This document shows positions 1 through 64,000 of a stretch of DNA of 64,000 nucleotides, piece by piece (positions within the stretch are counted from its first letter, which is position 1; the number at the start of each line of letters is the position of its first letter). The DNA comes from Thiomicrospira cyclica ALM1 (lineage in GTDB: Bacteria; Pseudomonadota; Gammaproteobacteria; Thiomicrospirales; Thiomicrospiraceae): assembly GCF_000214825.1 (NCBI RefSeq), contig NC_015581.1, positions 1,178,001 through 1,242,000 of the forward strand, read 5' to 3'. Made by a program: the position numbers and the translations under genes. The notes beneath the pieces were generated by a model that searched no databases, had not been told where the DNA came from, and was given only the letters and a program-made list of their open reading frames with translations.

Positions 1-570
1 GACGTCAGTCGTGAGGCGCTCGAGAATCAGTTTCAAACCAATGTATTTGGTACGCATCAACTTACTCAGCTAGCCGTAAAACATATGTTAGTGCATAGCG
101 GCGGTCGTATTCTACAAAACAGCTCTGTACTTGGGTTTATTCCGATGAGTTTACGAGGCAGTTATAACGCGAGTAAATTTGCCCTTGAAGGCTTAACTGC
201 GACACAACGCCTAGAGCTGGCAAATGATCCCATTGACCTTGTTCTACTGCAGCCGGGGCCGATTATTAGTCAATTTAGATATAATGCGCATCAAAACTAC
301 CTGAAATGGATAGCAGATCAACCCAGCCGTTATGAAGCGACCTACCATAATATGACCAATCGCTTAACCGCTGAAACCGCACCCGCACCTTTTACCCTGC
401 CTGCTGAGGCGGTTGCAGAGGTTGCACTAAAAGCACTAAGAGCCAAACGCCCAAAAGTGCAATACCCCATTACTGTGCCGACCAAAGTCTTCCATTTTAT
501 ACGTCGCTTATTGCCGGCACGCTGGCTGGATTATTTACTTATTCTTGCTAGCGGCGGAGGCAAACGCTAA
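1..570 (+). CDS. Short-chain dehydrogenase/reductase, 5'-truncated by window edge
   Basis: The frame is open from base 1, so the gene starts outside the window; 189 C-terminal residues are visible. The classical SDR landmarks are in order: an NVFG segment (Asn of the catalytic tetrad region), the catalytic Ser in NSSVLGF, then the YxxxK pair in YNASKFALEG, followed by the PGP turn (LLQPGPI) typical after strand beta-6. The missing N-terminus would carry the TGxxxGIG NAD(P)-binding loop. The family reduces or oxidises carbonyl/hydroxyl groups with NAD(P)H; the substrate cannot be read from the sequence. It ends 2 bases before ispA, and the ispA ribosome binding site (GGAGG) lies inside its last codons, so the two are probably co-transcribed. 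Confidence 0.85.
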   Translation, partial: DVSREALENQFQTNVFGTHQLTQLAVKHMLVHSGGRILQNSSVLGFIPMSLRGSYNASKFALEGLTATQRLELANDPIDLVLLQPGPIISQFRYNAHQNYLKWIADQPSRYEATYHNMTNRLTAETAPAPFTLPAEAVAEVALKALRAKRPKVQYPITVPTKVFHFIRRLLPARWLDYLLILASGGGKR

Positions 571-572
571 TC

Positions 573-1478
573 ATGCAACACGAACAACTTAGCCGGATTC
601 AAACCCGGATCAATGCGCATCTCAACCAAAAAATCGCTCAATTAACCGACTCGACCATTGCCATCGCCCCCCTCACCGAGGCACTCGTTTATGCGAGTTC
701 ACAAGGCGGCAAACGCTTACGGCCTGCATTGTGTTTTTCCTTAGGCACATCGCTTGGTGTGTCTGATGACGCCTTATTAGATTGCGCGGTGGCCATTGAG
801 TTTATTCATGCCTATTCTTTAGTACACGACGACCTACCTGCGATGGATAATGATGTTTTGCGTCGTGGCCAACCGACCTGTCATATTCAATTTGACGAGG
901 CAACCGCGATTTTAACCGGAGACGCCCTTCAAGGCCTTGCCTATCAAACCCTAATAGAATCAGCACACCTGACGGCACAACAAAAAGTGACCGCTTGCCA
1001 GTTGCTATTAGAAGCCGCTGGCCCAAGAGGCATGATTGCCGGTCAAATGCTTGATATTTTAGGGGAAAATGCTGAACTTAACTTGGCACAGCTTACCCAA
1101 CTTCATCAACTAAAAACTGGGGCGCTTATCACTGCCAGCCTTTTGCTAGGCGCTCTAACATCATCGCATTTTGATGAACTAAAACCGATATTAATAACAT
1201 TGGGTAACACCCTTGGGCTCGCATTTCAAATTCAGGATGATCTTCTAGATATTGAGGTACCAACTGAAGCCCGCGGTAAAACCCAAGGGCGAGACGCTGA
1301 ACTCGGTAAAAGCACCTATCCCAGCTTATTAGGATTAGACGGTTCAAAAATCATGCGCGACCAACTGATTAGACAGGCCAATGACGCTTTAGAAAACATT
1401 GCATCCAACCCAGCTGTGACCGGCGACCTGCGCTTTTTAGCGAACATCATTCGATTTATTGGCGAGCGTCAGCATTAA
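573..1478 (+). CDS. ispA: Farnesyl diphosphate synthase (short-chain polyprenyl synthase)
   Basis: Condenses DMAPP/GPP with IPP to make farnesyl diphosphate for ubiquinone, undecaprenyl phosphate and other isoprenoids; cytoplasmic. The 301-residue length matches IspA. The first Asp-rich motif is DDLPAMDND with the insertion typical of bacterial short-chain enzymes, near residue 88; the second is QIQDDLLDIE near residue 218. GGKRLRPAL near residue 46 is the IPP-binding segment. It begins 2 bases after the SDR stop with GGAGG inside the upstream gene, so it looks translationally coupled. The usual gammaproteobacterial partners xseB and dxs are not adjacent. Confidence 0.95.
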   Translation: MQHEQLSRIQTRINAHLNQKIAQLTDSTIAIAPLTEALVYASSQGGKRLRPALCFSLGTSLGVSDDALLDCAVAIEFIHAYSLVHDDLPAMDNDVLRRGQPTCHIQFDEATAILTGDALQGLAYQTLIESAHLTAQQKVTACQLLLEAAGPRGMIAGQMLDILGENAELNLAQLTQLHQLKTGALITASLLLGALTSSHFDELKPILITLGNTLGLAFQIQDDLLDIEVPTEARGKTQGRDAELGKSTYPSLLGLDGSKIMRDQLIRQANDALENIASNPAVTGDLRFLANIIRFIGERQH

Positions 1479-1523
1479 ATTCGTTATAATTATGCTGATA
1501 AAACACGGTAACAAGAGTACACC

Positions 1524-1910
1524 ATGAAAAAGAACTTTATTCTCACCACACAGTTAGATTTTGCCGCTGCTCACCGCCTGATTGGCTATGAAGGTGATTG
1601 CGCAAAACTTCATGGGCACAATTGGAAAATCGAAGTCTCAGTTATTGGATATAGCCTTAATGATATTGGTATGGTTGTTGATTTTAAACTAGTAAAACAT
1701 CATGCTAAAGCCGTTGTCGCTGAACTAGATCACAGTTATTTAAATGATCACCCGCACTTTCAACGCACCAATCCGACGGCAGAAAACATTGCGCATTATC
1801 TTTACAATGAGCTAGCGAAACGTCTAAACCAGGATCAATTTAAAATGCATCAAGTCCGCGTTTGGGAAAATGACCGCAACTATGTAACCTACTCAGAAAC
1901 TGAACACTAG
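1524..1910 (+). CDS. queD: 6-carboxy-5,6,7,8-tetrahydropterin synthase
   Basis: QueD converts 7,8-dihydroneopterin triphosphate to 6-carboxytetrahydropterin in queuosine (preQ0) synthesis. The 128-residue protein has the catalytic Cys and two zinc His in CAKLHGHNW (residues ~26-34), a further zinc His in AAAHRL near residue 15, and a C-terminal WEN segment with the conserved Glu. A TATAAT box lies at 1485-1490 upstream, without a clear -35. The other queuosine genes are not in the window. The family includes eukaryotic PTPS; in a bacterium of this kind QueD is the expected member. Confidence 0.92.
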   Translation: MKKNFILTTQLDFAAAHRLIGYEGDCAKLHGHNWKIEVSVIGYSLNDIGMVVDFKLVKHHAKAVVAELDHSYLNDHPHFQRTNPTAENIAHYLYNELAKRLNQDQFKMHQVRVWENDRNYVTYSETEH

Positions 1911-1926
1911 ATAAGTAAGGCTGGCT

Positions 1927-2733
1927 ATGTTTTCACTAACACTACTACCCAGCCACCAAGATCATTGGTTTATTACAACTATCTCTGTCATTTTAGTAAC
2001 CCTAGTTGCCAGTCCAATTCTTTTTAAACTAACCTACCTTTTACCACGGCTATTATTTAAGACTCAGCAACTACAATGGCGGCTGTTGCTTCGCCCGCTA
2101 AGGCATGTGTATAAAATTAACACACCCTGGTATCGCAAAAGCAGTATGTTTCATAGCGCCCTTTTTTGGCAAGCGAACCCATCGCCACTAAAACCCAATC
2201 GAGTCAAACAATGGCATAGAATTGGATGGCTAAGCTTACTCATTCCCCTGCTCAGCCTGGTTATGATTGCTGACACGCTAAACGCAATCATCATCACATT
2301 GCTAGGCTGGTGGCTTTTAGTGAGTGCCGAGATCGACCAGGAACATCAATTGTTATTGGATAGCTTAACCTTGCCGCTGCTATGGATTGGTCTTTTAGTA
2401 AACTTAATCTTGGACTGGGTGAGTTTAGAACAAGCTGTTTTGGGCGCCATTATGGGCTATGTTCTGCTTTGGAGTGTCTATCAAGTGCATTTTGCACTCA
2501 CAAAACGTGAGGGTATGGGCTATGGTGATTTTAAATTAGCCGCCGCACTTGGGGCATGGGTGGGGTTACAAAACTTACCATTAATTTTGATTTTAGCCGC
2601 CATGACTGCACTGTTAATAAGTCTATGGCGACGTTGGCGTTTTGCCGAGCCAATGGATCAGATGTTTCCATTCGGTCCGAGCCTGGCAATCGCAGGCTGG
2701 CTAGTCATAGCACTTCTGGCACTTAAACAGTAA
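1927..2733 (+). CDS. Prepilin peptidase-like A24 aspartic protease without the zinc-Cys domain
   Basis: The C-terminal half is a type IV prepilin peptidase core: catalytic Asp137 in EIDQEHQLLLDSLTLP and Asp201 in GMGYGDFKL, followed by the FGPSLAIAGW ending. The 64-residue spacing between the two Asp equals that of PilD. These enzymes cleave the leader of type IV pilins and type II pseudopilins in the inner membrane. The N-terminal ~110 residues are unlike PilD: the protein has no cysteine at all, so the two CxxC zinc pairs are absent, and the usual N-methylase segment is not recognisable. Several membrane helices are evident (about residues 15-40, 100-133, 150-190, 212-232, 248-265). No pilus genes are adjacent. 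Confidence 0.8.
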   Translation: MFSLTLLPSHQDHWFITTISVILVTLVASPILFKLTYLLPRLLFKTQQLQWRLLLRPLRHVYKINTPWYRKSSMFHSALFWQANPSPLKPNRVKQWHRIGWLSLLIPLLSLVMIADTLNAIIITLLGWWLLVSAEIDQEHQLLLDSLTLPLLWIGLLVNLILDWVSLEQAVLGAIMGYVLLWSVYQVHFALTKREGMGYGDFKLAAALGAWVGLQNLPLILILAAMTALLISLWRRWRFAEPMDQMFPFGPSLAIAGWLVIALLALKQ

Positions 2734-2760
2734 GTATGTAATTGATGTGTATTCGTTAAA

Positions 2761-3090
2761 TTAAGTGCCCAGCTTAGATTCAACCACTTCGCACACCTTG
2801 GTCATTTTGAGGTTGTTACTTTTAGCAAAGTTCATAACGTACTCAAACATACCCGGATTTTTAATCTCCAATTCGGTATCAATGATCAAACATTTCTGAC
2901 CTTGATAGAGTTCGGGATGCATTAAGTCTGAATAAACCAAACGATGAGAAGCGCCATAAGACGCCATTAAAGACGAGATGCGATCAATCCAATCGCTCGG
3001 ACGAAATTTACGCCCGTCTTCTGTTACCCCTTCAATAATAAACTTACAATGTTGCGTCAAGACCATCTTCTCTTGTTCATTTAAAAACAT
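2761..3090 (-). CDS. DUF3579 family protein
   Basis: A short soluble protein of the DUF3579 family, recognised from FIIEGVTEDGRKFRPSDW and the following ISSLMASYG / HRLVYSDL / GQKCLIID segments. Function is unknown. The frame can be extended upstream to 3156, but a TGCTAAAAT-like extended -10 element lies just upstream of the ATG at 3090, and family members start only a few residues before this motif. I therefore prefer 3090; an ATG at 3066 is the alternative. It points against its neighbours and sits between the prepilin peptidase and aroG. Confidence 0.75.
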   Translation of the reverse strand: MFLNEQEKMVLTQHCKFIIEGVTEDGRKFRPSDWIDRISSLMASYGASHRLVYSDLMHPELYQGQKCLIIDTELEIKNPGMFEYVMNFAKSNNLKMTKVCEVVESKLGT

Positions 3091-3207
3091 GGAGCAAATT
3101 TTAGCACAAATAAGATTTTTTAATACCCATAGACTATTGAATTTATTAACAGTCATTATAGGTTTTAACTATGTGGCGATTATTTTTGCAATAATAAACG
3201 ACATCTT

Positions 3208-3236
3208 TTGGTCTCTAGGCACAAATACCCTATAAT
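3208..3236 (+). promoter_or_regulatory. Sigma-70 promoter of aroG
   Basis: TTGGTC (3208-3213), a 17-base spacer and a perfect TATAAT (3231-3236). The predicted start is near 3243, about 35 bases before the aroG ATG. Confidence 0.6.
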
Positions 3237-3277
3237 ACCTTCATTTAAATGACATCAGTTTCTAGGATCAGGCCGCT

Positions 3278-4345
3278 ATGACCAGGTTTCAAACCGACGA
3301 CCTTCGCATCAATCACATTACTGAAGTACAACCTCCCATTGCGTTGCACGAAAAATTCCCCATTACAGACACCGCAGCTACCACGGTGTTTAAGACTCGA
3401 CAAGCTATTAAAGCCATCTTAAATGGTGACGATGATCGCCTTTTGGTCGTTATTGGGCCTTGCTCTATTCATGATACTCAAGCCGGTCTAGCCTATGCTG
3501 AAAAACTGGCCACGCAAATTGACAAGTATGCGAACGACTTACTCATTGTAATGCGAGTCTATTTTGAAAAACCCCGAACCACCGTTGGCTGGAAAGGGTT
3601 AATCAACGACCCAGATCTGAACGAAACCTTTAAAATCAACAAGGGCTTAGAAAAAGCTCGTGGGTTTTTACTTAATGTGAATAGCCTTGGTGTTCCGGCC
3701 GCGACAGAATTTTTAGACCTAATTTCGCCGCAGTATATTTCTGATCTAGTCAGCTGGGGCGCTATAGGCGCGCGAACCACTGAAAGCCAAGGACATAGAG
3801 AGCTCGCCTCAGGCCTATCATGCCCTGTCGGTTTTAAAAACGGTACTGATGGTGGATTTAAAGTCGCCGTTGATGCTATTCGAGCCGCTAATCGCCCTCA
3901 TATTTTCATGTCTTTAACAAAACAGGGACACTCAGCGATTTTCTCAACCACTGGGAATGAGGACTGTCATGTAATTTTACGCGGCGGCAATGATGGCCCA
4001 AACTATGCGCACCCCTTTGTTGAACAAGCCGTACAAGAACTGCAAAAAGCTGGGGTGCAGCCGAAACTGATGATTGACTGTAGCCACGCTAATAGTTCTA
4101 AAGATCATTTGAAGCAGATGGAGGTAGCCCGCTCTATTAATGAGCAATTAGCGAATGGCTCACCCTATATTATGGGCGCTATGGTTGAAAGCCATTTAGT
4201 AGCTGGCCGCCAAGATGTTATCTCAGGCCAATCACTCACTTTTGGTCAAAGCATTACTGATGCTTGTATCGATTGGCCAATGAGCGAAACCTTGCTTGAA
4301 ATGTTAGCTGATGGGGTGCGTTCCCGCCGGGCAAACAACCCATAA
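3278..4345 (+). CDS. aroG: 3-deoxy-7-phosphoheptulonate (DAHP) synthase, class I
   Basis: Catalyses the first step of the shikimate pathway, phosphoenolpyruvate plus erythrose 4-phosphate to DAHP. At 355 residues it has the length of the E. coli AroF/G/H enzymes. Diagnostic segments include GPCSIHD near residue 63, RVYFEKPRTTVGWKG near residue 92, the metal-binding region around IDCSHANS near residue 268, and GARTTESQ. Which aromatic amino acid inhibits it cannot be decided from the sequence alone, so the aroG symbol marks the family. It has its own promoter and faces thiL convergently, with no obvious terminator in the 43-base gap. Confidence 0.93.
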   Translation: MTRFQTDDLRINHITEVQPPIALHEKFPITDTAATTVFKTRQAIKAILNGDDDRLLVVIGPCSIHDTQAGLAYAEKLATQIDKYANDLLIVMRVYFEKPRTTVGWKGLINDPDLNETFKINKGLEKARGFLLNVNSLGVPAATEFLDLISPQYISDLVSWGAIGARTTESQGHRELASGLSCPVGFKNGTDGGFKVAVDAIRAANRPHIFMSLTKQGHSAIFSTTGNEDCHVILRGGNDGPNYAHPFVEQAVQELQKAGVQPKLMIDCSHANSSKDHLKQMEVARSINEQLANGSPYIMGAMVESHLVAGRQDVISGQSLTFGQSITDACIDWPMSETLLEMLADGVRSRRANNP

Positions 4346-4388
4346 GTAAAACCGATAGTACAACTGTAGTACGCTACCAACTAAGGCT

Positions 4389-5372
4389 TTATTGACTAGC
4401 AAAATGGCTAAAGCCATTTCCGCTAGTCTCAGTAAACTGAGTCAAGCATTTACCATCTATTCGGATACCCAAACTGTCTGAAACCACTCCAATCCGTGAT
4501 AATTTAAGTCCAAGTTGCGCACTGATTTGCATAGCCCTTTGTATATTAGCTGGGTCTAGTGTAAAACACAGTTCGTAATCATCACCAGCTACCAGCGGCT
4601 TGATTGGATCAGCCGCTGACCAGGCTTTAACGCTATCCGTAATAGGCATAGATAACATGTTCAGCTCAGCACCAACGCTTGAAGCCTGCAAAATATGATT
4701 TAAATCGGCTAATAAGCCATCTGATATATCGATGGCACTCGTTGCTAAATCAACCAAGGCCAAACCCAGCGCAACGCGAGGCTCTGGCCGATTTAATTTC
4801 GCTAATGCCGCTGCCGTAGCAAGAGATTCAGTCTGCTGGCCTGCTAAAGCCATTTGTAAACCTAAACCACCTTCACCAAGATGACCAGATACGAAAATAA
4901 CATCGCCGGGCTTAGCGCCATTACGTCGTAACGTCGAACCTGTCTTAACCCAGCCATGTGCCGTAATCGTAATACTAAGGAGACCTCGTGTTGTATCACC
5001 ACCAATAAGCGGTAAAAAGCCGTTAAGCGTTTGATGAGAGACCTGCTGAGCTAACGCCGCTAAACCGCTCGCAAAATCCTGCAACCAGGCCTGATCATAA
5101 CGCTCTAAGGTTAACGCTAGAGAATAGAATGCTGGATGTGCTCCCATTGCTGCCAAATCACTTAGATTGACTGCAAGCGCTTTCCAAGCCATGTCAAATG
5201 CTGACGTTCCGTGCGGAAAATGCACACCCGCGATCGATGTATCGGTCACCACTACCAGCTGATGACCCGCTGGCGGCGTCATAATGGCACCATCATCACC
5301 GATACCCAACTCATCTGTCGCTAAACCATGACTCAAAGGTGTAAAGTAGCGATCTATTAATTCAAACTCCAT
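4389..5372 (-). CDS. thiL: Thiamine-monophosphate kinase
   Basis: Phosphorylates thiamine monophosphate to the active cofactor thiamine diphosphate using ATP. The 327-residue sequence shows the PurM/ThiL superfamily signatures: GIGDDGA near residue 23, KALAVNLSDLAAMGA near residue 64, GGDTTRG near residue 124 and AIDISDGLLADL near residue 211. It follows nusB by 8 bases at the distal end of the glyA-rib operon, a nusB-thiL order common in gammaproteobacteria. Confidence 0.95.
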   Translation of the reverse strand: MEFELIDRYFTPLSHGLATDELGIGDDGAIMTPPAGHQLVVVTDTSIAGVHFPHGTSAFDMAWKALAVNLSDLAAMGAHPAFYSLALTLERYDQAWLQDFASGLAALAQQVSHQTLNGFLPLIGGDTTRGLLSITITAHGWVKTGSTLRRNGAKPGDVIFVSGHLGEGGLGLQMALAGQQTESLATAAALAKLNRPEPRVALGLALVDLATSAIDISDGLLADLNHILQASSVGAELNMLSMPITDSVKAWSAADPIKPLVAGDDYELCFTLDPANIQRAMQISAQLGLKLSRIGVVSDSLGIRIDGKCLTQFTETSGNGFSHFASQ

Positions 5373-5380
5373 AGCAATAA

Positions 5381-5884
5381 TTAGCGACTAAATTCTGCGG
5401 CACGCAATTGTTTGGCCACCTTATCAACAACCCCATTAATATACTTATGAGCATCTTCAGCGCCAAAATATTTAGTCAGCTCTACCGCTTCATTGATAAT
5501 GACTTTTGAGGGTACCTGCAACTGCTCCTGAAGTTCGTAGACAGCCATTCTCAGAATGCAACGCTCGACCGGATTAATCAGCTTCACAGAGCGATCTAAG
5601 AACGGCGCATAGATTTCATCAAACAATGTCACATCCTGCGTGACCTTGTTTAGAATTTCTTTAAACCAGGTACGATCTACATCACCCAGCAAACCCTCTT
5701 CAAAAAACTGTTTTTCAATTAAATAAGTATCCTGTGGATTAAGCGCCCATTGATACAGGGCTTGTAACGCGACTCGCCTGGTTAAGGTCCGCTGTGATAC
5801 AGCAGTAGCCTCTTCATCAACCCTCTCAGAAGGCTGTTTTATTAAGTCTGCTAAATCCAGCTTTTCCCAAATATGGTCACTCAT
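5381..5884 (-). CDS. nusB: Transcription antitermination factor NusB
   Basis: Binds NusE (S10) and boxA RNA in ribosomal RNA antitermination. The NusB fold begins at about residue 30 (RTLTRRVALQALYQW); NPVERCILRMAVYEL and INEAVELTKYFG are family signatures. The ~30 residues before the domain are an acidic extension compared with the 139-residue E. coli protein, and no internal Met would give a shorter start. It lies 3 bases after ribH, the usual ribH-nusB coupling. Confidence 0.95.
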   Translation of the reverse strand: MSDHIWEKLDLADLIKQPSERVDEEATAVSQRTLTRRVALQALYQWALNPQDTYLIEKQFFEEGLLGDVDRTWFKEILNKVTQDVTLFDEIYAPFLDRSVKLINPVERCILRMAVYELQEQLQVPSKVIINEAVELTKYFGAEDAHKYINGVVDKVAKQLRAAEFSR

Positions 5885-5887
5885 GTT

Positions 5888-6349
5888 TTAAATCTGCTTT
5901 AACACGTTAATCATTTCAATGGCGGACATCATCGCTTCACCACCTTTATTACCCGCTTTCGTCCCCGAACGCTCAATCGCCTGTTCAATAGAGTCAACGG
6001 TTAACACCCCAAATGCTACCGGCGCATTGTGGTCTAACATGACCTGACCCAATCCTTTGGCACATTCACCGGCAACATAATCAAAATGCGGCGTACCACC
6101 GCGAATTACCGCACCTAAAGCCACTACGGCATCATATTCGCCCGATGCCGCCACTTTTTGCGCCGCCAATGGAATTTCAAACGCACCGGGGACTAAAATT
6201 TGGGTTATATGCTCTGGATTACCACCATGACGCACAAAGGTATCTACCGCACCACTAACCAAGTGATCAACCACAAAACTATTAAAGCGTCCAACCACTA
6301 GCGCCACTTTCATACCATCTGCTTGTAAATTTCCTGACACTACTTTCAT
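5888..6349 (-). CDS. ribH: 6,7-dimethyl-8-ribityllumazine synthase
   Basis: Condenses 5-amino-6-ribitylaminouracil with dihydroxybutanone phosphate, the penultimate riboflavin step. Recognised by [25 protein letters not shown] and [14 protein letters not shown], the latter including the active-site His. The frame can be extended to 6400, but that start would lie inside ribBX. The ATG at 6349 follows the ribBX stop with an AGGGA ribosome binding site about 7 bases upstream and gives the normal length of 153 residues. Confidence 0.94.
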
Positions 6350-6353
6350 TTCA

Positions 6354-7469
6354 TTATCCCTGCTTATCAATATATTGTTCAATTTCAAGTCCAAAACCAC
6401 TTAAACCATTTAGCTTCCAGTGGGCCCCTATAACATTCAAGCGTGACACACCTAAGTCGGCGAGAATTTGGGCACCAAGACCATAAGTTTTTGTATCGTC
6501 TTCAGCGAAGGAGTCTGGATGCTGAATACCTCTGTCTGCTAACTGATAACGCGCAACTCGGTCTAATAGATCGACTGCTTCTTCGTGTTTACGTAACACC
6601 ACAATGACACCAGCACCCGCAGCTTGAATTTGCTGCATCGCGGCATCTAATGACCAACCACACTCCTCTCGTTGCGAACCTAGCAAATCACATAGAGTAT
6701 CTTGCATATGTACACGAACAAGGGTTGCTGTATCAGACTCAATCTCACCACAGACTAATGCAAAATGCGCTTTATGATCTAAACGATCTTCATAGGCATA
6801 GAGTTTAAATTCACCATGACGTGTTGGTAAACGGCAGGCTGATACGCGCTCAACAGTTTTTTCATTTTGAAGCCGATATTGGATCAAATCGGCAACGGTG
6901 CCCAGTTTTAAGTCATGCGCTAGTGCAAAACGTTCCAGATCATCGCGTCGAGCCATAGACCCATCCTCATTCATAATTTCGACGATAACCGAGGCGGGCT
7001 CAAAACCAGCAAGACGGGCTAAATCACATCCGGCTTCTGTATGACCGGCCCGAGTTAAAACACCACCAGGTCTGGCCATCAAAGGGAAAATATGCCCAGG
7101 TGTTACAATATCTGCGGGATTCGCATCTGGCTTAACGGCGGCCAATACCGTAATCGCGCGGTCACTCGCAGAGATGCCGGTCGAAACGCCATCTGCTGCC
7201 TCAATGGAAACAGTGAAATTAGTACCATGAGGATCCTGATTATCTCGAACCATCAGCGGTAAATGCAATTGCTGGCAACGCTCTTTAGTCAGCGTTAAAC
7301 AAATCAGACCACGACCATAACGCGCCATAAAATTAATCGCTTCAGGCGTCACTTTTTGCGCTGGAATAAGCAAGTCACCTTCGTTTTCACGATCCTCATC
7401 ATCCATCAATATCACCATTTTACCTTGGCGATAGTCTGCCAGAATCTCTTCAATACTACTTAATTCCAT
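6354..7469 (-). CDS. ribBX: 3,4-dihydroxy-2-butanone-4-phosphate synthase with degenerate GTP cyclohydrolase II domain (RibBX type)
   Basis: The N-terminal ~200 residues form a complete DHBP synthase: [12 protein letters not shown] with acidic metal ligands near residue 24 and [14 protein letters not shown] near residue 140. It makes the four-carbon unit of riboflavin from ribulose 5-phosphate. The C-terminal ~170 residues align with RibA, but its active centre is lost: the zinc motif that should read C-x10-C-x-C has only one Cys of the final pair (QREECG), RQEGRGIGL is replaced by [11 protein letters not shown], and the NNP motif by AHWKLNG. This matches the RibBX variant known in proteobacteria, so real GTP cyclohydrolase II must be encoded elsewhere. 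It lies between ribE and ribH in the operon. Confidence 0.9.
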
Positions 7470-7500
7470 GCCTAAACCTTTGCTTTGTGTCTTTTTCGAC

Positions 7501-8148
7501 TTAATATCCGCTGCTAGCTAAAAAATCAGCCGTAATCTTTGATGGCGCTGGAGCTTGCTGCCCTTGAAGTAACCGCTCAAGGTAACGCGCTAACAAGTCA
7601 ACCTCTAGGTTAAGCTGTGTTCCAACCTGCCAATCAACGATAGTGGTATTGTCCATAGTATGTGGCACAATATTGACGTCAAAGGTATGCCCATCAACAT
7701 GGTTAACTGTCAAGCTAATACCATTAATACAAACCGATCCTTTGTGCGCAATATAGTGCGCAATAGTGTTGGGGGCCGAGATGACAAAACGCCATGATCG
7801 AGCGTCTTGTGACACGCGAAGCACCTCTCCGACCCCATCAACATGTCCACTAACCAGATGACCACCTAAACGATCGGCTAAACGCAGGGCTTTTTCTAAA
7901 TTAACACGAGAACCAACCTTCATGGAACCCAGCGTTGTTACCCCAAGGGTTTCAGCCGAAACATCCGCGACAAAAAAATCAGCGCCTAACTCAATGGCGG
8001 TTAAACAAACACCATTGGTTGCAATACTATCGCCCAACTGAACATCCGACAGAGCCAATGAACCCGTTGCCAGAGTTAATCGCCAATCGCCATTTTTCGG
8101 TTCAATCGCCTTGATATGCCCAACTGCCGCAATAATCCCTGTAAACAT
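7501..8148 (-). CDS. ribE: Riboflavin synthase, alpha subunit
   Basis: Dismutates two molecules of dimethylribityllumazine to riboflavin. The 215-residue protein has two tandem lumazine-binding domains: the first starts with MFTGIIAAVG and contains GDSIATNGVCLT; the second contains HLVSGHVDGVG and KGSVCINGISLTVN. It starts right at the ribD stop with an AAGGAA ribosome binding site inside the end of ribD. Some databases call this gene ribC. Confidence 0.95.
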   Translation of the reverse strand: MFTGIIAAVGHIKAIEPKNGDWRLTLATGSLALSDVQLGDSIATNGVCLTAIELGADFFVADVSAETLGVTTLGSMKVGSRVNLEKALRLADRLGGHLVSGHVDGVGEVLRVSQDARSWRFVISAPNTIAHYIAHKGSVCINGISLTVNHVDGHTFDVNIVPHTMDNTTIVDWQVGTQLNLEVDLLARYLERLLQGQQAPAPSKITADFLASSGY

Positions 8149-8149
8149 G

Positions 8150-9310
8150 CTATTCCTTTTCCAATTGATAACGCGAGTATATATTATCGCCCAACATTGT
8201 CTGTTCGACCAGTTTTAAACGTGGGGCTTGAGACAGTTGCGTTAAGGTTTGGGTAACGAAACAACTCTGTGCGTCCTGCCCCAACACCAAAGGTGCACTA
8301 AACCAATGAATCTCGTCAACACAATCAATGGAAAGCATCGCACCAGCTAAAACCCCTCCGGACTCAAGCATGACATTATTACACTGATAGTGTGATGCTA
8401 AATGCGCTAGCACCGACACCAAGTTAACTCTATGTTGCGGGTCACAATCAACCCCATGAACTTTAATACCCTTTGCCGCAAGCTGCGCAACCTTATCGGC
8501 TTGGGCGCATAACGTTGCCCTGGTTGTATAAATTATCAAAGCGTCCGCTTGCTGACAGAGCTTCGCATTCAAAGGTATACGCAACCGACTATCTACCACG
8601 ACCTTCATCGGTTCAACACGACCGGCACTTGACCAGCCCTGAGCATAAAACGCCGAATCATCAAGTCGCACCGTTAATCGAGGATCATCAGTGATAACAC
8701 TAGCAATCCCGGTGATAATGGCACATTGCTGCGCGCGTAATAGATGACCTTGCGCCCTTGCTAGTGCATTGGTAATCCATTGGCTTTGACCGTTAGCTAA
8801 GGCCACCTTCGCATCAACACTCGTGGCTAACTTTAAACTAACATTAGGCCGCCCTCGTTGCATCCGGCTGACAAAGCCTTTGTTAAGTTGTTGTGCTCGT
8901 TTCATTGCCACGCCTTGGGTGACCTCAATGCCTGACTCCTGAAGTGCTGCAATACCGCGCCCAGAAACCCGTGGATTGGGATCGATCATAGCAATTACCA
9001 CCCGTTTAATACCGGCTGTAATGAGTGCATTGCAACAAGGCGGTGTTTTTCCAAAATGCGAGCAGGGCTCTAGGGTTACATAGGCTGTGGCACCACGTGC
9101 TCTATCACCGGCCATGCGAAGAGCTAACACTTCAGCATGAGGCTCACCGGCACGCTGATGCCAGCCCTCTCCAATCAGCTGGCCTTCTTTGATTAAAACA
9201 CAACCGACAGCTGGATTAGGACGGGTTGATAAGCGACCAAGACTTGCAAGATCCAGCGCACGATTCATCCAAATTGAATCCGTGAGCGAATGAGGATATG
9301 AGCTTAGCAT
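8150..9310 (-). CDS. ribD: Bifunctional riboflavin deaminase/reductase
   Basis: Carries out the second and third steps of the pyrimidine branch of riboflavin synthesis. The N-terminal cytidine-deaminase-like domain shows the zinc ligands and catalytic Glu in EPHAEVLAL and in EPCSHFGKTPPCC. The C-terminal domain is the NADPH-dependent reductase (SLKLATSVDAKVAL near residue 158 and LESGGVLAGAML near residue 317). Length (386) is normal. It is 11 bases downstream of nrdR; no FMN riboswitch separates them. Confidence 0.95.
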   Translation of the reverse strand: MLSSYPHSLTDSIWMNRALDLASLGRLSTRPNPAVGCVLIKEGQLIGEGWHQRAGEPHAEVLALRMAGDRARGATAYVTLEPCSHFGKTPPCCNALITAGIKRVVIAMIDPNPRVSGRGIAALQESGIEVTQGVAMKRAQQLNKGFVSRMQRGRPNVSLKLATSVDAKVALANGQSQWITNALARAQGHLLRAQQCAIITGIASVITDDPRLTVRLDDSAFYAQGWSSAGRVEPMKVVVDSRLRIPLNAKLCQQADALIIYTTRATLCAQADKVAQLAAKGIKVHGVDCDPQHRVNLVSVLAHLASHYQCNNVMLESGGVLAGAMLSIDCVDEIHWFSAPLVLGQDAQSCFVTQTLTQLSQAPRLKLVEQTMLGDNIYSRYQLEKE

Positions 9311-9321
9311 GAGTGTAGTAA

Positions 9322-9789
9322 TTAGGTTTTAGCAGCCGTCAGAGCCATTAACTTTTCAACTTCCTCACGAAAAGCCTCGACATCTTGGAATGAGCGATAA
9401 ACAGACGCAAAACGAACATAAGCAACTGGGTCTAAGTCACGTAATGCACTCATTACCCATTCACCAATACGGCTCGCGGGCACTTCACGAGCACCCTCAG
9501 CCATTAAACGTTTAATAATTTGCTGGATAACATCATCAATACGATCACTGGCTACTGGGCGTTTTTCAAGGGCTTTCAGTAAACCTTGCCGCAATTTAGC
9601 ATCGTCAAATTTCTCGCGATTACCATCTGATTTAATAATTCGCGGCAAACTTAACTCAGCCGATTCATAGGTTGTAAAACGCTCACCACAGTTAAGGCAT
9701 TCACGGCGACGGCGAATTTGATTACCTTCACCCGCCAAGCGTGAATCGACCACTTTTGTTTCTGGCGTATTACAAAAAGGACAATGCAT
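9322..9789 (-). CDS. nrdR: Transcriptional repressor NrdR
   Basis: An ATP/dATP-sensing repressor of ribonucleotide reductase genes. The N-terminal zinc ribbon has two CxxC pairs (MHCPFCNT and CLNCGERF), and the ATP-cone domain covers about residues 48-138. The protein is 155 residues long, close to the usual ~150. It lies between glyA and ribD, a widespread gammaproteobacterial order. No ribonucleotide reductase gene is in the window. Confidence 0.95.
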
Positions 9790-9802
9790 AATCTGATCTT
9801 AC

Positions 9803-11077
9803 CTAGGCCTGGTATACCGGGAAACGAGCACACAAAGCAGTCACTTTTTGACGGATCTGGTCGATAACAACCTGATCCCAGGTTTCATTAGCTTGATCAC
9901 AGGCATCAATCACATCACAAATCCAGCCTGCTAATTCCTTACACTCCGCTTCTTTAAAGCCTCGAGTAGTAATAGCCGCCGTACCAATACGAATACCACT
10001 GGTTACAAATGGCGACATAGGATCATTTGGTACCGAATTTTTGTTGATAGTAATGTGCGCATCGCCTAGTGCGGCGTCTACCAATTTACCCGTTAGACCT
10101 TTTTCAATTAAGCTAACCAAAAATAAATGGTTTTTTGTGCCGCCAGAAACGACGTCTAAACCACGTGCCATGACCACCTCAGCCATGGTCTGGGCATTGG
10201 TAACCACTTGCTGTGCATAGGTTTTGAAAGCGGGCTCCATCGCCTCTTTAAACGCAATCGCTTTCGCAGCAATAACATGCATTAATGGGCCACCCTGCGT
10301 ACCCGGGAACACCAAAGAATTTAGTTTCTTCTCTATATCTGGGTTAGCTTTAGCTAAGATTAAGCCACCACGAGGGCCGCGCAAGGTTTTGTGCGTTGTA
10401 GTCGTTGTTACATCAGCGATTTGCACCGGGTTGGGATAAACACCCGCCGCCACCAGTCCTGCAATGTGAGCCATATCCACTAACAAATACGCGCCGACCA
10501 TGTCTGCAATATCACGGAAACGTTGCCAATCAACAATTTGCGAGTAGGCAGAAAAACCGGCAATAATTAACTTGGGGTTATGTTCTTTGGCGAGAGCTTC
10601 AACTTGCTCATAATCGATTTCCCCTGTCTCAGGGTTTAGACCGTATTGAACCGCATTATAGATTTTACCCGAGAAATTAACTTTCGCACCATGGGTTAAG
10701 TGACCGCCATGCGCTAAGCTCATACCCAGAACCGTATCACCTGGCTCTAATAAAGCCATAAATACAGGCGCATTAGCTTGCGAGCCCGAATGCGGCTGAA
10801 CGTTTGCATAATCAGCGCCAAACAATTGCTTCGCTCGCTCAATAGCTAAGGCTTCAACCACATCAACATGTTCACAACCACCGTAATAACGTTTTCCTGG
10901 ATAACCTTCCGCATATTTGTTGGTAAGAACGGAACCTTGCGCTTCCATAATACGCGGGCTGGTATAGTTCTCAGAAGCAATAAGCTCTATATGGTCTTCT
11001 TGACGCTGGGCCTCTTTAGCAATAGCCACAGCTACATCATCATCATATCCAGCAATCGTCATGGTTTGGTTAAACAT
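9803..11077 (-). CDS. glyA: Serine hydroxymethyltransferase
   Basis: PLP enzyme that interconverts serine and glycine while loading one-carbon units on tetrahydrofolate. The PLP-binding Lys is in [14 protein letters not shown] near residue 231; LIASENYTS and [14 protein letters not shown] are further family signatures. At 424 residues it has normal length. The ATG is preceded by GGAG at suitable spacing. It is the first gene of a run of eight minus-strand genes ending with thiL. Confidence 0.96.
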
Positions 11078-11124
11078 TTATCTACTCCAACTTATATCAG
11101 GCTACTTTAAAATAGAAGTAATTT

Positions 11125-11136
11125 TAACAGCTGTTA
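11125..11136. promoter_or_regulatory. Perfect 12-base palindrome upstream of glyA (possible operator)
   Basis: TAACAGCTGTTA is a perfect inverted repeat 48 bases upstream of the glyA ATG, between divergent glyA and ettA. On the minus strand a weak -35-like TTGTAA overlaps it. Its position suits an operator, but I cannot name a regulator. Confidence 0.3.
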
Positions 11137-11235
11137 CAAAAATACACCATGTAAAAAGCGTGATCGACTTTCACAATTGAACAAACTTAGGTAAAGTTAG
11201 TGAGATTAATTTATTCAGTTTAAATAGGATTTCGA

Positions 11236-12903
11236 ATGGCTCAATTTGTTTACACCATGAACCGAGTAGGTAAAGTGGTTCCCCCGTCAAAATACATCCT
11301 AAAAGATATTTCATTATCATTTTTTCCTGGTGCCAAAATTGGTGTTCTGGGTTTAAACGGATCGGGTAAATCCACCCTACTGCGAATTATGGCCGGTATT
11401 GACACCGATATCGTGGGTGAAGCGCGCCCTCAACCTGGCATTAAAGTGGGTTACTTACCCCAAGAGCCCCAACTCGATCCGAGTAAAGACGTGCGCGGGA
11501 ATGTTGAAGAAGCGGTCGCTGACATAAAACAAGCCATGGCCGATTTGGACGCAATTTATGCCGCTTATGCTGAACCTGATGCCGATTTTGACAAACTCGC
11601 CATTAAACAAGCGGAGATTGAAGATAAAATTCAAGCCATGGATGGACATAACCTAGAACGCGCGCTTGAAATTGCTGCTGATGCCTTGCGCCTTCCGGCC
11701 TGGGATGCGGATGTGACCAAATTATCGGGTGGTGAACGACGCCGAGTTGCCTTGTGTCGCTTGCTCCTATCCAAACCTGACATGCTGTTACTCGATGAGC
11801 CGACCAACCATTTAGATGCCGAATCGATTGCTTGGCTGGAGCGCTTTTTACTAGAGTTCCCTGGTACCGTTGTCGCAATTACCCATGACCGCTACTTCCT
11901 CGATAATGCCGCGCAGTGGATTTTAGAGCTCGACCGTGGCCAAGGTATCCCCTATGAGGGCAACTACTCTTCTTGGTTAGAGCAAAAAGAGCAACGCCTG
12001 GAACAAGAAGCCAAACAAGAAGTTGCACGTTTAAAAACCATTAAACAAGAATTGGAATGGGTACGCGCCAATCCCAAAGGCCGTCACGCCAAATCAAAAG
12101 CGCGTATGGCACGCTTCGAAGAACTCAGCAGTGTTGAAAATCAAAAGCGCAACGAAACCAACGAAATCTTTATTCCAGTCGCTGAACGGCTTGGTGAAAA
12201 AGTCATCGAAGTCAACCACATCAAAAAAGGCTTTGGTGACCGCCTGCTGATTGAAGACTTACATTTTAAATTGCCACAAGGTGGTATTGTGGGGATTATT
12301 GGGCCCAACGGCGCCGGTAAATCAACGCTCTTTAAAATGCTGACTGGACAAGAACAACCCGATAGTGGCGAGATTGTGTTTGGTGACACCGTGCAACTCT
12401 CTTATGTTGATCAAAGTCGAGATGCTCTGGACGACACTAAAACGGTTTGGGAAGAAATTTCAGGCGGTGACGAGATTTTTATGGTGGGCAATTTTGAAGT
12501 CAATACACGAGCCTATTGTTCACGATTCAACTTCAAAGGTGGCGATCAACAAAAACGGATTGGAGAGCTTTCTGGTGGTGAACGTAATCGCGTACACTTG
12601 GCCAAAACCTTGCGCAAAGGTGGTAATGTATTACTGCTTGACGAACCTACTAATGATTTAGATGTTGAAACCCTGCGCGCATTAGAACAAGCCTTACTTG
12701 ATTTTGCGGGCTGTGCCGTTGTTATATCACATGACCGTTGGTTTCTTGATCGGATCGCTACGCACATGTTGGCCTTTGAAGGTGATTCTCATGTTGAATG
12801 GTTCGAAGGCAACTTCACCGATTATGAAGCTGACTTAAAACGTCGTAAAGGGGCTGAAGCCGCACAACCACACCGTATTAAATACAAACCTATTAAAGTT
12901 TAA
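11236..12903 (+). CDS. ettA: Energy-dependent translational throttle protein EttA (ABC-F ATPase)
   Basis: A cytoplasmic ABC-F protein that binds the ribosomal E site and gates elongation by the ATP/ADP ratio. It has exactly the E. coli length of 555 residues. Two ATPase domains have Walker A LNGSGKST near residue 41 and GPNGAGKST near residue 355, signature motifs LSGGERRRVAL and LSGGERNRVHL, and Walker B motifs followed by DEPTNHLD and DEPTNDLD. The linker between the domains is charged, and NPKGRHAKSKARMARFEEL is typical of EttA. It is divergent from glyA and followed after 10 bases by a PAS-GGDEF gene. Confidence 0.95.
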   Translation: MAQFVYTMNRVGKVVPPSKYILKDISLSFFPGAKIGVLGLNGSGKSTLLRIMAGIDTDIVGEARPQPGIKVGYLPQEPQLDPSKDVRGNVEEAVADIKQAMADLDAIYAAYAEPDADFDKLAIKQAEIEDKIQAMDGHNLERALEIAADALRLPAWDADVTKLSGGERRRVALCRLLLSKPDMLLLDEPTNHLDAESIAWLERFLLEFPGTVVAITHDRYFLDNAAQWILELDRGQGIPYEGNYSSWLEQKEQRLEQEAKQEVARLKTIKQELEWVRANPKGRHAKSKARMARFEELSSVENQKRNETNEIFIPVAERLGEKVIEVNHIKKGFGDRLLIEDLHFKLPQGGIVGIIGPNGAGKSTLFKMLTGQEQPDSGEIVFGDTVQLSYVDQSRDALDDTKTVWEEISGGDEIFMVGNFEVNTRAYCSRFNFKGGDQQKRIGELSGGERNRVHLAKTLRKGGNVLLLDEPTNDLDVETLRALEQALLDFAGCAVVISHDRWFLDRIATHMLAFEGDSHVEWFEGNFTDYEADLKRRKGAEAAQPHRIKYKPIKV

Positions 12904-12913
12904 GGAGCAACGT

Positions 12914-13831
12914 ATGGCCGATCAACAGCAACACTTAGCTTCCAATCTTATCGCAATCGCTAATGCCATGCCCGACCCAATCTTTGTTATGGGTCGGGAT
13001 GGTACTTACCTTGATATCATTGGCGGTAAAGAACGCAGCCTTTATGCCGATGGCCATCCATTAATTGGCAAAAACTACTCGCAGGTATTGCCTGAAAAAA
13101 TGGCAATGCGTTTTTTAAATGTGGTTCAAAAAGCCATTCAAACCCAATCACTGCAAGAAGTTGAATACCAACTCTCCAACGCCGAAGTACAAGGCATTGA
13201 GCCGATAGGTCCAAGCGGAGGGCAATGGTACGAGGCGCGGGTTTATCCTATTGATGGTGACGCCTACGGGCAACCAGCCGTTATTTGGCTGGCGATCAAT
13301 ATCACCCAACGCAAGCACATGGAAGAACAGATTGAACATCTGTCTCAAAACGATGCGTTGACCGGCTTCTACAATCGGGATTTCTTCTTAAATCTTTGCG
13401 ACGAATTAATTAACAAAGCACGGATGAATCATCAAGCCCTATCACTGATTAAAGTTGACCTCGATTGTTTCAAAAACATTACCGATGGCTATGGTCATGA
13501 ATTAGGTGATCAAGCCATATTGCAAGCTGCCCACGCACTCGAAGTGACATGCAAAGACTTGGGTTATATTGGCCGCTTAAGTTGTGATCAATTTATGTTA
13601 GTCTTAGATGGAGTCAAAGGCGTTGATGCTTTCCGTATCGCAAAATTAGCACAGGAAAAAATCACCGCGCAAAAAATTCGTCTTGACGAAAACACCACAA
13701 CTTGTTTGACTAGCAAAGCGGGTGTAACTGAATTGCGAGAAACGGATGAAGATAGTCGTCATTTGTTTAATCGCGTGCAGGAAGCGATTGTTGCGATTAA
13801 GAGCAGTCGTGAGAATACTAAAATGGCCTAA
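12914..13831 (+). CDS. PAS-GGDEF protein with degenerate GGDEF motif
   Basis: Residues ~12-135 form a PAS domain (IANAMPDPIFVMGRDG ... WLAINITQRK) and residues ~140-300 a GGDEF domain: NDALTGFYNRDFF, then VDLDCFKNITDGYGHELGDQ with the usual metal/GTP region. The signature loop reads SCDQF (residues 223-227) instead of GGDEF, so diguanylate cyclase activity is unlikely; no RxxD inhibitory site precedes it. No membrane segment is seen, so it is probably cytosolic. It may act as a receptor or binding partner rather than an enzyme. It starts 10 bases after ettA with a GGAG ribosome binding site and is likely co-transcribed. Confidence 0.85.
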   Translation: MADQQQHLASNLIAIANAMPDPIFVMGRDGTYLDIIGGKERSLYADGHPLIGKNYSQVLPEKMAMRFLNVVQKAIQTQSLQEVEYQLSNAEVQGIEPIGPSGGQWYEARVYPIDGDAYGQPAVIWLAINITQRKHMEEQIEHLSQNDALTGFYNRDFFLNLCDELINKARMNHQALSLIKVDLDCFKNITDGYGHELGDQAILQAAHALEVTCKDLGYIGRLSCDQFMLVLDGVKGVDAFRIAKLAQEKITAQKIRLDENTTTCLTSKAGVTELRETDEDSRHLFNRVQEAIVAIKSSRENTKMA

Positions 13832-13885
13832 CCGAGAATTTACGATAACACTTGGCCATACTATAAAAACGATAAGGAGAGACTC

Positions 13886-14368
13886 ATGAAAAACTGGTTA
13901 AAAACCCTAGCTATTGCTCTGACACTTGGACTGGCAAGCACTGCTGGTCATGCCGCCGATGAGGGTGCAAAAGTTGTTTATCATGTTGATTTTAGTGATG
14001 TCACCCGCTATTCAGCCACTCTTACATCAATCAATAACATCATGAATGCCTACGAAAATGAGCTTATGGACGCCGATGTGCATTTAGTGTTTGTTGGTTT
14101 TGGGTTACGTTTTGTGACCGATGATGGCTTAAGCGGCACACCTTATGAACATGATGCCGCACTACTAGAGCGTCGCGATGAGTTAAAAGGTCGTCTTGAC
14201 GCCCTAATGAATTCACGTGGTGTACAAGTAAAGCTCTGTGATCATACGCGTAATGAAATTAACCTTGACCCAGCCAAGATCTACGATGGCGTTCAGTTGG
14301 TTGGCTCAGGCGTTTTTGATATTGCAATCTTGCAAAGTCAAGGCTATGCCTATCTAAAAATCCAATAA
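13886..14368 (+). CDS. Periplasmic DsrE/DsrF-like protein
   Basis: The start is an evident signal peptide (Lys-containing n-region, hydrophobic stretch to ~residue 20, AHA cleavage near residue 23). The mature ~137 residues resemble the DsrE/F-like fold: VVYHVDFSD, then DVHLVFVGFGLRFV, RRDELKGRLDALMNSRGVQVKLCDHTR and VGSGVFDIAILQSQGYAYLKI. Cys118 is the only cysteine and sits where cytoplasmic DsrE/TusD proteins have their sulfur-carrier Cys. Secreted homologues are frequent in sulfur-oxidising bacteria, with no settled role. GGAG precedes the ATG, and a bidirectional terminator follows. Confidence 0.75.
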   Translation: MKNWLKTLAIALTLGLASTAGHAADEGAKVVYHVDFSDVTRYSATLTSINNIMNAYENELMDADVHLVFVGFGLRFVTDDGLSGTPYEHDAALLERRDELKGRLDALMNSRGVQVKLCDHTRNEINLDPAKIYDGVQLVGSGVFDIAILQSQGYAYLKIQ

Positions 14369-14402
14369 TCACAACCATCCTTAACTTGAATGAAAGCCCA
14401 TT

Positions 14403-14426
14403 AAAAAGCCCCTTCCGGGGCTTTTT
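14403..14426. terminator. Bidirectional intrinsic terminator
   Basis: A-tract, stem AAAGCCCC / GGGGCTTT with TTCC loop, T-tract. It lies between the convergent DsrE-like gene and the response regulator gene and has the A/T-tract needed in both directions. Confidence 0.9.
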
Positions 14427-14428
14427 TT

Positions 14429-15100
14429 CTACTCAATTTCAACAATATCGACCTTTGTTAAACCGGTATCTGTTGCATAGTGAGTAATTTCTGCTGGTGA
14501 TGTCGCACCGAGTTTCGTCATCAAGTTTTCACGATGCTTTGATACGGTACGGTCACTAATATCCAACATTACTGCAATATCCTTGGTTTTAAACCCTTCC
14601 GCAATCAACTTAGTCACTTGCTTTTCACGAACAGAAAGCTTGCGCATACTGCGCTTCTTCTTAACCGGACTAGCATTTTCAATGACGGCCATTACGTGGG
14701 GCTTAATAACATCATCAACAAACAAATTACCGTTAACAACCTTTACTAAACCATCTAATAAAGATGACTTAGCCACTGATTTCGTTGCAATACCATGAAC
14801 CCCCATTTCAAGAGCCTCAACCCAAACACTGGGCGTTAACGCCGAAGTCAATATCATAATTTTTACTTTTGGATGGCGACGCTTTAATTGTGAAATCGTA
14901 TTAAAGCCATTAAGTTTTGGCAATGCCAGTTCCATAACAATCAAGTCTGGCTCCGTCGCGCGAACCATTTCCATTGCAACAATACCATCACCCGCTTCTC
15001 CGACGACACTAAACCTTTCATCTGCTTCAATTAGGCTTTTTATAGCCCCACGAACCAACTCTTGATCTTCGGCTAATACTAGTTTTATTTTGTCAGACAT
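14429..15100 (-). CDS. LuxR/NarL-type response regulator with Glu at the phosphorylation site
   Basis: A receiver domain (residues ~1-120) followed by a LuxR-type helix-turn-helix (residues ~155-215; LSVREKQVTKLIAEGFKTKDIA). The receiver keeps the acidic pair E11-D12, Thr85 and Lys107, but the phospho-accepting Asp is Glu57 in IVMELALPKLNG (codon GAA). Such a change can mimic phosphorylation, so the protein may be active without a kinase, and none is adjacent. I chose the ATG at 15100, which has a GGAG ribosome binding site; the frame could extend 14 codons upstream without one. Targets are unknown. Confidence 0.9.
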   Translation of the reverse strand: MSDKIKLVLAEDQELVRGAIKSLIEADERFSVVGEAGDGIVAMEMVRATEPDLIVMELALPKLNGFNTISQLKRRHPKVKIMILTSALTPSVWVEALEMGVHGIATKSVAKSSLLDGLVKVVNGNLFVDDVIKPHVMAVIENASPVKKKRSMRKLSVREKQVTKLIAEGFKTKDIAVMLDISDRTVSKHRENLMTKLGATSPAEITHYATDTGLTKVDIVEIE

Positions 15101-15382
15101 TCCGGACTCCCGTCTTTGTGATAGAAAATGATTTAATAACAAACCCGCGAAAAAATAGGTAACATACGCTTATATTATTGGTGGTTATATTACCATGTAA
15201 ATTTTTTTTACAACAAGATTTTTCATATAAAACGAACTTAATTATCCCCATTTATGCAAAATTCAATAATTTAAACGCCAAATAGCAGGCCTCACACTTC
15301 TATTTACAAATACCCAGCACAAACACACTGGGCAAACTCAGGTAAAATAGGACTATTTTTTAGGCCGACAGGATAATGACAT
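15101..15382. other. AT-rich divergent intergenic region
   Basis: 282 bases between the response regulator and fumC. For the regulator, TTTACA (minus strand, 15201-15196) upstream of AT-rich -10-like sequence is a weak promoter candidate. For fumC, TAAAAT at 15343-15348 is a possible -10. An inverted repeat CCCAG / CTGGG (15313-15332) lies just upstream of it. I see no open frame or RNA gene. Confidence 0.4.
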
Positions 15383-16768
15383 ATGACCAATACTCGCACC
15401 GTCCACGACAGTATGGGCGCCATGACACTCCCAGAAAATGCACTCTATGGCGCACAAACGCAACGAGCCATCGAGAATTTCCCAATCAGCCACCAGCCAA
15501 TGCCAAAACCATTTATTTTGGCATTGGCTGAGGTTAAACTCGCTTGCGCAAAAGCCAATCATCAACTAGGACTCATGTCCGACCAACAGCTTAATGCCAT
15601 CGAGCAAGCCGTCAAACATATTTTGTGTCAACAACCAATGGACGCATTTCCAGTAGATGTTTTCCAAACAGGTTCTGGCACGAGTTCAAACATGAACATG
15701 AACGAAGTAATATCAACACTCGCAGAACAACTCGTTAATGTCAGCATCCACCCTAATGATCATGTCAACATGAGTCAAAGTTCAAATGACGTGATACCAA
15801 CGGCTTTGCACGTTAGCGCTAATCGCTTGATGAGCGAACAACTTCTACCGGCCATTAACCACCTGATTGAAGTTTTAGCAAATAAAGAGTTAGCCGTGGT
15901 CGGTATTGTTAAAACAGGTCGTACGCATTTAATGGATGCAATGCCTATTACGCTATCCCAAGAATTATCCGGCTGGCGAGCACAGCTATCTCAAAATCTG
16001 ACTCGTTTAACTCAAACTCAACAACGTCTAAAAGCACTTGCGCTTGGTGGCACAGCCGTCGGAACAGGTATTAACGCACCGACCAATTTTTCAGCAACCT
16101 TTTGCAAGCACCTCAGCGAGATGCACCAAGATACATACCAGCCAATGGATAATTTCTTTGTCGGCTTAAGTAGTCAAGACACGGTGTTGGAGTTGAGTGG
16201 CCAACTTAATGTTCTTGCGGCCAGTTTAATGAAAATTGCCAATGATTTACGCTGGATGAACTCGGGTCCTCTCGCTGGTTTGGCCGAAATTCAATTGCCG
16301 GCTTTGCAACCGGGGAGCTCTATTATGCCAGGCAAGGTAAACCCGGTTATACCAGAAGCTGTGGCAATGGTTTGCGCGCAGGTCACGGGCAACCATACCG
16401 CGATTACTATTGGAGCACAGTCTGGAAATTTTCAACTCAACGTAATGCTGCCGATGATCACCTATAATCTTTTAAACGCTATTGAATGGTTAAGCAACGC
16501 TATGTATCAACTTGCTGATAAAGCCATTCAAAATTTTAAGGTAAATTTAAGCCAGCTCGATCACGCCCTTGCTATTAACCCAATCCTAGTCACGGCTCTT
16601 AATGGTGTGGTAGGCTATGAAAAAGGTGCTGAAATTGCCAAAACCGCTTATCAAACAGGGCAAGCAGTTATTGATGTAGCTGAACAGCTCACTGACCTTG
16701 ATCGCGACACCTTAATGAAACTTTTAGACCCTAAACGTTTAACAGAGGGCGGTACACCCGGCCTTTAA
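15383..16768 (+). CDS. fumC: Fumarate hydratase class II
   Basis: Iron-independent fumarase of the TCA cycle, interconverting fumarate and malate. The 461-residue sequence carries QTGSGTSSNMNMNEV, the substrate-binding TGRTHLMDAMP region and the superfamily signature GSSIMPGKVNPV near residue 313. NAPTNF and GGTAVGTG also fit class II fumarase rather than argininosuccinate lyase or aspartase; aspartase is the nearest alternative. The ATG is preceded by AGGA. A thioredoxin gene follows after 24 bases. Confidence 0.92.
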   Translation: MTNTRTVHDSMGAMTLPENALYGAQTQRAIENFPISHQPMPKPFILALAEVKLACAKANHQLGLMSDQQLNAIEQAVKHILCQQPMDAFPVDVFQTGSGTSSNMNMNEVISTLAEQLVNVSIHPNDHVNMSQSSNDVIPTALHVSANRLMSEQLLPAINHLIEVLANKELAVVGIVKTGRTHLMDAMPITLSQELSGWRAQLSQNLTRLTQTQQRLKALALGGTAVGTGINAPTNFSATFCKHLSEMHQDTYQPMDNFFVGLSSQDTVLELSGQLNVLAASLMKIANDLRWMNSGPLAGLAEIQLPALQPGSSIMPGKVNPVIPEAVAMVCAQVTGNHTAITIGAQSGNFQLNVMLPMITYNLLNAIEWLSNAMYQLADKAIQNFKVNLSQLDHALAINPILVTALNGVVGYEKGAEIAKTAYQTGQAVIDVAEQLTDLDRDTLMKLLDPKRLTEGGTPGL

Positions 16769-16792
16769 ACCAAGTAATGTAAGGAGTAGTAA

Positions 16793-17161
16793 ATGGCCTT
16801 AGTTAATCTAACTGCCGATGCTTTTGATGAATTTATTGCACAGCATGATATGATCATTTTCGATTTTTGGGCTGAATGGTGCGGACCATGCAAACAGTTT
16901 GGACCCGTATTTGAAGCGGCCTCTGAACAACACCCCAATATTATGTTCGCTAAAGTCAATGTAGAAGAGCAACCAGACCTGGCGAATATGTTTCAGGTAC
17001 GTTCTATTCCAACCATTGCATTTATGCGTGAAAAAGTGGTGGTTTACGCCAACCCCGGTGCTTTACCTGCTAGTAATTTCGAACAAGGTATCCAAGAAAT
17101 GTTGAACCTTGATATGGCTAAAGTGCATGCCGATGTGGCTGAAATGCAACAGCAGCAATAA
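16793..17161 (+). CDS. Thioredoxin family protein
   Basis: A 122-residue cytosolic thioredoxin with the canonical WCGPC active site (Cys30, Cys33) and the cis-Pro at residue 73 (RSIPT). The thioredoxin fold ends near residue 105 and is followed by a short Gln-rich tail. Unlike TrxA it lacks the usual GxxxG ending, so it is best called a thioredoxin-like reductant without a known partner. AAGGAG precedes the start, and the gene is probably read with fumC. Confidence 0.88.
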   Translation: MALVNLTADAFDEFIAQHDMIIFDFWAEWCGPCKQFGPVFEAASEQHPNIMFAKVNVEEQPDLANMFQVRSIPTIAFMREKVVVYANPGALPASNFEQGIQEMLNLDMAKVHADVAEMQQQQ

Positions 17162-17213
17162 TCGACAAGTAGAAGTCTGCAGGGGCTGTTGGCTGGCTAA
17201 AAGTATAATCAAA

Positions 17214-18113
17214 TTACCACAAGCAAGCCGCACCCAGCACGCCACTTGAATCCCCTAATTTAGGTGCAACTAAGCGGGTATCAACGCAATCACTAAAAAC
17301 CCAATTGCACCATAGCCTTGGTACCGATTCATATAACGCGCTCATTTGGCTCAGCCCGCCACCTAAAACAATTACTTCGGGATCAAAGACGTTTATGACG
17401 TTTGCTAGCCCCTGCGCTAAATGCTGACTATAATCCGCAAAAGCGGATTGCGCCAAGCTATCACCCTGCTGATAGGCTTGATAAACAGACTGCGCATCTG
17501 GCCAACAGGTTTGATACTGTTGATTGGTTCGTTTTACCCAGCCGGGACCCGATAAATAGGTTTCAGTACAATCCTGCTGTCCGCAATAACAAACATGAGA
17601 TTGCTCTGGTTTTTCGGGAGTTTGCCAAGCTAAGGGATTATGACCCCATTCACCGGCAATTCCATTCACCCCAGCTATAAGCTGACCATCGAAGACCAAA
17701 CCACCGCCACAACCGGTACCAATAATCACCCCAAATACGCTCTGTGCGCCTTGCGCATGACCAAATAACGCTTCAGAAAGAGCGAAGCAATTAGCATCAT
17801 TGGCAATTCTGACTCGCCCATCTAATGCACGATTTAAATCCACCAACAAAGGTTGCCCATTAAGCCAAGTTGAATTGGCGTTTTTAACCAGGCCTGATTG
17901 CTTGGCAATAGTTCCCGGAATGCCAATACCAATGGGCAAATCGGCAACACCTTGCACCAGCTCCAGTTGATGAATGAGTTTTACAATCTGCTGACAGGTA
18001 TCAGCATAGTTACCACGGATAGTAGGCTCTCGATAACGATAAAGAATCTCGTGCTGAGCATTAATCAATGCGATTTCAATCTTGGTGCCACCTAAATCTA
18101 CGCCAATCCTCAC
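17214..18113 (-). CDS. ROK family sugar kinase
   Basis: An ATP-dependent hexose or N-acetylhexosamine kinase. It starts with the phosphate-binding loop RIGVDLGGTKIEIAL, has the catalytic Asp in IANDANCFALSEA near residue 108, and the ROK zinc motif with Cys in HVCYCGQQDCTE. GTGCGGG and GGGLSQM are ATP-binding segments. Fructokinase (Mak) and N-acetylglucosamine kinase (NagK) are the closest types; the substrate is not decidable here. I chose the GTG at 18113, which overlaps the DUF455 stop as GTGA and gives the family-typical N-terminus. An upstream TTG at 18155 is possible but would lie inside the previous gene. Confidence 0.88.
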   Translation of the reverse strand: MRIGVDLGGTKIEIALINAQHEILYRYREPTIRGNYADTCQQIVKLIHQLELVQGVADLPIGIGIPGTIAKQSGLVKNANSTWLNGQPLLVDLNRALDGRVRIANDANCFALSEALFGHAQGAQSVFGVIIGTGCGGGLVFDGQLIAGVNGIAGEWGHNPLAWQTPEKPEQSHVCYCGQQDCTETYLSGPGWVKRTNQQYQTCWPDAQSVYQAYQQGDSLAQSAFADYSQHLAQGLANVINVFDPEVIVLGGGLSQMSALYESVPRLWCNWVFSDCVDTRLVAPKLGDSSGVLGAACLW

Positions 18114-18928
18114 GACGATTGCGCAAAGGTTTGCGCCTCCATTGCTTTTAACCAAGCAATCTCTTCTGCTGAAAATCCTGCTTCGACTCGGGCTTCATAG
18201 TTAAACGGGCCACGAATATCACCATGAAAATACTGATGCAAAATAGCTTGAAAAGTCTCAAATGGATTACGTCCCTGCTGCTCACATAAATACCGAAACC
18301 AACGCGTTCCTACCGCGACATGCCCAATCTCATCGCGCAATAGAATTTTTAAAATTTCTACCCCACGCTGGTCGCCAACAGCCCGTAAACGCTTAATCAT
18401 GTCGGGTGTCACATCTAGGCCTCGTGCTTCTAAGGTACGCGGCACCATCGCCATTCGAACCAATGGATCATGATCCGTTTCATAGGTAGTTAACCACAAG
18501 CCATTATGTGCCGGAAAATCGCCATAATCATAACCTAGCCCAGACAAATGTTCTCGAATCATCTGAAAATGGTAGGCCTCTTCGGTAGCAACCCCTAACC
18601 AATCAGCATAATAGTCGCGTGGCATGGTCTGAAAGCGATACAAGGCATCTAACGCCAAGTTAACCGCATTAAACTCAATATGCGCAATAGCGTGCATTAA
18701 GGCCGCATGTCCTTCCGGTGAACCCAAGCGCCGTCTCACCAAATCTTTCGGCGGCACTAATTCAGGACGATCGGGACGACCTGGGTCGGCAATTCGTTCA
18801 ATCTTGCCAGTTGGTGTCATATCGACAGCGTTTTCACTCCAAGCCACAATCAACGCATCCAACTGCTGCAACTTATCCGTTAAGTGCTTAGCGGTTAAAC
18901 ACCGGTATACTTGTTGAAAAAATAACAC
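18110..18928 (-). CDS. DUF455 family ferritin-like protein
   Basis: A 272-residue all-helical protein of the DUF455 family, with carboxylate/His residues arranged as in di-iron ferritin-like proteins: HIEFNAVNLALDA near residue 93, EEAYHF near residue 125, EARGLDV near residue 167 and RDEIGHVAVG near residue 200. An oxidative function is implied, but none is established for the family. A segment rich in Arg and Pro (RIADPGRPDRPELVPP) near residue 45 is characteristic. Its stop overlaps the ROK kinase GTG start, so the two are likely co-translated. Confidence 0.85.
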   Translation of the reverse strand: MLFFQQVYRCLTAKHLTDKLQQLDALIVAWSENAVDMTPTGKIERIADPGRPDRPELVPPKDLVRRRLGSPEGHAALMHAIAHIEFNAVNLALDALYRFQTMPRDYYADWLGVATEEAYHFQMIREHLSGLGYDYGDFPAHNGLWLTTYETDHDPLVRMAMVPRTLEARGLDVTPDMIKRLRAVGDQRGVEILKILLRDEIGHVAVGTRWFRYLCEQQGRNPFETFQAILHQYFHGDIRGPFNYEARVEAGFSAEEIAWLKAMEAQTFAQSS

Positions 18929-19002
18929 GGCTTCTCCCTGTGCCTTGGCTACTCTTTATTATTAATAATAACCGCCTAAAATTAAGCTTACGTTGTTTAG
19001 AC

Positions 19003-19031
19003 AAAAAAAAAGCCGGCTAAGCCGGCTTTTT
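19003..19031. terminator. Intrinsic terminator
   Basis: Stem AAAAAGCCGGC / GCCGGCTTTTT with a TAA loop; nine A before the stem give a U-tract for minus-strand transcripts. It lies 28 bases after the stop of the small secreted protein gene and separates it from the DUF455 gene. Confidence 0.9.
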
Positions 19032-19058
19032 GAGATGCATCACCTAGGGTCAATAAAA

Positions 19059-19439
19059 TTATTGACGATAGTAAACTGCCATCAGGTAACGAACGCCCAT
19101 GAAATTCTTCGTGTCAATCGCATTAAAAAGGGTAGCCCACTTTAAACGATCTTCAGGAGTCATGACAGAGTAAGGAGCACGAACATACTGCTTACCGTCT
19201 TTTTCAAAGCGCCACTGGTCTTCATACTTGACTTCCATACGAGTCAATTCTTCGCGACATTGTTGTACAGTAGTTGCCTGCTGCACTTCACGCGCTGCCG
19301 TATTACCACCTTGAATACCTGCCTCGATCAATAGTTTTGCATCAGCAACACATTGCTCGAAGACTGATGCAGCATGCACATTCATAGAAAATGCTGCAAC
19401 ACCAGATAGGACCAAAGCTTTAAGAGTTAATTGCTTCAT
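19059..19439 (-). CDS. Small secreted protein of unknown function
   Basis: 126 residues starting with a clear signal peptide (MKQLTLKALVLSGVAAFSM; cleavage after VHA, residue ~23). The mature part is mostly helical and charged, with two cysteines (Cys30, Cys61) that could form a disulfide in the periplasm. I do not recognise a family. It has a GGAGTAA-like ribosome binding site, its own terminator and over 100 bases of upstream space, so it is probably a single-gene transcript. Confidence 0.7.
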   Translation of the reverse strand: MKQLTLKALVLSGVAAFSMNVHAASVFEQCVADAKLLIEAGIQGGNTAAREVQQATTVQQCREELTRMEVKYEDQWRFEKDGKQYVRAPYSVMTPEDRLKWATLFNAIDTKNFMGVRYLMAVYYRQ

Positions 19440-19550
19440 CGATTACTCCAAATAGGATTTGCCTCTCTAGCATTAGTAATTTTCGCGTCTTTCCACCAAA
19501 AATGCAAGTCTTAAGCAGATAGAATATTACCAATTCCTTATTAATTGCGC

Positions 19551-20027
19551 TTATAGGTAAAGCACCTCAAGAATTTCATATTCAATCGTCCCACCGGGCG
19601 CTTGCACCATCACCTCATCACCCTCTGCTTTGCCAATTAAAGCACGGGCAATCGGAGAGTTAATCGAAATTTTATTTTCCTTCACATCCGACTCTTCATT
19701 ACCAACAATACGATAAACCACCTCTTGGTCGTTATCGATGTTTAATAACTTTACCGTCGCACCAAAAATAATCTTTCCATGGGCTTGCACTTGCGTTACA
19801 TCAATAATTTGCGAATGACTGAGTACGCCCTCAATATGCTTAATACGCGCCTCAATTAAGCCCTGCTGTTCACGAGCCGCATGGTATTCAGCATTTTCTT
19901 TTAAATCGCCATGCTCCCGTGCTTCCGCAATGGCCTGAGTAATGCGCGGACGCTCTTCTTTTTTTAAACGATTTAATTCGGCCTGTAACTTATCCGCACC
20001 TTCTTTGGTCATAGGATGTTTTTGCAT
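19551..20027 (-). CDS. greA: Transcription elongation factor GreA
   Basis: Rescues backtracked RNA polymerase by stimulating transcript cleavage. The N-terminal coiled coil ([22 protein letters not shown]) carries acidic tip residues ([13 protein letters not shown] near residue 45), and the C-terminal FKBP-like domain follows. The start at 20027 gives 158 residues as in E. coli and has AAGGAG 9 bases upstream; the frame runs on to 20066 but family alignment excludes that part. It follows carB, an order seen in many gammaproteobacteria. Confidence 0.95.
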
Positions 20028-20052
20028 AGTCATCTGCTCCTTAAAATGCAAA

Positions 20053-20078
20053 GAAGCCGGCACCAAGGCGCCAGCTTC
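20053..20078 (-). promoter_or_regulatory. Hairpin in the carB-greA spacer / greA leader
   Basis: GAAGCCGGC (20053-20061) can pair with GCCAGCTTC (20070-20078) with one wobble pair. In the minus direction it is followed by a broken T-rich stretch and then the greA ribosome binding site. It could be a weak terminator or attenuator, or stabilise a processed end. Confidence 0.45.
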
Positions 20079-20100
20079 TGCAACAAGTGTAACAATAAAA

Positions 20101-23100
20101 TTAGTTTAAATCTTGTAAACGATGTACCGGTTGATCATCTAAATAATCCATCGCCGCGACCGTAGCAAAGGCACCTGCCATGGTCGTTGTATAACACACT
20201 TTATGCATAAGTGCTTCACGACGAATCCCTGACGAATCCTTAATGCTGACCGAACCATCCGAAGTATTAACAATTAATTGAATTTCTTCATTTTTAATCG
20301 CATCAACGATATTTGGACGACCTTCCGCAACTTTATTAACCAATTCACACTCGATTCCCGCTTCTTGTAAGGAGGTAGCTGTACCACGGGTTGCCACCAC
20401 ACGAAAGCCTTTTGCTTGCAACTGTTTTGCCAGATCAATAACTTTCACGCGGTCTGCCTTGCGAACGCTGAGGAAGGCTTTACCCTCCCGCGGCAATATG
20501 GTGCTCGCCGCCAGCTGTGCATTCGCATAGGCCTGCGGAAAGTTAGCTCCCACCCCCATAACTTCACCGGTTGATTTCATCTCTGGGCCTAAAATCGGGT
20601 CCACACCCAAAAACTTAATAAATGGAAAAACCGCTTCTTTAACCGAGTAATGCTTGGGCATGATTTCTGTAGTAAACCCTTGTTCAGCTAGAGACTGTCC
20701 GACCATACAACGTGCGGCAATTTTTGCTAAAGGACGACCGATCGCTTTTGACACAAAAGGTACCGTCCGAGATGCGCGCGGATTCACTTCCAAAACATAA
20801 ATATCATCGCCCTTCACAGCAAACTGGGTATTCATTAAACCCACAACATCCAAGGCTTTAGCCATTTGCTCAACCTGGTTACGAATCTCGTCTTGGACCG
20901 ATTTTTTAATACTATAAGGCGGTAGTGAACAAGCTGAGTCACCCGAGTGAATACCTGCCTGCTCGATATGTTCCATCAGGCCACCGATAACCACTTGCTC
21001 ACCATCACAAATAGCATCAACATCTAACTCAACGGCATCATCTAAGAAACGGTCTAACAAAACGGGTGAATCATTTGACACCTTCACAGCAAACTTCATG
21101 TAACGAAGTAGGTCTTCTTCTGAATAGACAATCTCCATTGCACGTCCACCGAGTACATAGGATGGGCGCACAACCAGAGGATAACCAATCTCTTTTGCCA
21201 GGGTCACTGCTTCATCTTCACGACGCGCAGTTCGGTTAGGCGGTTGACGCAGATTGAGCTTGTTAAGCAGCTGTTGAAAACGCTCACGGTCTTCGGCTAA
21301 GTCAATCGAATCAGGACTGGTACCAATAATTGGCACACCCGCCGCTTCAAGATCACGCGCCAATTTCAGCGGCGTTTGACCACCATACTGCACAATAACG
21401 CCCTTTGGTTTTTCAATTGCCACAATTTCAAGCACGTCTTCTAATGTTAACGGCTCAAAATACAAACGGTCTGAGGTGTCATAGTCGGTTGAAACTGTTT
21501 CAGGGTTACAGTTAACCATAATGGTTTCATAACCGTCTTCACTTAACGCCATCGCCGCATGAACACAACAGTAGTCAAACTCAATACCCTGACCGATACG
21601 GTTCGGACCGCCACCAAGCACCATAATTTTGTTTCGGTCAGTTGGTTGCGCCTCACATTCTTCTTCATAGGTTGAATAAAGATAAGCCGTAGAGGTTGCA
21701 AACTCAGCGGCACAGGTATCTACCCGTTTATACACAGGACGAATACCAAGCGTATGACGGTATTTTCTAACCAACGCACTATCGGTTTTTAACAAGGCGG
21801 CAATGCGATTATCCGAAAAACCTTGGCGTTTTAGTTGTTTCAAAAAGTCGGCTTCTAAGGCGTCTAAGCCTTTGGCCATCATTTGACGTTCAGACTCGAC
21901 CAACTCTTCAATCTGTGCCAAAAACCATGGATCGATTTTGGATACCTCAAAGACTTGCTCAACTATCCAACCCGCACGGAAAGCATCGGCAACATACCAA
22001 ATGCGGTCAGGACCCGGATCACGCAATTCACGACGCAAAATATCGCGAACATCTTTTTCATCCGTGGTAGCAAGATCAATCATTTCATTTAAGCCATCCA
22101 TGCCGGTTTCTAAACCACGCAAGGCTTTTTGCAAAGACTCTTTGAAATTACGCCCCATCGCCATGACTTCACCAACCGACTTCATTTGCGTCGACAAGCG
22201 CGCCTGGGCCTGCGGGAATTTTTCGAAGGTAAAACGCGGCAATTTAGTAACCACGTAATCGATCGAAGGCTCAAACGAAGCCGGTGTTGCACCATTAGTA
22301 ATGTCGTTTTTCAATTCGTCAAGGGTATAACCTACCGCCAGTTTGGCCGCCACCTTGGCAATTGGAAAGCCCGTTGCTTTAGACGCTAAAGCCGATGAAC
22401 GTGATACACGCGGATTCATCTCAATCACAATCATTCGCCCGCTTTCAGGATTTAACGCAAACTGTACGTTGGAACCACCGGTTTCAACGCCAATTTCACG
22501 TAACACCGCCAACGAGGCGTTACGCATGATTTGATATTCTTTATCGGTTAGGGTTTGTGCAGGAGCCACTGTAATCGAGTCGCCAGTATGAACGCCCATC
22601 GGATCAAAGTTCTCAATCGAACAAACAATGATGCAATTGTCCTTTTTATCGCGAATAACTTCCATCTCGAATTCTTTCCAACCCAAGATAGACTCTTCAA
22701 TTAACAACTCTTTTGTCGGCGACAAATCAAGACCAAACTTACAAATCTGTTCAAATTCTTCACGATTATAAGCAATACCACCACCCGAACCACCGAGGGT
22801 AAATGAAGGGCGAATAACCGTTGGAAATCCAACTTTAGCTTGAATTTGCCAAGCCTCATCCAAATTATGCGCAACTTCAGAATAAGGCATATCCAAACCA
22901 ATTTTGGTCATAGCTTTACGGAAACGATCACGGTTTTCCGCCTTATCAATTGCGTCTTCACTCGCGCCGATCAATTCAACATGGTATTTTTTCAGCACAC
23001 CATTGTGGGCCAAATCCAACGCACAATTAAGGGCTGTTTGTCCACCCATCGTAGGCAAGATCGCATCGGGGCGTTCTTTCGCAATAATTTTTTCAACAAC

Positions 23101-23316
23101 CTGCCAAGTAATTGGCTCAATGTAAGTCGCATGCGCTAAATCCGGATCACTCATAATCGTGGCCGGATTTGAGTTAACCAACACGACACGATAACCCTCT
23201 TCTTTGAGTGCTTTACAGGCTTGGGCGCCAGAATAATCAAACTCGCAGGCCTGGCCGATAATAATCGGGCCGGCACCGATAATTAGAATTGTTTTTATAT
23301 CTGTTCTTTTTGGCAT
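20101..23316 (-). CDS. carB: Carbamoyl-phosphate synthase, large subunit
   Basis: Makes carbamoyl phosphate from bicarbonate, ATP and ammonia passed from CarA, feeding both arginine and pyrimidine synthesis. At 1071 residues it matches E. coli CarB. Two homologous ATP-grasp halves are clear: [17 protein letters not shown] and [16 protein letters not shown] mark their starts, and [12 protein letters not shown] and [12 protein letters not shown] lie in the metal/ATP sites. The C-terminal ~130 residues form the allosteric MGS-like domain. It lies 23 bases after carA. Confidence 0.97.
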
Positions 23317-23339
23317 GGGAATTCCTTGATTCGTGACCT

Positions 23340-24482
23340 TTACGCTGAGGCCGAACGATACTGATTAATCTGGACAATAAATTGGTCAAACAATGGCGCT
23401 AAATCATGTGGCCCCGGACTCGCTTCTGGGTGACCTTGGAAACTGAACGCAGGTCTGTCTGTCAAGGTAATACCTTGTAATGAACCATCAAACAATGAAT
23501 TATGGGTCACTTTAACGTGCGCAGGCAGAGTTGCGGGATCAACCGCAAAACCATGGTTTTGAGAGGTAATCATTACCCGTCCAGTCTCTAGCTCTTGAAC
23601 GGGGTGATTGCCACCATGATGACCAAACTTCATTTTTAGCGTTTTCGCACCCGCCGCTAAGGCTAATAACTGATGTCCTAGGCAAATACCAAATACCGGT
23701 ACTTTAGCCGCTAAAATCTCACGAACAGCCTCAATAGCATAATCGCAAGGCGCGGGATCACCAGGTCCGTTAGATAAAAACACGCCGTCTGGGTTCATAG
23801 CTAACACCTCAGCGGCTGAAGTTTGTGCTGGAACTACCGTTAAACGACAACCACGATCAGCCAGCATCCTTAAAATATTACGCTTAATACCATAATCAAA
23901 AGCCACAACATGTCGGGTTGCTTGCGCCGAACGATCAACGTGCCCCTCACCTAATTGCCAGGTACCTTCATGCCAGGTATAGGCCTTACTGACCGTAACT
24001 TCTTTAGCTAGGTCCATACCGTTTAAACCTGCAAAGGCCTGTGCTTTTGCTACGGCAGCAGCAGCATCAATTTGCACACCAGCTACAATAACGCCACTTT
24101 GTGCACCTTTTTCACGCAGAAGACGCGTCAATTTTCGGGTATCAATATCCGCAATAGCGACAACATTTTGAGCTTTTAAATAATCAGGCAAGCTCTGCGT
24201 TGCCCGAAAATTACTCATCACTCGAGGGCAGTCCCTTACAACCAAGCCCTGCGCCATAATATTGGGCGACTCTCTATCATCATCATTAACACCAACATTG
24301 CCAATGTGTGGGTAGGTTAAGGTTACGATTTGTTTATAGTAAGAAGGGTCTGTTAAGATTTCTTGATAACCTGTCATTGAGGTATTAAAAACCACCTCTC
24401 CCACACATTCACCTTGAGCGCCAATAGCTCGACCCCAAAAGAGCGTGCCATCGGCTAGTGCCAGTAACGCTGATGCTTCCAT
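23340..24482 (-). CDS. carA: Carbamoyl-phosphate synthase, small (glutaminase) subunit
   Basis: Hydrolyses glutamine and channels ammonia to CarB. N-terminal CPSase domain: [22 protein letters not shown]-terminal class I glutamine amidotransferase: nucleophile Cys in [16 protein letters not shown] near residue 260 and the His/Glu pair in [11 protein letters not shown]. The ATG at 24482 gives 380 residues and the usual N-terminus ([13 protein letters not shown]); a TTG four codons upstream is less likely. The 200-base leader upstream holds a promoter-like element, a short open frame and a terminator hairpin, listed separately. Confidence 0.95.
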
Positions 24483-24513
24483 GTTTTGCCCCAAAAAGTC
24501 TAAATTTGCTTAT

Positions 24514-24553
24514 AAAAAAACGGAGTTAACCCCCAATTAAGGGTCAACTCCGT
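24514..24553 (-). terminator. Intrinsic terminator in the carA leader (candidate attenuator)
   Basis: Stem of 13 positions with one mismatch: 24520-24532 (ACGGAGTTAACCC on the plus strand) pairs with 24541-24553, loop of 8. In the minus direction it is followed by seven T (24520-24514). It ends 32 bases before the carA ATG, leaving no room for another promoter, so carAB transcripts starting upstream must pass it. It would also terminate read-through from dapB. Confidence 0.85.
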
Positions 24554-24582
24554 CCTAAATAATGTCTGTAAGATGACTTCAT
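24544..24582 (-). CDS. Putative carA leader peptide (12 codons)
   Basis: An open frame encoding MKSSYRHYLGRS, with AAAAGG (24588-24593) five bases upstream of its ATG. Its last codons and TGA lie in the 5' arm of the terminator hairpin, so a ribosome finishing it would block the hairpin. It has two Arg codons of kinds that are often rare (AGA, CGG) and a UUAUUUA run just before the hairpin. This is the arrangement of pyrBI-type or amino-acid attenuators. It is too short for coding statistics, so the call rests on position and ribosome binding site. Confidence 0.5.
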   Translation of the reverse strand: MKSSYRHYLGRS

Positions 24583-24628
24583 GCCAACCTTTTATTTTTA
24601 GTCATAAAATCAATTTTAAATTGGGCGA

Positions 24629-24657
24629 ATTTTAATCGATAAGGCCTAACAAGTCTA
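24629..24657 (-). promoter_or_regulatory. Candidate promoter of carAB
   Basis: On the minus strand, TAGACT (24657-24652), 17 bases, then TAAAAT (24634-24629). The predicted start near 24622 gives a leader of about 140 bases that contains the 12-codon frame and the terminator. It lies just after the dapB stop. Confidence 0.4.
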
Positions 24658-24683
24658 GTTGAAATCCACACTTATTCCAAAAA

Positions 24684-26644
<1,961 letters not shown>

Positions 26645-26729
26645 AATCTCGATCTTCTTGCAATTAGGCTTGTTAAGTCAATAGGTTCAATAGACGTTAA
26701 CCATCTATTCAACCAATTAACTTATGGTT

Positions 26730-26758
26730 AAAAAACAACGGCTCATAAGAGCCGTTGT
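26730..26758 (-). terminator. Intrinsic terminator between dnaK and dnaJ
   Basis: Perfect 10-base stem ACAACGGCTC / GAGCCGTTGT with ATAA loop; six T follow in the minus direction. It lies about 40 bases after the dnaK stop and 86 bases before dnaJ. Partial termination here would give more DnaK than DnaJ from one heat-shock transcript. Confidence 0.9.
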
Positions 26759-26798
26759 CGGTTGTCACGCATTATAAAATAAGCAAGGCTAAGCTAAG

Positions 26799-28715
26799 TT
26801 ATTTTTTGCTATCGTCAACTTCTTCAAATTCGGCGTCAACAATATCATCTTGCTGCGCGCTTGATGAGTTTTCACTCTCGCCACCCGCTTGCTGCTGTTG
26901 CTTCGCCATCATTTTTTCAGTCATTTTTTGTGATGCCGCAGCTAAAGCTTGAACCGTCTCATCGATTTTTGCCTTGTCATCGCCCTTCATCGCTTCTTCG
27001 ACATCCTTGATTGCCGCTTCAATCGATTCTTTCTCAGACACTTCAAGATCATCACCGGCATCGGCCATCGCTTTACGCGTTGCGTGAATCATCGCATCGG
27101 CTTGGTTGCGTGTTTCCACCAACTCTTTCATCTTGCGATCTTCTTCCGCGTGAGCTTCGGCATCTTTCACCATGCGCTCAACTTCTTCATCCGATAAACC
27201 CGAAGATGCTTTAATCGTAATCGTTTGCTCTTTGCCGGTGGCCTTATCTTTCGCTGAAACATTCAAAATACCGTTAGCATCAATATCAAAAGTTACTTCA
27301 ATTTGTGGCATACCGCGCTGTGCCGGCGGAATGTCTTCCAAATTAAACTGCCCCAATGACTTGTTACCGGTCGCCATTTCACGCTCACCTTGTAACACAT
27401 GAATGGTGACTGCGGTTTGATTGTCTTCAGCCGTTGAAAAAACCTGCGATTTACGCGTTGGAATCGTGGTGTTTTTCTCAATCAACTTGGTCATAACACC
27501 GCCCATGGTTTCAATACCCAATGACAAAGGCGATACGTCTAACAACAACACATCTTTTACATCACCAGACAAGACACCGCCCTGAATCGCAGCCCCCATT
27601 GCAACCGCTTCATCAGGATTTACATCACGACGTGGTTCTTTGCCAAAGAATTCTTTAACACGTGCTTGCACCATAGGCACACGGGTTGAACCACCCACTA
27701 AAATCACATCGTCGATTTCTGATGCTGATAGACCGGCATCTTTTAACGCAATCTTGCAAGGCTCAATCGAGCGGGTCACTAAATCTTCTACCAAAGACTC
27801 AAATTTCGCACGGGTGATCTTAATATTCATGTGCTTAGGACCAGAGGCATCCGCTGTAATATAGGGCAGGTTAATGTCTGTTTGCTCACGCGATGATAAT
27901 TCAATCTTGGCTTTTTCCGCCGCTTCGCGCAAACGCTGTAGCGCCAATGGATCATTGGTTAAATCAACACCCTGCTCTTTTTTAAACTCAGCAACCAAAT
28001 AGTCCATGATTTGCTTATCAAAGTCTTCACCACCTAGGAAGGTATCTCCGTTAGTTGATAACACTTCAACTTGCTTTTCACCGTCCAGGTCAGCCACCTC
28101 GATAATTGAAATATCGAAGGTACCACCACCAAGATCATAGACCGCGATTTTGCTGTCGCCTTTCGCTTTGTCCATACCATAGGCCAGCGCGGCTGCCGTT
28201 GGCTCGTTAATGATACGTTTTACTTCCAGACCAGCAATTTTACCGGCATCCTTGGTCGCTTGACGCTGGGCATCGTTAAAATAAGCCGGCACTGTAATAA
28301 CCGCTTCGGTAACTTCATGCCCTAGATAGTCCTCAGCGGTTTTCTTCATTTTTTGCAGTGTACGAGCCGATACTTCTTGTGGTGACATTTTCTTACCATC
28401 GACATCCACCCACGCATCACCGTTGTCTGCAGCCACAATGGCATAAGGCACCATACCGATGTCTTTTTTCACTTCTTTGTCTTCAAAGCGGCGGCCAATC
28501 AGACGCTTGATTGCAAACAAGGTGTTTTTTGGGTTAGTCACCGCTTGACGCTTAGCCGAATCGCCGACCAATACCTCACCATCGTTAGCATACGCCACAA
28601 TGGAAGGTGTAGTACGTGCACCCTCAGCATTAGGAATGACTTTAACATCATTACCTTCCATAACCGCTACACATGAGTTAGTGGTTCCTAAATCTATACC
28701 AATAATTTTTGACAT
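26799..28715 (-). CDS. dnaK: Chaperone protein DnaK (Hsp70)
   Basis: ATP-driven chaperone, 638 residues like E. coli DnaK. The N-terminal ATPase domain starts [33 protein letters not shown] and [13 protein letters not shown] are Hsp70 signatures. The substrate-binding domain and helical lid follow, and the tail is acidic (DAEFEEVDD). It is the middle gene of grpE-dnaK-dnaJ. Confidence 0.98.
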
Positions 28716-28805
28716 CTTACTTTCTCCAAATTCAATTAAATCTTTAATAACTTAGTAACTTAATAGGTCTTGTCTGGTTTTATTCAAGCCCGTTAAAGCA
28801 AATTT

Positions 28806-29378
28806 TTACTGGGCAACTATGACGCGTGCTGGTCTGATCAAACGTTCGTTAAGCGCATAGCCCTTCTGAAACACCTCAACCACACTATTACTCTCATGGT
28901 CGGGCGATGGAATCATCGTCATCGCCTCATGCTTTTGTGGATCAAATTTTTCACCAGCCGGATTAATTCGTTCAACATTAAAGTCTGCTAACACATCTAA
29001 AAACTGCTTGAAGGTCATCTCAACACCTTCACGAATCGAATCTAACGACGCCTCTGGCTTGGTCGCGGCTTCTAAACCAAACTCCAAGCTATCAGCAACT
29101 GGCACCAGAGCATGAAGCAGTTTCTCAACACCATATTTATGCGCATTTTCTACATCAATACGAGATCGACGACGCAAGTTCTCCATCTCGGCTTGCAAAC
29201 GCAACAGACTGTCCCAATGCTGAGCGGCCTGTTGTTGTACCGCTGCTAATTCCGCCATGGGATCGAAATCTTCCACCTGCTCTGTTGATGACGCAGCATC
29301 TGATTGCTCCGTTTGTTGATTAAGATCAGTATCATCAAGGTCGCGACTGGTGTCTGTCATATTTTCTGCGTTCTGCAT
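28806..29378 (-). CDS. grpE: Nucleotide exchange factor GrpE
   Basis: Releases ADP from DnaK. 190 residues: an acidic disordered N-terminus (~1-45), a long coiled-coil helix (~50-90, LQAEMENLRRRSRIDVENAH), and the C-terminal beta domain with FDPQKHEAMTMIPSPDHESN and VEVFQKGYALNERLIRPARVIV. AGGAG precedes the start. A sigma-32-type promoter lies 40-70 bases upstream. Confidence 0.96.
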   Translation of the reverse strand: MQNAENMTDTSRDLDDTDLNQQTEQSDAASSTEQVEDFDPMAELAAVQQQAAQHWDSLLRLQAEMENLRRRSRIDVENAHKYGVEKLLHALVPVADSLEFGLEAATKPEASLDSIREGVEMTFKQFLDVLADFNVERINPAGEKFDPQKHEAMTMIPSPDHESNSVVEVFQKGYALNERLIRPARVIVAQ

Positions 29379-29419
29379 GCATGTCTCCTAAAGGTAATAT
29401 CAATGAATCATTGCCAAAA

Positions 29420-29447
29420 TAGTGGGGGCAGTTTTTAAACTTTCAAG
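29420..29447 (-). promoter_or_regulatory. Sigma-32 (heat shock) promoter of grpE-dnaK-dnaJ
   Basis: On the minus strand, CTTGAAA (29447-29441) is followed after 13 bases by CCCCACTA (29427-29420). The first element equals the RpoH -35 consensus and the second matches CCCCATNT at most positions. Its place upstream of grpE fits the regulon. Confidence 0.75.
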
Positions 29448-29514
29448 TAGTCAATCAACTTATTTTCGATGGCTAGACAAAAATTTTACGTCTTAATAGC
29501 ACTAAAATTTGGGC

Positions 29515-29520
29515 TATAAT
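29515..29520 (+). promoter_or_regulatory. -10 element of nadK-recN
   Basis: A perfect TATAAT 46 bases before the nadK ATG; no convincing -35 hexamer lies at 16-18 bases. Divergent from the grpE promoter. Confidence 0.4.
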
Positions 29521-29565
29521 CAACTTCATAATTTTAAAATCATCACGCTAATAACAGGTCTTTTC

Positions 29566-30441
29566 ATGTTTGATCGAATTGCTATTTTTGGTAAATACAA
29601 CGGATTTCAATCCTGGAAAAGCATTGACAAATTGATCAAGTTTTTTCAGGACCGTAACAAACAGGTTGTCCTTGACCAAATCTCCTGTCAAGACTTTCCC
29701 GTGGAACGCTATGGTGTCCCATTACTGAATCGCGATGAAATGATAGGGCAGTTTGATATAGCGATTGTCGTCGGGGGCGATGGTACTTTTTTAGATGTGG
29801 CACGTTTTGTTGTAGACCAGCAAAAACCGATTTTAGGCGTCAACCTTGGGCGTTTGGGGTTCTTGGCAGACGTATCACCGGAATTGATGCTTAACACTAT
29901 GGAAGATGTTTTAAATGGCACCTATGATTGCGAAGAACGCAACCTACTTAGCGTGACTATCTATGATCAGGATGAACCTGTCTTTGAGCATTTAGCTTTT
30001 AACGATGTCGTCATTCATAAGCCAGATGCACCTAAGATGATTGAATTTGAAACTTTCATCAATGGTCGCTTCCTAAAAAGCCAACGCTCTGACGGCATGA
30101 TTATTGCCACACCAACCGGCTCAACGGCTTATGCGCTATCAGCTGGTGGGCCAATTGTTGATCCCAGTCTAAATGTACTGACCCTGGTTTCAATTAACCC
30201 GCATACTATGAGTAACCGCCCATTTGTGGTCGATGGTGATAGCCAAATTGAACTTCGCGCCCATGAAAACTGCAATGGTATTGCGCGAATTACTTGTGAT
30301 GGCCAAATTACTTTTGAAATTAATGCACGTCATCGTACGCAAGTCAAAAGGCATCGACATTTTATAAAACTCATCCATCCTTGCGGGCATGACTATTTCC
30401 AATTACTACGCGCCAAACTTCATTGGGGTGAAAAACTATAA
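29566..30441 (+). CDS. nadK: NAD kinase
   Basis: Phosphorylates NAD to NADP with ATP. The GGDGTFLDVAR motif near residue 64 contains the catalytic Asp, LGVNLGRLGFLAD follows, and TPTGSTAYALSAGGPIV near residue 185 is the second NadK signature. I chose the ATG at 29566 (MFDRIAIFGKY, 291 residues, AGG upstream) because the frame's earlier TTG at 29509 would lie upstream of the TATAAT. The stop overlaps the recN ATG by one base (TAATG), so the two are translationally coupled. Confidence 0.95.
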   Translation: MFDRIAIFGKYNGFQSWKSIDKLIKFFQDRNKQVVLDQISCQDFPVERYGVPLLNRDEMIGQFDIAIVVGGDGTFLDVARFVVDQQKPILGVNLGRLGFLADVSPELMLNTMEDVLNGTYDCEERNLLSVTIYDQDEPVFEHLAFNDVVIHKPDAPKMIEFETFINGRFLKSQRSDGMIIATPTGSTAYALSAGGPIVDPSLNVLTLVSINPHTMSNRPFVVDGDSQIELRAHENCNGIARITCDGQITFEINARHRTQVKRHRHFIKLIHPCGHDYFQLLRAKLHWGEKL

Positions 30442-32111
30442 TGCTGTCTTTTTTACACATTCAAAACCTCGCACTCATTACCCAGCTCGAACTGCAATTT
30501 AAACCCGGACTTACCGTCTTAACCGGAGAAACAGGCGCGGGTAAATCGATTTTACTTGACGGCTTGGGACTGGTACTCGGTGAACGGGCGGATTCTAACT
30601 TAGTCAGACATGGTAAAACCAAGGCAACAGTTACGGCTGAGTTTGACTTAGCTCATGCACCCGAGCAGCAGGCCTGGCTTCAAAACAACGATTTAGAAGA
30701 CGCCCATCACGCAGCGACTTGTATCATCCAGCGCAGTGTCAATGCCGATGGCCGCTCCAAAGCCTACATTAATGGTCGCCCAACAACCTTGGGTAAATTA
30801 AAAGAGCTAGGGCAACAATTAATTGTGATTCATGGTCAACATCAACATCAGGCACTGGTTAACCTAGACACGCAACGCGAACTCCTTGACAGGTTTGGCC
30901 AACTCCAACCCCTAGCCTACCAAGTCAAACAAGCTTTTAAAACCTGGCAAAGCCTAACCCAACAGCTACGGGCATTGCAAGCGGCACAGCAAGACGCACA
31001 GGCCAAATTAGAATTACTCGAATTTAAATTTCAGGAATTTGACAAAATCAAACCACTTAGCGGCGAATTTGATCAACTGTCTGAAGAACAACGCACATTA
31101 GCCCATGCTAATGACATTAAAACCGCCGGTTTACAAACCTATGAGCAACTCGATGGCGAAAGCAGTGCCGCCAGTCACATCAGCAAAGCGCTGGGTGAGA
31201 TCACTCGAGCCGTGACCTACAGTCCCGCGCTTGCCCAACAACAACTGCGTTTGGAAAGCCTATTAATCGAGCTACAAGAAATCGCTAATGAGCTGTATCA
31301 TTACAGTGATAACATTGAACTAGACCCCTACCGACTCGATGAAGTCGATAGCCGTCTTGGACAACTGCACGCGCTTGCAAAAAAATATCATCTTACCCCG
31401 GATACGCTTGCTGACTTTTATCAACAACTTGGCGAGCAACGCCACAGCCTAACCCACCAAGACGAGCATCAGTTGGCGTTGGAACAAGACATCGCAGAAG
31501 CTCATACCGCACTTCTCAAGGCATGTAGCCGACTCACAGAGGCAAGACAGACGACAGCCAAGCAACTTAATACTAGTATCACCACAGCTATGCAAGCGTT
31601 GGGCATGGCCGCTGGACGCTTTGAAGTCGCTATCACACCGATCGAAGTTAATTTTTACGGACAAGATAAAATTGAGTTTCTGATTCAAACCAACCCAGGT
31701 CAGCCGGCACAGCCTTTGCAAAAAATTGCTTCTGGCGGTGAGTTGTCACGGATTAGCCTTGCGATCCAGGTCGCTTGTGCGCAAATCAGTCAGACTGCTA
31801 CGTTAATATTTGACGAGGTGGACGTAGGTATTGGTGGCGCTGTGGCCGAAATCGTCGGTCAAAAAATGCGCACCCTAGGACACCAACGCCAAGTCTTTGC
31901 GGTCACCCATCTTGGTCAAGTCGCAAGCTATGGCAACCAGCACTTCAAGGTCGCCAAACAAAGCCAGTACAATGAAACCATAACCGAAGTTCGACCTTTA
32001 GATAAAGACATTAGAGTGAAGGAAATTGCAAGGATGATTGGGGGTATTGAGATTACCGAGCAAACCATTGGCCTGGCAAATGAACTACTCGAACAGGCCA
32101 ATCAGTTTTAA
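30441..32111 (+). CDS. recN: DNA repair protein RecN
   Basis: SMC-like ATPase acting in double-strand break repair. Walker A GETGAGKSILLDGL near residue 30, a long coiled-coil middle region (~150-370, with many QL/QQ heptads), then the ABC signature IASGGELSRISLAI near residue 428 and Walker B LIFDEVDVGIGG. 556 residues is normal. No LexA-type SOS box is evident, since the gene starts within nadK. Confidence 0.96.
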   Translation: MLSFLHIQNLALITQLELQFKPGLTVLTGETGAGKSILLDGLGLVLGERADSNLVRHGKTKATVTAEFDLAHAPEQQAWLQNNDLEDAHHAATCIIQRSVNADGRSKAYINGRPTTLGKLKELGQQLIVIHGQHQHQALVNLDTQRELLDRFGQLQPLAYQVKQAFKTWQSLTQQLRALQAAQQDAQAKLELLEFKFQEFDKIKPLSGEFDQLSEEQRTLAHANDIKTAGLQTYEQLDGESSAASHISKALGEITRAVTYSPALAQQQLRLESLLIELQEIANELYHYSDNIELDPYRLDEVDSRLGQLHALAKKYHLTPDTLADFYQQLGEQRHSLTHQDEHQLALEQDIAEAHTALLKACSRLTEARQTTAKQLNTSITTAMQALGMAAGRFEVAITPIEVNFYGQDKIEFLIQTNPGQPAQPLQKIASGGELSRISLAIQVACAQISQTATLIFDEVDVGIGGAVAEIVGQKMRTLGHQRQVFAVTHLGQVASYGNQHFKVAKQSQYNETITEVRPLDKDIRVKEIARMIGGIEITEQTIGLANELLEQANQF

Positions 32112-32120
32112 CTTTTTCTG

Positions 32121-32552
32121 CTAACGACCGCGCTCGTCTTTACTGGTTTCAGACTCAAGTGTGCCATAGATAACTAAGTTGTGATTCGAAAGGTTATAGC
32201 CATTTTCTTTGGCAATATCTCGAATACGATCCTCAATAATTGGGTCAACAAACTCTTTTACAAACCCGGACTTCAAGCAGACAAGATGATCGTGGTTATC
32301 TCCAGTATCTAATTCGAAAATAGAAATATTGTTTTCAAAATTTAGACGACGAACAATACCTGCTTGTTCGAACTGCGTTAACACACGATAAACAGTTGCT
32401 AAGCCAACTTCTTCACCTTGCTCAATCAAAATCTTATAGACATCTTCTGCGGTCAAATGATGTTGATCACCAGATGACTCTAAAATCTGTAGTATTTTTA
32501 GGCGGGGCAAGGTCACTTTTAAGCCAACCCGTTTTAATTCATGACCGCTCAT
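32121..32552 (-). CDS. fur: Ferric uptake regulator Fur
   Basis: Fe(II)-dependent repressor. The winged helix (LPRLKILQILE ... HHLTAEDVYKILIEQGEEVGLATVYRVLTQFEQAGIV) is typical, as is NHDHLVCL in the metal-binding dimerisation domain. The structural zinc motif is incomplete: the first CxxC reads CLKSG, with Ser for the second Cys, and no second CxxC is present near the C-terminus. Regulatory-site residues H88, D89 and H90 (E. coli numbering) are kept. It lies next to bamE, as in many gammaproteobacteria, and convergent to recN. Confidence 0.94.
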   Translation of the reverse strand: MSGHELKRVGLKVTLPRLKILQILESSGDQHHLTAEDVYKILIEQGEEVGLATVYRVLTQFEQAGIVRRLNFENNISIFELDTGDNHDHLVCLKSGFVKEFVDPIIEDRIRDIAKENGYNLSNHNLVIYGTLESETSKDERGR

Positions 32553-32582
32553 TTAAAGACTCCACTTATGAGATTTGTTATT

Positions 32583-32610
32583 ATTTTAAAGTAATGGCTA
32601 GAATGAACAA
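32583..32610 (-). promoter_or_regulatory. Promoter of fur
   Basis: On the minus strand, TTGTTC (32610-32605), 16 bases, TAAAAT (32588-32583). The predicted start is about 25 bases before the fur ATG. I see no clear Fur box overlapping it. Confidence 0.5.
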
Positions 32611-32618
32611 CTTTTGAC

Positions 32619-32624
32619 TATAAT
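32619..32624 (+). promoter_or_regulatory. -10 element upstream of bamE
   Basis: TATAAT about 107 bases before the bamE start, back to back with the fur promoter. No clear -35 at the right distance. Confidence 0.35.
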
Positions 32625-32730
32625 AACGAAAAAAATGCGCTCAACACCATTTAAAAATCAATCAAAATTCAAATTTTAATAGCAAAGTTTAATTTAGTAA
32701 AGCGTAAAAGACGCACATATAGGAAAGATT

Positions 32731-33087
32731 ATGACGGTAAAAGCTCCACTGCTCCATCTAAGCTGGATTACATTACTCAGCCTGTTTCTAAGCGGTTGTG
32801 GTGGCATTAAACCCTTCAAAGCACCCATTGCTCAAGGCGTAGTGATCGAACAGGCTATGCTAGAGGAACTACAAGTAGGCTTAAGTCAGCAACAAGTCCG
32901 GAGTTTATTAGGGCCTAACTATGGCCAACACCCCTTTCGCCCTAATGTTTGGGACTACACTTATTCGAACAGTAATCGCAACCTGCACCCAGATGCGGCT
33001 GGTCGACTGCAATTGATATTTGATGATCAAGGCTTTTTAGAATCTTGGCAAGTCATTGAAACCGAAAGTCGTAAAATTAAGCTTTAA
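32731..33087 (+). CDS. bamE: Outer membrane protein assembly factor BamE (SmpA)
   Basis: A lipoprotein subunit of the BAM complex that inserts beta-barrel proteins in the outer membrane. The signal ends in a lipobox LSGC with Cys23. The mature domain shows the SmpA/OmlA pattern: MLEELQVGLSQQQVRSLLG, then RPNVWDYTYS and LQLIFDDQGFL. 118 residues, AGGAAAG ribosome binding site. Its stop is 5 bases from the convergent rnfH stop. Confidence 0.93.
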   Translation: MTVKAPLLHLSWITLLSLFLSGCGGIKPFKAPIAQGVVIEQAMLEELQVGLSQQQVRSLLGPNYGQHPFRPNVWDYTYSNSNRNLHPDAAGRLQLIFDDQGFLESWQVIETESRKIKL

Positions 33088-33092
33088 GACGT

Positions 33093-33386
33093 TTAATTAT
33101 CAGCGGCAACCTGTCGCCTGCGCTCTTTAGGATCGACTTTTAAAGGGCGGTATACTTCTACTCTATCACCATCTCGTAATGGCGTATTAACCGCTACCGG
33201 CCGGCTAAAAATTCCTAACTGATCAATTACCGCATCTGGGTAATCGTCAAGTAACGGACTAGATTTTACAGCCTCAAGCGCCGACGTTGCCTCCGGCAAT
33301 TCGAGCACATACAAAGACTGCTTATTTGGTAAAGCATAGGCAACCTCAACACGTATGGTGGCCGTATTCTGCTCCAAATTATCCAT
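33093..33386 (-). CDS. rnfH: RnfH family protein
   Basis: A 97-residue beta-grasp (ubiquitin-like) protein of the RnfH family (UPF0125), recognised by IRVEVAYALPNKQ and by RDGDRVEVYRPLKVDPKERRRQ. Function is unsettled. Its ATG overlaps the end of ratA by 8 bases; the ratA-rnfH pair beside smpB is conserved in gammaproteobacteria. Confidence 0.92.
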   Translation of the reverse strand: MDNLEQNTATIRVEVAYALPNKQSLYVLELPEATSALEAVKSSPLLDDYPDAVIDQLGIFSRPVAVNTPLRDGDRVEVYRPLKVDPKERRRQVAADN

Positions 33387-33810
33387 AAATCTGCTCCGCT
33401 CGTGTTACAAAACTACTGACAAAGGTATTGGCAATTTGCTCGAAAATACTATTGAGCGCCACCTTTAGTAAACCAGAACTGACTTCAAACTCAATCTCAA
33501 AGTTGATTTTGCATGCCTGCTCATCTAACGCTTTAAAAGTCCACTCACCCTGCAAATGACTAAATGGCCCATCTAATAATCGCATTTCAATGCGCTGATT
33601 CGGCGTCAAATGATTCTGGGTTTTAAAGACCTGCTTAATGCCCAGCTTGGCGATCGTAACCTCAGCTTGCATTGAAAGCTCATCAACCATTAATACGCGC
33701 GCACCTCCACACCAAGGCAAAAACTCGGGATAACGAGCTACATCATTAACCACGTCATACATTTGCTTGGCAGAATAATTTAACAAGGCGGTGCGGGAAA
33801 TTTTTTTCAT
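33379..33810 (-). CDS. ratA: Ribosome association toxin/coenzyme Q-binding START-like protein RatA
   Basis: A START-fold (polyketide cyclase-like) protein: ISRTALLNYSAKQMYDVVNDVARYPEFLPWCGG begins the domain, and RMLDGPFSHLQGEW-like residues near 75 are typical. E. coli RatA (PasT) has been described as blocking 70S assembly and as a ubiquinone-binding Coq10 relative; which role applies here is unknown. The frame extends to 33894, but MKKISRTALL at 33810 (or Met two codons earlier) fits the family and stays clear of smpB. No separate antitoxin is present apart from rnfH. Confidence 0.88.
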   Translation of the reverse strand: MKKISRTALLNYSAKQMYDVVNDVARYPEFLPWCGGARVLMVDELSMQAEVTIAKLGIKQVFKTQNHLTPNQRIEMRLLDGPFSHLQGEWTFKALDEQACKINFEIEFEVSSGLLKVALNSIFEQIANTFVSSFVTRAEQIYG

Positions 33811-33837
33811 AGGCATCTTTTTTTGAGCAAACTTCGT

Positions 33838-33843
33838 TATAAT
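33838..33843 (+). promoter_or_regulatory. -10 element of smpB, giving a near-leaderless transcript
   Basis: A perfect TATAAT ends 10 bases before the smpB ATG. A start at the usual 6-7 bases downstream would leave a 5' leader of only a few bases, and no Shine-Dalgarno sequence precedes the ATG. Confidence 0.5.
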
Positions 33844-33853
33844 GCGCGACATT

Positions 33854-34333
33854 ATGGCAAAAAAAGCAAAGAAACAAAACCACTCAAACCGCATCGCTGA
33901 AAACCGGAAAGCGCGCTTCGATTATTTTATTGAAGAAACCTTTGAGGCAGGCCTAGTGCTGGAAGGCTGGGAAATCAAAAGCCTGCGCGCGGGCAAGGTG
34001 CAAATCAACGAAAGCTACATTTTGTTTAAAAACAATGAAGCTTGGTTATTTGGCGCCCTTATTACGCCATTGATTACGGCTTCTTCGCATCAAGCACACG
34101 ATCCGCTGCGAACCCGAAAACTCTTAATGCACCGTCGTCAGATTGATCGTATGATGGGACAGGTCGATCAAAAAGGTTATACTGTGGTGTCACTAAACCT
34201 ACACTGGCATCAAGGTCGGGTAAAAATAGACATCGGCCTTGCAAAAGGTAAAAAGCTTCACGATAAACGCGCGACTGAAAAAGAACGCGATTGGAATCGT
34301 GATAAACAACGCATCCTAAAATCATTCGGTTAA
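33854..34333 (+). CDS. smpB: SsrA-binding protein SmpB
   Basis: Binds tmRNA and is needed for trans-translation. Family signatures: [41 protein letters not shown] and the basic tail [17 protein letters not shown], which enters the ribosome. The ATG at 33854 (MAKKAKKQ, 159 residues) is preferred over one four codons upstream because of the promoter position. The last 12 bases overlap the tail of tesA. The tmRNA gene is not next to it. Confidence 0.95.
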
Positions 34334-34996
34334 CCAAGCCTGCAACTGCGGCCATAACCGCTCAAGAATAAGTGGTTGTGCGGCGGCATTTGGGTGCAAT
34401 CCATCGTCCAGCATTAACGCGGGATTTAATGCCACATCCGCTAAAAAAAACGGATCCAGTGGCACAGTATATTGTTCTGATAACTGCTGATACATTTGCG
34501 CTAAGCGGCGATCAAACGCTGGCCCATAATTGGGCGGCAAGCGGATTCCCAGCAATTTCACCTTAGCACCCTGTTGTAAACTCACTTCAATCATCTGTGC
34601 GAGATTCTGCTGGGTTTGCGCTAAGTTTTGCCCGCGTAAAGCATCATTCGCACCCAGCTCAATAATGACATAACTGGGTTGATGCTGAGACAGCAGGCCT
34701 GGTAATCGCTGTAAACCGCCCGAGGTGGTTTCACCGCTTAGACTCGCATTGACCACGCGTAGGTTTTTTAATTGTTGCATAGTCTGTTGACTGAGTTTTT
34801 GGTCTAATAAGAACACCCAGCCGTCTTGTTGTGGAATACCATAGGCCGCGCTTAAACTATCACCCAGCACTAGCAAGGTTGTTGACGCCTGTGATGTTTG
34901 ACTGGCCACAACCAACGCAAAAGCCATCACACCCAATACAATCAATTGCGAAGTTCGCCTAACCTGACGATAAAGAGTAATTAACTCATGACCCAC
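34322..34996 (-). CDS. tesA: GDSL esterase / acyl-CoA thioesterase I (TesA)
   Basis: Periplasmic SGNH hydrolase (thioesterase I, lysophospholipase L1, protease I activities in E. coli). Block [12 protein letters not shown] has the nucleophile Ser, block III is [11 protein letters not shown], and block V is [10 protein letters not shown] with the Asp/His pair. A hydrophobic signal ([15 protein letters not shown]) ends in SQAS. The start is uncertain: GTG at 34996 gives a full signal peptide with Arg residues and overlaps ybbA by 9 bases; an ATG at 34927 gives a very short one. Divergence from ybbA-ybbP is the E. coli arrangement. Confidence 0.9.
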
Positions 34997-35680
34997 AATC
35001 CGACTAACCCTATTTTGCGCTTGCACAATGTTCACTACGAAGTATCCTCTGCTGCTTCATCTTTGGCTATCTTAAAGGGCTGTGAACTAGAAGTCGAGCC
35101 ACAACAGAGTCTGGCGATTGTTGGGCGTTCCGGTTCTGGCAAATCGACTTTGCTGGCGCTGATGGCGGGCTTAGATACTGCCACACGGGGTGATGTGCAA
35201 TTGCTCTCGCACAATTTATCACAACTCAATGAAGATCAACGTGCCCAAGTTCGCGCACAATCGGTCGGATTTGTGTTTCAAAACTTTCAACTGATGTCGG
35301 GCTTAACCGCGTTAGAAAATGTCATGATGCCCTTGGAATTGTTTAATCTTGATCAACCCAAACAACGCGCTGAAGCGGCCTTAGAATCCGTTGGCCTATC
35401 GCACCGCTTGCATCATCGCCCACAATCTTTATCGGGTGGCGAACAACAACGCGTCGCCATCGCCCGCGCCCTCGTCACTCAGCCCAAAATTTTGTTTGCC
35501 GATGAACCGACCGGCAACCTAGACGAAACCACCGCCAATCAAGTGCAAGATCTGTTGTTTCAACTACAAGACCATACCACCTTAATCTTGGTTACCCATG
35601 ATGTCGACTATGCTGCGCGCTGTCAGCGGCAAGTACGTTTAGAGCATGGTCAACTCATTGAGGACACAGTATGCCGTTAA
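34988..35680 (+). CDS. ybbA: ABC transporter ATPase, YbbA/LolD type
   Basis: ATPase partner of a MacB/FtsX-type permease. Walker A GRSGSGKSTLLALMAGL near residue 47, signature LSGGEQQRVAIARAL near residue 144, and Walker B ILFADEPTGNLD. The pairing with the following large permease and the divergent tesA identify it as YbbA rather than LolD, which is encoded at 46.2-47.0 kb. Its stop overlaps the permease start by 10 bases. Confidence 0.9.
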   Translation: MTHNPTNPILRLHNVHYEVSSAASSLAILKGCELEVEPQQSLAIVGRSGSGKSTLLALMAGLDTATRGDVQLLSHNLSQLNEDQRAQVRAQSVGFVFQNFQLMSGLTALENVMMPLELFNLDQPKQRAEAALESVGLSHRLHHRPQSLSGGEQQRVAIARALVTQPKILFADEPTGNLDETTANQVQDLLFQLQDHTTLILVTHDVDYAARCQRQVRLEHGQLIEDTVCR

Positions 35681-38145
35681 TTACGACGGCTTTGCGTTGG
35701 TTTTGGCGTGGCATTCGACGCGGTGATTGGTTGTGGCTATGGATTGCGGTGGTTATTGCCAGCACCAGTGTCACCCTGGTTGAACAGGTCGCACAAACCG
35801 TGCAAAAAAGCATGCTCAGCAAGGCCGCCGAATCCTTATCGGCGGATCTGGTGATTCGCTCAACCCGTCCCATTGATACCCTTTGGCAAGACTGGGCGGC
35901 CGACAACCAACTAGAAACCAGTGAAACCCTGAGCTTAACCACTATGGCACTGCACCAAGATCAGTTTCAAATGGTCATGCTTCGAGGCGTGTCAGCCAAC
36001 TTCCCATTACGTGGCCAACTACGCACCGAACATAAGCACCAACTCGCTGAATTAGGGGATAACGCGGTGTTTGCTGACCCGCAATTAGCAGGCCTGCTGG
36101 GTTTAAATCTGGGCGATGAAATATCGCTCGGCAACCGCGATTTTATCGCCCTGGATTGGTTGAGTGACCAAGATGTATTTCAAGCCACTTTCAGCCAATT
36201 CGCCCCCCAAGTTATTCTACCCATCGAACAAATCACCGAACTCGGTTTACTGGGGCCAGGCAGTCGCGCCACCTTTGAAATCGGGTTTAGTGGCAATGCC
36301 GCTACCCTAGAGAACCTCTATTTACAGCTAATCGAAGCCGACGAACCGCATTGGCAAATATTGCAAGCCCGTGCACCAACCCCCGACCTCGAACGCGCTC
36401 TTAATACCGCTTGGTTATTTTTAGACCTAGCATCGCTAGCGACCGTATTAGTTGCCGGTCTAGCCATTTTGATTGCCAGCCAATTTTATCTAAAACGCTG
36501 GACAGCAACCCTCGCCCTATTACGGGCCACTGGTGCCACCAGCCGCCATCTGATGGCTCTTTTTGCCCTACAACTCACCTTCTTAGCGGTATTTGCCAGC
36601 GGCGTCGGAATTGCGCTAGGATTAAGTCTGTTTTATTTACTCACCCCTGTATTAGCTAACTATTTTAGCCCGCTGGTGATAGCCAGCCCAGGCACCGCCA
36701 TACTGTTAGGTTTGCTTAGTGGCACCCTTGCGCTTTGGACCTTTACCTGGCCGGCTTTTTATCGCGCCATGCAAGTGTCGCCGCTTAGCGTACTCCGCCA
36801 AGACCTAAGCCCCAAAAATGCCCTGACCGCCCTGTTAATTAGTCTGCTGTTGCTATTTGTTTTGATGTCACTGCTATTAAATAATCAACTGTTGATCTGG
36901 GCCATGCCCAGTTTAATGATCGGCGGGGCGATTTTAGCGTTATTAGCAGGCCTGCTGTTATGGGGCTTGGTGAAAATTCAACCCTGGACACAAGGCTGGC
37001 TCCGCATTGCGATCGCTGGGCTGACCCGATCACCAGGTCTGGTTATCACCCAATTAGTCGCCATCGGATTAGTTATTTTTGTGCTGTTAGTCATGTCGTT
37101 TGTACGTCATGATTTACTGAATGCTTGGCAATCAACACTGCCAGCAGATATGCCCGACACATTTGTAATGAACATTCAACCCGACCAACAAACCGGGGTC
37201 GCTGGGTTACTGGCAGAGCGGAGTTTAGATGCCGACCTAGTGCCGATGGTGCGGGGGCGACTAATGGCTAAAAATGATCAACCGATGCGTGCCAGTCAGT
37301 TTGAAGAACCGCGCGCCAAACGATTACTAGAGCGCGAAGCCAATATTGCGGTACTCGGCACGCCGCCAGAATACAATCGTATCACCGAACAATTACCGGC
37401 AACCCTATGGCAAACCGAGCTGCCTGGCGTATCGCTCGAGGCCGAGATTGCGACGCTGTTTGGGATTCGGTTGGGTGATATTCTAACCTTCGACCTGATT
37501 GGCGAAACACTCCAGTATCAAGTGCGCAGTTTCCGTGAGGTGGATTGGCAGAGTTTTCGACTGAACTTTTTCTTTATCCTGGAACCAACGGATCAGCCTT
37601 TACCGATTACCTATATCACCAATTTCCAATCGAATTTGGATGAAACAGACACCCTCGCTTTACGCTTAGCGATTAACGAACAATTCTCGGGGGTATTGTG
37701 GGTTGATGCACGCGCGATGATTCGACAAATTCGTGACATTATGAGCCAGGCGGCGATGGCAGTGACGCTACTTTATATCTTTACCCTGGTCGCCAGTCTG
37801 GTGGTAGTGTTTACCGCCACCCAATCAACCCAACTGGCTCGCTTGCGGACCTGGCTGCTGTTGCGCACGCTCGGTGCCAAACAAGCCGACATTGTCAAAA
37901 TTGGTTTAACGGAATTTGTGTTAATTGGTATTTTGGGGGGCTTATTTGCAGCCAGTTTAGGCCAAGTCGCGAGTAGCTTAATTGCCCATTTCTGGTTAGA
38001 ACTGCAGGTGGGCTTTAACCCGCTCATTTGGCTCAGTGCGATTATTGTCAGTGCACTACTGCTGCTGTTGATTGGCTGGTTAACCCAGCGTCATCCCCTG
38101 CGCCAAACACCAAAGCAGTTATTACAGACTTTGCAAGCTGACTAG
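35671..38145 (+). CDS. ybbP: ABC transporter permease, YbbP type (FtsX domains)
   Basis: An 824-residue inner-membrane protein with two FtsX-like halves: an N-terminal helix (~25-45), a periplasmic region, three helices near 245-360, further helices near 385-480, a second periplasmic region, and three helices near 690-800. Length and order match E. coli YbbP (804). The transported substrate is unknown; these systems are thought to act on lipids or lipoproteins rather than small solutes. Two CAGGCCTG palindromes lie in its coding sequence and a palindrome pair begins at its TAG stop. Confidence 0.88.
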   Translation: MPLITTALRWFWRGIRRGDWLWLWIAVVIASTSVTLVEQVAQTVQKSMLSKAAESLSADLVIRSTRPIDTLWQDWAADNQLETSETLSLTTMALHQDQFQMVMLRGVSANFPLRGQLRTEHKHQLAELGDNAVFADPQLAGLLGLNLGDEISLGNRDFIALDWLSDQDVFQATFSQFAPQVILPIEQITELGLLGPGSRATFEIGFSGNAATLENLYLQLIEADEPHWQILQARAPTPDLERALNTAWLFLDLASLATVLVAGLAILIASQFYLKRWTATLALLRATGATSRHLMALFALQLTFLAVFASGVGIALGLSLFYLLTPVLANYFSPLVIASPGTAILLGLLSGTLALWTFTWPAFYRAMQVSPLSVLRQDLSPKNALTALLISLLLLFVLMSLLLNNQLLIWAMPSLMIGGAILALLAGLLLWGLVKIQPWTQGWLRIAIAGLTRSPGLVITQLVAIGLVIFVLLVMSFVRHDLLNAWQSTLPADMPDTFVMNIQPDQQTGVAGLLAERSLDADLVPMVRGRLMAKNDQPMRASQFEEPRAKRLLEREANIAVLGTPPEYNRITEQLPATLWQTELPGVSLEAEIATLFGIRLGDILTFDLIGETLQYQVRSFREVDWQSFRLNFFFILEPTDQPLPITYITNFQSNLDETDTLALRLAINEQFSGVLWVDARAMIRQIRDIMSQAAMAVTLLYIFTLVASLVVVFTATQSTQLARLRTWLLLRTLGAKQADIVKIGLTEFVLIGILGGLFAASLGQVASSLIAHFWLELQVGFNPLIWLSAIIVSALLLLLIGWLTQRHPLRQTPKQLLQTLQAD

Positions 38146-38180
38146 CAGGTCAGTTAACAGACCAACTAGCAGGCCTGCTA
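38143..38180. repeat. Twin palindrome unit behind the ybbP stop
   Basis: Starts with the TAG stop of ybbP: TAGCAGGTC at 38143, an imperfect GGTC/GACC palindrome around GTTAAC (38148-38163), then TAGCAGGCCTGCTA (38167-38180). TAGCAGG and CCTGCTA can pair across the unit. It fills the 40-base gap between convergent ybbP and ilvA and may end transcription. Confidence 0.6.
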
Positions 38181-38185
38181 TCGGC

Positions 38186-39715
38186 TTACTTTGAGCTTAA
38201 AAACAACCGGTAACCCGGGTTATCTTGTTCCGAAGTATAGGGGTATTTTAAACAATCCAAATAAGCTTCAAAATCGGCATGATGCTGATCGGGCACTTGC
38301 ACCCCAACCAAAACACGCCCAAAGGCATCACTGTGATTACGATAATGAAATAGACTAATATTCCACTCCACACTCATCCGACTCAAGAAATTGAGTAACG
38401 CGCCAGGGCGTTCGGGAAATTCAAAACGATAGACTTTTTCATCCATCAGTCCAGGTACGCGTCCACCGACTAAATGGCGCAAATGCAATTTTGCCAGCTC
38501 GTTATCCGACATATCTTCCACTTCATAGCCCAGCTCGCGTAAATGCTGAACAAGCTGTTGTTGCTCGGCATAACCACCGGCGGTTCTCACCCCCACAAAG
38601 ACTAGGGCTTCCTGGTCATCTGCGTAACGGTAGTTAAACTCGGTAATCACCCGTTGTGCCCCCAAGTCCTCACAAAAACGCTTGAAGCTGCCCGGCTCTT
38701 CTTTAATTTTGACTGCAAAAATGGCTTCGCGTTTTTCGCCGAGCTCTGTTCGTTCCGCAATGTGATGCAGACGATCGAAATTCATATTGGCGCCACTTAC
38801 AATCGCACCCAAGCTTAAATTAGATACGCCGCGTTGCTGCACAAACTTCTTTAAACCCGCAACTGCTAACGCACCAGCCGGTTCGGAAATAGCGCGAGTA
38901 TCTTCAAACACATCCTTAATCGCCGCACAGATTTCGTCGGTAGTCACCGTAATCATTTCATCGACACAGTGCAGGGCAATTTCAAACGGCTTCTCACCCA
39001 CCTGAGCCACCGCCGCGCCATCGGCAAACAAACCAACCTGGGGTAGTACCACGCGCTCTTTTGCAGCTAAAGCTTGCGTCATAGACGCGGCATCTTCGGC
39101 TTCCACCCCAACAATACGCGTTTTGGGCCAAATTTTCTTCAGCACGGCGGCAATACCAGCAATTAATCCCCCGCCACCGACACACACAAACATCACATCA
39201 AACGGCGTAGGGTGTTGGCGCAAAATTTCTAACGCAATGGTGCCCTGACCGGCAATGACATCTTCATCATCATAAGGGTGAATAAAGGTTAAGCCCTGCT
39301 CACGCATGAGTTGTTTGGCATAAACGGCGGCTTCATCAAAGGCTTCACCGTGTAAAACCACCTCAGCACCGAGGCGTTTCACCGCGTTCACTTTAATTGG
39401 TGGCGTCGTTTGCGGCATCACAATAATGGCCTTAATGCCCATTTTTTTCGCCGATAAAGCCACACCTTGCGCATGGTTACCGGCGGAAGCGGCTATCACG
39501 CCGGCCGCTTTTTGTGCCGGGGTTAGTTTAACCATCTTGGCATAAGCTCCGCGCAACTTGAATGAAAACACCGGCTGTAAATCTTCGCGCTTTAACCAGA
39601 CCTGGTTAAGCAACTTTTGCGACAATAAAGGCGCTAATTCAAGCGGCGTTTCTTCAGCCACATCATACACGGGCACGGTAAGGGCATTTTTAAGCACCTG
39701 TTCAAGCAAAGCCAT
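38186..39715 (-). CDS. ilvA: Threonine ammonia-lyase, biosynthetic
   Basis: Deaminates threonine to 2-oxobutanoate, the first step of isoleucine synthesis. The PLP Lys is in FSFKLRGAY near residue 52, and the Gly-rich PLP phosphate loop is CVGGGGLIAGI near residue 177. The C-terminal ~190 residues are two ACT-like domains that bind isoleucine/valine, as in the long biosynthetic enzyme (509 residues against 514 in E. coli). I chose the ATG at 39715, with GGA upstream; an ATG at 39745 overlaps a minus-strand TATAAT (39749-39744) and is less likely. Confidence 0.94.
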   Translation of the reverse strand: MALLEQVLKNALTVPVYDVAEETPLELAPLLSQKLLNQVWLKREDLQPVFSFKLRGAYAKMVKLTPAQKAAGVIAASAGNHAQGVALSAKKMGIKAIIVMPQTTPPIKVNAVKRLGAEVVLHGEAFDEAAVYAKQLMREQGLTFIHPYDDEDVIAGQGTIALEILRQHPTPFDVMFVCVGGGGLIAGIAAVLKKIWPKTRIVGVEAEDAASMTQALAAKERVVLPQVGLFADGAAVAQVGEKPFEIALHCVDEMITVTTDEICAAIKDVFEDTRAISEPAGALAVAGLKKFVQQRGVSNLSLGAIVSGANMNFDRLHHIAERTELGEKREAIFAVKIKEEPGSFKRFCEDLGAQRVITEFNYRYADDQEALVFVGVRTAGGYAEQQQLVQHLRELGYEVEDMSDNELAKLHLRHLVGGRVPGLMDEKVYRFEFPERPGALLNFLSRMSVEWNISLFHYRNHSDAFGRVLVGVQVPDQHHADFEAYLDCLKYPYTSEQDNPGYRLFLSSK

Positions 39716-39884
39716 AGCGATTCCATCCAACCAAAAAGAAGCCATTATAACAATTCCAACACCGCTAAAAGAATCAATCGCTTACAAAGCCTTGCAACAC
39801 ATCTCAAGACTCTCTCAATAGTCTTGTGGTAAAACTTGGCTAAACTGGTGCACAATTTCAATCAACCAGAGGCTAGATAAGATC

Positions 39885-41975
39885 ATGCGCCCTACTTTAC
39901 TTCACCTAACCATGACCAGTCTATTAGCAACGCCGATGCTGGCACAGGCCAGTGACGCGACCTCTAACAACCCCACCCTACCGGCGATTGCTGTGTCCGG
40001 TCAGCTGGATAACGCTCCCGAACTGCATGAGCTTCTTAATCGCCAAGGCAATAGTGAGACCGGAGCAGTGTTGCGTAACTTTTCTGGCGTCGATGGTCAA
40101 CGCCTAGGCGGTCATGGTTTGGATGTGATTATTCGTGGCCAGGGTCAATCGGCGGTGAATGTCTTAATCGATGGCGGCAAAATTGAAGGCGCCTGCCCTA
40201 ATCGCATGGATCCACCGACCGCCTATACCGAGTTAAGCAGTTTTGATCGGATTGAAGTCATTAAAGGTGTGCGCTCTTTGCAATATGGCGTGGGCGGTAC
40301 AGGTGGCACGGTGATTTTGCATCGTGATCGACCACTATTTGCGCCTGGTCAATCGATTATGGGGGAAGCATTTATCGGTACTGCCAGCAATGGTTTGCGC
40401 GAAAACTATGGCGCTGAAATGACCGCCGGTAATGATCAAGGCTATATTCGTTTGCAAGGCAGTTACAAGGATGCGGAAAACTATCGTGATGGCAATGGAC
40501 ATGAAGTGCGCTCCAGTTACCGCACCACCCAAGGCCATATTGATTTAGGTTGGACGCCAACAGACAACCAACATTTGAAATTGTCACATGAAATTGCCAA
40601 TACCGCTGATGCGTTATTTCAAGGCGCTGGGATGGACGCACCGAAATCTGATGGCACTATGACGCGTTTAAGCTACGAAGCGGACGATTTAGCAGGCCTG
40701 GTTACTGGTATCGAGGTGTCTATTTATCGCTCGGAAGTCGATCATGTGATGAATAACTTTAGCTTGCGCCCGTTGACGGCTCCCTCGAAAATGGAAGTAC
40801 CTTCAACAGTGACCACTCAGGGCGGTAAACTCCGCTTGACCTCGAACTTTGGCCATACCTTCGTTGATTATGGGTTGTTACTGCAATCTATTGAAAAACA
40901 AGCGACCTTGTTTAACAGAGCGACAAATCAATCGCAGTTTTTAATGTGGCCAAATACCATCACCGAACAAAACAGCCTATTTATTGAAGCGAATAGCGCT
41001 CTTTCCAATACTCAAAACCTTATCTATGGCGTGCGTGTGGATCGCGTTCATGCCAAAGCGCGTGATGCGAACAAGGTACCGGATGCTGCTGGATGGCCCG
41101 GCAATCCAACGGCATCGCGAGCTCCTACAAATCTCTACAACGAAGCCTATCAAAATTATTCCGGTGCCACCAGCATTAATGAAACCAACTGGAACGGCCT
41201 GATTCGTTATGAACAAACGCTCAGTTCATCATTGGCTTGGTTTGGCGGCTTGAGCCTGACCACGCGCACCGCTGATGAAACCGAACGCTTTATGGCACGA
41301 ACGGATTGGACCGGTAACCCAGACCTAAACCCCGAGCGTCATGCCCAGCTTGATTTAGGACTTAGCCAAACCACGCAAGCATGGCACTGGTCGGCTAATG
41401 TCTATTACGATCGAGTGACGGATTATATTTTGCGTGACCAGGCTAAAAACCAAGCCAGTGCCAATGCACGACCTGTTATGGTAGATGGCGTTGCTGATAT
41501 AACAGGTATTAACTCAATCTACGTCAACATTGACGCTGAAATCTATGGCGCAGAATTTGATCTTGGCTACCAAGTCAACCAGGCCTGGTTGTTTGGCGGT
41601 TTCCTAGCGTTTACAGAAGGACGCAACCTCACCGATGGTCGTAATCTGAGCCACATGGCACCGCTTAATGGGCAAGTGTTTGGTGAATATTCACGTGATC
41701 AAGGCTATGCCGGCTTACGGATTAACTTTGCCACACAGCAAAGCCAAGTCAATACCGAGTTTAATGAACGTGAAACTCCAGCTTGGAGCAGCGTTGATCT
41801 TTACGGCGGTTATCAAATCAATAAAACCTTTAGCCTTGAAGCCGGTGTTGATAATCTGTTCGACAAAGCCTACTTTAATCATATCAACCGTAACGACCCT
41901 ACAACTGGACAAATCCTAGCTAAGATTAATGAACCCGGTCGCAACCTTTGGGCGAAAGTAACCGCACACTTTTAA
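39885..41975 (+). CDS. TonB-dependent copper receptor, OprC/NosA family
   Basis: A 696-residue outer-membrane receptor with signal peptide (cleavage near residue 22), plug domain and 22-strand barrel ending in aromatic F. GHGLDVIIRGQGQSAVNVLIDGG and CPNRMDPPTAY are characteristic of the copper-receptor family. The copper site described for Pseudomonas OprC, CxxxM plus HxM, is complete: Cys104/Met108 and His287/Met289. The next two genes encode Sco and PCuAC copper chaperones, which supports copper as the ligand. An inverted repeat AAGACT/AGTCTT (39805-39824) lies upstream. A CAGGCCTG palindrome follows its stop directly. Confidence 0.88.
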   Translation: MRPTLLHLTMTSLLATPMLAQASDATSNNPTLPAIAVSGQLDNAPELHELLNRQGNSETGAVLRNFSGVDGQRLGGHGLDVIIRGQGQSAVNVLIDGGKIEGACPNRMDPPTAYTELSSFDRIEVIKGVRSLQYGVGGTGGTVILHRDRPLFAPGQSIMGEAFIGTASNGLRENYGAEMTAGNDQGYIRLQGSYKDAENYRDGNGHEVRSSYRTTQGHIDLGWTPTDNQHLKLSHEIANTADALFQGAGMDAPKSDGTMTRLSYEADDLAGLVTGIEVSIYRSEVDHVMNNFSLRPLTAPSKMEVPSTVTTQGGKLRLTSNFGHTFVDYGLLLQSIEKQATLFNRATNQSQFLMWPNTITEQNSLFIEANSALSNTQNLIYGVRVDRVHAKARDANKVPDAAGWPGNPTASRAPTNLYNEAYQNYSGATSINETNWNGLIRYEQTLSSSLAWFGGLSLTTRTADETERFMARTDWTGNPDLNPERHAQLDLGLSQTTQAWHWSANVYYDRVTDYILRDQAKNQASANARPVMVDGVADITGINSIYVNIDAEIYGAEFDLGYQVNQAWLFGGFLAFTEGRNLTDGRNLSHMAPLNGQVFGEYSRDQGYAGLRINFATQQSQVNTEFNERETPAWSSVDLYGGYQINKTFSLEAGVDNLFDKAYFNHINRNDPTTGQILAKINEPGRNLWAKVTAHF

Positions 41976-42055
41976 CCAGGCCTGCTAACGAAAATCGGCA
42001 ACAAAATTCGGTAGAATAACCTCATCCTATTATTTGACGAGCGGAGATCAAACAG

Positions 42056-42673
42056 ATGCAACAACCAAAAATCAACAAAGCTTTTTTATTGCTACTATTG
42101 GCATTCGGGGTGTTTTTAGCCGGCAGTTATGCCCTTATTTATACCCTGGAGCCAAAATCAACCCATCCAAGTGCGCAAAGCGTTAGCATGACCGCACCCA
42201 CCGGCGGTGATTTTACCTTGCAATCCGATCAAGGCCCCGTGTCGTTGCGCGATTTTGAAGGGCAGTTGGTGCTAGCCTATTTTGGTTATACTTTTTGCCC
42301 TGATATCTGCCCCACTAACCTGGGTGAGTTATCACTGGCCTATCGCCAACTAACCCCTGAGCAACAACAACAGGTGCAAATTCTATTTATTTCGGTTGAT
42401 CCGGAACGCGATACTCCGGAGCGACTGCGTCAATATGTCGATTACTTTGCCGCCGATATGATTGGGGCAACTGCAGATGCCGCAACGATTGCGGAGGTCG
42501 CCCAACGCTATGGGGCGGTGTATGTGAAAATCGATGATGGCAGTGAAAACTATGCGGTCGATCATTCTGCCTTTACCTATGTCATTGATCGTAAAGGACG
42601 TTTGCAAACGCAACTGCCGCATGCCGCTGGTGTCGATTTTTACCGTGACACCATGCAAAATTACTTAAATTAA
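42056..42673 (+). CDS. Sco1/SenC/PrrC-type copper chaperone
   Basis: A thioredoxin-fold protein anchored by one N-terminal helix (residues ~8-30) and facing the periplasm. The copper ligands are Cys81 and Cys85 in TFCPDICPTNL and His170 in AVDHSAFTYVID. Sco proteins deliver copper to, or reduce, the CuA or CuB site of cytochrome oxidases. It lies between the copper receptor and the PCuAC gene, so the three probably form one copper-supply operon; no oxidase genes are in the window. Confidence 0.93.
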   Translation: MQQPKINKAFLLLLLAFGVFLAGSYALIYTLEPKSTHPSAQSVSMTAPTGGDFTLQSDQGPVSLRDFEGQLVLAYFGYTFCPDICPTNLGELSLAYRQLTPEQQQQVQILFISVDPERDTPERLRQYVDYFAADMIGATADAATIAEVAQRYGAVYVKIDDGSENYAVDHSAFTYVIDRKGRLQTQLPHAAGVDFYRDTMQNYLN

Positions 42674-42709
42674 TCCAACGACTCTCACAAACAAACAAGG
42701 AATCTCGCG

Positions 42710-43225
42710 ATGAAAAAAACCTTATCTACCACCGTTATGGGACTAGCAGGCCTGCTGATGTTCGGCAGTTTTTCGGTGATGGCTAATCAAGCGGTCAACC
42801 TTGAAATCGATAATCCCTATGTGCGCGAAATGCCGCCGATGGCTCCGGCGACTGGCGCCTTTATGACCCTGCTCAACACCGGTGATGCCACAATTGCGGT
42901 GGTACGCGCCCAATCAGATGCCGCCAATACTGTTGAGCTACATACCCATATTAATGATAATGGTGTGATGCGGATGCGTGAAATCCCCGAGATTGTGATC
43001 GAGCCTATGGGGCAAACCGAGCTTAAGCCAGGTGGCTTGCACGTGATGCTGATTGGCCCAACCCGCGCGCTAAAAGAAGGCGACTTAGTTGACATTACGC
43101 TGATTATGGCCGATGGCAGTGAAAAATCACTGCAAGCTCCGGTGCGCAAAATCATGGGTATGGGACACGGCATGGGACAAGGTCAAGGTCAAGGTCAGGG
43201 ACACGGCCACCGTCATCACCACTAA
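42710..43225 (+). CDS. PCuAC-type periplasmic copper chaperone with His-rich tail
   Basis: A signal peptide (~1-25) and a ~120-residue cupredoxin-like domain. The family motif H-x10-M-x21-H-x-M is exact: His78, Met89, His111, Met113. PCuAC proteins carry Cu(I)/Cu(II) to cytochrome oxidase with Sco. The last ~22 residues form a Met/Gly/Gln/His tail (GHGMGQGQGQGQGHGHRHHH), likely a second metal-binding site; it contains a short GGTCAA-type tandem repeat in the DNA. A CAGGCCTG palindrome encodes AGL in its signal peptide. Confidence 0.93.
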   Translation: MKKTLSTTVMGLAGLLMFGSFSVMANQAVNLEIDNPYVREMPPMAPATGAFMTLLNTGDATIAVVRAQSDAANTVELHTHINDNGVMRMREIPEIVIEPMGQTELKPGGLHVMLIGPTRALKEGDLVDITLIMADGSEKSLQAPVRKIMGMGHGMGQGQGQGQGHGHRHHH

Positions 43226-43228
43226 TCC

Positions 43229-43552
43229 TTAGTTTGACAGATTAACCAACTGCACCACTTCAAAAGCAGGCTCTTCATAAGGATGCGCCTGCTTTAAGGC
43301 TGCCAAAACTCCGTGCAAATCTTGTTTTGCAACCAAGGTTTCCAATCGATACTCAGCGACTCTTTCTACCGCATCCAGCTCACCAATAAACGGCTGACTG
43401 CCCGCCAAAGGACGAAATTGTCCTTCTCCAAGTACCTGCCAACTACACGCATCGTAATGGCCTAAACGACCGGCACCGGCACTAAAAATAGCCTGTTTGA
43501 CCGCTTCTATCGCCTCTTTTGGTACAAAAACCACTAACTTATAGTCAGACAC
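43229..43552 (-). CDS. NIF3-like/YqfO insert-domain protein (COG3323 type)
   Basis: A 107-residue PII/CutA-like alpha/beta protein resembling the domain inserted in the NIF3-family YqfO, here as a stand-alone gene. Characteristic segments are YKLVVFVPKEAIEAVKQAIFSAGAG, GHYDACSWQ, GEGQFRPL and AHPYEEPAFEV. Function is unknown; a metal or nucleotide-sensing role has been guessed from the fold. It is convergent to the PCuAC gene with only 3 bases between. Confidence 0.82.
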   Translation of the reverse strand: MSDYKLVVFVPKEAIEAVKQAIFSAGAGRLGHYDACSWQVLGEGQFRPLAGSQPFIGELDAVERVAEYRLETLVAKQDLHGVLAALKQAHPYEEPAFEVVQLVNLSN

Positions 43553-43610
43553 CTTTTTCCCTCCTCAAATTTTCTCTACAATAGGGCAAGCTTAAATGAA
43601 AGGAAAGCCT

Positions 43611-43907
43611 ATGACCTTATCACCCATGATAAAACTGTTTGTCGCCTACATAATTATTGTCGCGCTTGCTATGGCGTCCTACTTTACCGGCGTGGTCTAT
43701 TATGCCAACTTAGCTGGTTTTATTGGTGCCATGGGTATTATGTATTTATTCTTTAAGGATCGCCCCGAAGAGTGGACAGAGGATTCTCCAGAGGCGTTAG
43801 AAGACAAAAAATGGCGGAAGATGTGGTATGTGGTACTTGGATTTGGCATCTTCTTCAGCTTGATTTTTGGAAGTTTATGGAACCACCAAATGGGTGGAAT
43901 GGCCTAA
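43611..43907 (+). CDS. Small membrane protein of unknown function
   Basis: 98 residues with helices at about 5-25, 32-47 and 72-92 and a charged cytoplasmic segment between (DRPEEWTEDSPEALEDKKWRK). No family recognised. GGAAAG precedes the ATG at 43611 and favours it over the ATG 15 bases upstream. A TACAAT at 43577-43582 is a possible -10. Confidence 0.65.
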   Translation: MTLSPMIKLFVAYIIIVALAMASYFTGVVYYANLAGFIGAMGIMYLFFKDRPEEWTEDSPEALEDKKWRKMWYVVLGFGIFFSLIFGSLWNHQMGGMA

Positions 43908-44029
43908 TTAGAGACTTACTGCTACTTCTTAGGAATATTAGTAATCCCTAATAAATAGTCATCGCTTTTAACCGCTAAATCCGTTAGAATAGTAGGGTTA
44001 TCATTTCATGACTTATAAAGGAGTATTAC

Positions 44030-44245
44030 ATGAATATCGAACGTATCGTTTTATTGGTGGCAGGTAGCATGGTATTAATTAGCTTATTGTTAGGCTTAAT
44101 GTTTCACCCTTATTGGTTCTTTTTAACCGCCTTTGTAGGCGCCAACCTTATTTTCTCTAGCCTAACGGGTTTTTGCCCAATGGTATTAATCTTAAGAAAA
44201 CTAGGTCTAAAGCACGGCTCGCCTTTTACCAAGCGCGAAGTGTAA
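44030..44245 (+). CDS. DUF2892 / YgaP-like inner membrane protein
   Basis: 71 residues: MNIERIVLLVAGSMVLISLLL, a second helix, then FVGANLIFSSLTGFCPMVLILRKLG, which is the typical DUF2892 pattern seen as the membrane part of YgaP rhodanese. The Cys-Pro in GFCP is conserved in the family. Here no rhodanese domain is attached. AAGGAG is well placed; TAGAAT at 43985-43990 may be its -10. Confidence 0.85.
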   Translation: MNIERIVLLVAGSMVLISLLLGLMFHPYWFFLTAFVGANLIFSSLTGFCPMVLILRKLGLKHGSPFTKREV

Positions 44246-44272
44246 GTACCAAGTAATACAGGCAATCGCTAA

Positions 44273-46261
44273 CTAATCTTGGTTAGCGATACTCTCTAAC
44301 AAGGCTTCTAGTTCCTCCTGGCAATCTAGCCAAGCTACTTCCACCTCATGCAGCTCACGTTGCACGCTACCCTGCTGTTGTAACAGCGCCGCAATATCAA
44401 CCGATTTTTGACTATCCTCGTAAAGCGAAGGATCGGCTAATTGCTGGTTCAGGTCAGCCAATCTCTCAGTTAAGAAAGTCATTTGCTGATCTAACTTTTG
44501 AAGTTGCTTAGTCAGCGGCTGGGTCAATTTTTGTTGTTGTTGACGCAGTGCAGCGGCTTCTTGCCGCTGTTCTTTTTTATTCTTTTGCGCAGCTGGCGAA
44601 TTATCCGCCTGCACGACCAGCTTCTCTTGTTTTTGATGTTGTTTTTGCTGCTTAAGCAAGGCTAAACGCTGTTGCAAATAAGCGTCTAAATCGCCATAAA
44701 ACAAGGTTACTTGCTGCTTATGTACCCACCAATATTGATCCACCAGGCCTGCTAAGAGCAATTGATCGTGTGACACCATAATCAGCGCGCCATTAAAGTC
44801 TTGTAAGGCATGCTCTAAGGCATCGCGACTGTCCATATCCAAATGGTTGGTTGGCTCATCCAAGATAATAAGGTGAGGTTGCTCATAAACAATAAAAGCC
44901 AAGCACAATCGTGCTTTCTCGCCGCCTGAAAAACAATCGATGGTTTGCCCTGCCATCTCTTGACCAAAACCAAAACCGCCAATAAAATCTCGCGCCTGCT
45001 GCTCGGTTAAATCCGCAAAACGGCGCAACATGGCTTGAATGGGAGTGTCATCAGGTTCTAGAGTTTCAATCTGATGCTGGGCAAAGTAGCCTATTTTTAG
45101 CCCTTTCGCACGCAATACTTTGCCGCTATCCGGTCTTAGCTCACCGACCAGCAATTTGATAAAGGTTGATTTACCACTGCCATTAATACCGACTAAACCA
45201 ATCCGATCACCCGCCCGCAGAGTTTGAGATACATCGACAAACTGTGGCGGACTATCTGGATAACTAAAAGCCAGTTTTTCAAACTGCACCATCGGATCTG
45301 GACAATAGTCAGGGCTAGTAAAACTGAACTGAATGGGATTGAGTGCTTGTAATGGTGCAATTTCGTCCATACGCGCCAAAGCTTTAACCCGGCTTTGCGC
45401 CTGCTTAGCCTTACTCGCCTTGGCCTTAAAACGGGCGATAAAACTTTTAAGTTGTTGCATTTTTTGCTTTTGCTTATCGGCCAACGCCTGTTGCTGCATG
45501 ATCGCTGCCGCGCGCTGGCGTTCATAGGCCGCAAAATTGCCTTTGTAAGTGGTTAAACTTTGCTGGTCAATCACCAGAATATGATCGACAACTTGATCTA
45601 AAAAATGCCGGTCATGCGAAATAACCAATAAGGCACCGCTGTAACTGGCCAACCATTGCTCCAACCAAGCAACCGCTTCCACATCTAAATGGTTAGTGGG
45701 TTCGTCTAATAACAATAAATCGGCCGGCTGCATTAAGGCTCGAGCCAGTTTTAACCGCACCCGCCATCCACCCGAAAAATGCGGTGCTAATTTGGTAAAG
45801 TCGCTTTCGTTAAAGCCTAGCCCCATTAACAACTGTTTCGCTTTGGCCGGCACTTGATAGGCTTGAATCCGATCTAAATTATCATGCAGGCTGATTAAGC
45901 GTTGCTCGGCATCATGACGTTGGCTTGCGCTAATATCCGCTTGACTTAGCAACTGTTCGCAAGCCTGCTGCTGAGCGGATAAATGGGCATATTCACTATC
46001 GCCGCTCATCACAAAATCCAGCGCCGCGATATCGGGCAAATCATCCTGTTGATCAACATAACCTAAACGCCACTCAGCGGGATAACGAAACTGACCCGCA
46101 TCAAAATGACTTTGCCCGAGTAAAACCCGAAACAAGCTCGATTTACCCACGCCATTGCGACCGACCACACCCATTTTTTGTCCTGGATGGAGGGTCATCG
46201 AACCCTGATCTAATAGGCACTTAGTACCGGCAAACAGTTGGACTTTTTCAAGCGTTAGCAT
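44273..46261 (-). CDS. ABC-F family ATPase, YheS/Uup type
   Basis: A cytoplasmic duplicated ATPase without membrane part, related to ribosome-associated ABC-F factors. Walker A GRNGVGKSSLF near residue 34 and GINGSGKSTF near residue 342; signature FSGGWRVRLKLARAL and FSGGEKARLCLAF; both Walker B segments end DEPTNHLD. The C-terminal ~120 residues are a Gln/Lys-rich coiled coil. At 662 residues it is nearest YheS (637) in length. The ATG at 46261 overlaps the lolD end by 14 bases; the frame could run to 46297. Confidence 0.88.
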   Translation of the reverse strand: MLTLEKVQLFAGTKCLLDQGSMTLHPGQKMGVVGRNGVGKSSLFRVLLGQSHFDAGQFRYPAEWRLGYVDQQDDLPDIAALDFVMSGDSEYAHLSAQQQACEQLLSQADISASQRHDAEQRLISLHDNLDRIQAYQVPAKAKQLLMGLGFNESDFTKLAPHFSGGWRVRLKLARALMQPADLLLLDEPTNHLDVEAVAWLEQWLASYSGALLVISHDRHFLDQVVDHILVIDQQSLTTYKGNFAAYERQRAAAIMQQQALADKQKQKMQQLKSFIARFKAKASKAKQAQSRVKALARMDEIAPLQALNPIQFSFTSPDYCPDPMVQFEKLAFSYPDSPPQFVDVSQTLRAGDRIGLVGINGSGKSTFIKLLVGELRPDSGKVLRAKGLKIGYFAQHQIETLEPDDTPIQAMLRRFADLTEQQARDFIGGFGFGQEMAGQTIDCFSGGEKARLCLAFIVYEQPHLIILDEPTNHLDMDSRDALEHALQDFNGALIMVSHDQLLLAGLVDQYWWVHKQQVTLFYGDLDAYLQQRLALLKQQKQHQKQEKLVVQADNSPAAQKNKKEQRQEAAALRQQQQKLTQPLTKQLQKLDQQMTFLTERLADLNQQLADPSLYEDSQKSVDIAALLQQQGSVQRELHEVEVAWLDCQEELEALLESIANQD

Positions 46262-46952
46262 CGTTATCCCGCTGAATTTGACCATCGACCAGTTCAATTT
46301 TGTTGCCTAATTGCTTGGCCAACTGCAAATCATGGGTTACCACCAACAATGCGGTATTAAACTGTTCGTTGAGATTGAGCATTAAGGCTAAAACCTGTTC
46401 TGCCGATTTTGAATCCAGATTGCCGGTGGGTTCATCGGCCAAAATACACGCCGGTTCAGTGATTAAGGCTCGTGCAATCGCCACACGTTGACGCTCGCCG
46501 CCCGACAATTCACTCGGTTTATGATCGGCTCGTGCGGCTAAACCGACCGCTGCCAGCAACTCCTGGGCTTTGTGTTGCGCTTGTTTGGCGGGCACACGCG
46601 CAATGCGTAGCGGCAGCATCACGTTTTCTAACGCGGTTAACTCAGCCAACAAATAGTGAAACTGATACACAAAGCCGAGATGTTGATTACGAAGTTGGCT
46701 GCGCTGGGCTTCCGATAAACTGGCAAAGGCTTGACCCTGTAAAAAAACCTCACCTTCAGAAGGTTGCGCCAGGCCTGCTAACAGATGCAATAAGGTACTT
46801 TTGCCAGAGCCAGATGCGCCAACAATCGCCAGACGTTCACCGGCATGGAGGGAAAAATTAATATCATGGAGCACCGGCGTAGCAAGCAATCCCTCTTGAA
46901 AAACTTGGCTCAGACCTTGCGCTTGTAGAATGACAGAATCGGACTTACTCAT
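46248..46952 (-). CDS. lolD: Lipoprotein-releasing system ATPase LolD
   Basis: Powers release of outer-membrane lipoproteins to LolA. Walker A GASGSGKSTLLHLLAGLA near residue 41, signature LSGGERQRVAIARAL near residue 148, Walker B CILADEPTGNLD. FVYQFHYLLAELTALENVM is typical of LolD. Its ATG overlaps the lolC stop by 8 bases. Confidence 0.94.
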   Translation of the reverse strand: MSKSDSVILQAQGLSQVFQEGLLATPVLHDINFSLHAGERLAIVGASGSGKSTLLHLLAGLAQPSEGEVFLQGQAFASLSEAQRSQLRNQHLGFVYQFHYLLAELTALENVMLPLRIARVPAKQAQHKAQELLAAVGLAARADHKPSELSGGERQRVAIARALITEPACILADEPTGNLDSKSAEQVLALMLNLNEQFNTALLVVTHDLQLAKQLGNKIELVDGQIQRDNDANA

Positions 46953-48198
46953 AACGCAACGCCTCCGCTGGTTGAATGCGCGATGCTCGCCAGGCGGGAT
47001 AAAGGGTCGCCACCAACGTCAGTCCAAACGCGAGGATGGACACCGACCAGACATCGCTCCAAAGCAATTTGGAAGGCACTTGGCTGATGTAATAGACATC
47101 GGCTGGAAAAAATTCGAATCCAAACAGGTTTTCAATAAAGGGCACTATCACCCCAATATTGAGTGATAACAACACGCCCAGCACCAACCCTAAAGTGGCG
47201 CCTATAATGCCAATAATCAGCCCCTGAATAATAAATATGGCTTGGATACTCGCCGGTGTCGCGCCCAGCGTGCGTAACACCGCGATATCTTTTTGCTTAT
47301 CGGTCACCACCATCACCATCGTAGACACAATATTAAACGCGGCCACCATAATAATCAGTGCCAACACAATAAACATCATGCGTTTTTCGAGTTGAATGGC
47401 TTTAAAAAAATTGGCGTGCTGCTGTGTCCAATCGCGAATAAAAAAGTTTTCACCACTCATCGCAGTAAAGTCACGGCGAACCTGAAATACTCGAAACATA
47501 TCAGTGACTTTTAACTGCAGACCCGACACGGCACCATCACGATAGCGAAATAGCACCGCCGCATCGGCTAAATGCATATAAACGACACCGGAATCATATT
47601 CATACATACCGGCATTAAACACACCTGTTACCGTCACCCGTTTTACCCGAGGCACGACGCCAACCGGAGTAACGGCCCCTTGCGGTGCCAGCAAGGTAAT
47701 TTGATCGCCAACCGCAACCCCCAAATTAATCGCCAAGTCTTGACCAAGAATTACACCAAACTCACCGGGCATGAGTCTATCCCAGCTTCCTAAGGTTAAA
47801 ATTTGTTCAATATTGGCCACCTGGGTTTCCAGCTCGGGTAGCACGCCACGCACCATCACGCCCTGCACACGATCACGATGACTCAGCATCGCCTGCTCCT
47901 GAATATTGGGGGCCGCGCCAATCACTTGGGAGTGCTGTAACGCCAATTCACGGGTCGCTTGCCAGTCCGCCAAATAGCTCGGACGATCACTAATCGTCAT
48001 ATGCGCGGTCATGCCTAAAATGCGCTCACGCAACTCATGCTGAAAGCCATTCATAATAGACATTACCGTAATTAGGGCCATCACACCCAGAGCGATACCA
48101 ATCATCGAGGACATAGATATAAACGAAATAAAGCCGTTACGCCGTTTCGCACGAATGTAACGGGTTCCCAATAACAGTTCCACCGGCAACTTAAACAT
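46945..48198 (-). CDS. lolC: Lipoprotein-releasing system permease LolC/E
   Basis: A 417-residue inner-membrane MacB/FtsX-type permease: first helix near 25-50 (MSSMIGIALGVMALITVMSIMNGFQ), a ~200-residue periplasmic domain, then three helices near 275-300, 320-350 and 378-400. The N-terminus ELLLGTRYIRAKRRNGFISFIS is diagnostic of LolC/E. Only one such gene is here, so it may work as a homodimer or have a LolE elsewhere. Confidence 0.93.
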   Translation of the reverse strand: MFKLPVELLLGTRYIRAKRRNGFISFISMSSMIGIALGVMALITVMSIMNGFQHELRERILGMTAHMTISDRPSYLADWQATRELALQHSQVIGAAPNIQEQAMLSHRDRVQGVMVRGVLPELETQVANIEQILTLGSWDRLMPGEFGVILGQDLAINLGVAVGDQITLLAPQGAVTPVGVVPRVKRVTVTGVFNAGMYEYDSGVVYMHLADAAVLFRYRDGAVSGLQLKVTDMFRVFQVRRDFTAMSGENFFIRDWTQQHANFFKAIQLEKRMMFIVLALIIMVAAFNIVSTMVMVVTDKQKDIAVLRTLGATPASIQAIFIIQGLIIGIIGATLGLVLGVLLSLNIGVIVPFIENLFGFEFFPADVYYISQVPSKLLWSDVWSVSILAFGLTLVATLYPAWRASRIQPAEALRYE

Positions 48199-48213
48199 AA
48201 CGAAGATAAATCC

Positions 48214-48843
48214 TTATTGACCCGACTGATTGGGATTACCAAACGTCGGCAAACTGGCTTTGGCATGAATCGCCCAAACCCTAAGAAGAAAAACAAGTCC
48301 AATAGCGACGATTGCAGCCCATTCCATAACCGCAAACCATTCCAGCGCGATAACATACACAATCGCTCCCAGTACCGACGCGGTCGCATAAATTTCTTTA
48401 CGGAAAATCAGCGGCACTTCGCCGGCTAACACATCGCGGATGATGCCACCCAATACACCGGTCATCACGCCCATCAATACCACAACTGGTACAGCTAAAC
48501 CAAAATCCAAGGCTTTTTGAGCGCCAATCACCGTAAAGACCGCCAAACCAAGGGCATCTAACCATAATAACAACTTATTAGGAAAGGTAAAAAAACGAAT
48601 ATAGATATAGGTGAACACACTCGCAAACAAAATGACATATAGATAAATCACCTGCTGGGTCCAAAAAACCGGGGTATCAAGGATCAAATCGCGGATAGTA
48701 CCTCCACCGACAGCCGTGACGGTCGCCAACACCAACGCGCCAAACAAATCCAATTGTTTCCGCACAGCCGCCAGCAACCCGGTAATTGCAAACACCAAGG
48801 TTCCTAACAGATCGAGATAAAAAATGCCATCAATAAAGCTCAT
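48214..48843 (-). CDS. TRIC-like membrane protein (YicG/UPF0126 family)
   Basis: A 209-residue protein with seven predicted helices built as two similar halves, each with a Gly-rich stretch followed by IRD: TAVGGGTIRDLILDTPVFW and GVLGGIIRDVLAGEVPLIF. This matches the bacterial trimeric intracellular cation (TRIC) channel family. Physiological role unknown. It is 15 bases upstream of lolC on the same strand. Confidence 0.88.
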   Translation of the reverse strand: MSFIDGIFYLDLLGTLVFAITGLLAAVRKQLDLFGALVLATVTAVGGGTIRDLILDTPVFWTQQVIYLYVILFASVFTYIYIRFFTFPNKLLLWLDALGLAVFTVIGAQKALDFGLAVPVVVLMGVMTGVLGGIIRDVLAGEVPLIFRKEIYATASVLGAIVYVIALEWFAVMEWAAIVAIGLVFLLRVWAIHAKASLPTFGNPNQSGQ

Positions 48844-48987
48844 AGTGCGCCAATTATACGCAGTCGGTCGCTAAAACGCACCCACGCAACACGATTAAAA
48901 CCATGGCAAAAGCTGACAAAGCTTGCAAAACTCATTGGAATTCGGGTTAGAATATTTTCCCATTCATTATGATCACTATTAAACGCT

Positions 48988-51900
48988 ATGTCAGCCAACG
49001 CCCCAAAACAGTCATTATTTCCATTTCAACACCCTAAGCTTGCTGGGCATCGCTCCGACTGGGGTTATTTAAATCTTACCGAGCAGGCCTGGTGCGTTAG
49101 CCAGTTACTAGCACAACACCAAGGTTTAATTGTTTGTCTGTGCCAAGACAGTGCTCAGGCCCAAAGCCTAAGTGAACAATTGGCGATTTTTAGCGATCCT
49201 GCTCAAACGATCATTCAGCTACCAGAATGGGAAACACTGCCCTATGACCGTTTTTCGCCTCACCAAGATATTATTGCCAGTCGCCTGAGTAGTCTGCATC
49301 AATTGCCACAATTGCAACAAGGCTGTTTAGTCATTCCCATTAACAGCCTTGTTCAGCACCTGCCGCCAAAAGACTATGTGCAGCGCCAAAGCCTGCAACT
49401 CGCCGTCGGTGACACCCTAGATATTGCATCGTTTTTAAGTCATCTTGAACAAGCCGGTTACCAACGCGTCAATCAAGTGATGGAACCCGGTGAAATGGCG
49501 GTTCGGGGCGCCTTAATTGACCTGTTTCCGATTGGCAGTCATGCTCCGATTCGTCTAGACTTATTTGATGATGAACTGGAAAGCATTCGGCTGTTTGATC
49601 CAGATACCCAGCTCAGTCAAAGCCAAATTGAACAGATTAATCTCTTACCTGCCAAAGAATATGATTTTTCAGACGAGGGTATTCGTCAATTCCGCTTACA
49701 AGCACGAGAAATTTTTGGTGGCGATGTCCGCAATTCACAACTCTATAAAACCGTCAGTGATCAACAAAACCCCGGTGGGCTGGAATATTATTTACCGATG
49801 TTTTTCGAGCAAACCGACACCCTGTTTGATTACTTGCCAACCAATACGCTATTTATTGAACATTCCGAGCTAGAGGCGGCTTTAGAACACAACTGGCACG
49901 ACTATCTAGAGCGCTATGAAATTGGCCGTCATGATAACCAACGGCCACTGCTGCCGCCACAAAGCCTATTAATGGAAAACCAGGCCTGCTTTAGTGCGCT
50001 AAAAAACTATCATCGTATTCGCTTGCATAGTAATGAGCAGTCACGTCCCGTTACTCAGTTGAACATTCAATTTGATAATCTGCCACTGCCCAATTTACAC
50101 ATTAATCATCAAGTCAAACAGCCGCTCGCGCCATTGCAGGACTGGTTGACGTCGGTTGCTAAACCGGTGATTATTTGCGCCGAATCCTTGGGTCGTCGTG
50201 AAGCCTTATTTAACCTATTACGCCAGCACGCGCTCGAGGTCGAAATTATCGACCAAGCGCACCCAGGCCAGCTAAGTCTGGTCGATTTAAAACCCAGCAG
50301 TCCTATAAACCTAGCCGTGGCACCTATTATCAGCTCAAGCCACGTTACCCCCCTGTGCCTGATTGCAGAATCGGCCCTACTCGGACAACGAGTTGAACAA
50401 AAGCGCCGGCGTAAAAAAGGTCATCAAGACTTTGATCAAGCGATTGCGAATCTCATCGAGTTGGAAATCAACAGCCCCATTGTGCACTATGATCATGGGG
50501 TGGGCCGTTATCAAGGTTTACAAACCCTTGAAATTCAAGGTGAAAACCGTGAATTTATGGTGTTGGAATATGCCAACCAAGACAAACTCTATGTACCCGT
50601 AACCTCGCTTCACTTGGTCAGTCGCTATACCGGCACCTCTGCTGAACACGCGCCATTGCACAAATTGGGCACAGACAAGTGGGATAAAGCCAAACGCAAA
50701 GCCGCTGAAAAAGCCCGCGATGTCGCCGCCGAACTACTCGAAATTTATGCCAAACGTGCCGCTCAACAAGGCATGGCGTTTGAGCTCAGTGACCAGGCCT
50801 ATCAACAATTTTGCTCCGCCTTCCCCTTTGAAGAAACCGACGATCAACTCGAAACCATCGCACAAGTTTTGGCGGATATGCAAGCACCTAAGCCAATGGA
50901 TCGTCTAGTCTGTGGCGATGTCGGCTTTGGTAAAACCGAAGTCGCTATGCGTGCCGCTTTTGTCGCTGCCTATGCCGGCAAACAGGTGGCAATTTTGGTG
51001 CCAACAACGCTATTGGCGCAACAACACTTTGAGAGTTTTCGTGATCGCTTTGCCGAATGGCCAGTTAACATTGCGGTGCTTTCTCGCTTTCAAACCGCTA
51101 AAGAACAAAACCTCACATTAGAAAAACTCGCCGAAGGTGGTATCGACATCGTTATTGGCACCCATAAACTGATTCAAAAGGATGTCAAATTTAACCGCCT
51201 AGGTCTACTGATTATTGACGAAGAACACCGTTTTGGCGTGCGCCAGAAAGAACAACTCAAAAAATGGCGAACCCAGGTGGATATCTTAACCATGACCGCC
51301 ACCCCAATCCCACGCACGCTCAGTATGGCGATGAATGCCCTACGCGACCTGTCGATTATTGCGACACCACCGGCCAAACGTTTGTCGGTGCAAACCTTTG
51401 TGCAGGCCTGGCAACCCCAAACCGTACGCGAAGCCTGTTTGCGAGAACTACGCCGCGGCGGTCAAATTTACTTTCTCTTTAATGAGGTCGATAAGATTGA
51501 TCGCATGGCCGACGATCTCGCCATGTTGATCCCGGAAGCGAAGGTCGCAGTGGCACACGGTCAAATGAACGAACGCCAACTCGAACAGGTGATGCAAGAT
51601 TTCTATCACCGTCGCAGTCAAGTTCTTGTTTGTACCACCATTATTGAAACCGGAATTGACGTACCCAATGCCAATACAATTTTAATTCACCGTGCCGACA
51701 AATTTGGTTTAGCCCAGTTGCATCAATTACGCGGTCGCGTCGGTCGTTCACATCATAAAGCCTATGCCTATATGCTCACCGGTGAACCCAATACACTCAC
51801 CGACGACGCACGCAAACGTTTAGATGCCATTGCCAAGCATGACACGCTGGGTGCCGGTTTTATGCTGGCGAGCCACGATTTAGAAATTCGCGGTGCTGGC

Positions 51901-52470
51901 GAATTGCTCGGCGAAGGCCAATCGGGACAAATTCAAGAAGTTGGTTTTGGGCTTTACAATGAATTGCTGGAACGCACCGTCAAAGCCCTAAAATCGGGCA
52001 AGCAGCCGGCGCTGAGTCTTGAGCTGGAGGCGCATTGTGAAGTTGAACTCGGCAGTGCCGCACTCATTCCTGAAGATTATCTGGCCGATATTCATACACG
52101 CCTCGTGTTTTACAAACGCATTGCCAGTGCCGAAACCGACGCGGAATTGCACGAACTGGAAGTTGAAATGATTGACCGCTTTGGTTTGCTACCCGATCAG
52201 GTCAAAACCCTGTTTAGCACCACGCAAATAAAACTACTGGCACAACCGATAGGCATTATTAAAATCGATGCCAGTGCGGCGATGATTCGGATCCAATTTA
52301 ATGCCCAACCCAAGATTTCGGCCGATAAGCTGATTCAGCTGATGCAAACCCACCCGCAACGCTACAAACTGAAAGGTCAAGCAGAATTAAAAATTCTTGA
52401 TAAGATGGAAACCGTTGTAGATCGGGTGAAACATCTGCAGTTTACCCTCACCCATTTGCAAGCTCATTAA
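48988..52470 (+). CDS. mfd: Transcription-repair coupling factor Mfd
   Basis: Displaces stalled RNA polymerase and recruits UvrA. 1160 residues: an N-terminal UvrB-like module (YDRFSPHQDIIASRLSSL), the CarD-like polymerase-interacting domain near 480-560 (SPIVHYDHGVGRYQGL), the translocase with GDVGFGKTEVAMRAAF, DEEHRFGVRQKE and TATPIPRTL, and the TRG/RecG-like region with HQLRGRVGRS. The C-terminal domain completes it. A TAGAAT at 48948-48953 may be its -10; no clear ribosome binding site precedes the ATG. Confidence 0.97.
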   Translation: MSANAPKQSLFPFQHPKLAGHRSDWGYLNLTEQAWCVSQLLAQHQGLIVCLCQDSAQAQSLSEQLAIFSDPAQTIIQLPEWETLPYDRFSPHQDIIASRLSSLHQLPQLQQGCLVIPINSLVQHLPPKDYVQRQSLQLAVGDTLDIASFLSHLEQAGYQRVNQVMEPGEMAVRGALIDLFPIGSHAPIRLDLFDDELESIRLFDPDTQLSQSQIEQINLLPAKEYDFSDEGIRQFRLQAREIFGGDVRNSQLYKTVSDQQNPGGLEYYLPMFFEQTDTLFDYLPTNTLFIEHSELEAALEHNWHDYLERYEIGRHDNQRPLLPPQSLLMENQACFSALKNYHRIRLHSNEQSRPVTQLNIQFDNLPLPNLHINHQVKQPLAPLQDWLTSVAKPVIICAESLGRREALFNLLRQHALEVEIIDQAHPGQLSLVDLKPSSPINLAVAPIISSSHVTPLCLIAESALLGQRVEQKRRRKKGHQDFDQAIANLIELEINSPIVHYDHGVGRYQGLQTLEIQGENREFMVLEYANQDKLYVPVTSLHLVSRYTGTSAEHAPLHKLGTDKWDKAKRKAAEKARDVAAELLEIYAKRAAQQGMAFELSDQAYQQFCSAFPFEETDDQLETIAQVLADMQAPKPMDRLVCGDVGFGKTEVAMRAAFVAAYAGKQVAILVPTTLLAQQHFESFRDRFAEWPVNIAVLSRFQTAKEQNLTLEKLAEGGIDIVIGTHKLIQKDVKFNRLGLLIIDEEHRFGVRQKEQLKKWRTQVDILTMTATPIPRTLSMAMNALRDLSIIATPPAKRLSVQTFVQAWQPQTVREACLRELRRGGQIYFLFNEVDKIDRMADDLAMLIPEAKVAVAHGQMNERQLEQVMQDFYHRRSQVLVCTTIIETGIDVPNANTILIHRADKFGLAQLHQLRGRVGRSHHKAYAYMLTGEPNTLTDDARKRLDAIAKHDTLGAGFMLASHDLEIRGAGELLGEGQSGQIQEVGFGLYNELLERTVKALKSGKQPALSLELEAHCEVELGSAALIPEDYLADIHTRLVFYKRIASAETDAELHELEVEMIDRFGLLPDQVKTLFSTTQIKLLAQPIGIIKIDASAAMIRIQFNAQPKISADKLIQLMQTHPQRYKLKGQAELKILDKMETVVDRVKHLQFTLTHLQAH

Positions 52471-52489
52471 TCATAGGCCAAACGAATTT

Positions 52490-53161
52490 ATGAAACAGCT
52501 TACCCGCATTTTTGCCACAGCTTGGCTTTTACTACCCCTGATCAGCGCAGCCTTAATTGCGCCAAACATTGCCAAAGCCCAGACCTCTGACACTCCTCAG
52601 GTTCATGTGGAAATTATTATTTTTCAAAGCTTAGCGCAACGGGGTTGGACCGAAGAATACTGGCCACTAACACCAGGCCTGGTGCTATCCGATAACCCTG
52701 TTAGGCTGGATGAAACCACAACCTGGGCAACGCCGGTAGTATTAGATGACCTACAACTCGCCGAGGTGCGCAGTCGCATGACCACCGATCGGGGCTATGA
52801 TGTACTGGCCCATTTTGCGTGGCAGCAACCCGCTTTTAATCGTAACCAAGCACAACCTATTATCATTGACAGTCAACTGCAAAAACGCCGTCATGAAACA
52901 TCACCCATTTACGGGCAAGTCAGAGCCTATCAAGAACGCTTTAATCATGTTGAGATTTTAGTAGAACTAGACCGCAGGATACCGGCCAATCTTCGTGAAC
53001 GTTTTGCTGAACACCAGGGCATCGAATTAGCCTGGTTACCCGACAGTTGGACGTTTGTGATAGACGAATCACGTCGTGTGCGACCTGGAGAACTCCACTA
53101 TGTTGACCACCCACTTTTTGGGGTACTCATTCATGTAAGTCGTGTAAGTCAGCCTGAGTAG
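52490..53161 (+). CDS. csiV: CsiV family periplasmic protein
   Basis: A signal peptide (~1-30) and a ~190-residue domain beginning VEIIIFQSLAQRGWTEEYWP, the pattern of CsiV, described in Vibrio as a peptidoglycan-binding activator of the lytic glycosylase-like PBP pathway through LpoA/PBP1A interaction. The mature C-terminal part (LHYVDHPLFGVLIHVSRV) is also conserved. It follows mfd by 19 bases, the same order as in pseudomonads. Its TAG stop begins a palindrome pair. Confidence 0.8.
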   Translation: MKQLTRIFATAWLLLPLISAALIAPNIAKAQTSDTPQVHVEIIIFQSLAQRGWTEEYWPLTPGLVLSDNPVRLDETTTWATPVVLDDLQLAEVRSRMTTDRGYDVLAHFAWQQPAFNRNQAQPIIIDSQLQKRRHETSPIYGQVRAYQERFNHVEILVELDRRIPANLRERFAEHQGIELAWLPDSWTFVIDESRRVRPGELHYVDHPLFGVLIHVSRVSQPE

Positions 53162-53194
53162 CAGGTCTGCTAATTGCTATAGCAGGCCTGGTTA
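53159..53194. repeat. Twin palindrome unit behind the csiV stop
   Basis: Begins with the TAG stop of csiV: TAGCAGGTCTGCTA (53159-53172), then TAGCAGGCCTGG starting at 53180. It has the same layout as the unit behind ybbP and sits in the gap between convergent csiV and minE. Confidence 0.6.
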
Positions 53195-53212
53195 TTTAAG
53201 CCTTACCAAATT

Positions 53213-53479
53213 TTAGCTCGGACGTTTCGCATCCGGTAAAATCAGATTTAACTCCAACACTTCATAGCCGTTATCGGCATCTAAGGAAATTTGTAAGTTT
53301 TCCTCGTCAATATCCACATAGCGACCAATCACTTCTAAAATTTCTTGGCGCATTTTCGGCAAATAATCGGGGGCAGTTGATTGCGAACGCTCATGTGCTA
53401 GTAAGATTTGCAAACGATCCTTTGCTTGATTGGCAGACCCCTTACGATTTTGACCTAATAGATAATCTAATAATCTCAT
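53213..53479 (-). CDS. minE: Cell division topological specificity factor MinE
   Basis: Drives MinD ATP hydrolysis and pole-to-pole oscillation. 88 residues: an amphipathic membrane-targeting start (MRLLDYLLG), the MinD-contact segment AKDRLQILLAHERS, and the dimerisation domain (MRQEILEVIGRYVDI). It follows minD by 2 bases. Confidence 0.95.
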   Translation of the reverse strand: MRLLDYLLGQNRKGSANQAKDRLQILLAHERSQSTAPDYLPKMRQEILEVIGRYVDIDEENLQISLDADNGYEVLELNLILPDAKRPS

Positions 53480-53481
53480 GA

Positions 53482-54294
53482 CTACTTCCCAAATAACTTT
53501 TTGAACAGACTTTTATGCTCAATCGTTAAAAAACGCTGGGGTTTTTCTTCACCTAAAAACCGTGCCACGATATCTTTATAGGCTTCCGACGCATCGGTAC
53601 CGTCTTGCATAATCACCGGTGTACCGGCATTAGAAGCCTGCAACACATCTTGTGACTCTGGCACCACACCCAATAAATCAACGCTTAATAACTCGACGAC
53701 GTCGTTCATAGCGAGCATTTCTCCAGCCGCCACGCGCATTGGATTATAACGAGTTAACACCAAATGTTCTTTAATCGAATCTTCGCCCTGCTCAGCACGA
53801 CGTGATTTCGCTTGTAGTATGCCCAGAATACGATCAGAATCTCGCACCGAAGACACTTCAGGATTGGTGACAATAATCGCCTCATCGGCAAAATAAAGGG
53901 CTAATTGCGCACCTTTTTCAATACCAGCAGGAGAATCACAAATAATGTATTCAAAGCCGTCCGCTTTTAAATCTTCAATGACTTTACCAACGCCTTCTTG
54001 CGTTAACGCATCTTTATCGCGAGTTTGCGAAGCGGCTAGTACAAATAAATTTGGGGTTTTCTTATCTTTAATCAATGCTTGCTTAAGAGTGGCTTCACCC
54101 TGCACCACATTGACAAAATCATAGACGACACGACGCTCACAGCCCATAATTAAATCCAAATTACGCAAGCCGACATCAAAATCAATAACAGCCACTTTAT
54201 GACCGCGCGCGGCTAAGCCGGCTGAAAAACTTGCGCTGGTTGTGGTTTTGCCCACACCGCCTTTTCCTGAAGTCACTACAATGACACGAGCCAC
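53482..54294 (-). CDS. minD: Septum site-determining ATPase MinD
   Basis: ParA-type ATPase that places MinC on the membrane. Deviant Walker A GKGGVGKTT at residues ~10-18, FDVGLRNLDLIMG as switch region, and a C-terminal membrane-targeting helix (HKSLFKKLFGK). I chose the GTG at 54294 (VARVIVVTSGKGG), which has GGAG five bases upstream and gives 270 residues, the E. coli length. A longer frame to 54321 has no support. Confidence 0.97.
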   Translation of the reverse strand: MARVIVVTSGKGGVGKTTTSASFSAGLAARGHKVAVIDFDVGLRNLDLIMGCERRVVYDFVNVVQGEATLKQALIKDKKTPNLFVLAASQTRDKDALTQEGVGKVIEDLKADGFEYIICDSPAGIEKGAQLALYFADEAIIVTNPEVSSVRDSDRILGILQAKSRRAEQGEDSIKEHLVLTRYNPMRVAAGEMLAMNDVVELLSVDLLGVVPESQDVLQASNAGTPVIMQDGTDASEAYKDIVARFLGEEKPQRFLTIEHKSLFKKLFGK

Positions 54295-54344
54295 AACTAC
54301 TCCTTCACTAAAAAAATACAACTAATTAAAATTATGTATATAGT

Positions 54345-55076
54345 TTACCCTAAAAATTCAAAACGTAAACTTTCTTCGGCCAAATAAACTTCTACCGCCT
54401 GACCACGATACCTCTGTGGTATGTCATCAGCCAATAAAAAGAAGCCGGCAATACACACGAGTTCCGCGTCGAGCTTTTGCACAAAAATGCGGGCATCACG
54501 ATTACCACTACTACCCGCAAATAATTTGCCGCGCATCGCGCCATACACGTGCACATGACCATCCGCTATAATTTCGGCCCCTGGATTAACCGACCCTCTC
54601 ACTAGTAAGTCACGGTCTTTGGCAACAATCTGCTGCCCTGAACGCACCGCACCGCGCACCATTAAAGCGGTCTGATTTGAGATTACTGGGTTAATGGAAA
54701 CATCGGCTTCTCGACTGATCGCTTCAGCAGGTTGCGCAGCCTCAGCTGTGGCAATAGCATCGGGCTTGGGCTTATCTTTTGGATCAAACACCGCCAAGCC
54801 AGCAAACTTTGCTTGCTCCATCACCCCTTGCTCATCGGTACGCACCCCAATCGGCACCAATTCTTGTTGGTGTAAAAACTCGACCAACAACGCCAAAAAC
54901 ATCGGGTCTTCAATGGTGACATCTAACTCTATAACAATTGGCAAGCCTTTAAAAAAAGCCGGTGCTTTGCCAAGAATTTCGACTAGTGATTGTGTAACAT
55001 GATCAATTTCCGCACTCGCTACCTTTAAAATCGATAGCGATAAAACAGAGCCTTTTAAACTGACAGGGTTGGGCAT
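54345..55076 (-). CDS. minC: Septum site-determining protein MinC
   Basis: Inhibits FtsZ assembly away from mid-cell. The N-terminal ~100 residues are the FtsZ-contact domain; a linker rich in Ala/Glu near 105-135 follows; the C-terminal beta-helix starts MVRGAVRSGQQIVAKDRDLLVRG and contains the MinD-binding GSVNPGAEIIADGHVHVYG and RGKLFAGSSG. 243 residues. Confidence 0.95.
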   Translation of the reverse strand: MPNPVSLKGSVLSLSILKVASAEIDHVTQSLVEILGKAPAFFKGLPIVIELDVTIEDPMFLALLVEFLHQQELVPIGVRTDEQGVMEQAKFAGLAVFDPKDKPKPDAIATAEAAQPAEAISREADVSINPVISNQTALMVRGAVRSGQQIVAKDRDLLVRGSVNPGAEIIADGHVHVYGAMRGKLFAGSSGNRDARIFVQKLDAELVCIAGFFLLADDIPQRYRGQAVEVYLAEESLRFEFLG

Positions 55077-55091
55077 ATATCTTCTCTTTAT

Positions 55092-55682
55092 TTAGCCGGC
55101 GCTATCCGAATCAACTATTGACACAGCGACGCCTTGACGCTGCATAAACTGAGCTATCTGTTGATCAAACACACTAATTTTTTCAAACTTATGACCACCA
55201 CCGACCGCACGATGAATCGAAGCACCTTGCAGATAATGTAATGCCCGCTTAGGATCTAAAATCTCATCATCCATTTGTTGTAACAACAAGACGCGCTTAA
55301 GCGTGGCATCTGCTAAGGTTGGAATAAAATAGGGTTTCAGGGGCTCACAAACCTCTTCTGTCCAAACAAATCGCTGATCTTGGCTGGTCGTGTCGATAAC
55401 ATCGACTAAGGGTGCTAAAGGAGGAATCGCTGGATTGATCAATACGACCGGGACTTGATACTTGTCTGCTAAATAGAGCGCATAAAAGCCACCTAAGGAC
55501 GCTCCAATTAGGCCTACCGGTTGGGTTTGAGTTTCTAACCACTGCTCTAGCGTATTGATGGCTAAGGGCACTTTATCAGGTAATGATGGGCAGAACACTT
55601 GGTTACTACCAAAAGCACGCTTAAAATGTCGCGCCTTATAACTTAAACCATTGGATTGATAACCGTGTAAATAGGCTAACAT
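55092..55682 (-). CDS. YqiA-type alpha/beta-hydrolase (UPF0227)
   Basis: A 196-residue small esterase: AYLHGYQSNGLSYKA start, nucleophile Ser in IGASLGGFYALYLADKY near residue 62, an Asp in QQMDDEILDP near residue 138 and the catalytic His in VGGGHKFE near residue 162. E. coli YqiA has esterase activity on short chains; the natural substrate is unknown. It lies 15 bases before minC on the same strand. Confidence 0.88.
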   Translation of the reverse strand: MLAYLHGYQSNGLSYKARHFKRAFGSNQVFCPSLPDKVPLAINTLEQWLETQTQPVGLIGASLGGFYALYLADKYQVPVVLINPAIPPLAPLVDVIDTTSQDQRFVWTEEVCEPLKPYFIPTLADATLKRVLLLQQMDDEILDPKRALHYLQGASIHRAVGGGHKFEKISVFDQQIAQFMQRQGVAVSIVDSDSAG

Positions 55683-55693
55683 CGAAACCCTCC

Positions 55694-55912
55694 TTAACCT
55701 TGTAACCAGGCATCAAACACATACCAAATAATATAACCGCCATACATCACTACAAAAACCCCGCTAAGTAGGGTTATCGGGCGCAGTCCTTTTAGACCTT
55801 TTTGTTCGGGAATCACCTCGCCACGCCATTGCATTTTTTTGCGCTGCCACTGGTATTTAATAAACCAAATAAAAAACACCAATACCAATAACAAACCCAA
55901 AAACTTAAGCAT
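55694..55912 (-). CDS. Small membrane protein of unknown function
   Basis: 72 residues with two helices (residues ~3-19 and ~47-67) and a basic segment after the first (KYQWQRKKMQWRGE). No family recognised. Its start overlaps the end of kdsB by 8 bases and it is spaced 11 bases from the YqiA-like gene, so it belongs to this operon. Confidence 0.65.
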   Translation of the reverse strand: MLKFLGLLLVLVFFIWFIKYQWQRKKMQWRGEVIPEQKGLKGLRPITLLSGVFVVMYGGYIIWYVFDAWLQG

Positions 55913-56672
55913 TTAGCAGGCCTGCTATTTTTACACGCACCTTATCAAGCTCTGCTTGGGTATCCACCCCTATCCCAGCATCCATTAATGCTTCCAGCAC
56001 TAGAATCGGTTCACCATGCCACAACACACGCAGTTGCTCCAACCGCTCAATCATTTCCAGCTCACACACCGGCCAGTTGACATAACGCTCCACAAACCCG
56101 GCACGATACGCATACAAGCCAATATGGCGGCGATAAGGCCAACTAGGCCATTGCTTGGGATCTTCTGCAAAAGCATCACGCGCCCATGGCATCGGGGCGC
56201 GACTAAAGGTAATGGCAAAATCTTTGGCATCGGTAACCACTTTTACCGCGTGTGGGCTAAATAAGATATCCAGATCCGTAATGGGTTCAGACAGCGTCGC
56301 CATTTCAACATCATGACGTCCCATTAAGGCATGAGCAACTTGATCAATCAGCGCAGGTGGCAACATCGGCTCATCCCCCTGCAGGTTCACAATCACCTCG
56401 TCACAGGGTAAACTCAAACGCTCAATCACCTCGGCAATCCGCTCGGTACCTGATTCGTGCCGGTCCGAGGTTAAACACACCTCCGCGCCCATTGCCAAAC
56501 AGGCCTGCTGAACTTCAAACGATTCGGTTGCGATAATCACGCGGGTGGCGGCGCTCTTAATCGCGTTTTGCCAGGTCCAATAAATCATCGGCTGGCCAGC
56601 AATATCCAGTAATGGCTTACCCATCAATCGGGTTGACGCATAACGAGCAGGTATGATGACAGTAAATGCCAT
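55905..56672 (-). CDS. kdsB: 3-deoxy-manno-octulosonate cytidylyltransferase
   Basis: Activates Kdo as CMP-Kdo for lipopolysaccharide core. 255 residues; IIPARYASTRLMGKPL is the nucleotide-binding start, and LQGDEPMLPPALIDQ near residue 98 holds the Mg2+ Asp. HIGLYAYRAGF is a further signature. The order lpxK-ycaR-kdsB equals E. coli. A CAGGCCTG palindrome makes up its C-terminal AGLLNA codons. Confidence 0.96.
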   Translation of the reverse strand: MAFTVIIPARYASTRLMGKPLLDIAGQPMIYWTWQNAIKSAATRVIIATESFEVQQACLAMGAEVCLTSDRHESGTERIAEVIERLSLPCDEVIVNLQGDEPMLPPALIDQVAHALMGRHDVEMATLSEPITDLDILFSPHAVKVVTDAKDFAITFSRAPMPWARDAFAEDPKQWPSWPYRRHIGLYAYRAGFVERYVNWPVCELEMIERLEQLRVLWHGEPILVLEALMDAGIGVDTQAELDKVRVKIAGLLNA

Positions 56673-56677
56673 GTTGG

Positions 56678-56884
56678 CTAACCTTTTAACTTGCGATAAT
56701 GTTCGGCCTCTTCGGCACTAATAACCCGAGCCTCATCTTCTAGCATCACCGGAATATCATCTCGAATCGGATAGGCTAGATTGGCCGCGGTGGCAATAAG
56801 CTCTTGTTTTTCTTTGTCATAATACAACTTGGTTTTTGTAACAGGACATACCAAAATATCGAGCAGGTTCGGATTTAAACTCAT
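56678..56884 (-). CDS. ycaR: Trm112-like protein YcaR
   Basis: A 68-residue zinc-ribbon-like protein of the Trm112 family: [23 protein letters not shown] then [18 protein letters not shown]. Only one Cys remains, so zinc binding as in eukaryotic Trm112 is unlikely. It sits between lpxK and kdsB, 5 bases upstream of kdsB. Confidence 0.92.
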
Positions 56885-56912
56885 TGTTGTTCTCGCCTTT
56901 TAATGCCTAAGA

Positions 56913-58016
56913 TTAAGTCGCTGTATTGCGGGACAAGCGTGGGTGTTGATGCAATTTTGTCAATAATGCGCTTTCAAATGCCGCATCCATGACCACTTTT
57001 ACTGGACAGACCCACCAATTTGTGTTGGCAAAACGATCTTTTGCAAACACACCTTTTACAAATTTTTGACATTTTACCGCATCTTTAGCCGTCATAACTA
57101 AGGGTTTTGTTGGATCAAGCTCGGCAAAATCTGCTTCGCTAAAAACATAATGGTCAGCAAAGGGCTTTTCGAAAACATCCAACCCCTGTTGCTTGAGTGC
57201 GCTAAAAAACCGCTGTGGATGACCAATACCTGCGATGGCATAGATAAACTGCCCCTGAAAGTCCGCCAGGGGTTTCTGCTGACTAGCATCATCCAACCGA
57301 TAGGCTTGTTGCAGCTCTAATGCAAAGCCATAGCTGGGTGGACTATTATCAACAGCCGCCAACCAGCTGGGCGGGTTATAAAAGCTGGTGGGCGACACTG
57401 GCGAAATTGCGCCGTTAAACAACACAAAATCCACCTGCTGCAAACGATCAAGCGGTTCCCGCAACGGTCCCGCAGGCAAACAATAGCCATTACCAATGCC
57501 ATCATTTGGTCGGCTGGCATCAAAAACGACCAGTTCCATATCACGTGCTAGGCCATAATGCTGCAAACCATCATCGCTAATGACAATATCTACCGACTCG
57601 ATAGCCAGCAGGCCTGCTAAAGCCGCCGCGCGATCACGACACACCACAATAGGAATATCAAAGGCTTGTGCCAACATCAAGGGTTCGTCGCCTACTACCG
57701 CCGGATCGCTGACTGCCGTAACCTGTTGCGGATTCTGAATGGCCACGCCGCCATAACCGCGAGCAATCACCCCAACCCGCCAGCCCTGCGCTTGCAACAG
57801 CGGAATTAGCCAACTAATCAGCGGCGTTTTACCACTACCGCCAACCACCAAATTCCCCACCACCAACACAAAAGGCATCTTATTATCGTAATCGTGGGTT
57901 GCTTGTTGCTTAAACGCCTTAAAACGCCGTTTCGCGACCCATGCAACCAGGCCTGCTAATGGCCGCAATAATTGTGCTCGCCAATTGGGTTTTAACCAAA
58001 AACCTGGCCAACTCAT
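56913..58016 (-). CDS. lpxK: Tetraacyldisaccharide 4'-kinase
   Basis: Phosphorylates the lipid A disaccharide at the inner membrane. The N-terminal helix region (LLRPLAGLVAWVAKRRFKAF) anchors it; the P-loop GNLVVGGSGKTPL lies near residue 57, and ISDDGLQHYGLARDMELVV near residue 150 is diagnostic. The ATG at 58016 shares one base with the stop of the Kef-type antiporter gene (TGATG). Two CAGGCCTG palindromes lie in it. Confidence 0.95.
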   Translation of the reverse strand: MSWPGFWLKPNWRAQLLRPLAGLVAWVAKRRFKAFKQQATHDYDNKMPFVLVVGNLVVGGSGKTPLISWLIPLLQAQGWRVGVIARGYGGVAIQNPQQVTAVSDPAVVGDEPLMLAQAFDIPIVVCRDRAAALAGLLAIESVDIVISDDGLQHYGLARDMELVVFDASRPNDGIGNGYCLPAGPLREPLDRLQQVDFVLFNGAISPVSPTSFYNPPSWLAAVDNSPPSYGFALELQQAYRLDDASQQKPLADFQGQFIYAIAGIGHPQRFFSALKQQGLDVFEKPFADHYVFSEADFAELDPTKPLVMTAKDAVKCQKFVKGVFAKDRFANTNWWVCPVKVVMDAAFESALLTKLHQHPRLSRNTAT

Positions 58017-59992
58017 CAGCAAATAACGCAGAGGTTAGTGAGTCGACTTTCGACCTTGGTTAAATTTTCTTGGGTGCCAAATAACACCAACACATCACCC
58101 GGCATTAATACCGTATCCGGTTGCGGACTTAAATTACGTTCGCCATCTCGCACCAACGCATTTAATTCAACCTGGTCGTCTTCTAAATCTAACTCATCTA
58201 ACCGCTTTCCAATGGCCGAACTGCCTTCTGTTAAGGCTACAGAATGTAAGAACTCCGGAAGATTAATGCAATCATTAATTTCCACCGTGCTTCTAAATAA
58301 TTCACGCATCATTTGATAACGATCAACGCGCGAGTCTTGTAAGGTACGTGCCACTTTTGCTAAAGGCATTTTCAATGCCAACATTGCATGCGAGCTCAAC
58401 ATAATACCGGCCTCGAACGTCTCTGGTATTACCTCGGTCGCACCGGCTCGCCGCAACTCCGCGACATGAATTTCATCGCGTGTTCTTACTAAAATAGGAA
58501 CCTCGGGATTCAGTAATCGCGCTAACTTTAAAGTTTTAAGTGTGGCTGGTAAATCATCATGGCAAATCAGTAGCAGCTTCGCTTTAGGCACGCCCACAGC
58601 CTCTAATACGGTCAAATCCGATGAATCGCCATAATAAACCGGCTCACCACCTAATCGTGCCTCTTTAACCCGCCCGGCATCCATATCCAGCGCCACATAA
58701 GTAATTTTCTCTTTTTCTAACATATGGCCAACAATCTGACCTATTCGGCCATAGCCGGAAATCACCACGTGTTCTTCCGAAGCGGTCGGGGCTAACTCGG
58801 GATCCGTCGTCATCGCCAATAAAGGCTTTCTCGGCTTAAACCAACTGGCAATTGTTTGGTTATAACGAATTAAGAATGGCGCTAAAATCATCGAGAATAG
58901 CACCGAGGTCAACACGATCTGCGCCATGCGATCTTCTAGAATGCTGGCATCAATCCCAATTGCCAACAGCGCAAAACCAAACTCGCCACCTACCGCTAAA
59001 AGTAATCCGGTACGTATGGCCGTTTGTAAATCAATCCCGGATACTCTGACAATTAAGGTGACTAATAAAATCTTGATGACAAAAATAGCGAGGGTTACTA
59101 ATAGCACTTCAACCCAAATATCAGGCAGTGAAAATGGATTAAACAGCATCCCAATACTGATAAAGAATAAGCCCAAGAGTACATCTTTAAATGGACGAAT
59201 GGTTGATTCCACCTGATGTTTAAACTCGGTTTCCGCAAGCATCATCCCCGCTAAGAAGGCACCAAACGCCATGGATAAACCCAGGCTCATGGTAGTCCAA
59301 GCGGCCACCAAAGAGACAAACAGCACCGATAAGGTAAACAACTCTGCGGAGTTTCGTTGCGCCACAGTATGAAAGAAAGGTTTGAGTAAATAACGCCCTA
59401 AAAAGAACACTAAGAAAAACGCAAATAAGGCTTTCAACAACGCCCAACTTAAATCCATCGCCAAGGCTTGCGTGCTGGCAATTGCCAACACCGGAATCAC
59501 CACCACAAAAGGTACCGCGGTAATATCCTGGAACACCGACAAAGTGGTTCCTAAACGGCCATGACGGGTTTGCCCCTCGCCCTGCTCGGCGAGCTGTTTA
59601 ATAATAATCGTACTGGAGGACTGGGCAAAAATTGCGCCAATTACAAACGCCGCAATCGCCGGTACACCCAGCGCCCACAAAATCACCGCAACCACCGCCG
59701 TGGTTAAGACCACCTGCGCAGTTCCCAAGCCCAGAATTGTATGCCTCGACGCATAAATTTGCGCCATGGAAAAGCTCAACCCAATGGTAAAGAGCAAAAA
59801 GACAATCCCAAACTCGGCAATCAGCCGAATATATTCTTCCTCAATAACCGGACCGGGCGTATAGGCGCCCAATAACACACCCACCGCCAAATAACCCAAG
59901 CTGGCTGGGATCTGCAGTTTTTTAAACACCAAAATAATAAATACGGTTAACCCAAGTAAAATAATAACTTGAGTTAGAGTTTGTTCTAGCAT
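58016..59992 (-). CDS. CPA2-type cation:proton antiporter (KefB/YbaL-like)
   Basis: 658 residues: about 12-13 membrane helices in the first ~385 (QSSSTIIIKQLAEQG is a CPA2 signature), then a cytosolic RCK N domain with VVISGYGRIGQIVGHMLEKEK near residue 412, and an RCK C domain at the end (SAIGKRLDELDL ... MPGDVLVLFGTQENLTKVE). Such proteins exchange K+ or Na+ for protons under NAD(H) or ligand control. No KefF/KefG-type ancillary gene is adjacent, and KefB, KefC and YbaL cannot be separated by eye. Confidence 0.88.
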   Translation of the reverse strand: MLEQTLTQVIILLGLTVFIILVFKKLQIPASLGYLAVGVLLGAYTPGPVIEEEYIRLIAEFGIVFLLFTIGLSFSMAQIYASRHTILGLGTAQVVLTTAVVAVILWALGVPAIAAFVIGAIFAQSSSTIIIKQLAEQGEGQTRHGRLGTTLSVFQDITAVPFVVVIPVLAIASTQALAMDLSWALLKALFAFFLVFFLGRYLLKPFFHTVAQRNSAELFTLSVLFVSLVAAWTTMSLGLSMAFGAFLAGMMLAETEFKHQVESTIRPFKDVLLGLFFISIGMLFNPFSLPDIWVEVLLVTLAIFVIKILLVTLIVRVSGIDLQTAIRTGLLLAVGGEFGFALLAIGIDASILEDRMAQIVLTSVLFSMILAPFLIRYNQTIASWFKPRKPLLAMTTDPELAPTASEEHVVISGYGRIGQIVGHMLEKEKITYVALDMDAGRVKEARLGGEPVYYGDSSDLTVLEAVGVPKAKLLLICHDDLPATLKTLKLARLLNPEVPILVRTRDEIHVAELRRAGATEVIPETFEAGIMLSSHAMLALKMPLAKVARTLQDSRVDRYQMMRELFRSTVEINDCINLPEFLHSVALTEGSSAIGKRLDELDLEDDQVELNALVRDGERNLSPQPDTVLMPGDVLVLFGTQENLTKVESRLTNLCVIC

Positions 59993-60081
59993 TTGGGCAA
60001 CCTTAAATGCGTAAAGTAAATTAAGTAAGATTTTAGCAAATAGGTATAAGGCTGAGCAGGCTTATTTTGCATAAAACCGGT

Positions 60082-62799
60082 TTAAACGCTGATAAAGTAA
60101 CGTCGGCGCACCCACTTCTCTAGCTCTACCAATAAAAACACCAACAAACCAAATACTAAAATTCGTCCCCAGTCTTCCAGTGCAATCGGCGTGGTACCAA
60201 ATAAGGTATTCATCAACGGTGCATAGGTAAAGGCTAACTGGATTACAATCAGCACAGCCACCGCAATCCACATCGCCTTACTGCCAAATAAACCATCAAC
60301 ACTAAATACGTGCTGATCGATATAACGCAGGTTAAACAGATAAAACAACTGACCAGCAACCAGGGTGTTAATCGCCACGGTTCTGGCGTAGTCATCCATC
60401 ACCCCAAGCATATCCATATAAACAAAGTGTCCAAAGGTACCCGCCCACAGCAATAATGCGACAAACGGAATCCGCCACAGCATTAAGCCGGATAATAATG
60501 GCATATCCGGACGCCGCGGATGGCGACGCATGACACCGGGCTCCGTTGGTTCAAAGGCCAAGGCCATCGCCAGCGTTACCGAGGTCACCATGTTGACCCA
60601 CAATACCTGCACAGGCGTTAATGGCAATTGATGGGCCAATAAAATAGCAAAGATAATCGTTAAGGATTGACCCGCATTAGTCGGTAACATGTGCAAAATC
60701 GATTTACGAATATTGTTATAAACCGTACGGCCTTCCTTAACGGCACGTGCAATCGAGGCAAAATTATCATCAGCCAGCACCATTTCTGAAGCCTCTTTTG
60801 AAGCTTCGGTGCCTTTTTTACCCATCGCAATACCAACATCCGCCCGCTTCAAGGCTGGCGCATCGTTCACTCCGTCACCAGTCATTGCCGTGACATGACC
60901 CTGCGCTTGCAAGGCCGCCACCAATCTGAGTTTATGCTCTGGACTGGTGCGCGCAAAAATATCGACATCCGTTACCGCTTTTTGCAACGCCGTATCATCC
61001 ATTTGCTCAATGTCATGACCGGTAATCGCGGTTTTACCATCACCAATACCCAGCTGTAAGCCAATCGCTTTGGCGGTAGCCGCATGGTCTCCGGTAATCA
61101 TCTTCACCCGGATACCGGCTTGGTGACATTCGGCAACCGCTTTAATCGCCTCTTCGCGCGGTGGATCGATAATGCCAAATAAGTTAAGGAGCACCGCGCC
61201 TGCTTTAACATCATCAAAGCCAAGTTCCATCTGCGTACCGGGGACTTTTTTCACCGCAATCGCCAACACCCGTTGACCACTATCGGCCAGCCGCTCCATC
61301 GACTGATGCCAAAAATCAGCATCAATCGGCTGTTCACCCGCTGCGGTCGCTTGATGCTGACACATGGTCAATACCCGCTCTGGCGCACCCTTGATAAAAA
61401 TATAACCCTGACCTTGATGATCATGGTGCAGAGTGGCCATAAATTTATGATCCGATTCAAACGGAATCAAATCGGTACGTGGACATAAGCCTGTTTCTAT
61501 TTTTGGATCAAGCCCAGCTTTAATCGCGGCGGCGAGTAATGCCCCCTCAGTAGGATCGCCACTAACCTGCCAATCACCCTCTTTTTCGACCAACCAGCTG
61601 TCATTACATAACAAGACGCCTTTTAAACCCATAACCAGTGCCGGATCTAGCTGGTCGAGATCGCGCATCTTGCCATCGATTTCGATGGCTCCTTGTGGCG
61701 CATAACCCACACCGGATACCTGGTACTGATGGTCCGCAGTGACCAAGGCTTGCACCGTCATTTCATTGCAGGTAAGCGTGCCGGTTTTATCAGAGCAAAT
61801 CGTGGTGACGGCGCCAAGGGTTTCCACAGCAGGCAAACGCCGAATAATGGCATTGCGTCGTGCCATTTTTTGCACCCCAATAGCCAGGGTGATGGTCATA
61901 ATGGCCGGTAAACCTTCGGGAATGGTCGATACCGCTAAACTCACCGCAGCTAAGAACATCTCGGCGGCGGCATAATCGCGTACCCAATAACCAAAAGCAA
62001 AAATAAGCGCTGATAAGAAAATAATGATGATGGATAAGATACGCCCGAACTCAGCCGTCTGACGCAACAGCGGCGTGGTAATCATCTCCACTTTTGACAG
62101 CATAGCACTGATGCGACCAATTTCTGTCTGCGCACCCGTTGCAACCACCACTCCTCGCCCTCGACCGAAACTGACCAGCGTACCGGAATAAGCCATCGAT
62201 AAGCGATCACCTAACGACGCGGAGGTCGCTACCGGATCGATACGTTTTTCAACAGGCACAGATTCACCGGTCAATACCGCTTCTTCAATCCGCAAACTGC
62301 GCGTATCTAATAGTCGTAGATCCGCCGGCACCTTATCACCGGCTTGTAACAACACAATATCGCCTGGCACCAGCTGTTCAGCCGGAATGGTTTGACGCTG
62401 ACCATTACGTAATACAACCGCTTGGGGCGACAGCATATTACGAATGGCATCAAGTGCCTGCTCAGCCTTACCTTCTTGCACAAAACCAATGCTTGCATTG
62501 ATCAGCACCACAGCCAAAATAACAAAGGTATCCACCCAGTGTTCTAAAAACGCGGTACCAATAGCCGCCGCAATCAAGATATAGATGAGGATGTTATTAA
62601 ATTGACGGGCCAAACGAACGAGTGGCCCACTGCGCTGACTGGTTTCAATATGATTTTGCCCAATCTCAGCTAAACGTTTTTCAGCTTCAATAACACTCAA
62701 CCCTTCTGCTCGGCTTTCAAAATGCGCTAAAGCTTTATCAGACTTGTAGGCGTGCCATTTCAATGGGTTATCACTGACTGTATTGGATTTGTTAGACAT
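60082..62799 (-). CDS. Cation-transporting P-type ATPase (P2, Ca2+-like)
   Basis: 905 residues with the N-terminal cation-ATPase domain, actuator TGES loop (VLTGESVPVEK near residue 177), helix 4 PEGLPAIMTITLAIGVQKMARR, phosphorylation site CSDKTGTLTCNEMT near residue 335, KGAPERVL, and the hinge MTGDGVNDAPALKRADVGIAMG. Residues of helix 4 (PEGLP) and helix 6 (NMVTSVTLA) fit Ca2+-type pumps; the ion remains to be shown. The C-terminal ~180 residues hold the last four helices. It is 22 bases upstream of the Kef region's spacer and 22 bases after the DUF1538 gene's end. Confidence 0.92.
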   Translation of the reverse strand: MSNKSNTVSDNPLKWHAYKSDKALAHFESRAEGLSVIEAEKRLAEIGQNHIETSQRSGPLVRLARQFNNILIYILIAAAIGTAFLEHWVDTFVILAVVLINASIGFVQEGKAEQALDAIRNMLSPQAVVLRNGQRQTIPAEQLVPGDIVLLQAGDKVPADLRLLDTRSLRIEEAVLTGESVPVEKRIDPVATSASLGDRLSMAYSGTLVSFGRGRGVVVATGAQTEIGRISAMLSKVEMITTPLLRQTAEFGRILSIIIIFLSALIFAFGYWVRDYAAAEMFLAAVSLAVSTIPEGLPAIMTITLAIGVQKMARRNAIIRRLPAVETLGAVTTICSDKTGTLTCNEMTVQALVTADHQYQVSGVGYAPQGAIEIDGKMRDLDQLDPALVMGLKGVLLCNDSWLVEKEGDWQVSGDPTEGALLAAAIKAGLDPKIETGLCPRTDLIPFESDHKFMATLHHDHQGQGYIFIKGAPERVLTMCQHQATAAGEQPIDADFWHQSMERLADSGQRVLAIAVKKVPGTQMELGFDDVKAGAVLLNLFGIIDPPREEAIKAVAECHQAGIRVKMITGDHAATAKAIGLQLGIGDGKTAITGHDIEQMDDTALQKAVTDVDIFARTSPEHKLRLVAALQAQGHVTAMTGDGVNDAPALKRADVGIAMGKKGTEASKEASEMVLADDNFASIARAVKEGRTVYNNIRKSILHMLPTNAGQSLTIIFAILLAHQLPLTPVQVLWVNMVTSVTLAMALAFEPTEPGVMRRHPRRPDMPLLSGLMLWRIPFVALLLWAGTFGHFVYMDMLGVMDDYARTVAINTLVAGQLFYLFNLRYIDQHVFSVDGLFGSKAMWIAVAVLIVIQLAFTYAPLMNTLFGTTPIALEDWGRILVFGLLVFLLVELEKWVRRRYFISV

Positions 62800-62821
62800 A
62801 GCCTTACCTCTATCAATCAGT

Positions 62822-64000
62822 TTAGATGTTGCGTGATTTTCGTTTACTCATCTTTTGGGCGATGATGCTATAACCCAATACGGTAATCATTGGGAATACC
62901 GAAGCAAACGCAATCAAACCGAAGCCATCCATGAGGATATTTCGCCCTTCAATATTGGTTGCCAGATATATCCCAAATGCGGTAATTAAGGGTACGGTAA
63001 TCTCGGAGGTGGTGACCCCGCCCAGGTCAAATGCAAAGCCATGCATTTCTTTTGGGGCAAAAAACACCAGCACCACTACAAACGTATAGAGCAAGGTAAT
63101 CAAGAGCCAAATATCCATACCATTGACGATTTTATAAGTACCCAACAAAATACCAAAACCAACGCCCACCGCGACCAAGATACGAATCAAGGTTACGTTT
63201 AAGCTGAGTTCCGAGTATTTATCCGCCTGTTTAATCACCGCCACCAACGCCGGTTCAGCCATGGTGGTGCCAAAGCCGACCAAAAAGGCAAACAAGAAAA
63301 TAAAGAACAGACTGTTCATATCCACCAAGCTGCCGGCAATGGATTCACCGATTGGGAACAAGCCCAGCTTGATACCTAAAATAAAGCCATACAGACCGAT
63401 AACCAAGAATACAAAGCCAATAACGACCCGCGAAAAATTTGGTAAACGTTTCCGCAAGACCAAAAATTGGAAGATAAAAATCGTTGCCAATATCGGTAGG
63501 ATATTTAAGAAGGTATCAAAAATGCCCGCTAGAATTGCCATAGGTGCAAAGTCTGCCAGCGTATAAGCCGCTTCAACTGACTTTTCATAACCGACTCCGA
63601 GCATACTTAAATCGTCACCCAAAACAAAAATGCCATACAGCTGAATACTGATCATCGGCGTAATTGCAGCCAGCGCAACAAAGCCAAAACCATCACGCAA
63701 CACACTGCGGCCACGAATGGATGAGGCAATACCTATACCTATAGCGACGATCAGCGGTACCGTGGCGACATTGGTTGCGACCCCACCGGAATCATAGGCT
63801 AGGCCAATGATTTCTTTGGGGGTAAAGGCGGTAATGACCAGAACAATAATGTAGCCGCTAATAATGATCTTGGACACCGACCAGCCAAACAACGCACGCA
63901 AAATACCAAAAGCGGTAATCGCACCGACGGACGACGCAATAATTAGCCGTAGCGTAAAGGCATCAATTGCACCTTGAGTAATTTCTTCCGCTTGCAGGGC
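62822..64000 (-). CDS. DUF1538 membrane protein, 5'-truncated by window edge
   Basis: The frame is open to the window end, so the N-terminus is missing; 392 residues are visible. A polytopic membrane protein with an internal duplication: ITAFTPKEIIGLAYDSGGVAT ... and FFAPKEMHGFAFDLGGVTT ... are followed by near-identical segments (VPLI, GIGIASSIRGRSVLRDGFG / GIYLATNIEGRNILMDGFG). This is the DUF1538 family, of unknown function. It is followed after 22 bases by the P-type ATPase and may serve in the same ion handling. Confidence 0.85.
   Translation of the reverse strand, partial: ALQAEEITQGAIDAFTLRLIIASSVGAITAFGILRALFGWSVSKIIISGYIIVLVITAFTPKEIIGLAYDSGGVATNVATVPLIVAIGIGIASSIRGRSVLRDGFGFVALAAITPMISIQLYGIFVLGDDLSMLGVGYEKSVEAAYTLADFAPMAILAGIFDTFLNILPILATIFIFQFLVLRKRLPNFSRVVIGFVFLVIGLYGFILGIKLGLFPIGESIAGSLVDMNSLFFIFLFAFLVGFGTTMAEPALVAVIKQADKYSELSLNVTLIRILVAVGVGFGILLGTYKIVNGMDIWLLITLLYTFVVVLVFFAPKEMHGFAFDLGGVTTSEITVPLITAFGIYLATNIEGRNILMDGFGLIAFASVFPMITVLGYSIIAQKMSKRKSRNI

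Follow-up and report, generated by a model that had tools for sequence, protein, structure and literature searches.

A Thiomicrospira response regulator with glutamate at its phospho-acceptor position probably derives from a phosphorelay that lost its kinase

How can a response regulator work when the aspartate normally phosphorylated in its receiver is replaced and its gene has no neighbouring kinase gene? The question is raised by a gene in the window, that is, the whole 64,000-nt stretch of DNA analyzed here (Thiomicrospira cyclica ALM1, NC_015581.1, forward-strand positions 1,178,001–1,242,000; coordinates count from its first letter; Table 1). The encoded protein combines an N-terminal receiver (Response_reg PF00072, E 1.6e-21, 77 bits) with a C-terminal GerE/LuxR-type helix-turn-helix (GerE PF00196, E 5.2e-18, 64.9 bits), both over the Pfam cut-offs, which is the NarL/FixJ layout. 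Among solved structures it is closest in sequence to NarL (1a04, E 5.1e-25), and it falls short of the threshold for all 25 NCBIfam families listed (89 matched). GGGAG precedes the start ATG, and orthologue starts align with the Met encoded there; a TTG at 15142, 5' of the ATG, is an unlikely alternative start. Canonical NarL/FixJ regulators carry a phosphorylatable aspartate in the receiver. Here the acceptor residue, number 57, is glutamate, in the context IVMELALPKLNG, and by sequence the domain is an aspartate-less (pseudo-)receiver. Translation and alignment bear out the first-pass annotation, which had read Glu57 (GAA) together with retained E11, D12, T85 and K107. Asp occupies the acceptor position in 10 of the 11 receiver domains found in the source genome (E ≤ 0.001), and this regulator alone has Glu, which argues that Glu57 is more than chance.

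Table 1. Features of the regulator gene, its upstream gap and its flanks (positions in the window)
Feature	Position	Strand	Remarks
DsrE-family gene	13886–14368	+	PF02635, E 8e-8; convergent to regulator
Inverted repeat and T-run between DsrE gene and regulator	14403–14428		terminator-like; by eye
Response regulator ORF, NarL/FixJ-type, 223 aa	14429–15100 (stop 14429–14431)	-	ATG at 15100
Codon 57, GAA (Glu), replacing phospho-acceptor Asp	14930–14932	-	translation and alignment
fumC–regulator gap, 282 bp	15101–15382		upstream kinase in 45/58 genomes instead
Putative gene relic, resembling DNA for the kinase REC-Hpt linker	15184–15224	-	nhmmer E 0.068
Inverted repeat TGTAAA-N5-TTTACA inside putative relic	15196–15212		sole match in genome
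fumC/aspA-superfamily gene	15383–16768	+	PF00206 and PF10415; divergent to regulator

To place residue 57 in the family, we collected regulator matches at E 1e-30 or better. They were present in 58 of 62 family genomes (59 copies); the four genomes without a match all belong to genus code g5. Four orthologues from genus code g2 are distant (32–35% identical) and were counted among the 58 because the same kinase cluster adjoins them. The orthologue alignment held 87 rows, 61 of them distinct, including three distant outgroup rows; a paralogue of the source genome (locus L002) fell under the cut and was left out. By genome, residue 57 is Asp in 52, Glu in three, Gly in two and Ser in one. All six non-Asp57 genomes belong to Thiomicrospira, represented by nine genomes: Glu57 occurs in the window's genome (G000), G053 and G060 (codons GAA, GAA and GAG), Gly57 in G055 and G059, Ser57 in G054, and Asp57 in G056, G057 and G058. 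Every Gly57 or Ser57 copy also has Asn12 instead of Asp12. G054 (T. microaerophila) carries two copies (L095:9266–9934 and L006:5001–5669), both Ser57 and Asn12, the second lying away from fumC and lacking an adjoining kinase. Given these shared features and the position of the second copy, the duplication may have come after acceptor loss.

The window regulator shares 93 and 90% of its residues with the two further Glu57 proteins, against 66–70% with the remaining orthologues of the genus. The first-pass annotation had held that Asp in close orthologues would mark a recent mutation or sequencing error; the closest relatives have Glu57. Its proposed check, whether Glu57 is fixed among orthologues, comes out positive for this three-species clade and negative for the other orthologues of the genus, with their Asp, Gly or Ser. 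The Glu clade has its own fixed residue at 20 positions where all seven other genus rows agree on another. These changes include H13Q, L56M, M60L, A86S and E88L, which, from receiver anatomy, presumably lie near the pocket, in loops around the site.

The main point, and one beyond the view of a single sequence, is what is absent from the fumC–regulator gap. In the genomes that have the usual kinase gene, a hybrid histidine kinase of ∼480–850 aa is encoded directly upstream of the regulator, on the same strand. Where the locus is long enough to tell, the kinase gene has fumC on one side and the regulator on the other, except in the four g2 genomes, which lack fumC at that place. All 45 of these genomes have Asp57, and in two of them (G036 and G035, draft contigs) the kinase is partial or frame-broken. 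Eight of the kinases were run against Pfam. HisKA, HATPase_c and REC were found in all eight (HisKA under the curated cut-off in two) and Hpt in six (over the cut-off in four), with no Hpt reported for the G058 and G056 kinases. A genome scan for Hpt placed the G056 kinase under the cut-off and the G057 kinase over it, with none listed for that of G058. The putative phospho-sites His55, Asp347 and Hpt His474 (first-row numbering) are invariant in 20 aligned kinases. By eye, the kinase N-terminus appears short and not membrane-like.

In 13 genomes no kinase adjoins the regulator. Six are the non-Asp57 Thiomicrospira; in the window, the neighbours are a DsrE-family ORF and a fumC/aspA-superfamily gene, and the first-pass annotation was right that no kinase gene is adjacent. 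The other seven are Thiomicrorhabdus (G025, G029, G031, G041, G043, G051 and G052), all with Asp57. The pocket is intact in five of these, and G025 and G051 have E12 and S85. A profile of 20 kinase rows found no orthologous kinase elsewhere in the 13 genomes, nor any relocated within its genome, the best scores being 279–342 bits. All 14 kinase candidates of G000 were scored (best 279 bits), and in several kinase-rich genomes the best 52 of up to 80. For comparison, adjacent kinases in seven kinase-bearing genomes scored 541–836 bits; five of these are profile rows, and those of G024 and G027, outside it, scored 824 and 541. In a second control set, with none in the profile, four of five adjacent kinases gave 486–783 bits. 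The fifth, G036, has its kinase cut by the contig end and yielded a paralogue match only, at 300 bits; kinase paralogues reach up to 353 bits. HisKA_3 kinases were also considered as hidden partners, and matched in none of the nine genus genomes (control positive in 7 of 14). With neither an adjoining kinase gene nor an orthologue of the usual partner elsewhere in its genome, the window regulator is an orphan, and we regard loss of the kinase relay as highly probable.

Three loci deserve mention here. The G027 kinase (L072:3358–5910) is a strongly diverged protein of 851 aa that still lies between fumC and the regulator, and on the CarB tree G027 is nested among kinase-less relatives. The kinase-less loci L063 and L064 (G051 and G025, the Thiomicrorhabdus heinhorstiae match), with Asp57, D12E and T85S, have two inserted genes directly downstream of the regulator, by eye encoding a PilZ/membrane-fusion protein and a glycosyltransferase.

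Does loss of the kinase entail loss of the acceptor? A strict rule is rejected by the seven kinase-less genomes with Asp57. Genome by genome, kinase absence and acceptor loss are associated (Fisher test, p 4e-5, a value that ignores kinship). On a CarB tree of 30 genomes, residue 57 and kinase presence each need a minimum of three changes, a count in which loss and gain are indistinguishable. Kinase presence differs within only three independent pairs on this tree: one also shows acceptor loss in the kinase-less member, none shows the reverse, and in two the acceptor state is the same. With so few pairs the association is not proven statistically. Kinase loss looks permissive for acceptor loss, and not sufficient, since the seven kinase-less Thiomicrorhabdus genomes retain Asp57. 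Genome-wide loss of signalling was rejected as the cause of acceptor loss: HisKA domains number 7 in the window's genome and 24 and 20 in the other Glu57 genomes. As an observation in its own right, signalling is strongly reduced in G000, whose whole genome (1.93 Mb) has 7 HisKA and 1 Hpt, against 14–38 HisKA and 6–11 Hpt in the other eight genomes of the genus.

The six kinase-less Thiomicrospira form one clade, with supports of 97/92 for CarB (30 genomes) and 96/94 for FumC and CarB combined (17 genomes). Within it, the Glu clade is supported at 100/100, and the Gly/Ser clade at 100/99 (CarB) and 100/100 (FumC and CarB). FumC alone gives 85/80 for the kinase-less clade, which is not firm. 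In AU tests on FumC and CarB, with groups named after a tree had been seen, joining the Glu clade to G056/G058 was rejected (p 0.021), joining the Gly/Ser clade to G056/G058 was not quite rejected (p 0.063), and a clade of the three Asp57 species was not rejected (p 0.363). The simplest reading would be a single kinase loss, after which position 57 changed in two different ways, with D12N added in one of the branches. Given the FumC support and the AU value of 0.063, Thiomicrospira may instead have lost the kinase twice.

The gap itself holds what appears to be a relic of the kinase gene. On the regulator strand, a relic-like stretch was found in the gaps of the kinase-less Thiomicrospira, strong in two, weaker in two and marginal in two. 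At the protein level, TKKVFCKKVIHVKIPTE of G054 matches TEKIFCKKIIHGKIPHE of the G057 kinase at 12 of 17 residues (E 5e-5 in a search of the six gaps); matches in G060, G053 and G000 are weaker, and there is none at that place in G055 or G059. We also built a DNA profile from the 3' part of the kinases of the three Asp57 Thiomicrospira genomes and ran it over whole loci with nhmmer. E-values were 4.7e-10 for G054, 1.3e-5 for G060, 0.0052 for G053, 0.068 for G000, 0.15 for G055 and 1 for G059. The relic is the top profile match in the five non-window loci; in the window it ranks second, behind 44316–44253 (E 0.017), and is not significant in the window alone. The second G054 regulator copy has no match with this profile.

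Pairwise alignments to G058 and G057 were each set against 500 shuffles. No shuffle reached the score for G000/G057, G053/G057, G060/G057, G060/G058, G054/G057 or G054/G058; three did so for G053/G058 and 58 for G000/G058. For the four G055 and G059 pairs, 22–184 of 500 shuffles did (the G055/G057 alignment being positioned elsewhere), and for the second G054 copy 215 and 381. The stretch is A+T-rich (the bias correction amounts to as much as 15 bits), so little weight can be put on the weaker matches. Taken together, the matches indicate that the kinase gene formerly stood at this site and that at least the clearest case among the six genomes still carries a relic.

Is the regulator still in use? 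Across the three Glu57 species the DNA-binding part shows 0 differences in 70 aa at a dS of 1.4–3.0, and the receiver 8–14 differences in 120 aa, with dS too high to compute. Silent sites are saturated and amino acid changes few, so both domains are under purifying selection, and the identity of the DNA-binding domain argues that the protein is in use. Glu57 has itself been maintained through a synonymous codon change (GAA/GAG).

We propose the following explanation, to which, as a whole, we assign a probability of about 0.68. The regulator would be the output half of a former phosphorelay, fed by a HisKA-HATPase-REC-Hpt hybrid kinase. The kinase gene would have been deleted in an ancestor of the six Thiomicrospira species, with a short remnant of it left on the upstream side of the regulator. 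After loss of the relay, Asp57 would have changed to Glu in the window's clade, which retains D12, T85 and K107, and to Gly or Ser, with D12N, in its sister clade. The present regulator would work without phosphorylation while reading its old DNA sites. Phosphorylation-independence is very probable. Glu57 would act as a phospho-mimic that, together with T85 and K107, probably stabilizes a partly active state, and output would be set mainly by the amount of protein; partial activation and control through expression level are the unproven steps. The chance that Glu57 has a real activating role is about even. The first-pass annotation had proposed a permanently active or differently controlled regulator. 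Control other than by the former phosphorelay is most likely; permanent activity does not follow.

Published receivers make phospho-mimicry plausible and set its limits. Glu is given as the commonest substitute for the acceptor Asp in receivers, at 26% (PMC4395418), and can mimic phospho-Asp (PMC4395418, PMC12632262), while an Asp-to-Glu change in response regulators is often insufficient for activation (PMC4395418).

Nor is mimicry required in this family. The Gly57/Ser57 sister clade with Asn12 cannot be made up of phospho-mimics, so mimicry is one possible outcome, not the rule, and the family can dispense with a negative charge at position 57. A rather unlikely alternative follows this line: the unphosphorylated form would be active, with activity residing in the DNA-binding domain and dimerization, and Glu57, Gly57 and Ser57 would merely be tolerated. 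Beyond the sister clade (Gly57 in two genomes and Ser57 in both copies of a third), the seven kinase-less genomes that retain Asp57 suggest that the unphosphorylated form may be usable, and ChxR is reported to bind DNA constitutively even with Asp or Ala in place of its Glu (PMC4395418). However, tolerance alone does not readily explain why Glu is maintained in three species over saturated silent divergence and through a codon change, or why, of the two acceptor-less clades, the Glu clade alone keeps D12 along with T85 and K107. A less probable alternative is that the receiver now senses another input, such as a small molecule, a partner protein or a different modification. The clade-specific fixed changes do include loop positions around the site, and such mechanisms are discussed for other pseudo-receivers (PMC12632262); yet the neighbourhood indicates neither partner nor ligand, and we consider this improbable. 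We give a negligible chance to Glu57 being an artefact of sequencing, a mutation of very recent date or part of a decaying gene or pseudogene: nothing speaks in favour, and the two closest species, at 90–93% identity, share the residue, with an open frame and identical DNA-binding parts.

By its sequence, the protein joins a known class. Aspartate-less or pseudo-receivers have had many independent origins, and characterized members are mostly orphans. In PMC12632262, 20 pseudo-receiver regulators are described, all but two of them orphans, and how bacterial pseudo-receivers are activated or inactivated is named an open question. As far as we searched, the Thiomicrospira regulator is a new member: the literature covered (titles and starts of abstracts, with few subscription journals) held no account of this gene and no paper joining Thiomicrospira, Thiomicrorhabdus and a response regulator.

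Comparison with known systems brings out what is distinctive. ChxR (Glu at the site) and RitR (Asn) likewise join an acceptor-less receiver to a DNA-binding domain. They are OmpR-type, whereas the window regulator is NarL/FixJ-type; unlike them, it has a putative kinase relic and near relatives that still possess both kinase and Asp, and these reveal intermediate steps. NarL, VraR, RcsB and EvgA of the NarL/FixJ family have the same two-domain layout, but the window regulator lacks both the Asp at the site and an adjoining kinase. In BvgAS/EvgAS-type phosphorelays, a hybrid kinase with REC and Hpt is followed by a NarL-type regulator, the order of parts seen in the relatives. The relatives' kinase differs in its N-terminus, and in the window's genome it is gone.

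What is unusual is a legible evolutionary series within one genus, in addition to the kinase gene relic. Thiomicrospira offers kinase with Asp57, no kinase with Glu57 and an intact pocket, and no kinase with Gly57 or Ser57 and Asn12; the neighbouring genus supplies the state with Asp57 and no kinase. Because the DNA-binding domains are strongly conserved throughout, a single target DNA would probably serve for comparing all of them. As a natural experiment, the series is well suited to showing how such switches gain independence.

The relic may be part of the regulator's own control region. Silent sites in the regulator are saturated among the three Glu57 species, yet in an alignment of their gaps identity across all three reaches 24 of 30 columns at the relic place, against 1–12 of 30 in windows starting 0–120 columns into the alignment. 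Within it lies the inverted repeat of Table 1, possibly a candidate operator or promoter element. By eye, TGTA-N9-TACA is readable at the relic place in seven of the nine genus genomes, G055 and G059 excepted. The equivalent stretch of the Asp57 kinases, a window chosen post hoc, has high third-position identity, ranking 4 and 2 of 487 windows in the two distant pairs and 21 of 488 in the near pair; by overall base identity the ranks are 20, 18 and 35. Tentatively, then, and at somewhat less than even odds, the relic may have been retained because it controls the regulator, as a promoter or operator that carries TGTA-N9-TACA and lay inside the kinase gene, in the REC-Hpt linker. A control element inside the kinase gene fits both the gap conservation and the third-position identity. 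If so, a regulatory sequence would have outlived its gene, sustained expression of the orphan regulator and permitted its phosphorylation-independence. We found no literature on an internal promoter in a kinase gene.

Further scans of the element gave negative results. As a recognized sigma-70 promoter it is not supported (2 sites against 1.4 expected). A regulon sharing the inverted repeat is not seen: whether the pattern searched was this repeat or a longer version, the genome has one place only. The 11-base core TTACCATGTAA, at up to one mismatch, gave 1 match in the window against 1.46 expected, so the short core alone is uninformative.

The flanking genes had been described as a secreted DsrE-like gene and fumC. 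The DsrE-family assignment stands, and its N-terminus is signal-peptide-like by eye. A PAS-GGDEF gene (12914–13831) adjoins it, and this order beside the regulator is kept in the Glu57 and Asp57 Thiomicrospira loci and absent in the Gly/Ser loci. The other neighbour belongs to the fumC/aspA superfamily, and the fumC label does not reach its threshold: its bit score is 512.9 against fumC_II (cut-off 664.75) and 496.5 against the aspartate ammonia-lyase subfamily (cut-off 510). Orthologues in G053, G060, G058 and G059 are similar (502–521 and 489–508 bits, respectively), and the substrate is uncertain. The gene evolves fast in the Glu57 clade, whose stem measures 0.66 changes per column on the FumC tree against 0.079 on the CarB tree.
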